DNA of 40,414 nucleotides from Halobiforma nitratireducens JCM 10879 (GTDB lineage Archaea; Halobacteriota; Halobacteria; Halobacteriales; Natrialbaceae), in contig NZ_AOMA01000003.1 of NCBI RefSeq assembly GCF_000337895.1, forward strand, positions 64,786 through 105,199. The letters are read 5' to 3'. Shown piece after piece: positions 1 to 40,414 of the stretch. How positions within the stretch are numbered: the stretch's first letter is position 1; every line of letters starts with the position of its first letter. Made by a program: the position numbers and the translations under genes. Under the pieces are notes generated by a model. The model had not been told where the DNA came from. It saw nothing but the letters and a program-made list of their open reading frames with translations, and did no database searches.

Positions 1-84
1 CAGGGCTATTTGAACTTCTTCAGCTTGACTCTCAACACCGACAACTGGTTCGAGAAAATCTTGAGTACTGACTTCTACAGATGA
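1..84 (+). CDS. 3' end of an unidentified gene, cut by the window edge
   Basis: Frame 1 is open from base 1 to a TGA at 82-84 and encodes 27 residues ending in WFEKILSTDFYR. The piece is rich in aromatic residues (F, Y, W) and poor in the acidic residues and GC3 codons typical of the window, which would fit a transposase or other mobile or exported protein, but no family is recognised. The upstream part lies outside the window, so the start and length are unknown. It could also be a chance open frame. No gene is supported between 85 and 248. Confidence 0.4.
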   Translation, partial: QGYLNFFSLTLNTDNWFEKILSTDFYR

Positions 85-248
85 GCGTTCGTTTTATTAG
101 CGTACGAGTATCGGTTCCTCCGCGTAGCTTCACGTACCCAGTCGCCATCGAGTGCGACCGAGTATGCAGGTCAGACGGTCCATCATCGGTAGCAGTAGTC
201 GCCAAGAGAGTGACAAAACGACCCGCGACGAGAAGCGAATACGGGGCC

Positions 249-1739
249 TTACGCGTCGTCGATGCCATCCTGGGACCACATCCCCGTTGCGATCGCTTCG
301 GCTCGTTCTATTACCGTCCGGATCGGCACCCCCGCACTCGAGGCGACGCGTTTCGCGTCCTCGTACTCCGTGCTGATGTCGTACACCGTCCCTTCGGTGT
401 CGGTCGCGACTTTCACGGTGACCGCGTAGGTTTCGTCCCCGAACTCCAGGTCCACGGTGTCGAACGACCGCTCGGCGATCCAGCGGTGGGTCGCCCCGGC
501 CTCTCGCACGCCCAGCGTGCCCGTCTCCTCGGCCAGCGCCCGGGCGACGCGGCGTCTGTCTTCGGGTTTACAGACGATCTTCACGAGGTGGCCGGGACGT
601 GATTTCTTCATCGTCGCCGGCAGAACGGAAACGTCTCGTGCGCCCACGTCCGAGAGGGTCTCCTGCAGTCCACCGAGTACCTCCGGCGTCGCGTCGTCGA
701 GGTTCGTCTCGAGCACCGCGATATCGTCCCGGACAAGTTCGCCCGTGCCACCGTCGCCGACGAGCACTCGCAGCACGTTCGGATGCGGCTCGAGGTCGTA
801 GCCTCCGGCTCCGTACCCCGAAGCCGTGATCTCGAGCGACGGCAGCGACTCGACCCCGTCGGCGTAGTAACCCAGGATCGCCGCGCCCGTCGGCGTCAGG
901 AGTTCGGCGTCGACGGGGCCACCCCGGAGCGACCAGTCGGCACGTTCGGCGATTTCGACGACCGCGGGCGTCGGGACGGGAAACTCGCCGTGAGCCATCG
1001 CGGCGGTCCCGCCGCCGGTCGACAGCGGCGTGGTGACGACCCGGTCGACGTCCAGGTCGTGGATCAACGTGGCGGCACCGACCACGTCGGCGATCGCGTC
1101 GTCGGCACCAACCTCGTGGAAGTGGATCTCCGCGAGGTCGTCGCCGTGGACGCTGGCCTCGGCTTCCCCGAGGAGTTCGAAGATGGCCAGCGCGTCGCGT
1201 TCGACGGCCTCCGGGAGGGCCATCCGTTCGACGATTTCGCGGACCTCGAGGTAGCTTCGGTGGGGGCCGCGGCCTTCGGCGTGGACGCGGGTGGTGGCGT
1301 CGTTGTCGTGATCGTGGCTGTGGCCGTGGTTGGGATCGTGGCTGTGGCTGTGGTCGGCTGATCTCGAGTGGTCGTGGCTGTGGCTGTGGTCGTCTCCGTG
1401 ATCGTGATCGTGGTCGTGGTCCGGATTCGAGTGGTCGCTTTCGTGTTCGTGTCCGTCTCCGTCTCCGTGTTCGTGCTCGTGCTCGTTCTCGTGCCCCTGG
1501 ACGCCACTCCCTTCGGCACCGTCATCCTCAGTCAAAAACACGTCCACGCTCGTCGCGGCGATGCCACACTTGACTGTCTCCTCGAGCCGGTACTCGAGTG
1601 CTAGCTCGTCGGTTACAGCCTCGAGAGCGGCTGGATCAGCGCCGGCGTCGAGCAGGGAAGCGAGGATCATGTCGCCGCTTGCGCCCATACGGCCGTCGAA
1701 GGCGAGGGTTCGTGTCGTCGTGGTCGCGGTTTCGGCCAT
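249..1739 (-). CDS. larC: Nickel insertion protein LarC (P2CMN nickel chelatase) with a histidine-rich segment
   Basis: LarC inserts nickel into pyridinium-3,5-bisthiocarboxylic acid mononucleotide to form the nickel-pincer cofactor of lactate racemase-type enzymes. The 496-residue protein opens with AFDGRMGASGDM (about residues 13-24), matching the family's N-terminal FDxxxGxxGDM. It carries IHFHEVGADDAIADVVG near 205-221, the characteristic FHEVGxxDxI signature, and then the long LarC C-terminal half in one frame. Residues about 83-146 are an insert of His, Asp, Glu, Ser and Gly (HEHEH, DHDHDHDH, HSHSHDH), a probable nickel-storage or nickel-delivery loop. The ATG at 1739 is preferred over an in-frame start nine codons upstream because it lies directly before the conserved N-terminus. 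No larA, larB or larE lies in the window. The family call is firm and the target enzyme is unknown. Confidence 0.93.
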   Translation of the reverse strand: MAETATTTTRTLAFDGRMGASGDMILASLLDAGADPAALEAVTDELALEYRLEETVKCGIAATSVDVFLTEDDGAEGSGVQGHENEHEHEHGDGDGHEHESDHSNPDHDHDHDHGDDHSHSHDHSRSADHSHSHDPNHGHSHDHDNDATTRVHAEGRGPHRSYLEVREIVERMALPEAVERDALAIFELLGEAEASVHGDDLAEIHFHEVGADDAIADVVGAATLIHDLDVDRVVTTPLSTGGGTAAMAHGEFPVPTPAVVEIAERADWSLRGGPVDAELLTPTGAAILGYYADGVESLPSLEITASGYGAGGYDLEPHPNVLRVLVGDGGTGELVRDDIAVLETNLDDATPEVLGGLQETLSDVGARDVSVLPATMKKSRPGHLVKIVCKPEDRRRVARALAEETGTLGVREAGATHRWIAERSFDTVDLEFGDETYAVTVKVATDTEGTVYDISTEYEDAKRVASSAGVPIRTVIERAEAIATGMWSQDGIDDA

Positions 1740-1945
1740 AGCTGTGTGGGAGAGAGGCACGGCCAAAAACCCACCTTCTCGATGGCGGAGTCGGTGCCGA
1801 GGAGGGGATCAAATCCGCCGATGCCGTCACATCTATGTATCCGCCACCCGTTGTTTGAATTGGTAGCATCTAGCACAACCCAGGCTAGCAAAAAGCCTAT
1901 CCGATCACGAATCGGAGTCATTGACATCGCCGTCCATCCCGAATC

Positions 1946-4177
1946 ATGAACGAAGTTCAACTGGAGGTTGCGAAGGCGTACCCGAACGACTCGGGTCGCG
2001 GTATCGCCCGACTCGACCCGGACACGCTGTTGCATCTGAAGCTCAGTCCGGGCGACATCATCGAGATCGAAGGTGCGGATACGACCGCGGCGAAGGTGTG
2101 GCGGGCAGACCGGCAGGACTGGAACACTGACACCGTCCGTATCGACGGCTTTACGCGACAGAACGCCGACGTCGGGATCGGTGAACGGGTGACGATCCGG
2201 AAGGCGGAGGCGACGAAAGCCGATGAACTCGTCCTCGCGCCGCCGGAAGAGGCGTCGGTTCAGTTCGGCTCCGACGCCGCCGGCATGGTGAAACGCCAGA
2301 TCCTCAAGCGACCGGTCGTGGGTCGAGACATCGTGCCCGTGATGTCCTCGACGAACCACCCGTTCATGCGCTCGCCGGGCCAGGCGATCCCGCTGATCGC
2401 CGTCGAAACCGAGCCCGAAGGCGTCGTCCTCATCACCGAGGATACCGACGTCGAACTCCGGGAAGAGCCCATCTCCGGCTTCGAGAAGACCGGTGGCGGG
2501 ATCACCTACGAGGACATCGGTGGCCTGCAAAGCGAGATCCAGCGGGTCCGGGAGATGGTCGAGCTCCCGATGAAACACCCCCAAATCTTCAAGAAACTCG
2601 GCATCGAGCCACCCCAGGGGGTCCTGTTACACGGCCCGCCCGGAACCGGGAAGACCCTGCTCGCGAAGGCCGTCGCCAACGAGACCTCCGCGAGTTTCTT
2701 CTCGATCGCCGGGCCGGAGATCATCTCGAAGTACTACGGCGAGTCCGAACAACAGCTCCGGGAGATCTTCGAGGACGCCCAGGAGGAGTCGCCGTCGATC
2801 ATCTTCATCGACGAACTCGACTCCATCGCGCCCAAGCGCGAAGACGTCACGGGCGAGGTCGAACGCCGCGTCGTCGCACAGTTGCTGACGATGATGGACG
2901 GCCTCGAGTCGCGCGGACAGGTGATCGTCATCGCGGCGACCAACCGCGTCGACAGCGTCGATCCTGCGCTGCGTCGGCCCGGCCGGTTCGACCGCGAGAT
3001 CGAGATCGGCGTCCCCGACGAGACGGGCCGCGAGGAGATCCTTCAGATCCACACCCGTGGCATGCCGCTGTCGGACGACGTCAACCTCGGCCACCTCGCC
3101 GACGAGACCCACGGGTTCGTCGGTGCCGACATCGAGTCACTGACCAAAGAGGCCGCGATGAAGGCGCTGCGTCGGTACCTCCCCGAGATCGATCTCGACG
3201 AGGAGGACATCCCGCCGAGTCTCATCGACCGGATGATCGTCAAACGCGAGGACTTCCGTGGTGCCCTCAACGAGGTCGAACCGTCGGCGATGCGGGAGGT
3301 CCTCGTTGAGCTCCCCAAGATCTCCTGGGACGACGTCGGCGGTCTCCACGAGGCCAAAGAACAGGTCCAGGAGTCCGTCGAGTGGCCACTCAGTAACCCC
3401 CAGCGGTTCGATCGCCTCGGGATCGATCCACCCGCTGGCGTCTTGCTGTACGGTCCACCCGGTACCGGGAAGACGCTGATGGCGAAAGCCGTCGCTAACG
3501 AGACCAACGCCAACTTCATCTCGGTGCGGGGACCACAACTCCTCTCGAAGTGGGTCGGCGAATCCGAGAAGGCCATCCGTCAGACTTTCCGCAAGGCTCG
3601 ACAGGTCTCGCCGACGGTGATCTTCTTCGACGAACTGGACGCGCTCGCGCCCGGCCGTGGCGGCGGCGAGACGGGATCGAACGTCTCCGAGCGGGTCGTC
3701 AATCAGCTGCTGACCGAACTCGACGGGCTAGAGGAGATGGAGGACGTGATGGTCATCGGCGCGACCAACCGACCGGACATGATCGACCCCGCACTCCTGC
3801 GTTCGGGTCGGTTCGACCGGCTGGTTATGATCGGCGAACCCGACGTCGAAGGCCGAGAACGCATCCTCGAGATCCACACTCAGGACACGCCCCTGGCCGC
3901 GGACGTGACCCTACAGGAGATCGCCGAGATCACGGACGGCTACGTCGGGAGCGACCTCGAGTCGATCGCCCGTGAAGCGGCCATCGAGGCCCTGCGTGAA
4001 GACGAGGAAGCCGATGTCGTCGAGATGAGCCACTTCCGACAGGCGATGGAGAACGTTCGCCCGACGATCACGGACGAAATCCTGGACTACTACGAGCGAA
4101 TCGAAGAGGAGTTCCAGGGCGGTTCGGGTGGTCCGGACCCGACCGGCCGCCGCAGCAGCCGTATCGGGTTCCAGTAA
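1946..4177 (+). CDS. CDC48/VCP (VAT) family AAA+ ATPase
   Basis: This is an archaeal homologue of p97/CDC48/VAT, a cytosolic hexameric unfoldase that extracts or unfolds proteins, often for the proteasome. The 743-residue protein has the double-psi barrel N-domain (about 1-180), then two AAA modules. D1 has Walker A GPPGTGKT at 230-237 and Walker B IIFIDE at 285-290. D2 has GPPGTGKT at 503-510 and VIFFDE at 558-563. Both carry an ATNR sensor and a GRFDR arginine-finger segment. The length is normal for VAT. The C-terminus ends in RIGFQ and has no HbYX proteasome-docking tail. The gene is divergent from larC across 206 bases. Haloarchaea usually have several cdc48 paralogues, so no number is assigned. 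Confidence 0.96.
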
Positions 4178-4438
4178 AACCCGACGGCTCGCGTTCCGGT
4201 TTTCGGTTTCGATTCCCACGTCGACGTTTTCACCCCGTAATCACGTCTTTCGACCGCCGTAGGCAGTGCTTTGGGCAACTCGAGTGCCACGTAGCGATCA
4301 GGCTGCCGATCGACTGTGCCGCTCCCGCCGTCCTCGAGCGACGCCGCGGCGTATTCGGTTGAATCGACGCCAACCGATCGAAACCGTCCGGGCGATATAT
4401 GCGACGCCGCCGTGAGGTGCGTCCCGTCAGGTGTTTCG
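4178..4438. other. Gene-free interval downstream of cdc48
   Basis: No gene is supported here. Open frames on the minus strand cross this interval but overlap the cdc48 3' end and the next gene and show no recognisable domain. The first 60 bases are T-rich on the plus strand (ggttttcggtttcg and cgttttc), as expected for transcription termination in archaea, but no strong hairpin accompanies them. Confidence 0.4.
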
Positions 4439-4735
4439 ATGGCAGAGTCCTCGAGCGGACGCGACGGAACCGCATCGCCCCCGGCGTCGGACACTCTAGG
4501 GGATTCGAAAACCGAATCGTCCGCCTCGGGCGGCCGCGGGCGTCTGGAGCGACTCCTCCCCGGGCTGGCGAAGCCGATCCGGAAGGCAGGCTTCTGGGGA
4601 GCGATCCTGCTTCCGTTCGTCTACGCGCCGTTGCTGTTCGTCGGGCTCTCAACGTGGATCGAAGCGGTCGTCTTCCTCGCGCTCGTCGTACTCAACCTGT
4701 TCGCGCTCTACGTCGGCCACTCCCATCGGCGATAG
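4439..4735 (+). CDS. Small two-helix membrane protein, haloarchaeal hypothetical
   Basis: The 98-residue protein has a Ser/Gly/Asp-rich, low-complexity N-terminal half (1-45), a basic patch (LAKPIRKAG) and two hydrophobic segments (about 52-72 and 76-94), ending in a short basic tail HSHRR. This predicts a small integral membrane protein with the N-terminus inside. The ATG at 4439 was chosen because the longer upstream frame is not protein-like and the composition becomes haloarchaeal from here on. No function is recognised. It is convergent with the exporter gene that follows. Confidence 0.6.
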   Translation: MAESSSGRDGTASPPASDTLGDSKTESSASGGRGRLERLLPGLAKPIRKAGFWGAILLPFVYAPLLFVGLSTWIEAVVFLALVVLNLFALYVGHSHRR

Positions 4736-4768
4736 GCCGACCGTCCCTCCGTCTCCGTTCTCGTCAGG

Positions 4769-5728
4769 TCACTCCCTCGAGTTCGAGTACAGTCGGTTGA
4801 GGGACCCGAACTCCTCGCGAAGCGCCTGCCGCTTGACCAGCGCGAAGCCGGCAACGATGAAACCGAAGCCGACGACGGTCGTCGCGTCGACGACTTCACC
4901 CAGGTAGAGCCAGCCGACGATCGTCGCGAAGATCGGTGCGACGTACGAAACCATGTTGATCTCGACGGCACCGAGTCGATCCAGCAGGTCGAAGTAAAGC
5001 AAGAATCCGAGAGCGCTGGCGATCAGCGAGAGGTACGCGAGCGCACCGAGCGCCTCGGGGTGGGTCCAGGCCGACGGATCGATCGGTTCTCCCATCGCGA
5101 GGCTGATTCCGTGCATCACGAGCGCGCCGCCGATCATCGACCACGCCTCCATCGTCTCGATGGGGAGCGAGGCGTCGATACGGCGGGTCAGCACGCTCCC
5201 GAGCGCGAACGAGGCCGCAGCACAGAAGACGAGCAGTTTTGCGACGAAGTCCGTCGACAGCAGGTTCGACGGGTCTGGCTGGGAGATGATCGCGACGCCG
5301 ACCAGCCCGAGCAAGACGCCGACGATACCGATCAGCGAGAGCGCGTCCGACGGGACCAGTACCCGAGCGAACCCGGTCGTCAGGACGGGCGAGAGACTCA
5401 CCAGGATCGCCGCTGCCGCCGCCGTCGTATGCTGTTGGCCGACGAAGAGGAAGGCGTGATAGGCGGCGATCAACAACACGGCACCGACCGCGACGACCGC
5501 CCACTCCTCACGGCCTCGCGGGAGCCAGGCCCCGTCCTCGAGAACGGCGGCTGCGTACACGAGCATGATGACTCCCGCGATGTCGTACCGCAGCGCCGCG
5601 AACAGTACCGGCGGAAAGTGTTCGAGGCCGGCGCTGATCGCGACGAAGGCGGACCCCCAGAAAGCCGCAAGTGCCAGGAAAAGGACGAGATTCCGGTACC
5701 GACTCACACCGGTAGTCCCGGTCGACAT
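4769..5728 (-). CDS. DMT-superfamily transporter with two EamA domains
   Basis: The 319-residue polytopic membrane protein begins RYRNLVLFLALAAFWGSAF, a typical EamA first helix with the AxxWGSxF signature. It continues with about ten hydrophobic segments in two repeated halves (about 10-145 and 160-300). The second half contains YLSLIASALGFLLYFDLLDRLGA and PIFATIVGWLYLGE, characteristic of RhaT/YdcZ-like drug/metabolite exporters. It probably exports an amino acid, nucleoside or other small metabolite across the cytoplasmic membrane; the substrate cannot be read from sequence. The length is standard. It ends in a basic cytoplasmic tail. Confidence 0.9.
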   Translation of the reverse strand: MSTGTTGVSRYRNLVLFLALAAFWGSAFVAISAGLEHFPPVLFAALRYDIAGVIMLVYAAAVLEDGAWLPRGREEWAVVAVGAVLLIAAYHAFLFVGQQHTTAAAAAILVSLSPVLTTGFARVLVPSDALSLIGIVGVLLGLVGVAIISQPDPSNLLSTDFVAKLLVFCAAASFALGSVLTRRIDASLPIETMEAWSMIGGALVMHGISLAMGEPIDPSAWTHPEALGALAYLSLIASALGFLLYFDLLDRLGAVEINMVSYVAPIFATIVGWLYLGEVVDATTVVGFGFIVAGFALVKRQALREEFGSLNRLYSNSRE

Positions 5729-5816
5729 CTCCTATACGTTTCGATCAGTACGGAGCGTCGCCGCGACCGTCGAGCGAGACTCGCCTGTCGTGTCCGTCCG
5801 CGCCGTCGGGACCGCC

Positions 5817-6182
5817 CTAGAGCGTGGCCCGAGCCCGGAGCTCGGGGTCCTCTTCTGTCTGTCGGAACTGCTCGAGGAGGGGCTGGATATCGTCGAACCC
5901 GTCGGCGAGGACGATGTCGCCGCTGCGCAGGTCGTAGTCGACGATGTCGTAGTCGGCCAGCCGGGGGAGGTGGTTGTGTACGAGCGAAACGTACGTCCGC
6001 TGGCGCGTCTCGTCGTCGATTCGGTCGACGGGCACGTCGTGTTCCCAAGCGGCGACCTGTGTGACGACGTCCTCGATGTGGACGTTGTGGTCGTCCGCCA
6101 GTTGGTAGAGCACGTAGCGGCGCTTCGACTTCGCGAGAAGTGAACAGGCAGCCTCCATTCGGCTGTCGCTCGTTCGGTGCAT
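5817..6182 (-). CDS. DUF7344-type winged helix-turn-helix protein
   Basis: The 121-residue protein matches the haloarchaeal winged-helix domain described as DUF7344. It has a helix KSKRRYVLYQLADDH, then VAAWEHDVPVDRIDDETRQR and the recognition stretch VSLVHNHLPRLADYDIVDYD, followed by a beta wing (SGDIVLADG). Such proteins are presumed transcription regulators, usually without an identified ligand. The ATG at 6182 is supported by an AT-rich box (gtgtaatacc on the minus strand, 6204-6213) about 27 bases upstream, consistent with a leaderless mRNA. Its neighbours are a DMT exporter and the peptide ABC operon; whether it regulates either is not known. Confidence 0.8.
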   Translation of the reverse strand: MHRTSDSRMEAACSLLAKSKRRYVLYQLADDHNVHIEDVVTQVAAWEHDVPVDRIDDETRQRTYVSLVHNHLPRLADYDIVDYDLRSGDIVLADGFDDIQPLLEQFRQTEEDPELRARATL

Positions 6183-6203
6183 ACTGGTTCCAGGTTCCCG
6201 TGG

Positions 6204-6213
6204 GTATTACACC
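6204..6213 (-). promoter_or_regulatory. TATA-like box of the DUF7344 regulator gene
   Basis: On the minus strand the sequence reads gtgtaatacc, centred about 27 bases before the ATG at 6182. This is the spacing expected if the transcript starts at or next to the start codon, as is common in haloarchaea. Confidence 0.45.
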
Positions 6214-6270
6214 TGGTGCCAATACAGATTGGGTTTCTCGCCTATCGTCTTTCTTTTCGAAACGAGGGTG

Positions 6271-6313
6271 AAAAATAGAACGACGGTCGCTCTCCGGGGG
6301 GAATCGGCCCCCG
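6271..6313 (-). terminator. Probable terminator of the peptide ABC operon
   Basis: Directly after the stop codon of the last ATPase gene there is a 6-bp GC stem (cgggggccgattcccccg on the minus strand, 6295-6313 with a 7-base loop). About 20 bases further on comes ctatttttcacc, with five consecutive T residues. Hairpin plus T-run at an operon end is suggestive; archaeal termination depends mainly on the T-run. Confidence 0.45.
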
Positions 6314-7771
6314 CTATCGGGAGTCCGACTCGGGAGCGCGATGCCCTGACTCGGCGAAGAGGTGGCAGGCGACGGGGTGGTCCTCGTCGGCGCTCGAGCC
6401 GTCGCTCGTGCTCGAGGGTCCGGCTTTCTCCATCCCCGTGCCTGTCCCTGTGCCTGTTCCTGCTCCTGCCCTCGTCTCCGTCCCCGTCCCGGAAAGGGGC
6501 GGGTTCTGTCTCTCACACACAGTCTCGTACTCGTCCCGGAGCCGTTCTGCGGCGGCCTCCCAGTCGGACGCCGCAAGCTCCGCCAGCGCCTCTTCGACGA
6601 TCGCGTCGTCTCTCGCGGGGAGGTCCCGGTCGAGCACTCGCTCTTTGAGCGTCGCGACGAACTCCGATCGGTCACCGACGGCCAACCGACCGTCTTCGAA
6701 CTCGAACTGGCCGTCCTCGCCGACCGTCTCGAGCGAGATATCCCGCCCTTCGATCCGTTCACGGAGGTCCATGATCGCACGGAACGCCGCCCGATCGATG
6801 TCGATGTCCTCGGGCGGGATCACCTTCGGACACCGTGTCCGGAATCGACAGCCGCTCGGCGGGTCTCGTGGGGACGGCACGTCCCCCGACAGCGTCTCGA
6901 TCTCGCGATCCTGTTCGTCCGTCGAAGCCCGGGGGACGCTCTCGAGTAGCGCCTCCGTGTAGGGGTGTTTCGGGTCCTCGAAGACGTCGGCAGCGGGCCC
7001 GATCTCGACGATCTCGCCCAGGTACATTACGGCGACCCGATCGCAGATGTGGCGGATCACCGAGAGGTCGTGACTGATAAGCAGGTACGTCAGGTCGAAC
7101 TCCGCCTGCAGGTCGTCGAGGAGGTTGAGAACCTGCGCCTGGACGGAGACATCGAGCGCGCTCGTGGGCTCGTCCAAGACCAGAAACTCCGGATCGAGGG
7201 CGAGCGCTCTCGCGATGCCGATGCGCTGGCGCTGGCCCCCCGAGAACTCGTGTGGATACCGATCCAGCTGCTCGACCGAGAGGCCGACTCGCTCGAGGAG
7301 CTCCCGAACCCGACGTTCGCGCTCCTGTTCGGTCCCGACATCGTGGACGGCGAGTGGCTGCTGGACGATCTCCCCGATCGTCATCCGGGGGTCGAGACTC
7401 GAGAACGGGTCCTGGAAGACGACCTGTGCGTCCCTCCGGAACTCCGTGAGATCGCTTCCCTCGAGGTCGTAGACGTTCTGTCCGTCGAACTCGACCCGGC
7501 CGGCAGTCGGCTCCTGCAGGCGAAGCAGCGTCTCACCGGTCGTCGACTTGCCACAGCCGGACTCGCCGACGAGACCGAGCGTCTCGCCCTCCTGAATGTC
7601 GAAGCTGACGCCGTCGACCGCACGAACGGCGACGGGGTCGTCCCCGAGCAGCCGATCGACAAGCGAGTTGTTCTCCCAGAAGTACTTCTCGAGGCCGTCG
7701 ACGCGAACGAGTGGCTGCCCGTCGGCGGGGGCGTCGCCAGCGCCAGCCGTGTCGGGTGTCTCGGTACTCAC
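6314..7771 (-). CDS. dppF: Peptide ABC transporter ATP-binding protein (DppF/OppF type)
   Basis: This is the second ATPase of a dipeptide/oligopeptide importer and hydrolyses ATP at the cytoplasmic face of the two permeases. Walker [10 protein letters not shown] is at 69-77, signature FSGGQRQR at 176-183, Walker B FLVLDE at 196-201 and the H-loop LLISHD follows. The C-terminal oligopeptide extension starts with CRFRTRCPK, and the usual closing CHLF appears only after an insert of about 130 residues typical of haloarchaeal members. That insert ends in a low-complexity Gly-Thr tract ([19 protein letters not shown]) encoded by short degenerate DNA repeats near 6430-6495. At 485 residues it is longer than the roughly 330 of bacterial DppF. 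The start is GTG, whose GTGA overlaps the upstream gene's TGA. Confidence 0.93.
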
Positions 7772-9060
7772 AGTCGATCACCTCCGGAGCTCTCGACGGT
7801 ACCTTCGGCCCGCTCGGGTTGGACGTCTTCCTCGGTGCGGTCCGGGTCCGCGTGCTTGTCCGCCGCGGCCCGCTCCGTCTCGCCGAAGTAGCCGTCGGGC
7901 AGCGCCCGCGTCCGGTCGTATCTTCGCTCGGCGAGCACGCATCGAACTTCGTGGTCGTCACCGCCGGCGTCGTACTCCGGCGGGTGGTCGAGACAGTCTT
8001 CCATCGCTTTCGGACAGCGGTCCGCGAAGTAACACCGGTTTTCCATCTCCGAGTCGAGGAGGCTCGGCACGTTTCCGGCAATCGGCTGGAGCCGGCCGGT
8101 CGTCCCGTCGAGATCCGGCAGCGAGCCGAGTAGCCCCTCCGTGTATGGGTGGACGTGCTCGTCGAAGACGTCCTCGAGGGAACCGCGTTCGACGATCTCG
8201 CCGGCGTACATCACGCCGACACGGTCACACATCCGAGCGATGACCCCCAGGTTGTGCGTGATGAGAACGATCGTCATCCCGGTCTCTTCCTGGAGATCGG
8301 CAAGCAGGTCCAGCACCTGTGCCTGAATCGTCACGTCCAGTGCGGTCGTCGGCTCGTCGGCGACGAGCACGTCCGGTTCGCCCGCGAGCGCCTGTGCGAT
8401 CATCGCCCGCTGGAGCATTCCACCGGAGTACTCGTGGGGGTACTCGTCGGCCCGCTCGACGGGGTCGGGAATGCCGACCAGCTCGAGGAGCTCGATCGCA
8501 CGGTTGCGGCTCTCCTCCGTGACGTACTTCTTCGAGGGCAACACCGTCGAGAGTGCGAACGAGCCGAACGAGTACTCCTCGGTCTTGGCCCGCGTCGAGC
8601 GGGGTCGGGAACTGGCACGCCGCTGTACTTCCACGGCCTCCGCGAGTTGCTCCCCGACAGTCAGCGTCGGGTTGAAACTGCTCTCGGGGTCCTGGAAGAT
8701 CATGCTGAACGACGTTCCACGCAACGACTCACGGATTTCCGGCGGCACCTCGAGCAGGTCGACGTACTCGCCGTCGACGGCCTCCGGGTAGTCGTCGCGG
8801 ACGGCGTCGGCCAGGTCCGAGTCGTGGAACTCGATCGATCCGTCGGTGATCTCGCCCGGCGGTTCGATCAGGTCCATGATCGACCTGGCAGTGACGCTTT
8901 TCCCGCTTCCGCTCTCGCCGACGATCCCGAATACCTCGCCGCGTTCGATCCGAAGATCGAGGTCTGCGACCGCGTTTACCTGTCCTTCCTGCGTGAAAAA
9001 CCGTGTCGATAGATCACTAACTCGTAGGATCTCCTGTTGTGTGTTCGTCATCGCTGTCAC
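7768..9060 (-). CDS. dppD: Peptide ABC transporter ATP-binding protein (DppD/OppD type)
   Basis: This is the first ATPase of the importer. Walker [10 protein letters not shown] lies at 48-56, a [15 protein letters not shown] signature follows, then Walker [13 protein letters not shown] and H-loop LITHNLGVI. The C-terminal oligopeptide-transporter module contains [15 protein letters not shown], with the spaced cysteines seen in DppD-type proteins. A charged insert (about residues 145-180, [15 protein letters not shown]) lies between the Q-loop and the signature. The tail is very acidic and hydrophilic. The start is GTG at 9060, overlapping the permease stop by 4 bases; an ATG three codons later (9051) is an alternative. 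It is translationally coupled to its neighbours in the order binding protein, B, C, D, F. Confidence 0.94.
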
Positions 9061-10055
9061 CGTCCTTCACCTTCGATGTTCGGGTCCAGTGCGTCTCGGA
9101 ACCAGTCGCCCAGCAGGTTGACGCCGATCACGGTCAGAACGATCCCGATACCGGGGAACATCGAGACCCACGGTCGGGTCCTGAGTACGTCCTGCCCGCG
9201 CTCGATCTCGTATCCCCACGACAGGGTCGTCCCGGAGAACCCGAGATAGGCAAGCGAAGCCTCGAGCAGGATGATGACCGCGATCTGGATCGTCGCGAGG
9301 ACGATAATCGGCGTCAGGCTGTTCGGGAGAACGTGCTGGAGCAGTATCGTCCTATCGCTCGTCCCGAAGCTCTTTGCGGCCTTGACGTACTCCTCGTTGC
9401 GGATCGCCAAGGCTTCGCCGCGTGCGACCCGCGCGAACCAGACCCAACTGACGAGGCCGACGACGATCGTTACGGTCCCGGGTATCGGAATGGCTTCGGG
9501 CATCCCGTCGGCCAGACCGATCATCACGAACGGATCGGGAACCATGACCGGCGACTCCCCGAACACGCCGATCAACGCGAGCGCGAGGACGAGCGCGGGA
9601 AACGCGAGCATGGTGTCTGCGACTCGCATCAGCGCGTCGTCGACCCGACCGCCGTAGTAGCCGGCGATCAATCCGACGGGGACGCCGATCGCGAGTGCCA
9701 TGATCGTCCCGAGAACGCCGACGAGCAAGGAAACACGGGCACCGTAGAGGAACCGCGAGTAAACGTCTTGTCCGACGTTGTTCGTTCCCAGAATGTGCTC
9801 GCTCGTCGGCTCGACGGTTATCTCGACGATCTCACCGTCTTCGGCGATACTTCCGGTGTACTCGTGGCCGATCGGCGGATACTCCGCGCCCTGCTCGTCG
9901 TAGTAGCCGGTTCGGGTCGGGTCGTGGGTGGCCAAAAGCGGCGCGAACGTCGCCATGAGGATGATCGAGACCAGCAGGACGAGGCCGATCTTCGGGAGTA
10001 GACTCTGGAAGAACGTTCGCTTCAGGTTCGACTTGACTCTGTCCGAAATCATCAC
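9057..10055 (-). CDS. dppC: Peptide ABC transporter permease (DppC/OppC type)
   Basis: This 332-residue inner-membrane permease has an N-terminal helix (GLVLLVSIILMATFAPLLA), a long extracytoplasmic loop with HILGTNNVGQDVYSRFLYGAR (the DppC hallmark GTDxxGRDxxSR), and then five further helices. The cytoplasmic EAA loop reads ARGEALAIRNEEYVKAAKSF and docks to the ATPases. The start is GTG at 10055 or ATG at 10052. Both overlap the upstream permease stop, indicating coupled translation. Together with DppB it forms the translocation pore. Confidence 0.94.
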   Translation of the reverse strand: MMISDRVKSNLKRTFFQSLLPKIGLVLLVSIILMATFAPLLATHDPTRTGYYDEQGAEYPPIGHEYTGSIAEDGEIVEITVEPTSEHILGTNNVGQDVYSRFLYGARVSLLVGVLGTIMALAIGVPVGLIAGYYGGRVDDALMRVADTMLAFPALVLALALIGVFGESPVMVPDPFVMIGLADGMPEAIPIPGTVTIVVGLVSWVWFARVARGEALAIRNEEYVKAAKSFGTSDRTILLQHVLPNSLTPIIVLATIQIAVIILLEASLAYLGFSGTTLSWGYEIERGQDVLRTRPWVSMFPGIGIVLTVIGVNLLGDWFRDALDPNIEGEGR

Positions 10056-11038
10056 TCGTTCACCTGCGGGTTGAGATACGAGTAGATCGCGTCGACGAAG
10101 ATGTTGATCGTCACGAACGCGATGGCGATGAACACGACGATTCCCTGCATGAGCGGCCAGTCACGCGCATCCAGCGCGTCGATCAGTCGGAGACCTAACC
10201 CCGGCCAGTTGAAGACCGTCTCGGTGATGACTGCCCCACCCATCAGCGTCCCCATCTGGAGCCCGAGGACGGTGATAATCGGGATCATCGTGTTCCGGAG
10301 CACGTGTTTGTAACGGACGAGCACGTTCGGCAGCCCCTTCGCACGGCTGGCCGTGACGTACGGTTTCCCGAGTTCGTCGATCATCCCGCTACGCGTCAAG
10401 CGAGTGATCAGCGCTGTAAAGTACGTGCCAAGCGTTATCGCCGGCAGGGCGATGTGTTGCAGCCAGGTGATCAGGCCGGTGGCCGAACCGTACTGGACGA
10501 GCGTCACCATTGCCTCTCCGAACCCGACTGCCCGGCGGCCGGTCGGAAGCACGCCGATCCAGACGCCAAACAGCAGGATCAACATCAGGCCCAGCCAGAA
10601 GTTCGGTGTCGAAATCCCCAGCAGGGAAAACATCGTCGCCCCGTAGTCGGACGGCTGGTTCCGCCGGGTCGCCGAAATCACACCTAGGGGAATCGCGATG
10701 ACGACCGCGACGATGGTCGCCACGACCGCGAGTTCGACCGTCGCCGGAATCCGCTCGATCACCATCGCTTCGACTTCCCGATTCGACCGCCAGGAGTACC
10801 CGAAGTCGCCGACGATCAGCCCCTGCAGATAGTCGAAGTACTGGACGTAAATCGGCTCGTTTAGCCCTTCTTGTTCGCGAACGTGTTCGATGAGCTCCTG
10901 GGTGGCTCCCTCGCCGAGCATCAACGTGGCCGGATCGCCAGGCGACACCGCCCGGAGCCCGAACATGATCGTAACGACACCCCAGATAACGAATATACCC
11001 TGCAGTACCCGTCGCAGGAGGAACTTTCCTACATTCAT
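10052..11038 (-). CDS. dppB: Peptide ABC transporter permease (DppB/OppB type)
   Basis: The 328-residue permease starts MNVGKFLLRRVLQGIFVIWG, the classic DppB first helix. It carries the periplasmic-side segment PGDPATLMLGEGATQELI, and its EAA loop region reads KPYVTASRAKGLPNVLVRYK, followed by the conserved NTMIPIITVLGLQMGTLMGG helix and a final VFNWPGLGLRL motif. An upstream in-frame extension of 50 codons is not protein-like and was rejected in favour of the ATG at 11038. It is followed by a GTGA overlap into dppC, and 85 bases separate it from the binding-protein gene upstream. Confidence 0.94.
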   Translation of the reverse strand: MNVGKFLLRRVLQGIFVIWGVVTIMFGLRAVSPGDPATLMLGEGATQELIEHVREQEGLNEPIYVQYFDYLQGLIVGDFGYSWRSNREVEAMVIERIPATVELAVVATIVAVVIAIPLGVISATRRNQPSDYGATMFSLLGISTPNFWLGLMLILLFGVWIGVLPTGRRAVGFGEAMVTLVQYGSATGLITWLQHIALPAITLGTYFTALITRLTRSGMIDELGKPYVTASRAKGLPNVLVRYKHVLRNTMIPIITVLGLQMGTLMGGAVITETVFNWPGLGLRLIDALDARDWPLMQGIVVFIAIAFVTINIFVDAIYSYLNPQVNE

Positions 11039-11123
11039 TGGAACGTATGATCGATCATCGTTGAAACGGATCGCATAAACTCCAGGAACGATACGTCGCG
11101 TTCGTTCCTGTCGAAGCGTCGAC

Positions 11124-12725
11124 TTACGTCTCCATCTCCCAGAGGTAGACGGTCTCGTCCTCGCGGGGGTCCCACTGGATGTCCTCACGGACGCCGTAGA
11201 TGCTCTCCTGGGTGTGGAGGAAGACGAACGGCGCTTTCTCGTGGGCCAACTCGTTGACGTACTCGAGTTGCTCGCGGCGTTCGTCGGGGTCTTCGATCTC
11301 CTGGCTCTCGATGATCTCGTCGCTGAGTTCCTCGTCGTCGAACGTTCGTGCCGGGTTGTCCGGAATCGTAAAGAAGCCCTGGACCCCGTAGTCGGTGTCG
11401 CCCGTGATGGTGCCCCAGCCGATGAGATAGAACGGAATCTCGAACTCGTCGGGGTCGACGCCGGCGGAGTTGGCGTCGGAGACGATACCGAAGTCGACGA
11501 CGTTCGCCTCGCAGTCGACGTTGTCGAGCTGGTCGATCTGGTCGGCGACGGTCTCTCCGACTTCGGCGTCGTTGAGGTACCGACCCTGCGGGACGGTCAA
11601 CTCGATCTCGACGCCGCCGTAGCCGCTCTCCTCGACCAGACTCTCGGCCGTGCCCAGATCCTGCTCGTAGGGTTCGATATCTTCGTTGAAGCCGTTGATA
11701 CCCGGCGCGATCGGCTGGCCGCGGGGTTCGCCGAAGCCGTTGAGGATCTCGTCGACGATTCCTTCGTTGTCGACCGCGTAGTTCATCGCCTGCCGGAATT
11801 CCTGGCTGTCGAACGGCTCGACAGTGTTTTTCATCGGGCAGAAGATGTTCCGGAAGCTCGTCACCTGCCGAATTTCGACGTCGTCGGCCTCTCGAACGGT
11901 CGTCACGTCCTCGGGCAGGATGTTGATCGTGAGGTCCGTCTCGCCGGCCTCGAGCGAGCTCACGCGACCGCTGGATTCGCCGTCAGCGTTGAACACGACG
12001 CGCTCGAACGGCGGTTCCTGGCCCCAGTAGTCGTCGAACCGCTCGACGACGATCTGCTCGCCGGACGTGAACTCGACGACCTCGTAGGGGCCAGTGCCGT
12101 TGAAGTCCTCGGCCTCGGCTCCGGAGATTTCCTCGTTTTCGGCGTCGTGGTTCTCGATCGCCCACTCCATGTTGAGCGCTCGAGCGTAGTTGCCGAACTC
12201 GAACTCGGCGAGACCTGGTGCAGCCTCGTAGTTGACCTGTACCGTCGTTTCGTCGAGTGCTTCGGCCCCTTCGATCGAACCGAGGCCGAACGAGCCGATA
12301 TCACTGACGACGCCCATGTCGGGATCGACTGTTCGGTCGATCGTCCAGGCGATGTCCTCGGCGGTCAGGTCGTCACCGTTGTGGAACTCCACGTCGTCGC
12401 GAATGTACAGTTCGGTCGCGCCTTCACCCTCCTGAATCTCCCAGTCGTCGACGACGCGTGGGAAGATTCCTTCGCCGGGCTCGAAGTCGAACAGCGGCTC
12501 GTAAATGTGGTCGTAAATGTCGAAATAGTCCCCGGTGATGTGATCGAGCGGGTCGATCGTATCGGGGAACTGCGACAGCGTGACCGTAAGTTCGTCGACA
12601 TCTCCAGCGGGGTCCTCGTCGCCGAGACAGCCGGCGATCGCGGATAGCCCGGTGGTGGCTCCAGCAGCCCCAGTGAGCTTGAGCAACGTTCGACGATCCA
12701 TGCTCGTGGTGTTAGCACCCTTCAT
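11124..12725 (-). CDS. dppA: Peptide ABC transporter substrate-binding lipoprotein (family 5)
   Basis: This extracellular solute-binding protein captures peptides or related ligands for the importer encoded downstream. The 533-residue precursor has a Tat signal (DRRTLLKLTGAAGATTG) ending in a lipobox SAIAGC, so it is exported folded and anchored by a lipid on the cysteine. The mature part shows family 5 features: IYEPLF, FHNGDDLTAEDIAWTIDR, a GTGPYEVVEF segment and RQAMNYAVD. The mature surface is strongly acidic, as expected in molar salt. The ATG at 12725 lies about 27 bases downstream of a TATA-like box, so the operon transcript is probably leaderless; an internal ATG at 12701 is an alternative. 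Substrate preference cannot be inferred. Confidence 0.93.
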   Translation of the reverse strand: MKGANTTSMDRRTLLKLTGAAGATTGLSAIAGCLGDEDPAGDVDELTVTLSQFPDTIDPLDHITGDYFDIYDHIYEPLFDFEPGEGIFPRVVDDWEIQEGEGATELYIRDDVEFHNGDDLTAEDIAWTIDRTVDPDMGVVSDIGSFGLGSIEGAEALDETTVQVNYEAAPGLAEFEFGNYARALNMEWAIENHDAENEEISGAEAEDFNGTGPYEVVEFTSGEQIVVERFDDYWGQEPPFERVVFNADGESSGRVSSLEAGETDLTINILPEDVTTVREADDVEIRQVTSFRNIFCPMKNTVEPFDSQEFRQAMNYAVDNEGIVDEILNGFGEPRGQPIAPGINGFNEDIEPYEQDLGTAESLVEESGYGGVEIELTVPQGRYLNDAEVGETVADQIDQLDNVDCEANVVDFGIVSDANSAGVDPDEFEIPFYLIGWGTITGDTDYGVQGFFTIPDNPARTFDDEELSDEIIESQEIEDPDERREQLEYVNELAHEKAPFVFLHTQESIYGVREDIQWDPREDETVYLWEMET

Positions 12726-12748
12726 ACGAGTCTAATGTGATCAATAGG

Positions 12749-12758
12749 TACTATAAAG
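12749..12758 (-). promoter_or_regulatory. TATA box of the peptide importer operon
   Basis: On the minus strand the sequence ctttatagta sits about 24-33 bases before the ATG at 12725. This supports initiation at or next to the start codon and the longer N-terminus of the binding protein. Confidence 0.55.
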
Positions 12759-12849
12759 GTTGGTGGTATGGAACACGGTCACACGAGACGGTTGGGAACC
12801 AGTCGCTAATAAAAATAGTTCGGCCGCTGCGAAATCCGAACTCACCCAC

Positions 12850-12858
12850 AAGCTTAAG
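12850..12858 (+). promoter_or_regulatory. TATA-like box of the RNase H-like gene
   Basis: The sequence aagcttaag lies 25-33 bases before the ATG at 12883, the spacing for a leaderless transcript. The same aagctt core at the same distance occurs before the glyoxalase-fold gene (25263) and the GTPBP1-type gene (35025). Confidence 0.5.
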
Positions 12859-12882
12859 TTTCGCTCATCTCGTAGACCGAGT

Positions 12883-13542
12883 ATGGCCGCTCACGGCCGG
12901 TCCGCACTGCGGGACCTGTTCGACGAGTCGCCCACGCCGCATATCGCCCATCCTCCTCGGACTCACCACCGCGATTTCTACGTCGCTACCGACGGGTCAT
13001 TCCGGGAGTCGGGCGGCGGCCTGGGGGCCGTCATCGAAACGCGCGACGGCGCTCGCGTCGCACGCATCGCGACCGCGGACGCGCCGCCGGACAACAACGT
13101 CGCCGAGTACCGGGCGCTTCACCTCGGGCTCGATGTCCTCGCGGCGAGGGCCCCACGTGACGCTCGCGTCGGCGTCCTCGTCGACCACGATTCCCTGGCG
13201 AGTAACGTCAACAGCGCCATCCTCGCCACCAACCACCCCGACGGGAAATCCCCACAGCCGCTGTCGGTCCCGGCGGAGACCAGACACCACTGGCGGGGTA
13301 TCCGGGCCCGACTCTGTGGGTTCGACGAGGTCCGGGCGGCGCGGATCGACAGCGATCAGAACCCTGCCCACCCGCTCGCGAACGAACCGGACCGGTACCA
13401 ACACGTCAACCAGGAGCCCGAGCGTTGCGTACTTCCCGATCCTCCAGAACCGGTCTCGAGGGCGTCGGGGGGCTCCGGGGCCGACTACCTGCCGCCGTCC
13501 AGGGCCGACCGCAACGGCGGCGGTGGCCGGGCTTCGGACTGA
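12883..13542 (+). CDS. RNase HI-like (RVT_3 type) protein
   Basis: The 219-residue protein has the RNase H fold signature. FYVATDGSF places Asp37, NNVAEYRALHLGLDVL gives Glu75, and VLVDHDSL gives Asp101, the three core acidic metal ligands. The region that should hold the fourth acidic residue reads DSDQNPAHPLANE, where the usual Asp of AD-x-LA is His163. RNase HI enzymes cleave the RNA strand of RNA/DNA hybrids in the cytosol. The first 30 residues and the Pro/Gly/Asp-rich C-terminal 50 residues are outside the fold. The ATG at 12883 is supported by a TATA-like box about 27 bases upstream. Activity is likely but not certain. Confidence 0.8.
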   Translation: MAAHGRSALRDLFDESPTPHIAHPPRTHHRDFYVATDGSFRESGGGLGAVIETRDGARVARIATADAPPDNNVAEYRALHLGLDVLAARAPRDARVGVLVDHDSLASNVNSAILATNHPDGKSPQPLSVPAETRHHWRGIRARLCGFDEVRAARIDSDQNPAHPLANEPDRYQHVNQEPERCVLPDPPEPVSRASGGSGADYLPPSRADRNGGGGRASD

Positions 13543-13618
13543 CGCCGACAGTCGTCGAGCCGGGTCGCACCGTTCGGAACCGCCACCGTTATTTCGACGC
13601 TCGCGAGAGTCGTCTTCG

Positions 13619-14068
13619 ATGAGCCTTCGCGTCGCCGTCGCGGCCCCGTTCATCCAGCACGGCACGGACAGCCTCGAGGAGGGGGAGTTCGTCGTCGCGC
13701 TCTCGCTGGATCGGGACTGGTTCTCGCCCGACCAGGCCAAGCGCCTGATCGACGTCGCGACCCGCGACGGACTGCTCGAGCGCGAGGGTGACGACCTCGT
13801 CGCGACGTTCGATCCCGCCGCTGTCACCGTCCCGGAGGAGTTCGTTCCCGACGAGGATATCCTCCAGGAACGGTCGGCGTTCGAGCAGGTCCTCGATGCG
13901 CTCGTGGCAGAGGGTATGGAGAAACACGAGGCAGTGGGGGCAATAAACGGGCTGCAGGACGAACTCGGTGTGACGATTGAAGCTGCAGCAGTGGTCTACG
14001 CCCGACGGGAAGGCGTCGAGGTGGAGGAACTCGTGCCGATCGCGAAAGCGGGACTGTCGGAGGAGTGA
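13619..14068 (+). CDS. DUF2240 family protein
   Basis: The 149-residue soluble acidic protein resembles the archaeal DUF2240 family. Its N-terminal half (LRVAVAAPFIQHGTDSLEEGEF, shown here in part, then FSPDQAKRLIDVATRDGLLE and a short beta pair DDLVATFDP) looks like a winged helix. The C-terminal half is helical (FEQVLDALVAEGMEKHEAV, then GLQDELGVTIEAAAVVYARR). No biochemical role is established. The ATG at 13619 is 25-31 bases after an AT-rich gttattt box. It follows the RNase H-like gene in the same direction after 76 bases. Confidence 0.78.
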   Translation: MSLRVAVAAPFIQHGTDSLEEGEFVVALSLDRDWFSPDQAKRLIDVATRDGLLEREGDDLVATFDPAAVTVPEEFVPDEDILQERSAFEQVLDALVAEGMEKHEAVGAINGLQDELGVTIEAAAVVYARREGVEVEELVPIAKAGLSEE

Positions 14069-14408
14069 AATCGGAGAGACGGTTCACGCTGGTGTGTTGG
14101 ATCGCGGCCCTCGACCCACGGTGACCAAGTTGATCTGGGATCACTTCCGGTAGCGCCGGGCAAGTCGGCTTACTGTGTACTGATCCAGAAAGACACGGCT
14201 ATTCAACAGAGTAGTTACAGGTGGCTTCTCGATGCCAGCAGCCGGGAGGTCCTTGGTAGACGTGTGCGCGATGTGGCGACGATACGAGGTCGTTCGTCCG
14301 GGAAGACCGGGACGTTTCACACAAGAGAACAGGTCGTGGCGTAGACTGGCACGTATTCTGACCGCGGTACGGGAAGCCGCGCCGTTTACGGCGCGGATGG
14401 TGCCATTA
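14069..14408. other. 340-base gene-free interval with one strong hairpin
   Basis: No protein is supported. A plus-strand open frame that starts here overlaps the whole Tat-protein gene antisense and has no domain. The interval holds a perfect 8-bp stem with a 4-base loop at 14377-14396 (listed separately). Confidence 0.4.
14377..14396. repeat. Perfect 8-bp inverted repeat (ccgcgccg/cggcgcgg)
   Basis: The arms 14377-14384 and 14389-14396 are exact reverse complements around ttta. The hairpin lies 12 bases past the stop of the Tat-exported protein on the minus strand. It may terminate that transcript, though no T-run follows. Its context on the plus strand (gggaag before, gatggt after) recalls the hairpin ends of haloarchaeal IS200/IS605-type elements, an inference from memory. 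Confidence 0.5.
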
Positions 14409-14909
14409 CTACCGTTCTGTCTCGTTGACTCTCGTGGTACCGTATATTGTTTCTTCGCTCACATTCCTGATGCCAACAGCGGCGCTTTCCTCGGGGATCG
14501 AGTAGCTCGAGACCATTGGGTAGCTACCATTGTCCCAGAGCTCGGAAGCGATGAATACCGTCGAGTCTCCAGAGAAATCCACTATCCCTACTTTCGCAGC
14601 CAGGTCCGTATCGTGGTCGGCGCTGAAGCTATAGAGATTCCCCTGTTCGATAGCGGGGCTGGCAACGGTTCGTAGCTCATCTGGTGACAATCCACCGGCG
14701 TAATCGATGAAGACCGGCCACGTCTGAGACGTATTAGCTACGTCGCTGGCATCGTACTCATCGACCGACTGCTCGACAACGTCCCCAGTCTGTGTGCCAT
14801 TGACTTCCTCAGCTGCGACAGTCGTCAGACCACTGGTTAGAATGCCTGCACTAGTTAGAGTGGCGATTCCGCTTTTGAGAGTCGACCGTCGGGTCGATCG
14901 GCGTGACAT
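14409..14909 (-). CDS. Tat-exported protein of unknown function
   Basis: The 166-residue precursor starts MSRRSTRRSTLKSGIATLTS, a twin-arginine signal with a hydrophobic core ending near TTVAAEE. This gives a mature secreted or surface protein of about 130 residues. The mature part is Ser/Thr/Asp-rich with no cysteine and no recognised domain. It includes WPVFIDYAGGLSPDELRTV and later SGDSTVFIASELW, suggestive of a small beta-rich fold. Base composition is clearly less GC-rich than the flanking genes, consistent with recent acquisition. The start at 14909 is preferred; an in-frame start 8 codons upstream (14933) would also retain the signal. Confidence 0.6.
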   Translation of the reverse strand: MSRRSTRRSTLKSGIATLTSAGILTSGLTTVAAEEVNGTQTGDVVEQSVDEYDASDVANTSQTWPVFIDYAGGLSPDELRTVASPAIEQGNLYSFSADHDTDLAAKVGIVDFSGDSTVFIASELWDNGSYPMVSSYSIPEESAAVGIRNVSEETIYGTTRVNETER

Positions 14910-14948
14910 TGCATATTGGATTTCCATGCCCATGAGTTAAGTCCGATA

Positions 14949-14962
14949 CCTATAGCTATAGG
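14949..14962. promoter_or_regulatory. Palindromic TATA-like element upstream of the Tat-exported protein
   Basis: The sequence cctatagctatagg is a perfect 14-bp palindrome about 40 bases before the ATG at 14909. It is the most AT-rich element upstream of this gene and could act as its TATA box or as a dimeric regulator site. Confidence 0.4.
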
Positions 14963-15056
14963 CAATAACCAAGGAGTGAAACAACTGGTACAAAATTACG
15001 TCCCCGACTAACTCGGCTCTTGTCCCCTCCGACGGCATCAGTTATATTACACATGA

Positions 15057-15142
15057 CTATAGTAACAACTGCAACGATTTGCACACCGTTCGCCGATCTC
15101 TCTGGCGATCAGGTGTGCATTGACTTGCAGTGGCTACTATAG
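15057..15142 (+). repeat. 86-bp hairpin-forming dispersed repeat, copy 1
   Basis: The element begins and ends with ctatag. Its outer 18 bases on each side pair at 16 of 18 positions. Inside, gcacacc pairs with ggtgtgc, and tcgcc pairs with ggcga around a 9-base loop, so the whole unit folds as one long interrupted hairpin. It is 75 of 86 identical to copy 3 and 72 of 86 to copy 2. No target-site duplication or protein is evident. It could be a miniature transposon relic or a structured RNA. Confidence 0.75.
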
Positions 15143-15526
15143 CTTCGTGCACGCACGACCTTGCCGAACGAGCACTGATAATCGAGGGACAGCCCGGACA
15201 GTGCTCTCTGGCCGGCAGTTGTTTTGATCGTCTGCACGCGGTAATCCGTTCGTCGGTAGTAGTGGTTCGGACGTTCCGACCGGGTGCCGAGGCATCCAAC
15301 TGTCAGACAGTTCTGTGTGTAGAGGGTGCCGGCAAACATCTCGAGGAGCTCGTTCGATCCGTCGTGTTGAATAGCTATCCGGTTCCTGTGATCACCGGCC
15401 TCGACGTCCCACGAGGGGTGCCAGTTTGTCGCTATCCAACAACGCAGTTCACACTGGAGTTTTGGACCGAACGAACCCGATCAGGGAGTCGAAGACGGTT
15501 AGTCCCCGGACCGCCGATCGGTCGAC
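15143..15526. other. 384-base gene-free interval after repeat copy 1
   Basis: No gene, RNA or strong structure can be supported. Open frames crossing the interval are long only because of GC bias and run into the following gene out of frame. Confidence 0.4.
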
Positions 15527-15991
15527 ATGGTCGAAGACCGGATCACCGACGGGACGCGGATCGCCCAGCTACTCTCCTCCGAACTGGACGGTCGCGAGGA
15601 CGGCCCGTTCGCGTCCGTCGCGGTGACGAACGCCGACACGGACGTCGAACCGACCGCGGAGGGGGCGCGGGCATACGACGTGGCACTAGTACTGGCCGCG
15701 GACGGAACGGACGCCGACTCCGGGGAGGCCGGAGACGGCGACGGAGAGAAACGACGAACACGCATTGCGCGCGCGTTCGTCCACGAGGACCGCGCTCACC
15801 TCGAGTTCGAGGTCGAACAGGACCTCGCGGCCGAGAGAGCCGGGGCCGTGGAGCTGCGGGTGCGGCCGAAAGCGACACAGCCACCGCGAACGCTGGTGTT
15901 CGTCGAGAGCGGAGCCGAGGTAAAACGGGTGACGGACGTCGTTCGAGCAGTTGTCGACGCACGCCTGGTCGAGGGCGACGGCGACGCGTAA
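15527..15991 (+). CDS. Acidic haloarchaeal hypothetical protein
   Basis: The 154-residue acidic protein starts MVEDRITDGTRIAQLLSSEL, has a beta-rich middle (PFASVAVTNADTDVEP, YDVALVLAAD) and a central low-complexity acidic linker (GDGDGEK). It then has further strands (RAHLEFEVEQDL, PRTLVFVESGAEVKRVTDVV). No metal ligands, membrane segments or catalytic motif are visible. The ATG at 15527 begins the protein-like composition. The role is unknown. It is convergent with the HAD gene, 23 bases apart. Confidence 0.7.
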   Translation: MVEDRITDGTRIAQLLSSELDGREDGPFASVAVTNADTDVEPTAEGARAYDVALVLAADGTDADSGEAGDGDGEKRRTRIARAFVHEDRAHLEFEVEQDLAAERAGAVELRVRPKATQPPRTLVFVESGAEVKRVTDVVRAVVDARLVEGDGDA

Positions 15992-16014
15992 CACACTCTG
16001 TCAGCTGTCGGTCA

Positions 16015-16674
16015 CTACTCGAGAGTCGCGACGATCTCCGGTACCGCCGTCGCCACCTCGCGCTGGTCGACGTGAGCGACCGCCCGCTGGTCGGACTCGG
16101 GGCCGTCCTCGAGTAGCACCTGAACGACGGCCATCCCCGCGTTCGTCGCGCCGTAGACGTCCGCCTCGACATCGTCGCCGACGTAGACTGCCTCGGCGGG
16201 CGCGACGCCGAGTTCGGACGCGATCGCGTCGAACGCCCGCGGGTCGGGTTTGCCGGCCTCGAGTTCGCCCGTCACGAGCGCCGCGTCGAAGGCCTCTTCC
16301 CAGCCCAGCGTCTCGAGTTTGTCCCGCTGGGCGCGGACGGGGCCGTTGGTGAGCAGGCCGACGCGGTACTCCGTACGGAGGTCCGCCAGCATGGCTTCGA
16401 CACCGGGGAGGGGCTCGAGTGCATCCGCGATCGTCTCGCGGTAGGCTGTCGCGAGCGTCTCGGGATCGGCGTCGGTCACCCGGTCCTCGAGCAAGTCCGC
16501 GAAGATGGGCTCGCGACTCTCCCGAGTGAGGTTCCGACTGTGGGCCGCGAGGTACTCCTCGCGGGTCAGAGCGGGGGCGTCGGCAGCGTCGACTGCCTCC
16601 CGGAGAAGGGTTTCCCGGTCCCGCGTCGGCACCGCGAGCGTGTAATCGAGATCGAAGACGACCGCCCGTACCAT
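16015..16674 (-). CDS. HAD-superfamily hydrolase (phosphatase)
   Basis: The 219-residue soluble enzyme has all four HAD motifs: VVFDLDYTLAVP (motif I, nucleophile Asp and acid/base Asp), LLTNGP (motif II), AGKPDPRAF (motif III lysine) and YVGDDVEADVYGA (motif IV). A helical C1 cap lies between motifs I and II, as in phosphoglycolate phosphatase or haloacid dehalogenase-like proteins. It probably dephosphorylates a small phosphorylated metabolite in the cytosol; the substrate is not readable. The ATG at 16674 is preferred over a GTG three codons earlier because motif I follows directly. Confidence 0.9.
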   Translation of the reverse strand: MVRAVVFDLDYTLAVPTRDRETLLREAVDAADAPALTREEYLAAHSRNLTRESREPIFADLLEDRVTDADPETLATAYRETIADALEPLPGVEAMLADLRTEYRVGLLTNGPVRAQRDKLETLGWEEAFDAALVTGELEAGKPDPRAFDAIASELGVAPAEAVYVGDDVEADVYGATNAGMAVVQVLLEDGPESDQRAVAHVDQREVATAVPEIVATLE

Positions 16675-16874
16675 GGGAGTCACGGAGGACTCGAGGTGGT
16701 TGAAGCTATCCCTTCGCCCTCCGGACGGTCTGTTGGGCCGGACCGCTCGAGTCTACTCGACTCTACGGCGCTTCTCCGGCATGTCGGCGGTGTGTTCTCA
16801 GCTTTCACCAGGGCTGGAACCGAACGGTTTCTTTCGGTACCGTTAATTCCCGTGAACAGGTCAGTCACTACCGA

Positions 16875-18635
16875 ATGGTTACGGAGGTAGCACTCACCGT
16901 CGATCTCGCCGTTATTATTCTCAGCGCGACGCTTGCCGGATTCGTCGCCAAACGGACCGGCCAGCCGACGATCATCGCCTACATCCTCGCAGGGGTGGTG
17001 ATCGGCCCGGCCGCCCTAGAAATCGTCGAGACCAGCGCTCTCACCGAGTTGCTCTCGGAGCTGGGACTCGCGTTCCTGCTTTTCTTGCTCGGGATCAAGA
17101 TGCGCCTCGACGAGGTGCGTCACGTTCTCTCACCGATCGTCAAGATTTCGATCCCGCAGATGCTCGCGGTCTTTTTGGCCGGGATGGGCGTCGCGCTGGC
17201 ATTACCCCCGTTCGGGCTCCTCGAGTCGTTCCTGATCGGGCTCGCGGTGATGTACAGCTCGACAGCCGTGGTCATCAAGATGTTGAACGACAAGGACGAG
17301 GCGACGTCGCTACACGGAAAGATCGACGTCGGTGTGCTCCTCGTCCAGGACATCGTGGTCGTCATCATCCTGGCGGTGCTCGCGGCTGGCCGACCGGATG
17401 ACCTGGCCGAGGTCGCGACGACGCTGGCGGTCGTTCTCGTGCTCGTCGCGATCATCACGGTCGCGGCGATCGGTGCCTCCCGATCGGTGTTGCCGACGGT
17501 CTTCCGCCGCATCGCCGACAACAAAGACGTGTTTTTCCTCGTCGCTATTTCCTGGGCGTTCCTGTTCGTCTTCGTCTCCGATAACATCAACCTCTTTCTG
17601 GAACCGTTCGGCATCACTGCGTACCTCTCGATCGAGATGGGGGCGTTCATGGCGGGTCTGGCTATCGCTCAGCTTCCCTACAGCAAGGAGCTCCAGGACC
17701 GAGTCAACCCGCTGACTGACCTGTTCGTCATGGTGTTTTTCGTCTCGGTCGCGCTCGATCTGGAGGCTGCAGAGTTGCTTGCCCACTGGGAGGCGGCGAT
17801 CATCGCCGCGCTCGTGTTGATGCCGGTGAAGTTCCTCGTGTTCTTCTTCCTGCTGGACTGGCAGGGCTTCGACTCCGAGACGACGTTCCTCGGGTCGATC
17901 AACATGATCCAGGTCAGTGAGTTCGGGATCATCGTCATGGCCGTCGCGGCCGACGGCGACTTCGTCGGGGACGAAGTGCTCGGCTTCATGACCTTGCTTG
18001 CGATCTTCACGATGGCCGTCTCGGTGTACTTCGTCGAGTTCAACCACGCGCTGTACGACCGGTTCGAGCCGACGATCGACCGGTGGACCGGCGACGGCGG
18101 TTTCGAGGGCGGCAAGCATGAGTATCGGGACCACGCCGTCGTCATCGGGTACGACGACGTGACGAAAAACGTCCTCCCGCTGCTTGCCGACCGGTACGAA
18201 GACGTCGTCGTCGTCGACCGAACCGTCAGTCACATCGAAACCGTCGAGCAGGAAGGGTACGACGCGATCTACGGTGACTTCCGGAATTCGACTATCCGGA
18301 AGGACGCGGCCGTCAAGAAGGCCGACTTCGTCCTCTCCTCGTCGGTCCAGCCGGTGGTGAACAACGCCTTGCTCCGGGAGGTAAACGACGATGCGACGGT
18401 CTTCGTCGAAGCCGAACGAGTCGATCACGCGCGCGATCTCTACGCGAACGGTGCTCACTGTGTCATCATGACTCCACACCTCGCAGCAGACAGACTCGCG
18501 GACTATCTTCGGGCGTACCTCGAGGACGAAGACGACGCCCTGGTGGAAGCGTTCGACAACGACATCGAACTACTCGAGAAGCCGGACCCGATCCCGTCCG
18601 ACCGGGACCGCCTCGGAGGTGGGCTCGATGACTGA
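16875..18635 (+). CDS. CPA2 cation/proton antiporter with degenerate RCK domain (subunit A)
   Basis: The 586-residue membrane protein belongs to the KefB/KefC-like branch of CPA2. A twelve-helix antiporter domain (about 1-395) contains GQPTIIAYILAG, GLAFLLFLLGIKMR, the crossover helix SSTAVVIKMLNDKDE and a QD ion-binding pair at 158-159. A TrkA-N/RCK Rossmann domain (about 418-570) follows, but its glycine loop reads GYDDVT (425-430) instead of GxGxxG, so nucleotide binding may be lost. The ATG at 16875 follows an AT-rich gttaatt box by about 30 bases. The stop overlaps the next gene's start by 8 bases, so the two are translationally coupled. It probably exchanges K+ or Na+ for H+; the ion is not known. 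Confidence 0.92.
   Translation: MVTEVALTVDLAVIILSATLAGFVAKRTGQPTIIAYILAGVVIGPAALEIVETSALTELLSELGLAFLLFLLGIKMRLDEVRHVLSPIVKISIPQMLAVFLAGMGVALALPPFGLLESFLIGLAVMYSSTAVVIKMLNDKDEATSLHGKIDVGVLLVQDIVVVIILAVLAAGRPDDLAEVATTLAVVLVLVAIITVAAIGASRSVLPTVFRRIADNKDVFFLVAISWAFLFVFVSDNINLFLEPFGITAYLSIEMGAFMAGLAIAQLPYSKELQDRVNPLTDLFVMVFFVSVALDLEAAELLAHWEAAIIAALVLMPVKFLVFFFLLDWQGFDSETTFLGSINMIQVSEFGIIVMAVAADGDFVGDEVLGFMTLLAIFTMAVSVYFVEFNHALYDRFEPTIDRWTGDGGFEGGKHEYRDHAVVIGYDDVTKNVLPLLADRYEDVVVVDRTVSHIETVEQEGYDAIYGDFRNSTIRKDAAVKKADFVLSSSVQPVVNNALLREVNDDATVFVEAERVDHARDLYANGAHCVIMTPHLAADRLADYLRAYLEDEDDALVEAFDNDIELLEKPDPIPSDRDRLGGGLDD
18615..18621 (+). promoter_or_regulatory. Shine-Dalgarno site fixing the start of antiporter subunit B
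   Basis: The sequence ggaggtg ends 6 bases before the ATG at 18628, inside the 3' end of subunit A. It supports 18628 rather than the in-frame GTG at 18619 as the start of the downstream gene. This is an internal operon gene, where haloarchaea do use Shine-Dalgarno sites. Confidence 0.7.
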
Positions 18636-20325
18636 CCTGCTTACGGCGGTCGCGATCATCTTCCTCGTCGCGGGGCCGTTCCTGCTCGTAGCGAACCGGT
18701 TCGATCTCCCGACGGTGCCGTTTCTGGTCCTCGCGGGGATCGTCGCCGGAGGGTTCATCGATGACACGGACCTCCTGCTCGAGCTCGCGTACTACGGCAT
18801 CGCGCTGTTAGTGTTTACCTTCGGTACCCGGATCGACCTGTCGGGCGTCAGAGCGGTGCTCGCCGACGGTGAGCTCGCGGCACTCGGCCAAATTCTGGTC
18901 GTCGGGTCGCTCGGTGTCGGGTTCGGCATCGTCCTCGGCGTCCCACCGATGGAAGCAGTCTACCTTGGGATCGCGGCTGCACTCTCGTCGACGATCGTCG
19001 GAACCGCCTTGTTGGAACGCACCGTCAACTCCGATCCCGTTCGCGGCCGACTCGTCCGATCGATCCAGTTCGTTCAGGACCTGCTTGCCATCCTCTTTAT
19101 CCTGCTTCTGGGAGCGGGCTCGCTCGAAGTTGGCTACGTGGGACCAGCACTCGCCAGCGGAGTGGCGTTGCTGTTGGCTGCTCTCCTCGCCAACCGATAC
19201 CTGTTCGACATCATCGGCCAGTTGGCTGGTGACTCGGACGAACTCATGATTCTGGGAGTCGTCGCGTTGCTCACAGTGTTCGTCGGTGCGGCCGAGTTCG
19301 CCGGTGTCCCGATCGTCGTCGGCGCGTTTGCCGCCGGGCTCGCCGTCCGGTACGATCCCGTCGACTACCTCGGGCTGTTCAACGGCCTCCAGTCGATCAG
19401 GGACTTCTTCGTCGCCATCTTCTTCGTCACGATTGGCGCGCTCGTCGTCTTCCCGTTCGTCGGCGACATCGGGTGGGCCGAATCCGTCGAGAAACTGGTG
19501 CTTGTTGCCGGTCTCGTCGTCTTAACCGCGGTCGTGAAACCCGCTATCACCACGGCGATCCTCGTTGCCCGCGGCTACGAGGCCCGTTCGGCGACGCTCG
19601 CCAGTCTCCACACCGACCAGGTCAGCGAGTTCGCGCTGATCATCGCGATCCAGGCCTACATGCTCGACGCGGTGAGTCCGGCGATATTCGATGCGATCAT
19701 CCTCGCGGCCGCGATAACGATGGTGACCTCGAGTCTGACCCACCGGTACGACGAGCAAATCTACCGCACGCTCGCCGACCGTGGCGTAATCACCGGCCGC
19801 CACGACCGGGTCGACGCGTGGAGCGACGTACCCGCGGACCTCACCGATCACGTTATCATCGTCGGCTACGGTCGACAGGGACGAACCCTCGTCGAGGCCT
19901 GCGAAGAGATGGATCATCCCTACGTGGTCATCGAGAACGACCCTGCCCGACGGGAGGAGATCGCCAGGGAGTGCGAGGCCATCGTCGTCGGCGACGCCAT
20001 GGAAACTTACACCTGGGAGAAAGCGAACGTCGACGACGCCAAACTCGTCGTCTCGACGGTCAACTCCCAGCCCGTCTCGCGGCGTGTCCTCTCGCTTGAT
20101 ACCGACGCCGAGGTGACGCTGCGAGCGGCCGATCGGGCGACAGCCCTGGAACTGCTCGACGCTGGCGCGCTGTACGTCGGTCAGCCCGACCTGCTCGCAG
20201 GCCAGCAGTTGGCTCGACAGGTTCGCGAACTACTCGAGGGCGACCTGACTCGCGAGCAGCTCCGGGAACAGCAGCAGGATGAACTCGAGCGCCGGGCAGA
20301 TTACATCCCGCTTCACCTCCGATAG
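18628..20325 (+). CDS. CPA2 cation/proton antiporter with intact RCK domain (subunit B)
   Basis: The 565-residue CPA2 protein has an antiporter domain at about 1-375. It contains LPTVPFLVLAGIVAGG, LSSTIVGTALLERTV and a QD pair at 150-151 (QFVQDLLAI), plus the second-half motif FVAIFFVTIGALV and TDQVSEFALIIAIQ. Its RCK domain has the complete glycine motif GYGRQG (413-418) followed by an acidic strand end (YVVIENDP), consistent with NAD(H) binding. It differs from subunit A in lacking the GQPTIIAY opening. It is probably the nucleotide-sensing partner of A in one complex. Confidence 0.92.
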   Translation: MTDLLTAVAIIFLVAGPFLLVANRFDLPTVPFLVLAGIVAGGFIDDTDLLLELAYYGIALLVFTFGTRIDLSGVRAVLADGELAALGQILVVGSLGVGFGIVLGVPPMEAVYLGIAAALSSTIVGTALLERTVNSDPVRGRLVRSIQFVQDLLAILFILLLGAGSLEVGYVGPALASGVALLLAALLANRYLFDIIGQLAGDSDELMILGVVALLTVFVGAAEFAGVPIVVGAFAAGLAVRYDPVDYLGLFNGLQSIRDFFVAIFFVTIGALVVFPFVGDIGWAESVEKLVLVAGLVVLTAVVKPAITTAILVARGYEARSATLASLHTDQVSEFALIIAIQAYMLDAVSPAIFDAIILAAAITMVTSSLTHRYDEQIYRTLADRGVITGRHDRVDAWSDVPADLTDHVIIVGYGRQGRTLVEACEEMDHPYVVIENDPARREEIARECEAIVVGDAMETYTWEKANVDDAKLVVSTVNSQPVSRRVLSLDTDAEVTLRAADRATALELLDAGALYVGQPDLLAGQQLARQVRELLEGDLTREQLREQQQDELERRADYIPLHLR

Positions 20326-20406
20326 CCCGTCCGGAGCAGGTGTGCAACGCTTCGGTTGCTGGGGCAAAGCACCACGCCTTTGGTCGCGGTTTCGATACAT
20401 ACCACC

Positions 20407-20601
20407 GTGTTCGAGGCAACTCAGGCACTCCGGATCGGCCGGAACCTGCTCGTCTACGCCGTAGGCGTCGGGTTGTTCGTCGTCGGCGCGCTCGGAATGG
20501 CCGACGCGATCGATCTGTCGACGACTATGGCCATTCCGCTTTTCGTCGCCGGCCTGGCTCTCGTGGTAATCGTCCACGAGTACTTCGGTGGCCCCGTATG
20601 A
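20407..20601 (+). CDS. Small two-helix membrane protein after the antiporter pair
   Basis: The 64-residue protein starts at GTG (20407) with FEATQALRIGRNLLVYAVGV and has two hydrophobic helices (about 14-30 and 41-57), ending HEYFGGPV. It lies 81 bases after subunit B in the same direction and could be an accessory subunit, but no family is recognised. Longer upstream in-frame starts run back into sequence that is not protein-like. The start is uncertain. Confidence 0.5.
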   Translation: MFEATQALRIGRNLLVYAVGVGLFVVGALGMADAIDLSTTMAIPLFVAGLALVVIVHEYFGGPV

Positions 20602-20737
20602 GACGGAACTGATACTTCCGGACAAAACAATGCACACACCGATCGCACTCGAGACGCCGTCGCCTTCCGCGACGCACTCGAGACGCGATCGGGTGTGTCC
20701 TGCCTGGTGTCCAGTAGTATGAGTTACCTGAACTGTA

Positions 20738-22453
20738 TCAGACCCGCTCGTCCCGCGTCGCGAACCCGTACCGCTCGAGCGCCTGGAAGTACTCCCGTTG
20801 CTCGCGCTCGAGCGTCTCGGGGTCCGTCTTCCCCGCGGCGAGGGCGTCGACGATACCGATCAGTTGCTCGCCCGCGAGGACGTTCGGGACGGCGACGTGG
20901 GTCGCACCTGCCTCGAGCAACTCGCCGGCATCCTCGGCCGATTCGGACCGACAGATGATGTCGGCGTCGGTCGATAGCTCGAGGATGGTCTCCGACACCG
21001 GTCGATGGTCGACGGTCGAGCAAATCAGCGCTGCGTCCGATATCTGGGCTTTCGACCACGGATAGGTCGACACCGCATCGCCGAGTACGTAGTTGCGACA
21101 CTCGGCGTCGAGTTCGTCCCACAGCACCGGATCGTTCTCGAGGACGACGTAGGGGTGGTCGCGTTCCTCGAGTTGCTCGACGACGCGGCGGCCGATCCGA
21201 CCGTAGCCGACCACGACGATGTGATCCGAGAGATCGGCGACGCTACTTCGGTCGTCGACTTTCCGGGTTCGCTGGCCGCGGAACAGTCGAGTGACGACGG
21301 TCTCGTAGACCCGATTCTCGATACGCCGGCCCAGGAACGTCAGCAGCATCGTCGCCGCAGCGGCGAGGATGATCGCGTCGAACATCGCGGGTGCGATCGT
21401 CTGGGGCTCCATCAGGAGGCCCTGAATCGCGATGATCAGCGCGAACTCGCTGACCTGGTTCAGACTCGAGCCCGCCAGAAACGCCGTCCGGGCGTCGTAC
21501 CCCTCGTAGATAAACGAGAGGACGTGGACGAGCGGGTTCAGGACGAGCACGAGCGCGGTAAGTGTGACCGCGATGAGCAGGACCTGTGCGGATGGGAGCG
21601 CGACCAGTGCCCCGACAGTCACGAAGAAGATGGCGACGAAGAAGTCCGTGATCGAGTCGATCCCGTTCTGGACCTCCAGGGCCTGCGTGCCGTCGCTCCG
21701 GATGGCGACGCCCGCGGCGAACGCGCCGACGACGATCGAGAGGCCGACGTATTCGGCGGCCGCGATGAACGTGATCAGGATCGAGATCGCGCCCACGAGC
21801 ACGAGTTCGCCGTCGCCGTCGGCCAGCCGCACCAGAATCGGGAAGCCGTGCCGGTAGAGTACCAGGCCGGCGACGACGAACAGGACACCGTAGCCGATCT
21901 GGGCCGCGATCGCGTCGGCCGTAACGACCTCCGTACTGAGGATCAGCAACAGCGCGATCGCGATCAAATCGTCGAAGAAGTGAACCGACGACGCCAGCCG
22001 GCCGTGAACGAGGTTCTCGCGAATCTCCGAGCCAAGCACCACGCCGCCAACCAGCGAGGAACTCAACACGACGGCCGCGCTGAAATAGACCGCGTTGCGG
22101 ATCTGCTGGTCGAACCCGAACAGTTCCCCGAAGGCGTAGCCCACGGCGAACGCGATCGGCGCGACGACGATCAACTGGGTGAACGCCGCGACCTCGGCGT
22201 CACGAAGGACCGACTCGAGATCGCCGAAGTCGATCCGGATAGCGAAGACGAACACTAGGAAGGCGATCCCCCACTGGGCGAGGGTGATGATCTCCCCCTG
22301 GGTAACTGTCTCGAACCTACCCGCGACCAGCCCCGCGATGATGTAAAACGGGATCGGCGAGAGCTCGAAGTGGTTCGCGATCAGCGATAGGACACCGGCA
22401 CTGACGAAGACGATCGCCAGCGTGACGACCAGTTGCTCAGCCACGGTACTCAC
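20738..22453 (-). CDS. CPA2 cation/proton antiporter with intact RCK domain (subunit B')
   Basis: The 571-residue protein is a paralogue of subunit B: SPIPFYIIAGLVAGR, WGIAFLVFVFAIRIDF, LSSSLVGGVVLGSEI, FVAIFFVTVGALVALP and NQVSEFALIIAIQG. Its RCK domain has GYGRIG at 416-421. Unlike the other three antiporters here, its ion-site pair is DD (FFDDLIAI, Asp161-Asp162) rather than QD, a feature associated with electrogenic CPA2 exchangers. The start is GTG at 22453, overlapping the upstream partner's stop by 17 bases. Upstream in-frame codons are the antisense of the partner's Gly/Asp tail and were rejected. It ends convergent with the plus-strand antiporter operon. Confidence 0.92.
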   Translation of the reverse strand: MSTVAEQLVVTLAIVFVSAGVLSLIANHFELSPIPFYIIAGLVAGRFETVTQGEIITLAQWGIAFLVFVFAIRIDFGDLESVLRDAEVAAFTQLIVVAPIAFAVGYAFGELFGFDQQIRNAVYFSAAVVLSSSLVGGVVLGSEIRENLVHGRLASSVHFFDDLIAIALLLILSTEVVTADAIAAQIGYGVLFVVAGLVLYRHGFPILVRLADGDGELVLVGAISILITFIAAAEYVGLSIVVGAFAAGVAIRSDGTQALEVQNGIDSITDFFVAIFFVTVGALVALPSAQVLLIAVTLTALVLVLNPLVHVLSFIYEGYDARTAFLAGSSLNQVSEFALIIAIQGLLMEPQTIAPAMFDAIILAAAATMLLTFLGRRIENRVYETVVTRLFRGQRTRKVDDRSSVADLSDHIVVVGYGRIGRRVVEQLEERDHPYVVLENDPVLWDELDAECRNYVLGDAVSTYPWSKAQISDAALICSTVDHRPVSETILELSTDADIICRSESAEDAGELLEAGATHVAVPNVLAGEQLIGIVDALAAGKTDPETLEREQREYFQALERYGFATRDERV

Positions 22454-24260
22454 CCCCTGCGTTCGAATCCGTCCCGTCACCAGTACCGGCGTCGGAATTC
22501 GCAGTATCGTCCCCTCCGGCATCGCGATCCGGGCCGCCATCACCTTCGCGCTCTCCCTGCTCGAGCCGTTCGGCGGCGCGTTGGCGTCGCGCTTCGATCC
22601 CCTCGATATCGCGTGCGATCGCGGCGTCGAACGCCGCCCGATCGGAGACGTACTGTTCGACGTACTCGCTCAACTTCTCGGCTGCGAGATGGGTGTTCAT
22701 GATGACGTAGGTCGCGCCACGGTCGTACAGCGCCCGAGCGTCGGCGATCCGCTCGGCCTCGAGGAACACCGTCGCGTCCTCGTCGACCTCCCCGAGCAGC
22801 GCCTCGTTGACCTCTCGCTCGACGCTCGAACTCAGTACGAAGTCGGCCGCCTTCAGGCTCGCCTCCTTGCGAACCTCGGTGTGGCGGAAGTCGCCGAAGA
22901 CGTAGTCGTACCGGCCTTCCTGCTCGAGTTCCTCGATATGGTCAGTCCGACGGTCGATGATGACCACGTCACCGAACTCCTCCTCGAGTCGCGGCAAGGC
23001 GCGTTCGGTGATCTCGTCGTAGCCGATCGCGATGGCGTGGCCGTCGTAGGTGCTGATCTCGGCGTCTTTCCTCTCGTCGGACTCGAACCGCTGGAACCAG
23101 GGCTCGAGGTGTGCGTAGATCGCGTGGTTGTACGAGATGATGTACGTCGAGACGCTCATGGTCAGCAGGGCCATCAGACTCAGATAGCCCAGCACGTCCG
23201 ATCCGATCAGCTCCTGTTCGATCGCGAGCGCGCCGACGATCAGCGAGAACTCGCTGACCTGGACCATGTTGATCGAGGCGAGGAAGGAGGTCTCGACGTC
23301 GAACCCCTCGCGGTCGATCAGATAGAACATGATCCAGAAGTTCCCGATCATGAGGACGATCGAGGCGACGATCGCCTCCCACCAGTGGGCCAGCAGACTC
23401 GAGAGTCCCTCGATCTGGAGGCCGATAGTGGCGAAGAACACGAGGATAAAGAAGTCAGTGATCGGGGTGATGCGGTCCTCGAGTTCCTTGCTGTATGGGA
23501 GTTGGGCGATGCTCAGGCCCGCGAGGAACGCTCCGACTTTCGGATCGAGGTCTGCACCCTCGGCGATGGCGACGAAGAGGAACGCCCAGGCGATGGCGAC
23601 GACGAGGAAGATGTCCTTGTTGTCCGCGATGCGCCGGAAGAGTCCGGGGAGCACGTACCGCGAGGAAAACAGCGAGAAGAGGGCGATAAATGACATCATC
23701 ACGAGGATGACCCCGAGCGTCGACGCGATGTCGGCCGCCCCGCCGAGTTCGTCGGTCGCGAACAGCGCGAGAACGACGACGAGATAGATGTCCTGAACGA
23801 TGAGGACGCCGACGTCGATCTTCCCTGGCAGCGACGTGATCTCGTCTTTGTCGGTGAGGATCTTGACGATGATCGGCGTCGCGCCGAAGACGGTCGCCAG
23901 CGCGATCACCAGGATTTCGTTGGTGCCAAACCCGAGTGCCCATGCGACGGTGAACGCAAGCGCCGTCTGGAGGACCGTCTGGCCGATGGCGACGTTGGTC
24001 ACGGCCGGCAGAATCTCACGGATGTCTTCGAAGCGCATCTTCAGGCCCAGTAGGAACAGCAGGAAGGCGAAGCCGAGATTGCCCATCAACTCGACCAGCC
24101 CCTCGTCGGTCACGATATCGAACGCGACGGGCCCGAGGATGATTCCCGTAAGAATGTAGGCGATGATCGTCGGCTGGCCCGTCTGGCGGGCGATCAACCC
24201 GATGACAGTTGCCACGACGACGATGATCGCGAAATCGGCCGCGAGGGCGATTTCACTCAT
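22437..24260 (-). CDS. CPA2 cation/proton antiporter with degenerate RCK domain (subunit A')
   Basis: The 607-residue protein is a paralogue of subunit A, sharing GQPTIIAYIL, GFAFLLFLLGLKMRFED, LTDKDEITSLPGKIDVGVL and the QD pair (156-157), IAQLPYSKELEDR and NMVQVSEFSLIVGA. The RCK glycine loop is GYDEIT (413-418), degenerate in the same way as subunit A. The C-terminus is a hydrophilic Asp/Gly/Asn-rich tail of about 55 residues. It is the first gene of the B'-A' operon on the minus strand, and the ATG at 24260 lies about 27 bases from an inverted repeat that overlaps the expected TATA position. Confidence 0.92.
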   Translation of the reverse strand: MSEIALAADFAIIVVVATVIGLIARQTGQPTIIAYILTGIILGPVAFDIVTDEGLVELMGNLGFAFLLFLLGLKMRFEDIREILPAVTNVAIGQTVLQTALAFTVAWALGFGTNEILVIALATVFGATPIIVKILTDKDEITSLPGKIDVGVLIVQDIYLVVVLALFATDELGGAADIASTLGVILVMMSFIALFSLFSSRYVLPGLFRRIADNKDIFLVVAIAWAFLFVAIAEGADLDPKVGAFLAGLSIAQLPYSKELEDRITPITDFFILVFFATIGLQIEGLSSLLAHWWEAIVASIVLMIGNFWIMFYLIDREGFDVETSFLASINMVQVSEFSLIVGALAIEQELIGSDVLGYLSLMALLTMSVSTYIISYNHAIYAHLEPWFQRFESDERKDAEISTYDGHAIAIGYDEITERALPRLEEEFGDVVIIDRRTDHIEELEQEGRYDYVFGDFRHTEVRKEASLKAADFVLSSSVEREVNEALLGEVDEDATVFLEAERIADARALYDRGATYVIMNTHLAAEKLSEYVEQYVSDRAAFDAAIARDIEGIEARRQRAAERLEQGEREGDGGPDRDAGGDDTANSDAGTGDGTDSNAGGEYRG

Positions 24261-24278
24261 TCAGAAGCGTGCTCGTCT

Positions 24279-24297
24279 CCCCCTACGTGTAAGGGGG
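24279..24297 (-). promoter_or_regulatory. Inverted repeat at the antiporter A' promoter, candidate operator
   Basis: The arms ccccct (24279-24284) and agggggg-type partner aggggg (24292-24297) flank ttacacgta on the minus strand, which sits about 27 bases before the ATG at 24260. That is where a TATA box is expected for a leaderless transcript, so a dimeric regulator binding the arms would block or recruit TBP. Confidence 0.4.
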
Positions 24298-24388
24298 CAT
24301 TATGCGTTGTCCTCTCCCTGCTATCCGTGGCTCGACCGTGATGATTAGGTCCTTCCGATCGAGCGCCGAACTACTACTGACCGGCGTG

Positions 24389-24553
24389 AGCAGGAGCAGG
24401 ACTATCGCCACCACGGGGCTGGCCTTCGTCACGGGTGCGGTGACGGCCGCGTTGATCGCCGCCGGGCTGCAGGTGCAGGCGATCATCGAGTTGCTCGCCG
24501 ACCTCGAGCGTTTCCCGTCGCCTACGCGCGGGTACACGTCTCCGTCGTCGTAG
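24389..24553 (+). pseudogene. Truncated small membrane protein gene
   Basis: A GTG at 24389 opens a frame with SRSRTIATTGLAFVTGAV, continuing through a hydrophobic helix (TAALIAAGLQVQAIIELLA) into LADLERF. The protein-like sequence then stops and a TAG follows after 13 unrelated codons. Protein-like sequence resumes in a different frame as a universal stress protein tail. This looks like the front of one gene joined to the back of another by deletion or frameshift. It may still be expressed as a 54-residue peptide. Confidence 0.4.
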
Positions 24554-24810
24554 TCCGGCAAGCGCGTGATCGCCGACTCGAGCGACAGGCCGAGAGCCAC
24601 GGGGTCGCCCTTGAGTCGACGATCGAGGACGGGGTTTCACGGACGGCAATCGAGGTGTACGCCAGCGAGCACGATATCGGGCTGCTGGTCATCGGGTCGA
24701 CGGGTGCCTCCCAGATGACGGAGCGGCTACTCGGTACCGCCGCGAAGACCGTCGTCAACGAAACACCAGCAGACATCCTGGTCGTTCGGCCCGATCGCGT
24801 CCTTGGGTGA
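24535..24810 (+). pseudogene. C-terminal fragment of a universal stress protein (UspA family)
   Basis: The frame ending in TGA at 24808-24810 encodes ESHGVALESTIEDGVSRTAI, then SEHDIGLLVIGSTGASQMTE, then RLLGTAAKTVVNETPADILVVRP. This is the second half of a UspA domain, including the GSTGxS...LLGTxAxxVV ATP-loop region. No start codon and no N-terminal UspA half (the VPxDGS strand) are present in this frame, so the gene is broken. Adjacent cation antiporters and UspA domains are often found together, so an intact ancestor may have belonged to the A'-B' operon region. Confidence 0.65.
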
Positions 24811-24828
24811 GCCGGTGTCCGGGAACTG

Positions 24829-25197
24829 CTACTCCTGGAGCCCCTCGATCAGAAACTCGGCCGACTCGAGGTTCGTCGCCAGCGCAGTGTCGTGAACGTC
24901 ACAGATGCGCAAGAGCGCGGAGATGTCGGGCTCGTGGGGCTGGGCACGGAGCGGATCACGGAGGAAGACGATCCCGTCTAGCCGGCCTTCGGCAACCTCG
25001 GAGCCGATCATCAGGTCCCCGCCCAGCGGACCGGATTCCTTGCGCTCGACGTCGAGGTCGGTCTCCTCGAGCAGCCGCTTCCCGGTGGTGCCGGTCGCGA
25101 TTAGCTCGTACTCCTGGAGCTGTGGTTCGTGATCCTGGGCGAACTCGACGAGGTCTGCCTTCTTCTCGTCGTGAGCGATGAGTGCGACGCGAGTCAT
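24829..25197 (-). CDS. mgsA: Methylglyoxal synthase
   Basis: MgsA converts dihydroxyacetone phosphate to methylglyoxal and phosphate, a bypass of lower glycolysis under phosphate limitation. The 122-residue protein matches the short MgsA family: RVALIAHDEKK at the start, TGTTGKRLLEET (phosphate-binding loop), SGPLGGDLMIG with the catalytic Asp at 61, and FLRDPLRAQPHEPD with the conserved Asp81 and His88. The ATG at 25197 begins the conserved N-terminus; the longer upstream frame crosses the divergent gene. It lies head-to-head with a glyoxalase-fold protein, 99 bases away. Confidence 0.93.
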   Translation of the reverse strand: MTRVALIAHDEKKADLVEFAQDHEPQLQEYELIATGTTGKRLLEETDLDVERKESGPLGGDLMIGSEVAEGRLDGIVFLRDPLRAQPHEPDISALLRICDVHDTALATNLESAEFLIEGLQE

Positions 25198-25262
25198 ACG
25201 AGGGGCCAGGGCCGCCAGGCGAATAACCGTGTGGGAAATCCGTCCCCGTCTGCAACGAACCG

Positions 25263-25270
25263 AAGCTTTT
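25263..25270 (+). promoter_or_regulatory. TATA-like box of the glyoxalase-fold gene
   Basis: The sequence aagctttt lies 27-34 bases before the ATG at 25297, in the spacing of a leaderless haloarchaeal promoter. Confidence 0.5.
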
Positions 25271-25296
25271 CGTCGGTCCTCTTCGCACCGTCCGGC

Positions 25297-25746
25297 ATGA
25301 CGACCCACGACCGCGACTGCGACCGTGACCGCCACGCCAGCGCCCACCACGTCGGGATCACCGTCAGCGACCTCGAGACCGTCCTTCCGTTCTACCGCGA
25401 TACGCTCGGTCTCGAGGTCGTCGATCGCTTCGAGGTCGGCGGCGAGGCGTTCTCCGAAGCGGTCGCCGTCGACGGCGCGAGCGCGCGCTTCGCTCACCTC
25501 GCGGCCGACGGTGCACGGATCGAACTCGTCGAGTACGACCCCGAGGCACGCGGGTCGCCGGCTGCGGGGCTCAACCAGCCCGGCGCGGTCCACGTCGGTC
25601 TCTCGGTCGCCGATCTCGAGTCGTTCTACGCCGACCTTCCTGACGATGTCCGGACGATAAGCGAGCCTCGGACGACCGAAAGCGGGACGACGATCTGCTT
25701 TCTTCGTGATCCCGAGGACAATCTGGTCGAGTTGCTCGAGGGGTGA
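25297..25746 (+). CDS. VOC-family (glyoxalase/dioxygenase-fold) protein
   Basis: The 149-residue protein has two beta-alpha-beta-beta-beta units: HHVGITVSDLETVLPFYRDT at about 16-35 and VHVGLSVADLESFYADLP at about 98-115. Candidate metal ligands are a His at the start of each unit, a Glu in IELVEY, and a Glu in NLVELLEG. The arrangement is that of single-subunit glyoxalase I or methylmalonyl-CoA epimerase-like VOC proteins. Because it is divergent from methylglyoxal synthase, a role in removing methylglyoxal is attractive but remains inference. The N-terminus is rich in Asp, Arg and His (DRDCDRDRHASAHH). Confidence 0.82.
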   Translation: MTTHDRDCDRDRHASAHHVGITVSDLETVLPFYRDTLGLEVVDRFEVGGEAFSEAVAVDGASARFAHLAADGARIELVEYDPEARGSPAAGLNQPGAVHVGLSVADLESFYADLPDDVRTISEPRTTESGTTICFLRDPEDNLVELLEG

Positions 25747-26333
25747 CTTCGTTCACCCCGTCCGGGTTCGATCGGCACGTTGTGTTCCAACGGGGAGAGA
25801 GACCAACTCGTAGTTCCCGCGGTATCGTTCAGGGACGAGGGAGACGACGAACACAGGCCGTGACTGTCCCAGGTCGTATCGTACCAACTGCAACGATTTA
25901 CACACTGATCGCCGATCCGTCTGGCGAGCAGGAGCACACTGACTTGCAGTGGCTACCATAGCTCATCCGGCCCGATTTTCGGAAGGGAGTGACCGGTCGA
26001 TACGGGTGAGGCAGGTATCGAACCACACCATTGCTTTCCGATCGCTGCCGAAACGCCGTGTCGAGTCCAGCAGCACAACCCCGCACGGAACCGCGTGGCA
26101 GTGTTCCTGTTACTGTTAGGCAGAACTATTGAAAACGCCCGGTCTGCTGGAATCGTCACCGGTGGCGACGACACCGGGTCCACCACCGGCTTCGTATTGG
26201 CTTCCGTCCGACAGTACGAGACGACGTGGCGGCGAGCAGTTCGGAACGCGATCGAAACCGCTCTCTCTCCCTCGAGCTGTCGGTTCGAGCCGATAACACG
26301 AGGTTTCTAACCTTCGAGGACCTATGTCTGGTA
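25747..26333. other. 587-base gene-free interval containing repeat copy 2
   Basis: No gene is supported. The 86-bp repeat lies at 25876-25961. A plus-strand frame from about 26095 has a short hydrophobic start (FLLLLGRTI) but no domain and ends before the dehydrogenase gene. The interval has lower GC than flanking genes. A TATA-like gtttctaacc stretch around 26303 may serve the next gene. Confidence 0.4.
25876..25961 (+). repeat. 86-bp hairpin-forming dispersed repeat, copy 2
   Basis: It aligns without gaps to copy 3 (77 of 86 identical) and copy 1 (72 of 86). The inner stem tcgcc/ggcga and the aactgcaacgattt and gcagtggcta blocks are invariant, while the middle stem is weakened (acacact against ggagcac). 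It lies between the glyoxalase-fold gene and the dehydrogenase gene. Confidence 0.75.
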
Positions 26334-27284
26334 ATGACTGCGTCCTGGACTGTCTCCCAAATGCCGGATTGTACGGACAAGACCGTCCTCATCACAGGGG
26401 CCAACAGCGGACTCGGCTTCGAAGCGACGAAGGCATTCGCCAGCAACGGGGCGACCGTGATCATGGCCTGTCGAAGCACGGAACGGGGTCGTCGGGCCGC
26501 GATCGAAATTCGAGACAGCATCGCCGACACTGGCGCGACCCTGAACGTTCGTCAGTGTGATCTCGCGTCACTCGAGTCGATCGACGCGTTCACGACAGGG
26601 GTCGAACGGGACTACGATCGCATCGATATTCTCTGTAACAATGCCGGTGTCATGGCGATTCCACGGCAAGAAACCGAAGACGGCTTCGAGAAGCAACTCG
26701 GCGTGAACCATCTCGGTCACTTCGCACTGACCGGGAAACTGCTGGATTTGCTCCTCGAGAACGACAGTCCTAGCCGGATCGTCACCCACTCTAGCGGCGC
26801 ACACGAGATGGGCGAGATCGATTTCGACGACCTTCATCGCGAACGGTCCTACGGGAAGTGGGAAGCCTACGGGCAGAGCAAGCTGGCCAATCTCCTGTTT
26901 GCCTACGAGCTACAGCGACGGCTGGAAGCAGCCAACGTCACCGACACGCTCAGCGTTGCCTGCCATCCAGGCTACGCCGCGACGAATCTCCAGTACCGCG
27001 GCCCGGAGGAAGCTGGCTCGCGGCTCCGCCTGGGTCTGATGAAAGCGATCAATGCAATCGTCGGCCAGTCGGCTGCGAAGGGGAGCTTGCCGCTGTTGTA
27101 CGCCGCAACCGCTCGCGACGTGCAGGGTGGTGACTACTACGGACCGGACGGGGTCGGGAACATGCGTGGCGGTCCGGAGCAACAATCCTCGAGTGAGGCG
27201 TCGTACGATCGACAGGCGGCCGCGAAACTCTGGGAGCGAAGCGAAGAACTGACCGGAACGACGTTCACGTTCGTCCTCGACTGA
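26334..27284 (+). CDS. Short-chain dehydrogenase/reductase (retinol dehydrogenase-like)
   Basis: The 316-residue enzyme is an NAD(P)-dependent SDR. It has TGANSGLGFEATKAFA (dinucleotide loop), ACRSTERG after beta-2 (favouring NADP, since an Arg follows), LCNNAGVMAIP, catalytic Ser in THSSGAHEMGE and the catalytic pair in AYGQSKLANLLFAYEL. It resembles the extended-length RDH11/WW-oxidoreductase-like group common in haloarchaea. The ATG at 26334 is preferred because the N-terminal WTVSQMPDCTDKTVLITG segment matches the usual start of these proteins; an internal ATG at 26361 is possible. The substrate is unknown. Confidence 0.9.
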   Translation: MTASWTVSQMPDCTDKTVLITGANSGLGFEATKAFASNGATVIMACRSTERGRRAAIEIRDSIADTGATLNVRQCDLASLESIDAFTTGVERDYDRIDILCNNAGVMAIPRQETEDGFEKQLGVNHLGHFALTGKLLDLLLENDSPSRIVTHSSGAHEMGEIDFDDLHRERSYGKWEAYGQSKLANLLFAYELQRRLEAANVTDTLSVACHPGYAATNLQYRGPEEAGSRLRLGLMKAINAIVGQSAAKGSLPLLYAATARDVQGGDYYGPDGVGNMRGGPEQQSSSEASYDRQAAAKLWERSEELTGTTFTFVLD

Positions 27285-27303
27285 ATCGTGCATCGCACTG
27301 CGA

Positions 27304-28101
27304 TCAGCGGTCGATCAGTCTATAGAGCAGGCCACCGGGGAGTCCAGCGCGAACGAGTCGATCGAACAGCCGAGTCGGTAACAGCGCCTGAAGCCGGGGT
27401 AGCCAGCGGGCACGTCGGCCCACGCGGTAGCGTGCCTGCGGCCGATCGCTCTCGAGTGCCGTGATGATCCTCGTGACGGCGGTATCGATGTCGGTGGATG
27501 CCGGACTGTACGAATCGAAGTGGCTGTACTGGTCCGAATAGGCGCTGCCCGGGACCTCCTCGAGCGAGTCGACCGCACGCTCGTTGAGTCCCGTCCGGAC
27601 CGGTCCCGGCTCGATTAGCGAGACATCGACGCCTCGTGGCTCGGGCTCCCTGCGAAGGCAGTTTACGTACCCGTCGAGCCCCGCTTTCGACGCGCTGTAT
27701 GCGCCGTGGTACGGAAGTGAGACGCTGCCGACTATCGATCCGACGACGACAATTCTGCCCGCACGTTTCCTGATCGCCGGCAACACCGCCTGAATCGGCG
27801 TATGGACTGCGGCGAGATTCGTCGCGAGATGTTTCTCGAACGACGCCGGCGGGCAGTCCTCGAGGGCTGCGAGCTCGTACCACCCAACCGCAGAGACGAG
27901 TGCCTCGATACGGCTATCCGACAGCTCTTCGCGTACCGCCTGTTCGTCGGTCAGCTCTATTGGACGGGTCTCGATACGATCGGGGAGCCGGTCGAGAGCC
28001 TCACTATCACGGTCGACGGCGATCACTTCGTGTGTCCCGGCGAGTCGTCTGGCGAGTTGCCCGCCGATGCCGCCGGCTGCACCAGTGAGAACGATTTTCA
28101 T
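27304..28101 (-). CDS. Short-chain dehydrogenase/reductase
   Basis: The 265-residue classical SDR has TGAAGGIGGQLARRL at the N-terminus and AVDRDSEALDR after beta-2 (Asp favours NAD). VGSIVGSVSLPYHGAYSASK contains the catalytic Ser, Tyr and Lys, and EPGPVRTGLNE follows. The C-terminal region (about 200-265) is basic and hydrophobic (RRARWLPRLQALLPTRLF), perhaps associating with the membrane. It is convergent with the other SDR, 19 bases apart, and is not its close paralogue. The substrate is unknown. Confidence 0.9.
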   Translation of the reverse strand: MKIVLTGAAGGIGGQLARRLAGTHEVIAVDRDSEALDRLPDRIETRPIELTDEQAVREELSDSRIEALVSAVGWYELAALEDCPPASFEKHLATNLAAVHTPIQAVLPAIRKRAGRIVVVGSIVGSVSLPYHGAYSASKAGLDGYVNCLRREPEPRGVDVSLIEPGPVRTGLNERAVDSLEEVPGSAYSDQYSHFDSYSPASTDIDTAVTRIITALESDRPQARYRVGRRARWLPRLQALLPTRLFDRLVRAGLPGGLLYRLIDR

Positions 28102-28496
28102 ACAGTGTCGTGGTCGACGATTCGCTTCATTGTTTTCACACCACGACGGTACCGATCAGACGGCTCCTCGCGTACGGCTCTCTCACTCTATTCAGTACGA
28201 CTCCCTCGGCCTCGTTGCTGAAGGGAGACACGGTCGGTCGTCCTCGCCGCCGACTCGAGGAGGATACGCTCGATGCGGTCGTACCGAACGATCCGAGCGT
28301 TTCACTGACTGGCAACGTCTGACTGCCACGTCCACTCTACCCGGCTCGCTCGCGGCCACAGTCTGTCGGCCGTCGGCGTCCGACGGCCGTCCTTTGGGGC
28401 CGTCGACCAACGGTTCGTCACCGACTCACAGCGGCTCGGTCCGCGCCACCGCCCTGTATAGCAACCTTTTCGACCGTCGCCGCTTCACTCGCTTCC
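28102..28496. other. 395-base gene-free interval upstream of pyrF
   Basis: No gene is supported. The interval contains a perfect 10-bp hairpin at 28367-28389 and, just before pyrF, an AT-rich box gcaacctttt (28461-28470) placed 27-36 bases before the ATG. Confidence 0.4.
28367..28389. repeat. Perfect 10-bp inverted repeat upstream of pyrF
   Basis: The arms cggccgtcgg (28367-28376) and ccgacggccg (28380-28389) are exact reverse complements around a 3-base loop. The structure lies about 108 bases before the pyrF start and about 75 bases before its probable TATA box, so it is outside the expected transcript. It could be a regulator site or a terminator of antisense or read-through RNA. Confidence 0.55.
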
Positions 28497-29294
28497 ATGA
28501 ACTTCTTCGATCGGCTGCACGACCGGATTCGAGCGGTCGACAGCGTCGTCAGCGTCGGCCTCGACCCGGACCCGGAACGGATTCCCGACCACCTCGAGGA
28601 GTACGATCTGCCCCGCTGGGCGTTCAATCGACGGATCATCGACGCGACTCACGAACACGCCGCCGTCTTCAAACCCAACGCCGCCTTCTACGAGGACCCC
28701 GACGGCTGGCGCGCTCTCGAGGAGACGATCGCCTACGCCCACGGGAAGGACGTCCCCGTCCTGCTGGACGCCAAGCGGGCCGACATCGGGAACACGACCC
28801 GCCAGTACGCGCAAGTCCTCGAGAACGTCGACGCGATCACGGTCAACCCCTACATGGGCCGTGATTCGCTCCAGCCGTTCCTGGCCGACGAGGAGTCCGG
28901 TGTGTTCGTCCTCTGTCGGACCTCCAACCCCGGCGGAGAAGACCTGCAGGACCTGGAACTCGAGACCGGCGAGGCGGTCTACGAGCGCGTCGCTGCGCTG
29001 GCGGACCTGTGGAACGAGAACGACAACGTCGGGCTCGTGGTGGGCGCGACCAAACCCGAGGAACTCGAGGAACTGCGCGAGCAGGTCCCCGACCTGCCGT
29101 TCCTTGTGCCGGGGATCGGCGCACAGGGTGGCGACGCCGAGGCGGCCGTCGAGTACGGCCTCGCCGACGGCGTTGGGTTGGTCAACTCCTCGCGGGGGAT
29201 CATCTTCGCCGGCGAAAACCAGGGGGAGGGGTTCGCGAAGGCCAGCGAGCAGGCGGCGAAACGGCTCAAGAAACGGCTGAACCAGTATCGCTGA
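28497..29294 (+). CDS. pyrF: Orotidine 5'-phosphate decarboxylase
   Basis: PyrF catalyses the last step of UMP synthesis, decarboxylating OMP in the cytosol. The 265-residue protein is of the longer OMP decarboxylase type. It has VSVGLDPDPERIPDHL at about 17-32, FKPNAAFYED, and the catalytic loop LLDAKRADIGNTTRQYA (Asp-x-Lys-x-x-Asp tetrad). VPGIGAQGGDAE and LVNSSRGIIFAG form the phosphate-binding loop. The ATG at 28497 begins the conserved helix and has a TATA-like box at leaderless distance. It is convergent with the nitric oxide synthase gene. Confidence 0.96.
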   Translation: MNFFDRLHDRIRAVDSVVSVGLDPDPERIPDHLEEYDLPRWAFNRRIIDATHEHAAVFKPNAAFYEDPDGWRALEETIAYAHGKDVPVLLDAKRADIGNTTRQYAQVLENVDAITVNPYMGRDSLQPFLADEESGVFVLCRTSNPGGEDLQDLELETGEAVYERVAALADLWNENDNVGLVVGATKPEELEELREQVPDLPFLVPGIGAQGGDAEAAVEYGLADGVGLVNSSRGIIFAGENQGEGFAKASEQAAKRLKKRLNQYR

Positions 29295-29369
29295 TCGAGG
29301 AGGGGATCGCGGCTGCATCCTCTACAGGCGGAGCAGGCCGAGGCGGTTCACCTTCGGCACTCGAACTCC

Positions 29370-30491
29370 TCAGGTTCCGGTGTCCTTCTCGTAGGGAGAC
29401 TCCCGGTAGAAGAAGTTCGGCGTCTTCACCGTGTCGTCGTACTCGTTGTGGAAGACGTGGGTCGTCGCCGAAGACATCGGCGGGAGAAGCCAGGATCGGT
29501 CCCCGGTCACCTCCCGTCCGGCGTCCTCCTCGCGGCGTTCGAACGCCTCGAACTGCTCGGCGGCCGTGTGGTGGTCGACGATCTTCACGCCGTCGCGCTC
29601 GAAGGAGTGCAACACCGCCCGGTTCAGCGCGACCAGGGCCTCGTCTTTCCACAGCGCCCGGTTGTCGGTCGTCTCCAGCCCGAGCCGCTCGGCGACCGCG
29701 GGCAGCATGTCGTACCGGTCCTCGTCGGCGAAGTTCCGCGCCGCGATTTCGGTCGCCATATACCAGCCGTTGAACGGTGCGGCCGTATACTGGAGCCCGC
29801 CGATCTCGAGGCGCATGTTCGAGACGACCGGCACGCCATACCACTGCAGTCCGAGATCGGCGACCCAGTCGTACTCGGGGTGTTCGATCGGAACCTCGAG
29901 GACGAGGTCCTCGGGTACCTCGAACAGTTCCGGCTCTCGATCCTCCATCTGGATCACCCACGGCAATACGTCGAACTCGGTCTCCTCGCTTTCCCACCCG
30001 CGAGACTGGCAGTACTCGGTGAACTCGACCTCTGCGGGATCGCCGACGATGCCGTCGTCGGTCTCATAACCGGCGTACCTGATCAGCTGGTGGTTCCAGA
30101 GCCGTACCTGCCGGCGGCCGCGGATCATCGGTTCGAAGAGCGTGATCGTCGGCCGGATGTCGCCGCCGTTGGTCGCCTGCTCGAGGTGGCCACAGAGCGC
30201 GTCGTAGACGCCCTCGGCGGTGTCCCGATCGCGGGCGTCGATCACGTCCAGTGTCTCCCAGAACAGCCGTCCGATACAGCGGTTGCTGTTGCGCCAGGCC
30301 AGTTTCGCGCCGTACTCGAGTTCTGCGGGCGTGTGTTCGTAGTGGCCGGACTCGGCAATCGATCGACGGACCTCGGTGAGCCGATCCTCGATCTCGTCGT
30401 CTCGTCCGAGCTCGCTGTAACACTGCCGGACGAACGCCTCGGCCTCGGCATACAGCTCCGTCGGCTCGTACTCCGGCACGGGCGCGTGCAT
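29370..30491 (-). CDS. nos: Nitric oxide synthase oxygenase
   Basis: This heme-thiolate enzyme oxidises L-arginine to citrulline and NO. The 373-residue protein matches bacterial-type NOS oxygenase in length. AWRNSNRCIGRLFW carries the axial heme Cys72, FNGWYMATEIAARN carries the substrate-binding Glu248, and ATTHVFHNEY near the C-terminus belongs to the pterin side of the fold. There is no N-terminal zinc-binding Cys pair, no calmodulin site and no reductase domain, so electrons must come from a separate reductase that is not encoded nearby. The ATG at 30491 was chosen over a 28-codon extension because a TATA-like box lies about 26 bases upstream. Confidence 0.95.
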   Translation of the reverse strand: MHAPVPEYEPTELYAEAEAFVRQCYSELGRDDEIEDRLTEVRRSIAESGHYEHTPAELEYGAKLAWRNSNRCIGRLFWETLDVIDARDRDTAEGVYDALCGHLEQATNGGDIRPTITLFEPMIRGRRQVRLWNHQLIRYAGYETDDGIVGDPAEVEFTEYCQSRGWESEETEFDVLPWVIQMEDREPELFEVPEDLVLEVPIEHPEYDWVADLGLQWYGVPVVSNMRLEIGGLQYTAAPFNGWYMATEIAARNFADEDRYDMLPAVAERLGLETTDNRALWKDEALVALNRAVLHSFERDGVKIVDHHTAAEQFEAFERREEDAGREVTGDRSWLLPPMSSATTHVFHNEYDDTVKTPNFFYRESPYEKDTGT

Positions 30492-30511
30492 GGTCGGACC
30501 GCAGGACTGTG

Positions 30512-30521
30512 TCAGTATAGG
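30512..30521 (-). promoter_or_regulatory. TATA-like box of the nitric oxide synthase gene
   Basis: On the minus strand ccctatactg is centred about 26 bases before the ATG at 30491. This indicates that the gene has its own promoter despite following two small genes in the same direction. Confidence 0.5.
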
Positions 30522-30600
30522 GGCGTTGGTACGGGCATCGAACCCGGCCGTCGCCTCCTGCGGACGGCGGAGCACTTTGACCCCTCGCTCGTGAACCGGG

Positions 30601-30891
30601 CTACCCGCCGTCGATCCAGTGGATGTCGACGAGACGGCCCGCTGCCCGGCCGTCGACGGTACGGTCGAGTATTTCCACCTCGAGTTCGGCGGTACCCGAC
30701 GGTCGATCCACCTCGCCGTCCTCGAGCCGGTCGAGTCCCTCGACGATAGCGATATTCAGGGGGCTCTCGTCGCGCGGATGTTCGACGAACAGCCGACCGG
30801 CGGTTCGGTCGTCGTCACCGACCGAACGTCGAACCCGGACGACTTCCCTCACTCCGACCGCCTCCGCAAGCAGGTCACGAATCGAGGTCAC
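30601..30891 (-). CDS. Small haloarchaeal hypothetical protein
   Basis: The 96-residue acidic soluble protein starts (GTG) TSIRDLLAEAVGVREVVRVR and has a beta-rich middle (LFVEHPRDESPLNIAIVEGL, ELEVEILDRTVDG) and a terminal DIHWIDGG. No domain is recognised. It starts only 3 bases after the stop of the zinc-finger gene, so the two form a coupled pair; the nitric oxide synthase gene follows after 109 bases. Confidence 0.68.
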   Translation of the reverse strand: MTSIRDLLAEAVGVREVVRVRRSVGDDDRTAGRLFVEHPRDESPLNIAIVEGLDRLEDGEVDRPSGTAELEVEILDRTVDGRAAGRLVDIHWIDGG

Positions 30892-30894
30892 GGA

Positions 30895-31071
30895 CTAGAA
30901 CCGATGGATGTCGACGTCCTGGTGGTCGGTGGGGTCGGCGCGGGTCGCACAGTCGGCACACAGCCCCTTCCCGCGCTCGTAGTGGGCCTCGCAGGCCAGC
31001 GTCCCGCAGTTGTCACATCGCTCCTGGGCCGGTTGCGATTCACAGATCTGACAGAGGCCGCTGACGCTCAT
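30895..31071 (-). CDS. Small HIT/B-box-like zinc-finger protein
   Basis: The 58-residue protein carries eight potential zinc ligands: C7-x2-C10, C19-x2-C22, C27-x2-H30 and C38-x2-C41. This arrangement suggests two interleaved zinc sites, as in HIT-type or B-box-like fingers. Sequence around them is GLCQICESQPAQERC and GTLACEAHYERGKGLC. Such micro-proteins in haloarchaea are thought to act through protein or nucleic-acid contacts; the partner is unknown. The ATG at 31071 has an AT-rich box about 28 bases upstream; the longer upstream frame overlaps the photolyase promoter and is not protein-like. Confidence 0.78.
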   Translation of the reverse strand: MSVSGLCQICESQPAQERCDNCGTLACEAHYERGKGLCADCATRADPTDHQDVDIHRF

Positions 31072-31310
31072 ACCGATCGTAGGGGCTCGAGACTCTTCAA
31101 ACCGAGCCAGGTCGACGCCCGGAATACGCTGATCGCCTCGAGCCAGTTCGCTAGGTCGCTCGAAGCCAGTGTTCCGTGCCCGAGGACTGGCATCTCGACC
31201 GTCGGACGTCACGTCCCGGCTGGAGTTGCAGTGGTACACTCCTCCGGTCGGGTCGACGATCCTACGTGGTTGCAACCCGGAACTTTACGAGTCACGAGCC
31301 AACACCAGGT

Positions 31311-32870
31311 ATGGACGGACCGATCGTCGGCGAGTCACCCGACTACTCGATAGCCGAAGACGAAGTCCCCTGGCTCCTCGGGACACAGTTGACCGAACGA
31401 TGGGGACCGCTCGCTCGAGCGCCCGACGGGAGCGGCGTTCTCCTGATCGAGGCCCACGACTTCGCTCGCCGATTGCCCTACCATCATCACAAACTGACGC
31501 TCGTATTCGCGGGGATGCGTCGGTTTCGCGACCGTCTCCGCGAGTCGGGATACGAGGTCCACTACGTGAAGGCCGATACCTTCAGTGACGGTCTATCGGC
31601 GTTCTTCGACGAAAACCCCGGGGTGACACTGGTAGCGATGCCGTCGCCGAGTGACGGCTCCGGCGAGCGGCTGCACGAGCTCGTCGACGCTGCGGGCGGA
31701 CGGCTCAAACTCGTCGAAAACGACTCCTTCGTCAGCACGCGTGGAGCGTTCGAGGAGTGGGCCGGAGACGACGAACGGTTCACCCACGAGCAGTTCTACC
31801 GGTGGATGCGCCGCGAGACGGGTATTCTGGTGGACGGCGACCAGCCCCTCGGCGGGGAGTGGAACTACGACGAGCAAAACCGGGAGGTGCCGCCGGACGA
31901 CTGGACGGCACCGCCGGTACCCACGTTCGAGTACGACGACGTCACCGAACGAACCGCCCAGTGGGTCGCCGAGGAGTTCGACGCCTGGGGTCGGTCTGAC
32001 GGGTTCCGCTGGCCGGTAACTCGCCGGCAGGCCTGTCTCGCCCTCCGGCACTTCCTCGAGCACCGGCTCCCGACGTTCGGCCCGTACCAGGACGCGATGT
32101 CCGGCGACGACTGGGCGATGAGCCACGCGCTGCTCTCGCCCGCGCTGAATCTCGGATTGCTCCACCCGGTCGAGGTGTGCGAGGCCATCGAGTCGGCCTC
32201 CGAAACACGCGCCGACGTCGACCTCCCCTCGGCCGAAGGCTGTATCCGGCAGGTCCTCGGCTGGCGCGAGTTCGTCCGGCACGTCTACCGGCGGACGATG
32301 CCCGATCTCGCGGCGGCGAACCAGCTCGAGGCCACCCGTGACTTACCCGAGTGCTACTGGACGGGGGAGACCGAGATGGCCTGTCTCGGCGAGACAGTGG
32401 GCGATGTCCACGCCCGGGGCTACGCCCATCACATCCAGCGGCTCATGGTGCTCGCGAACTTCGCGACCCTGTGGGGTGTCGAGCCAAGCCAGCTCAACGA
32501 GTGGTTCCACGCGACGTTCGTCGACGCCTACCACTGGGTGACGACGCCGAACGTCGTCGAGATGGGCCAGTACGCCCACGGCGTCTTCGCGACGAAACCG
32601 TACGTCTCTTCGGCGAACTACGTCGACCGGATGTCGGACTACTGTACGCAGTGTCCATACGACGAGGACGCCACGACCGGCGAGAACGCCTGCCCGTTCA
32701 ACGCCCTCTACTGGGACTTTCTCGCGCGCAACGAGGACGACCTCCGGTCGAACCACCGGATGGCGATGCTCTACTCCCACGTCGACCGCAAACGGGAGTC
32801 CGGCGAGCTCGAGGCGATCGAAGCTCGAGTCGCCGACCTGCGCGAACGTGCGACAGTCGGTGACCTCTGA
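31311..32870 (+). CDS. phrB: Iron-sulfur (6-4)-type photolyase/cryptochrome (FeS-BCP family)
   Basis: The 519-residue protein matches the prokaryotic FeS-BCP family, flavin light-dependent enzymes that repair (6-4) photoproducts. The N-terminal half is the photolyase-related alpha/beta domain (EAHDFARRLPYHHHKLTLVF, then RFRDRLRESGYEVHYVKAD). The C-terminal half is helical and binds FAD (FGPYQDAMSGDDWAMSHALL, VLGWREFVRHVYRR). Four cysteines, 358, 445, 448 and 461, are spaced 87, 3 and 13, almost exactly as the [4Fe-4S] ligands of Agrobacterium PhrB. The ATG at 31311 has an aacttta box 24-30 bases upstream. It is divergent from the zinc-finger gene. Confidence 0.94.
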   Translation: MDGPIVGESPDYSIAEDEVPWLLGTQLTERWGPLARAPDGSGVLLIEAHDFARRLPYHHHKLTLVFAGMRRFRDRLRESGYEVHYVKADTFSDGLSAFFDENPGVTLVAMPSPSDGSGERLHELVDAAGGRLKLVENDSFVSTRGAFEEWAGDDERFTHEQFYRWMRRETGILVDGDQPLGGEWNYDEQNREVPPDDWTAPPVPTFEYDDVTERTAQWVAEEFDAWGRSDGFRWPVTRRQACLALRHFLEHRLPTFGPYQDAMSGDDWAMSHALLSPALNLGLLHPVEVCEAIESASETRADVDLPSAEGCIRQVLGWREFVRHVYRRTMPDLAAANQLEATRDLPECYWTGETEMACLGETVGDVHARGYAHHIQRLMVLANFATLWGVEPSQLNEWFHATFVDAYHWVTTPNVVEMGQYAHGVFATKPYVSSANYVDRMSDYCTQCPYDEDATTGENACPFNALYWDFLARNEDDLRSNHRMAMLYSHVDRKRESGELEAIEARVADLRERATVGDL

Positions 32871-32947
32871 GTCTGAGACGGGCAGCTCAACTCGAGCGCC
32901 TTCTCTCCACGGAGACTGCCGCCCAACACAGGCGTGACAGCCACGGT

Positions 32948-33457
32948 TCAGTATCGAATCGCCGCGTCCAGAATCCCAGCCGTCTGCCCGACGCCGACCA
33001 GTACCAGCCCGGCGAAGCGGAGTTCCTCGAGCGCGCCGAGAAGTCCGCCGGCGTACAGCGCCGCACCGACCAGACACCCCGCCGTCCCGAGCGCGTAGAT
33101 CCACCGACCGGCATGGACCCGGCGGCCCGTGTCGACGAACCCGACGGCCGGAAGCACCATCCAGCCGAACAGCGCGACGGCGAGCAACGACGCGTTCGAG
33201 GGCTCGAGCCGGAGTCCGATCGCACCGCAGGCGGTGACTACCGTTCCGACGACGATGATGGTCCACCAGACGCGCAACGCACCCTCCTGCATGTCGCCGT
33301 ATCCCGTGAGGGCAAAGCCGGCCAGCAGGACCCCCATCACGACGTGGGCGACGAACACGGTGTACTCGGAGACGACCTCGAGGTGAGCCACGAGCACGAA
33401 CGTCCAGGCGAACGGAACCAGCACCGCCGGACCGAACTCGCGGGCACGACGAAACAT
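32948..33457 (-). CDS. Integral membrane protein, haloarchaeal hypothetical
   Basis: The 169-residue protein has five to six hydrophobic segments, beginning VLVPFAWTFVLVAH and VFVAHVVMGVLLAG and ending FAGLVLVGVGQTAG. Polar positions within helices (H, E, D) are few, so it is not an obvious transporter. No family is recognised. It lies 39 bases upstream of, and in the same direction as, the cryptochrome-DASH gene's stop side, so it is not co-transcribed ahead of a repair gene but follows it on the minus strand. Confidence 0.75.
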   Translation of the reverse strand: MFRRAREFGPAVLVPFAWTFVLVAHLEVVSEYTVFVAHVVMGVLLAGFALTGYGDMQEGALRVWWTIIVVGTVVTACGAIGLRLEPSNASLLAVALFGWMVLPAVGFVDTGRRVHAGRWIYALGTAGCLVGAALYAGGLLGALEELRFAGLVLVGVGQTAGILDAAIRY

Positions 33458-33496
33458 GGCCGACCGTACAGTCCGCCAACAGAAAGGTGTGGACGA

Positions 33497-34924
33497 TCAG
33501 CGCTCGTCCAACTGGTCGAACCTGGCTTCGACGTCGATCATCGGCTCGGGGTAGTCAACGCCGAGGTCGATTCCGTAGCGGTCCTGGTCGGCATCGCTCA
33601 ACCGCCACGGTCGGTGGGCGTACTCCGGCGGCAGCCCCTCGAGTTCGGGGAGCCACGTCGTCACGTAGTCGGCGTCGGGGTCGTAGCGGCCGGCCTGCCA
33701 CAGCACGTCGAAGTAGCCGTCGCGGGAATCGTTGCCGACGCCGGCCTGGTAGGCCCAGTTGCCCCAGTTCGAGGCCACGTCGTAGTCGACCAACTGCGCC
33801 TCGAAGTAGGCAGCGCCCCACCGCCAGTCGATCTCGAGGGCGTCGGTCAGAAAGGAGGCGACGTTCTGTCGGCCGCGGTTCGAGACGTAGCCCGTGCGCT
33901 CGAGTTCGCGCATGTTGGCGTCGACGAACGGGACCCCGGTCACCCCCTTGGTCCACCGGCGAAACGCCGCACGGTCCCGCTGCCAGTGCTTCTCGATGTC
34001 CCGAATGCCGGTCTCGGTGAAGAAATCGTCGCCGTGTTTGGCGAACTGGAACTGAAAGAAATCACGCCACAGCAACTCGAAGACGAGCCAGTAGGTGTCC
34101 TCGTTTGCCACGCGCTCCCGCTCGTAGCGCTGGACCTCACGGTGGACCCAGCGCGGCGAGAGACACCCCGCAGCGAGCCACGCCGAGAGCTTCGAGGAGT
34201 AATCAGCCCCTAGCAGTCCGTTGCGGGTCTGCTTGTACGTCCGCAGGCAGTCCCGTTCCCAGACGTACGCCTCGAGTCGACGCTTCCCGGCGGATTCTCC
34301 GCCTTCGAACGGGAGGACGGCGCGGTGGTCTGCCGGCGGGTCGTCGAATCCGAGCGCCGAGAGCGTCGGCACTGTGCTGGCATCGACGGCCGGCGTCGGG
34401 ACCGATTCCGGGGCTGGAGCCGGTTTCCGTGGCGTCGCCTCCGCCTCGACCTCGTGTCGCCAGGGCGTGAAGGTGTCGTCGATCCGGTCGACTGCCGTCG
34501 GGAGGTCTTCGGGGTGAAACAACGTGTGCGTCCACTGACTGCGGAGGTCGACGTCGCCGGGCAACGCCCGTCGGACGGCTCGCTCGCGGGATCGTTCCTC
34601 CGTCGCCGGCTTCGTCTGTGCGTACACGGCCGCGGCGTCGTACCGATCGACGAGCTCCGGAATCACGTCCTCGACGTGCCCGGTCTCGACGAGCAGGTCG
34701 CCGTCACGTTCACGGAGACGGGTCCGCAGATCGAGCACGCTCTCCCGGCGAAACCGGGCGCGGTGTGGCCCGAGCTTCGGGGTGTCGTACTGCGTCTCGC
34801 CGCGCCGACGTGGATCGAAGACGTACACCGGGACGATCCGCTCGGCAGCCTCGAGGGCCCTCGAGAGGGTCGGATTGTCGGTGAGCCGAAGGTCGTCGCG
34901 AAACCAGACGACGGCGGTGTCCAT
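33497..34924 (-). CDS. Cryptochrome-DASH / class I photolyase family protein
   Basis: The 475-residue flavoprotein has the photolyase N-terminal domain (TAVVWFRDDLRLTDNPTL at 3-20). Its C-terminal FAD domain shows DASH-type motifs: TRNGLLGADYSSKLSAWLAA, ELLWRDFFQFQFAKH, GYVSNRGRQNVASFLTD and DYDVASNWGNWAYQAGVGND. DASH proteins repair cyclobutane dimers, chiefly in single-stranded DNA, or act as blue-light sensors. A variable linker rich in Pro and Ala (KPAPAPESVPTPAVDAS) lies between the domains. The ATG at 34924 begins the conserved strand. It is divergent from the GTPase gene across 133 bases. Confidence 0.93.
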   Translation of the reverse strand: MDTAVVWFRDDLRLTDNPTLSRALEAAERIVPVYVFDPRRRGETQYDTPKLGPHRARFRRESVLDLRTRLRERDGDLLVETGHVEDVIPELVDRYDAAAVYAQTKPATEERSRERAVRRALPGDVDLRSQWTHTLFHPEDLPTAVDRIDDTFTPWRHEVEAEATPRKPAPAPESVPTPAVDASTVPTLSALGFDDPPADHRAVLPFEGGESAGKRRLEAYVWERDCLRTYKQTRNGLLGADYSSKLSAWLAAGCLSPRWVHREVQRYERERVANEDTYWLVFELLWRDFFQFQFAKHGDDFFTETGIRDIEKHWQRDRAAFRRWTKGVTGVPFVDANMRELERTGYVSNRGRQNVASFLTDALEIDWRWGAAYFEAQLVDYDVASNWGNWAYQAGVGNDSRDGYFDVLWQAGRYDPDADYVTTWLPELEGLPPEYAHRPWRLSDADQDRYGIDLGVDYPEPMIDVEARFDQLDER

Positions 34925-35024
34925 ACTCGCTCGTGGGTCTGACCCGGGAAATAGGTGGAGCCAAACGACGTCGATAGCTCCGCTTCCCGGAACATATCGT
35001 GGATTGTGTTATTATACGACGGGA

Positions 35025-35032
35025 AAGCTTTT
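35025..35032 (+). promoter_or_regulatory. TATA-like box of the GTPBP1-type gene
   Basis: The sequence aagctttt lies 26-33 bases before the ATG at 35058 and matches the box before the glyoxalase-fold gene in sequence and distance. An alternative box, gttattata, lies about 45 bases before the start. Confidence 0.5.
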
Positions 35033-35057
35033 GCCGTGTGGGCCGCTACCGGCCCCT

Positions 35058-36659
35058 ATGAGCCGTGACCGGGCCCTCCTCGAGCGGGCCCTGGAACGTG
35101 GCGAACAGGACGGTGGCAGCGTCGAATTCAAGGAACGACTCTCACGGGACGTCCACCTCGAGGGTGGGCGACGCGAAAGTCTGGCGGCGCAGTTACGACA
35201 CCGACTGCTCTCCGGCGACGGCGAAGCGACCTACGTCGTCGGCGTCACCGACGACGGCGGTCTGGCCGGGATCGATCCGGACACCTTCTCCGAGACGATG
35301 GACGTACTCTCCTTGCTCGCCGAGGAGGCGGACGCTCACATCGACGACGTCCAGACGTGGGGCATCGAGGACGGACTGGTCGGCGTCGCTGTAATCCAGG
35401 AGGGCGGCGTCCTCGAGACCGACGACGAACACGTCGTGGTCGGGACGGCCGGCCACGTCGACCACGGGAAGAGCACGCTCGTCGGTTCGCTCGTAACGGG
35501 GAACCCGGACGATGGCGACGGCGCGACGCGATCGTACCTCGACGTACAGCCACACGAAGTCGAGCGGGGGCTCTCCGCGGACCTCTCGTATGCGGTCTAC
35601 GGCTTCGACGACGACGGGCCGGTTCGGGTACGCAACCCCAACCGGAAATCCGATCGCGCGGCTGTCGTCGAGAGCGCGGATCGGCTGGTCTCGTTCGTCG
35701 ATACCGTCGGTCACGAACCCTGGCTGCGCACGACGATCCGTGGGCTCGTCGGGCAGAAACTCGACTACGGGTTGCTCGTCGTCGCGGCAGACGATGGCCC
35801 GACGCGCACGACCCGAGAGCACCTCGGCGTGTTGCTCGCCACCGACCTCCCCACCATCGTCGCGATTACGAAGACCGACGCGGTCAGCGAAGAGCGGGTC
35901 GAGGAAGTCGAACGCGAGGTCGAGGCGCTCTTGCGGGATGTCGACAAATCCCCCCTGCGGGTCTCTCGCCACGGGGTCGACGCTGCCGTCGAGGAGATCA
36001 GCGAGCGTGTCGTCCCCATCGTCAAAACGAGCGCGATCACGATGGACGGCCTCGAGACCTTGGACGAACTGTTCGACCGGCTCCCCAAGACGGCCGAGGA
36101 CGGCGGCGAGTTCCGGATGTACGTCGACCGCAGCTACTCGGTCACCGGCGTCGGTGCGGTCGCCTCCGGGACGGTGATGGCCGGCGAGGTCGAGGCCGGC
36201 GACGAACTCCTGCTGGGACCGATGTCCGACGGTCGGTTCCAGGAGGTCGAGGTCCGCTCGATCGAAATGCACTACCACCGGGTCGACGAGGCCCAGGCCG
36301 GCCGGATCGTCGGCATCGCGCTGAAAGGGATCAAAGAACGCGCTATCGAACGCGGCATGGTTCTTCTCCCACGGGATGCCGATCCCGACCCGGTCCGCGA
36401 GTTCGAGGCCGAAGTGATGGTCCTCAACCACCCCACGCGGATCGGCGACGGGTACGAACCAGTCGTCCACCTCGAGACCATCGGCGAGGCCGCCGCGTTC
36501 TACCCGGAAAACGGGCGTCTGCTTCCCGGTGACACCGGGAAGACCACCGTCCGGTTCAAGTTCCGTCCGTACCTCGTCGAGGAAGGCCAGAAGTTCGTCT
36601 TCCGCGAGGGACGCAGCAAGGGGGTCGGGACGGTCACGGACGTGACGCCGATGGAGTGA
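35058..36659 (+). CDS. GTPBP1-family translational GTPase-like protein
   Basis: The 533-residue protein belongs to the archaeal/eukaryotic GTPBP1/2 group related to EF-Tu and EF-1alpha. A substrate-like N-terminal domain (1-120) is followed by G1 GTAGHVDHGKST (129-140), G3 DTVGHEPW and G4 ITKTD. Domain II has TGVGAVASGTVMAGEVEAGD, and domain III has FRPYLVEEGQKFVFREGRSKG. GTPBP1 proteins are linked to elongation or ribosome rescue and to RNA decay in eukaryotes; the archaeal role is unsettled. The ATG at 35058 is supported by a leaderless-type promoter; upstream in-frame codons overlap the divergent gene antisense. Confidence 0.93.
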   Translation: MSRDRALLERALERGEQDGGSVEFKERLSRDVHLEGGRRESLAAQLRHRLLSGDGEATYVVGVTDDGGLAGIDPDTFSETMDVLSLLAEEADAHIDDVQTWGIEDGLVGVAVIQEGGVLETDDEHVVVGTAGHVDHGKSTLVGSLVTGNPDDGDGATRSYLDVQPHEVERGLSADLSYAVYGFDDDGPVRVRNPNRKSDRAAVVESADRLVSFVDTVGHEPWLRTTIRGLVGQKLDYGLLVVAADDGPTRTTREHLGVLLATDLPTIVAITKTDAVSEERVEEVEREVEALLRDVDKSPLRVSRHGVDAAVEEISERVVPIVKTSAITMDGLETLDELFDRLPKTAEDGGEFRMYVDRSYSVTGVGAVASGTVMAGEVEAGDELLLGPMSDGRFQEVEVRSIEMHYHRVDEAQAGRIVGIALKGIKERAIERGMVLLPRDADPDPVREFEAEVMVLNHPTRIGDGYEPVVHLETIGEAAAFYPENGRLLPGDTGKTTVRFKFRPYLVEEGQKFVFREGRSKGVGTVTDVTPME

Positions 36660-36803
36660 TCCGGCCGACGGTCACGGGCCCGCGTTTTCCGAGAACCGAG
36701 CGCGCTCCCGACCGAACGCGTGTCGGGTGATTACGCCCTCACGACTGCGGGTCCAATGTGTATAGGGGGTAGTCTTACGCGCACGTTCACCCTACCCCTT
36801 TCT

Positions 36804-37277
36804 GTGAGTAACTACACACCCGACGAACCGGTGGACGTGCTGCTCATCGAGGACAATCCCGGGGACGTACGCCTCACGAAGGAGGCGTTTCGCTCGACGA
36901 ACACCGACATCGAGTTCCACGTTCTCACGGACGGTGAAGCCGCCTCGAAGCATCTCCGGTCCTGTGCCGCCGACGCCGACGCCGCCGACGACGACACCGA
37001 TGTCGACGTTCCCGACCTCGTTCTCCTCGATCTGAATCTCCCCCGGGTCGACGGGTTCTCTATTCTCGAGACGCTCAGTGCCGAATTCGACCACCCGCCG
37101 CCCCCGGTGTTGGTCCTCTCGAGTTCCGAGGCCCGCGAGGACGTCGTCGAGAGCTACGAGCGAGCCGCCAACGCCTATCTCAGCAAGCCGGACGATCCCG
37201 CCGAGTTCACCTCGATGGCTCGGGCCATCGAGGAGTTCTGGATCGATTCAGCCCAGCATCCGCCCGCGCCGTCCTGA
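36804..37277 (+). CDS. Single-domain response regulator (Rcp1-like receiver)
   Basis: The 157-residue protein is one receiver domain with no output domain. The acidic pocket is in VLLIEDNPGDVRLTKEAF (Glu15, Asp16), the phosphoacceptor is Asp76 in LVLLDLNLPRVDGF, the switch Ser is in LVLSSSEAR, and the conserved Lys128 is in AYLSKPDDP. A short acidic insert (DADAADDDTDVD) lies before the phosphoacceptor strand. The DNPGD motif and KPDDP are typical of phytochrome-associated Rcp1-like regulators that are abundant in haloarchaea. It presumably receives phosphate from an unlinked histidine kinase. The start is GTG at 36804; longer starts add promoter-region sequence. Confidence 0.92.
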   Translation: MSNYTPDEPVDVLLIEDNPGDVRLTKEAFRSTNTDIEFHVLTDGEAASKHLRSCAADADAADDDTDVDVPDLVLLDLNLPRVDGFSILETLSAEFDHPPPPVLVLSSSEAREDVVESYERAANAYLSKPDDPAEFTSMARAIEEFWIDSAQHPPAPS

Positions 37278-37301
37278 CGCTTCCGTCGTGAACTCTAGCG
37301 G

Positions 37302-38234
37302 TCAGAGCCCGAAGGAGTCGACGAGCACGTCCTCGTTCGTCTCACCGTGGACGTACGTCGGGCCGCCGAGCACGTCGATCGTCACCTTGGCTGGCGCAAA
37401 CAGGTCCGCGGGCACCTCGTCGAACTCCCACTCGAGATCGTCGAACACGTCGGCGAACGGCCGCCCGTGGTCCTCCGCGGCCGTCGAGGGGACGGCGTCG
37501 AAGATATCGGCGTCCTCACGGACGGTGAGGTGTGCGGTCCCTCCGTATGCGATGGAATCGTTCGTGCGCGCGATGGCCGTCCGCTCGTCGCCGGCAACCG
37601 GTGCGACCGGTGCCCGGCCGGTTGCGGAGACGATATCGAGTGGGTCGTATCCGAGTTCAGCCAGCCGGAACGTCGCGAGTTCGGCCGCACGCGCGGCGTT
37701 CGTGATACTCCCAACCGGACTCGCGGTCGAGTACGCCAGCAGGAACACGCTGCTTTCCTCGACCTCGGCGAGGTCGGCGACCTGCGTGGCGGCCGACTCC
37801 GTCGGCAGTTCGTCGGTCTCGACGGCAAGCGCCGTCAGGTCGAACGCGTCGGTGTAGCCGATCCGGCGGAACTCGTCTTCTTCGGCGACCAGCGCCCTCG
37901 CGGGTCCGCTGCCGAGCCCTTCGAAGTCCTCCGTGGTCAGTTCCCAACCGGCCTTCTGGGAACAAAGCAGCGAAAGGGCCGGCTGGTCGGTCGTCAGTTC
38001 GATGTACGGAATCGGTGCGCCGTCGATCGCCCCGAGTTCGTGGCTCGGGGTCGCCATTCCGGCGGTCTGGATCTCGGTCAACAGCAGTCCGGCTTCGACA
38101 CCGCCGTCGAAGTCGATCCCGAAGTCCAGTACCGACGCCTCGTTCTCGAGGTCGTAGCCACCGATGTTCAACTCCTCGGCGTAGTCGAGGGCCTCGTCGA
38201 CGAGCTCGATCGCCATCCGGTTCAGACTTTCCAT
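37302..38234 (-). CDS. mch: Methenyltetrahydromethanopterin cyclohydrolase
   Basis: Mch interconverts methenyl- and formyl-tetrahydropterin in C1 metabolism. The 310-residue cytosolic protein matches the family over its whole length: SLNRMAIELVDEALDYAEEL, LDFGIDFDGGVEAGLLLTEI, SVFLLAYSTASPVGSITNAA, IVSATGRAPVAPVAGDERTA, IARTNDSIAYGGTAHLTV and DVLGGPTYVHGE. Haloarchaea lack methanogenesis and have folate-type C1 carriers, so the enzyme may act on a folate here (inference from known haloarchaeal metabolism). The ATG at 38234 is preferred over a GTG two codons upstream. It is the last of a minus-strand row of unrelated small genes. Confidence 0.95.
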   Translation of the reverse strand: MESLNRMAIELVDEALDYAEELNIGGYDLENEASVLDFGIDFDGGVEAGLLLTEIQTAGMATPSHELGAIDGAPIPYIELTTDQPALSLLCSQKAGWELTTEDFEGLGSGPARALVAEEDEFRRIGYTDAFDLTALAVETDELPTESAATQVADLAEVEESSVFLLAYSTASPVGSITNAARAAELATFRLAELGYDPLDIVSATGRAPVAPVAGDERTAIARTNDSIAYGGTAHLTVREDADIFDAVPSTAAEDHGRPFADVFDDLEWEFDEVPADLFAPAKVTIDVLGGPTYVHGETNEDVLVDSFGL

Positions 38235-38352
38235 GGCCACACTTCAGCCTCCGGCGTAAAACAGTTTGTCAGTTTTAGCCGCCTTCGTCGCCGGCGTTTT
38301 CGTCGACCACCGTCGACGTGGCCGCGATCCGACGCGTACCTGACAGTCCGCC

Positions 38353-38562
38353 TCAGACAGCCGGCTCGTACCCCGCGTCTTCGATCGTGTTGCCGATAGT
38401 GGCCTCGTCGACGGCGTCACCGTCGTGTTCGACCCGCACCTCGCCGGCCTCGTGATCGGCCGTCGCCGACGAGACGCCCGACAGCGCCTCGAGCGCGTCG
38501 ACGACGTTTTCTTCGCAGCCGCTACAGGACATCCCGCTGACCTCGAGCGTCGTCCGTTCCAT
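38353..38562 (-). CDS. Heavy-metal-associated (HMA) domain protein, CopZ-like
   Basis: The 69-residue protein is a single HMA ferredoxin-like domain. It has TTLEVSGMSCSGCEENVVDA with the metal-binding C13-x2-C16, then VSSATADHEAGEVRVEHDGD and GNTIEDAGYEP. Such proteins bind Cu(I) and pass it to copper-exporting P-type ATPases or regulators. No copper ATPase is adjacent. The ATG at 38562 begins the domain; an upstream start would add four residues. Confidence 0.92.
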   Translation of the reverse strand: MERTTLEVSGMSCSGCEENVVDALEALSGVSSATADHEAGEVRVEHDGDAVDEATIGNTIEDAGYEPAV

Positions 38563-38709
38563 GTGCGCCCGCACGGCTGCCAGCGGGTTGAATGTTCCTT
38601 TCCCGGTGGCTCGGGTCTCGAGTCTCGAGTCTCAAGTTCGAGCCGGTAACCCGAACAGGGTCTGCTCGAGGTGACCGATTTGAACTCGCTCTCGAGGCTC
38701 GACGGCGAA

Positions 38710-39024
38710 CTACTCCTCGCGGCTCGTTGGCGGTCGTCCCAGTGCCTCCTCGACGGCGTCGACTTTCCCCGCGGCCGACGCGTCTCGGTCTCGTTTGTCG
38801 TCGATCTTCAGAACGGTGCTGACGCGGTCCGCGTCGACGGCTTCGTGTGCCGCCTGAGCGGCGGCGAACAACTCGTCTGCGTCGTCGGCCTCGATCACCG
38901 TCCCCATCGGGTTGGTCTCGTACTCGACGTCGTACTCCGATAGGGCGTCGACGGCGTCGGCGATGTCGTCGGCCATGCTGTCTTCGATTACCGGTGCGAC
39001 GCTCAACAGTGCGATGACCGTCAT
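38710..39024 (-). CDS. MTH1187/YkoF-family thiamine-binding protein
   Basis: The 104-residue protein matches the MTH1187 (DUF77) family: MTVIALLSVAPVIEDSMADD at the start, then VEYETNPMGTVIEADDADEL with the invariant TNPMGT loop, and RVSTVLKIDDKRD near the end. The family forms ferredoxin-like tetramers that bind thiamine or hydroxymethylpyrimidine-like ligands and is often linked to thiamine uptake. No thiamine genes are nearby. The ATG at 39024 starts the conserved beta strand, and a 23-codon upstream extension was rejected. Confidence 0.9.
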   Translation of the reverse strand: MTVIALLSVAPVIEDSMADDIADAVDALSEYDVEYETNPMGTVIEADDADELFAAAQAAHEAVDADRVSTVLKIDDKRDRDASAAGKVDAVEEALGRPPTSREE

Positions 39025-39158
39025 ACCGGTATCGAGGGCAGCAGGGGTGCTAAACCCTGACCATGTCTGTGCGACTCCCGAGAGCGAGAACAAGCCGGGC
39101 CGCTGACCGCTGCCGTCCGATCGCCGACCTCACGCCGTAGCGACGACGAGCCCTCCCG

Positions 39159-39506
39159 TCACGTCGAGGGATGACTGGGCGTCGACGGCGGGTAGATGAT
39201 GACATCCCCGTTCGCGTAGACGTAGATTTCGTGCTCGAGCGCGGTGAAGGCGACGTGGCCGCCGGTGCGGTCGGTGCCGTCGGCTTTGGGGCGGAACAGC
39301 CGATCCAGGGCGTCCGGATCGATGCTGTCGTACAGCGAGAACTCGCCTTGCGAGACGTCAGTATCCGTGATCGACGTGAGCGCGTGGACGATAGTCGTCG
39401 TGATCGTCGCCGGGCCGTCGGTGTCGTGCTGGTAGACGTACCGCTCGTTCTGCTCGTCGTACTGGGGCTCGTCGGTGTCGTCGTGGAGGGGAGTTTCAGT
39501 TTGCAT
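39159..39506 (-). CDS. HalOD1 output-domain protein
   Basis: The 115-residue protein carries the haloarchaeal output domain HalOD1 at about 30-108: ATITTTIVHALTSITDTDVS, PLYD-like SLYDSIDPDALDRLFRP, then GGHVAFTALEHEIYVYANGD ending VIIYPP. The domain is found alone or attached to sensory domains and is thought to act in signal output; its biochemical activity is unknown. The first 30 residues are acidic and unstructured (DDTDEPQYDEQNERY). The ATG at 39506 is preceded by an AT-rich gtttttatg stretch about 50 bases upstream. Confidence 0.88.
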   Translation of the reverse strand: MQTETPLHDDTDEPQYDEQNERYVYQHDTDGPATITTTIVHALTSITDTDVSQGEFSLYDSIDPDALDRLFRPKADGTDRTGGHVAFTALEHEIYVYANGDVIIYPPSTPSHPST

Positions 39507-39758
39507 TGCTATCAGGTGGTCGATCGTCTACTGCCCCATAGTTTTCTCTGGCATAAAAACAAACCGCCTACCGGAATAGTAGTCATTCGTGAACCATTCG
39601 TGGTGGAGTGAGTCAGACCTGCGGACTCGTCGCTGGGTCTCGACGTGGGTCCGTCGCTCACGGATTCGTTCGCAGAGAACGAACTGCTTCCTCCAGCTAC
39701 GTGGACTTACAACGGGTATGTCGCTTGCGAGTTCGAGTTCGGAGAAGTATGCTGGTAC

Positions 39759-39775
39759 GCGTCGCTTCGCGACGC
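39759..39775. repeat. Perfect 7-bp inverted repeat downstream of tRNA-Gly
   Basis: gcgtcgc and gcgacgc flank ttc. The hairpin is 24 bases beyond the tRNA 3' end on the minus strand, after the pyrimidine-rich sequence catttctcc, and may mark the end of that transcript. Confidence 0.4.
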
Positions 39776-39798
39776 TCGTGACGTTGTGTTCGGAGAAA

Positions 39799-39869
39799 TG
39801 CGCTGGCTGGGATTTGAACCCAGGTTGTGACCATGGCAAGGTCACGTGATACCACTACACTACCAGCGC
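39799..39869 (-). tRNA. tRNA-Gly (anticodon GCC)
   Basis: The minus strand folds as a complete cloverleaf. The acceptor stem GCGCTGG pairs with CCAGCGC and the discriminator is A. The D arm is GTGTAGTGGTATCAC, the anticodon arm TGACC-TTGCCAT-GGTCA with GCC at 39835-39837, a 4-base variable loop follows, and the T arm is CTGGG-TTCAAAT-CCCAG. There is no intron and no encoded CCA end. The length is 71 bases, as usual for glycine tRNA. A TATA box (cttataca on the minus strand, 39900-39907) lies about 31-38 bases upstream. Confidence 0.97.
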
Positions 39870-39899
39870 CCTGCTGCACTTACACCTACTGTCGGACGG

Positions 39900-39907
39900 A
39901 TGTATAA
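39900..39907 (-). promoter_or_regulatory. TATA box of the tRNA-Gly gene
   Basis: On the minus strand cttataca lies 31-38 bases upstream of the tRNA 5' end, leaving room for a few bases of leader removed by RNase P. Confidence 0.6.
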
Positions 39908-40381
39908 GCGTTGCGAATCGACCCGGCATCGGTACGAGAAACCACGGCGAGGAAGCGGGTTCGGTGCCACCGATGCTGCTCGAAGCCGGGACCTCGAGAA
40001 GTCGGCGAGGACGGGACCGACCGTCGGCACGATCGCACCGGTAGCGCTCGAGATTCGTTCCTCGACTGCTGACCCGAACTGGCCCCAGCCGTGGCTTCGT
40101 CGGATTTCTCGTGTCTGTAGTACCAACTGCAACGATTTGCACACTGATCGCCGATCCGTCTGGCGAGCAGGTGCGCACTGACGTGCAGTGGCTACTATAC
40201 CGTTCTGACCGAACCGGTACGGTTCTGAACGAACCCGAATCTGGTGCCAGAACGTCGCTCGAGGCTCCCGGCCGGCAAACCGACCGTCGTTCTCGAGGTG
40301 TCTCACCAGGGACGCAGTGGTGAACGACCATCCGTTCTAGTTTAGCAGAGTGTAGCGCCGTCTGACTAGATATCGTTGTGA
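39908..40381. other. 474-base gene-free interval containing repeat copy 3
   Basis: No gene is supported here. It contains the 86-bp repeat at 40115-40200 and, just after it, two near-identical 14-base direct repeats (40202-40215 and 40222-40235). Open frames on both strands are antisense readings of the repeat or GC-bias artefacts. Confidence 0.4.
40115..40200 (+). repeat. 86-bp hairpin-forming dispersed repeat, copy 3
   Basis: It aligns without gaps to copy 2 (77 of 86 identical) and copy 1 (75 of 86). The outer arms ctgtagtaccaactgcaa and gtgcagtggctactatac pair imperfectly, and the inner tcgcc/ggcga stem is intact. All three copies are in the same orientation. Confidence 0.75.
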
Positions 40382-40414
40382 CTACCAGTCAGAGAAATCC
40401 GGTGGATAGTGTGA
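40382..40414 (-). CDS. Possible 3' end of a gene running in from beyond the window
   Basis: Read on the minus strand from the window edge, one frame gives SHYPPDFSDW followed by TAG at 40382-40384. The sequence is protein-like, with an aromatic/acidic end, but only ten residues are visible. It may be chance. No family can be assigned. Confidence 0.25.
   Translation of the reverse strand, partial: SHYPPDFSDW

Follow-up and report, generated by a model that had tools for sequence, protein, structure and literature searches.

Adjoining, diverged KefC-like genes suggest a two-part exchanger machine in salt- and soda-lake archaea

The window, meaning here the whole 40,414-nucleotide stretch of Halobiforma nitratireducens JCM 10879 DNA that was analysed, carries two convergent operons of CPA2 transporter genes, A-B and B'-A', with a HAD-family hydrolase gene beyond A and a methylglyoxal synthase gene beyond A':

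16015..16683, minus strand: gene for a HAD-family hydrolase, which recurs as the neighbour on the far side
16875..18635, plus strand: gene A, a 586-aa CPA2 transporter carrying an RCK domain, with QD as its ion motif and a nucleotide loop degenerate to GYDDVT
18138..18470, plus strand: TrkA_N (RCK) domain of A (domain match, residues 422-532), GxGxxG lost
18628..18635, plus strand: A/B gene overlap, 8 nt, ATGACTGA
18628..20325, plus strand: gene B, a CPA2 transporter carrying an RCK domain, with QD as its ion motif and the loop intact as GYGRQG
19852..20178, plus strand: TrkA_N (RCK) domain of B (residues 412-520 of P0002), GxGxxG kept
20738..22444, minus strand: gene B', paralogue of B, DD ion motif, N replacing KefC K307, intact GYGRIG loop
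22437..22444, minus strand: A'/B' gene overlap, 8 nt, GTGGCTGA
22437..24260, minus strand: gene A', paralogue of A, 607 aa, QD motif, N replacing K307, degenerate loop GYDEIT
24829..25197, minus strand: mgsA, methylglyoxal synthase with an MGS-like domain, on the strand of A' and upstream of it
25324..25746, plus strand: gene of the glyoxalase/VOC family, divergent from mgsA and with an uncertain start

The earlier note had described four CPA2 antiporter genes in convergent operons, and the open reading frames and strands bear this out; its coordinates for the four genes are correct and every motif it quoted for A/A' and B/B' is present in the translations. The pairing of A with A' and B with B' is upheld by pairwise identities of 48% (591 columns) and 42% (566 columns) respectively, against 25% between A and B and 28% between A' and B'. 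The reading frame of B opens at GTG 18619, with ATG 18628 as the likely start, and the mechanical frame of B' opens at GTG 22543, a start corrected to the likely GTG 22444 by the junction with A'. The overlap claimed within each operon is confirmed at 8 nt for both junctions, and of 98 pairs from elsewhere 78 likewise show an 8-nt A/B overlap when B is begun at whichever candidate start lies closest to the stop of A, a choice that favours short distances.

All four proteins pass the Pfam gathering score of 26.2 bits for PF00999 (Na_H_Exchanger), at 180, 100, 109 and 170 bits for A, B, B' and A', and the TrkA_N cut-off of 23.8 bits, at 48.9-63.1 bits. In the same order they score 146, 74, 68 and 163 bits against the NCBIfam CPA2 subfamily model TIGR00932, short of its cut-off of 238.3, and the top scores against the KefB and KefC equivalogs (139 and 137 bits, both from A) fall below the cut-offs of 804 and 752. 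By profile score, the four are related to the TIGR00932 subfamily but lie outside its curated core. KefC is the top structural match for the AlphaFold monomer models of both A and B (mean pLDDT 84.9 and 90.7), as well as the top solved-sequence match for both. The structure alignments took in 48 of the 60 listed non-redundant relatives together with the window proteins. The earlier contention that this system is unlike KefB/KefC stands for gene number, but both proteins are KefC-like by fold and ion site.

Escherichia coli KefC, a K+/H+ exchanger (PDB 8bxg, 8by2, 9emb), has the CPA2 fold and RCK domain common to A and B, but is a one-gene homodimer (PMC11150392) under GSH and AMP control, whereas here there are two diverged, paired genes. 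E. coli YbaL, a putative K+ efflux transporter whose NCBIfam model gives B and B' their lowest E-values, albeit below cut-off, resembles B in having a PF00999-type membrane part followed by RCK; unlike the pair it is a single gene, with an ED motif and a canonical loop. NapA and other structurally known relatives are generally described as homodimers, and NapA is not known to carry an RCK domain. KhtTU and AmhMT are two-gene CPA2 systems with RCK regulation; as generally described, their partner is a soluble RCK-type protein, whereas both partners of A-B are full transporters. The transmembrane domain of the Thermus Na+/H+ antiporter NapA (PDB 4bwz, 5bz2) has a fold like that of A and B, and its solved chains, of 384-394 residues, stop before any RCK domain. 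Among the matches listed from the open-licence PubMed Central literature (titles and abstract openings), no description of a two-subunit CPA2 system was found; heterodimer terms are absent from PMC2920069, and a published haloarchaeal model includes Kef-like antiporters but, in the passages concerned, gives no subunit structure for them (PMC4230888).

A survey of adjacency had been named beforehand as the refuting test of a joint A-B unit, and A and B were not found apart, with exceptions limited to contig or locus ends and one broken B. Across 116 class genomes (no more than 11 candidates scored in each), the 32 A and 32 B genes with matches above 330 bits form 32 same-strand A-to-B pairs in the same 18 genomes; one A among these pairs is broken, and the sole surplus gene is the broken B. 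In genome G054, A is broken at residue 172 and B is still open, so B persisted there without A. At phylum level, with no more than three candidates scored per genome, 14 of 392 genomes carry both genes (A matches of at least 828 bits, B of at least 620) and none carries one alone. B lies directly downstream of 105 of 110 A-like genes at 86 loci, in genomes partly shared with the class survey, the five others being three cut off at contig ends and two single genes of methanogens that fall outside the A clade; these loci were mostly found with A patterns, so a lone B beyond the surveyed archaea and plasmids could be missed. As a control, the remaining PF00999 genes of the 18 genomes with pairs, 62 in number, were sorted by hand, and none stands in same-strand tandem with another of them. 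The pairing supports A-B as a conserved unit; a fusion of A with B, looked for as proof of contact, was not seen among the 105 pairs.

The proposal that the window arose by duplication of such a unit fared less well: local tandem duplication as the source of the tail-to-tail layout is not supported, and was rejected on synteny and on the recurrence of pair types across genera, A and A' each falling in types found in many of them. Three Natronococcus and Natronorubrum bangense have only one pair, of the A'-B' type, in the interval from mgsA to the HAD gene, so that A-B looks inserted beside B'-A', and the layout looks like the insertion of an anciently diverged pair. The convergent arrangement is one of several; across 81 loci, many of them incomplete, the pair layouts were +- in 14, +-- in four and ++ in two, with a single pair in view in the remaining 61. 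Distances within A and within B are correlated (r 0.87, with 0 of 2000 permutations as high) and 32 of 42 supported splits of the A tree recur in the B tree, but adjacent genes co-inherit regardless of contact between their products, so this agreement is weak evidence of contact. In a tree of the transmembrane domain, from which two single-gene rows were left out as too short, single-gene relatives of bacteria and methanogens (from Rhodococcus, Martelella and Cereibacter plasmids and from genomes G117 and G299) group with A at support 1.0; these antiporters have no adjoining B, and GxGxxG is intact in 5/5.

Loss of the nucleotide loop is confined largely to one partner. Residues were compared in 100 pairs (the 105, less six truncated and one duplicate, plus the two window pairs); clustered at 80% identity, these come down to some 36 sequences for A and 61 for B. 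All three GxGxxG glycines are present in 0/100 A and 89/100 B, both window B genes among the 89, and both phosphate-contacting arginines (KefC R409 and R496) in 6/100 A and 82/100 B; in seven pairs the B loop is changed too and E337 of B is lost. Relative to KefC, A keeps the ion site and lacks the loop, and B mostly retains the loop and its arginines. A has D at the G408 position in 92% and E at the R496 position in 87-90%, and keeps D429 and D449 in 93%. The KefC residues contacting GSH (Q412, R498 and R516) are rare in both proteins, at 3, 6 and 3 of 100 A and 9, 17 and 0 of 100 B. Among 26 single-gene relatives, GxGxxG is intact in all 18 with a readable loop (L169 and L178 included); the other eight are four with a Usp domain, two with PF00999 only, and L181 and L182, which did not align at the loop. 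From these residues we infer that the RCK domain of A lacks KefC-type nucleotide binding and that the domain of B may still bind. The asymmetry provides evidence for a heteromer beyond the pairing itself.

The KefC-type ion site is conserved in A and varied in B. KefC Q155, D156, T127, S336 and E337 are kept in 100, 99, 100, 100 and 100 of 100 A, and in 43, 100, 66, 89 and 91 of 100 B. The QD motif is found in 99/100 A (the other being QN) and 43/100 B; within the window A, B and A' have QD and B' has DD. The residue before the ion-binding Asp is always Q in A, and in B is Q in 43, D in 36, E in 10, N in 10 and S in one. QD is the K+ motif of KefC and DD the NapA-type motif (PMC11150392), and B', with the DD of NapA, carries N at the TM11 position that is lysine in both NapA and KefC. 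The residue at this position, K307 in KefC, is equal in both partners of 88/100 pairs (45 K/K and 43 N/N, summed by hand); a fixed rule of ion-site coupling within pairs was dropped, since the match reaches only 88/100. With D156 present in 100/100 B and 99/100 A, both proteins may be complete exchangers.

On balance, we think it probable that the two products of each operon are subunits of a single CPA2-RCK exchanger, an obligate heteromer, with A as conserved transport core and B as nucleotide sensor, a reading drawn from gene anatomy, adjacency, co-inheritance, predicted fold and residue asymmetry. In such a machine A would supply a conserved KefC-type ion path through its QD motif, and B a second, more variable path together with a nucleotide-competent RCK domain. 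Contact between the two would be made by the dimerisation and RCK domains, in the manner of two KefC protomers; a nucleotide bound to the RCK domain of B would lock or release the mixed RCK dimer, which would gate the exchange of outgoing K+ (or perhaps Na+) for H+ under alkaline, osmotic or electrophile stress.

The alternative that survives best, unlikely but deserving of attention, is that A and B form two independent homodimeric antiporters of different ion preference (e.g. A for K+ and B for Na+ or another stoichiometry), co-expressed for the same stress. Both keep the ion-binding Asp, the motif beside it differs between them, and KefC itself is homodimeric (PMC11150392). Independent proteins would, however, be expected to occur separately at times, and the surveys hold no intact case; loop loss in 100/100 A is left unexplained while single-gene relatives keep the loop; and 34 of the 36 pairs with a DD-type B have N for the TM11 Lys in both partners, which speaks against a plain NapA-like site. 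Considerably less probable is a selfish or mobile gene pair, kept adjacent by co-transfer on plasmids and between lineages and forming no joint machine. The pair occurs in five plasmid records, and in one of them, pNMAG02, a transposase and a TnpB gene lie nearby; the spread of the pair is patchy (18/116 genomes), reaching contigs labelled nanohaloarchaeal (L135 and L136). Yet no transposase is annotated nearby in the other four plasmid stretches, the A'-B' type occupies a recurrent site with mgsA and pyrF in several genera, and mobility does not explain complementary residue loss. That B is a transport-dead regulatory subunit clamping A, a KefF-KefC-like arrangement with a transporter fold, is very improbable: its ion site is less constrained than that of A and E337 is missing in 9/100, but the D156 that a dead subunit should have lost is kept throughout.

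The neighbourhood offers leads on function. Of the 90 pairs outside the window that could be evaluated, 12 have mgsA upstream on their own strand at a distance of no more than 0.8 kb; nine of these 12 carry A'/B' ion motifs, and the association may reflect one conserved locus. As proof of a Kef-like electrophile role the mgsA neighbour was not upheld, mgsA being common without pairs (73/116 genomes), and the methylglyoxal link is a lead only. Other pairs adjoin universal stress, MscS or diadenylate cyclase genes instead. The named isolates with the pair are, we take it, mostly soda-lake haloalkaliphiles; Halorientalis salina, Halobium salinum and Saliphagus are among the exceptions.

Within the heteromeric exchanger favoured here, a further and rather doubtful refinement is that the RCK pocket of A has been repurposed as a conserved acidic cation site (for Na+, K+, Ca2+ or Mg2+), leaving B to sense nucleotide. 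If so, A-B would be a coincidence detector coupling ionic state with energy or second-messenger state in one heterodimer, and would be to antiporters what channels with two unlike RCK domains in a pair are to channels.

Taken together, the evidence suggests that salt- and soda-lake archaea encode KefC-like exchangers as two adjoining, diverged genes whose products form one two-part machine. The protomers of a homodimer are identical, which makes a need for cooperation between them hard to test; a naturally occurring pair in which the ion sites have diverged and a single partner senses nucleotide would allow each protomer to be disabled separately. Such a heteromer would also give soda-lake archaea an exchanger of two subunits among their means of coping with alkaline and osmotic conditions.

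The four antiporter genes that the earlier note placed in the window are all present as described, in both reading frame and strand:

16875-18635, plus strand: A, CPA2-RCK transporter gene
18628-20325, plus strand: B, CPA2-RCK transporter gene
20738-22444, minus strand: B', paralogue of B
22437-24260, minus strand: A', paralogue of A

In each product, Pfam domain search places a TrkA_N (RCK) domain after the sodium/proton exchanger domain, and pairwise protein alignment gives identities of 48% for A/A', 42% for B/B', 25% for A/B and 28% for A'/B'. The second gene of both operons overlaps the preceding one by 8 nt at its likely start (ATG 18628 for B, GTG 22444 for B'), so that translation is probably coupled within each pair.

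Adjacency of A to B, set beforehand as a point on which the heteromer idea could fail, held across 116 genomes of the class (32 of 32 A genes with an adjoining B) and in a wider locus set (105 pairs from 110 A-like genes). In the class survey, for which the best 11 candidates or fewer per genome were scored, the window A and B queries matched the same 18 genomes; above 330 bits there were 32 A and 32 B genes, every A having B next on the same strand and always coming first. One A, in genome G054, carries an internal stop, and the only extra B, a 138-bit piece in that genome, proved on closer inspection to be two fragments of a broken gene. When all PF00999 candidates in the 18 pair-bearing genomes were scored, 64 of 126 matches were these A and B genes; on hand sorting, no two of the other 62 stood in tandem on one strand, and two of them, in G029, are divergent neighbours. 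Profile queries against 392 genomes of the phylum (best three candidates or fewer per genome) placed genuine A (at least 828 bits) in 14 genomes, and the same 14 hold genuine B (at least 620 bits); among the matches listed, the next A-profile scores outside these genomes were 328 and 318, and no B-profile score fell between 244 and 620. The locus set (70 loci from named records and 16 regions from genomes already surveyed) contained 110 A-like and 109 B-like genes. Its five unpaired A comprise three cut at contig ends and two putative methanogen single-gene proteins (334 and 342 bits); its four unpaired B are two cut at locus ends and the two G054 fragments. The 70-locus scan was built on A patterns and could detect A without B; lone B genes were sought in the class survey, the phylum survey and a search of plasmid records. 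The five best A' matches on plasmids were all haloarchaeal and all accompanied by B, adjacent and with an annotated overlap of 4 or 8 nt. Genome G032, taken as Natrialba magadii, holds four pairs; excerpts of the genome paper for that species describe three antiporter genes besides a K+ efflux operon of nine genes, and do not mention the pairs (PMC3403918).

The two genes differ in what they conserve. One hundred distinct pairs, 98 from elsewhere and two from the window, were aligned with E. coli KefC (at 80% identity they reduce to approximately 36 sequences of A and 61 of B) and compared at the K+- and AMP-binding positions assigned in the consulted part of the KefC structure paper (PMC11150392). 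The ion site of A is nearly invariant (Q155, T127, S336 and E337 in 100 of 100, D156 in 99), and that of B keeps D156 in all 100, E337 in 91, S336 in 89 and T127 in 66, with Q (43), D (36), E (10), N (10) or S (1) at position 155. All three glycines of the RCK nucleotide loop, GxGxxG, occur in 0 of 100 A versus 89 of 100 B (second and third glycine: 0 and 0 versus 89 and 100), and both phosphate-contacting arginines in six versus 82. The replacement residues in A are also conserved (D for G408, 92%; R for H430, 93–95%; E for R496, 87–90%), which points to new constraint rather than decay. Among 26 single-gene antiporters, GxGxxG is kept in all 18 in which the loop could be read (KefC, YbaL, three bacterial and two methanogen A-like proteins, nine other proteins of the phylum and two haloarchaeal ones); the remaining eight have no comparable RCK domain or the loop was not read there. 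In three haloarchaeal single antiporters (L167, L170, L173), a universal stress protein domain takes the place of the RCK domain of Kef proteins. Judged by these residues, the pattern is complementary: A retains the ion path and has lost the sensor loop; in B the loop is retained and the ion path varies. Of the two proteins A is also better conserved, with mean identities of 0.594 versus 0.499 in the membrane part and 0.537 versus 0.485 in the RCK part.

In a membrane-domain tree A and B each form a clade (support 0.978 and 1.0). With few outgroups, A joins the five single-gene proteins from bacteria and methanogens (1.0) before B (0.967), an order which suggests that the divergence of A and B is older than the separation of A from its single-gene relatives. 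For the membrane part, distances among A genes correlate with those among B genes (r 0.87; none of 2000 permutations reached this; highest 0.10), and 32 of 42 A splits with support of at least 0.95 recur in the B tree, compared with at most one after permutation of names, with B splits restricted to the same support. Such agreement is expected of linked genes in any case.

AlphaFold monomer models of A (mean pLDDT 84.9, pTM 0.76) and B (90.7, 0.88) both have KefC as their best match among solved structures, with NapA next. The QD motif fits K+; the DD of B', lacking the TM11 lysine, matches neither KefC nor NapA. In KefC the transporter is proposed, in the part of the source consulted, to be kept shut by the AMP-bound RCK dimer (PMC11150392). 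Most likely the two products would pair as an A-B dimer in the manner of KefC; were A unable to bind AMP, gating of the mixed dimer would depend on the one nucleotide bound to B. We regard this heteromer as the probable arrangement, several results counting against it. Firstly, the ion-binding Asp, D156, is also kept in B, so that B may transport by itself; two co-expressed homodimers, one of A and one of B, are a distinctly less likely arrangement, and lesser readings share the remainder. Secondly, the A of L133 (4920-6584, at a locus with two same-strand pairs) alone among 100 has Asn at D156, its partner B having Asp. Thirdly, seven third-subtype pairs have a changed B loop, no E337 and a partly different A loop. 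In G054, A breaks off at residue 172 (of 555 matched) beside an open B. L106 combines an A with motifs of one type and a B of another, so partners may at times be exchanged.

Other genes near the window operons include:

24829-25746: methylglyoxal synthase gene (mgsA) and glyoxalase-family gene, adjoining A'-B'
29373-30575, minus strand: gene with a nitric oxide synthase oxygenase domain (PF02898, 562 bits), near the antiporter cluster of this archaeal genome

mgsA is on the strand of A', which lies 0.57 kb downstream; the glyoxalase-family gene is divergent from it, with pyrF further on and a HAD hydrolase gene on the opposite side, by A. The same gene order surrounds a single A'-B'-type pair in N. 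bangense and three Natronococcus loci, and recurs with A-B added at others; the tail-to-tail layout, attributed by the earlier note to duplication of an A-B unit, is therefore read rather as the result of A-B having been inserted next to an older pair. At four loci, three pairs occur together. Outside the window, 12 of 90 evaluable pairs have mgsA no more than 0.8 kb upstream of A, and the gene is present in 73 of 116 genomes. As E. coli KefGB is activated by S-lactoylglutathione during methylglyoxal detoxification, according to the part of that study consulted (PMC3412212), this neighbourhood offers a lead, by analogy, to function. By hand, a single PF00999 gene (~420–450 aa) was seen 0.7–1.4 kb downstream of mgsA on the same strand in two genomes without pairs (G005, G057) and one with pairs elsewhere (G045); a third, single PF00999 antiporter (420–450 aa frames where given) lies ~0.7–1 kb downstream of B at five loci (G046:C1:1133578, G047:C1:1842217, G104:C22:19011, L125, L134). 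Some other pairs adjoin universal stress protein, MscS channel and diadenylate cyclase genes, which suggests ties to K+ and osmotic control. Another pair subtype (L187, L191, L192, L126, L127) has these three neighbours, joined at some loci by genes for TrkA C-terminal domains; such a setting suggests a gene island linked to c-di-AMP and osmotic stress.

Pairs also occur on metagenome-assembled contigs labelled Nanohaloarchaea, Thermoplasmata and three bacterial groups (L082, L084, L085, L095, L128, L135, L136), through gene transfer or misbinning. The GC of the Nanohaloarchaea-labelled contigs (0.42 and 0.40, versus 0.64 for Natrialbaceae locus L067), the sole check on misbinning, fits a nanohaloarchaeal origin. 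The Natronorubrum bangense chromosome (L118) and plasmid unnamed1 (L130) carry the same pair and neighbours at identical offsets, either a large chromosome–plasmid duplication or an assembly artefact. Open-licence papers, searched mainly by title and the start of the abstract, yielded no description of a two-gene KefC-type variant. On sequence grounds, A-B is a conserved variant of the KefC-type antiporter made up of two genes, with features lost complementarily between them.
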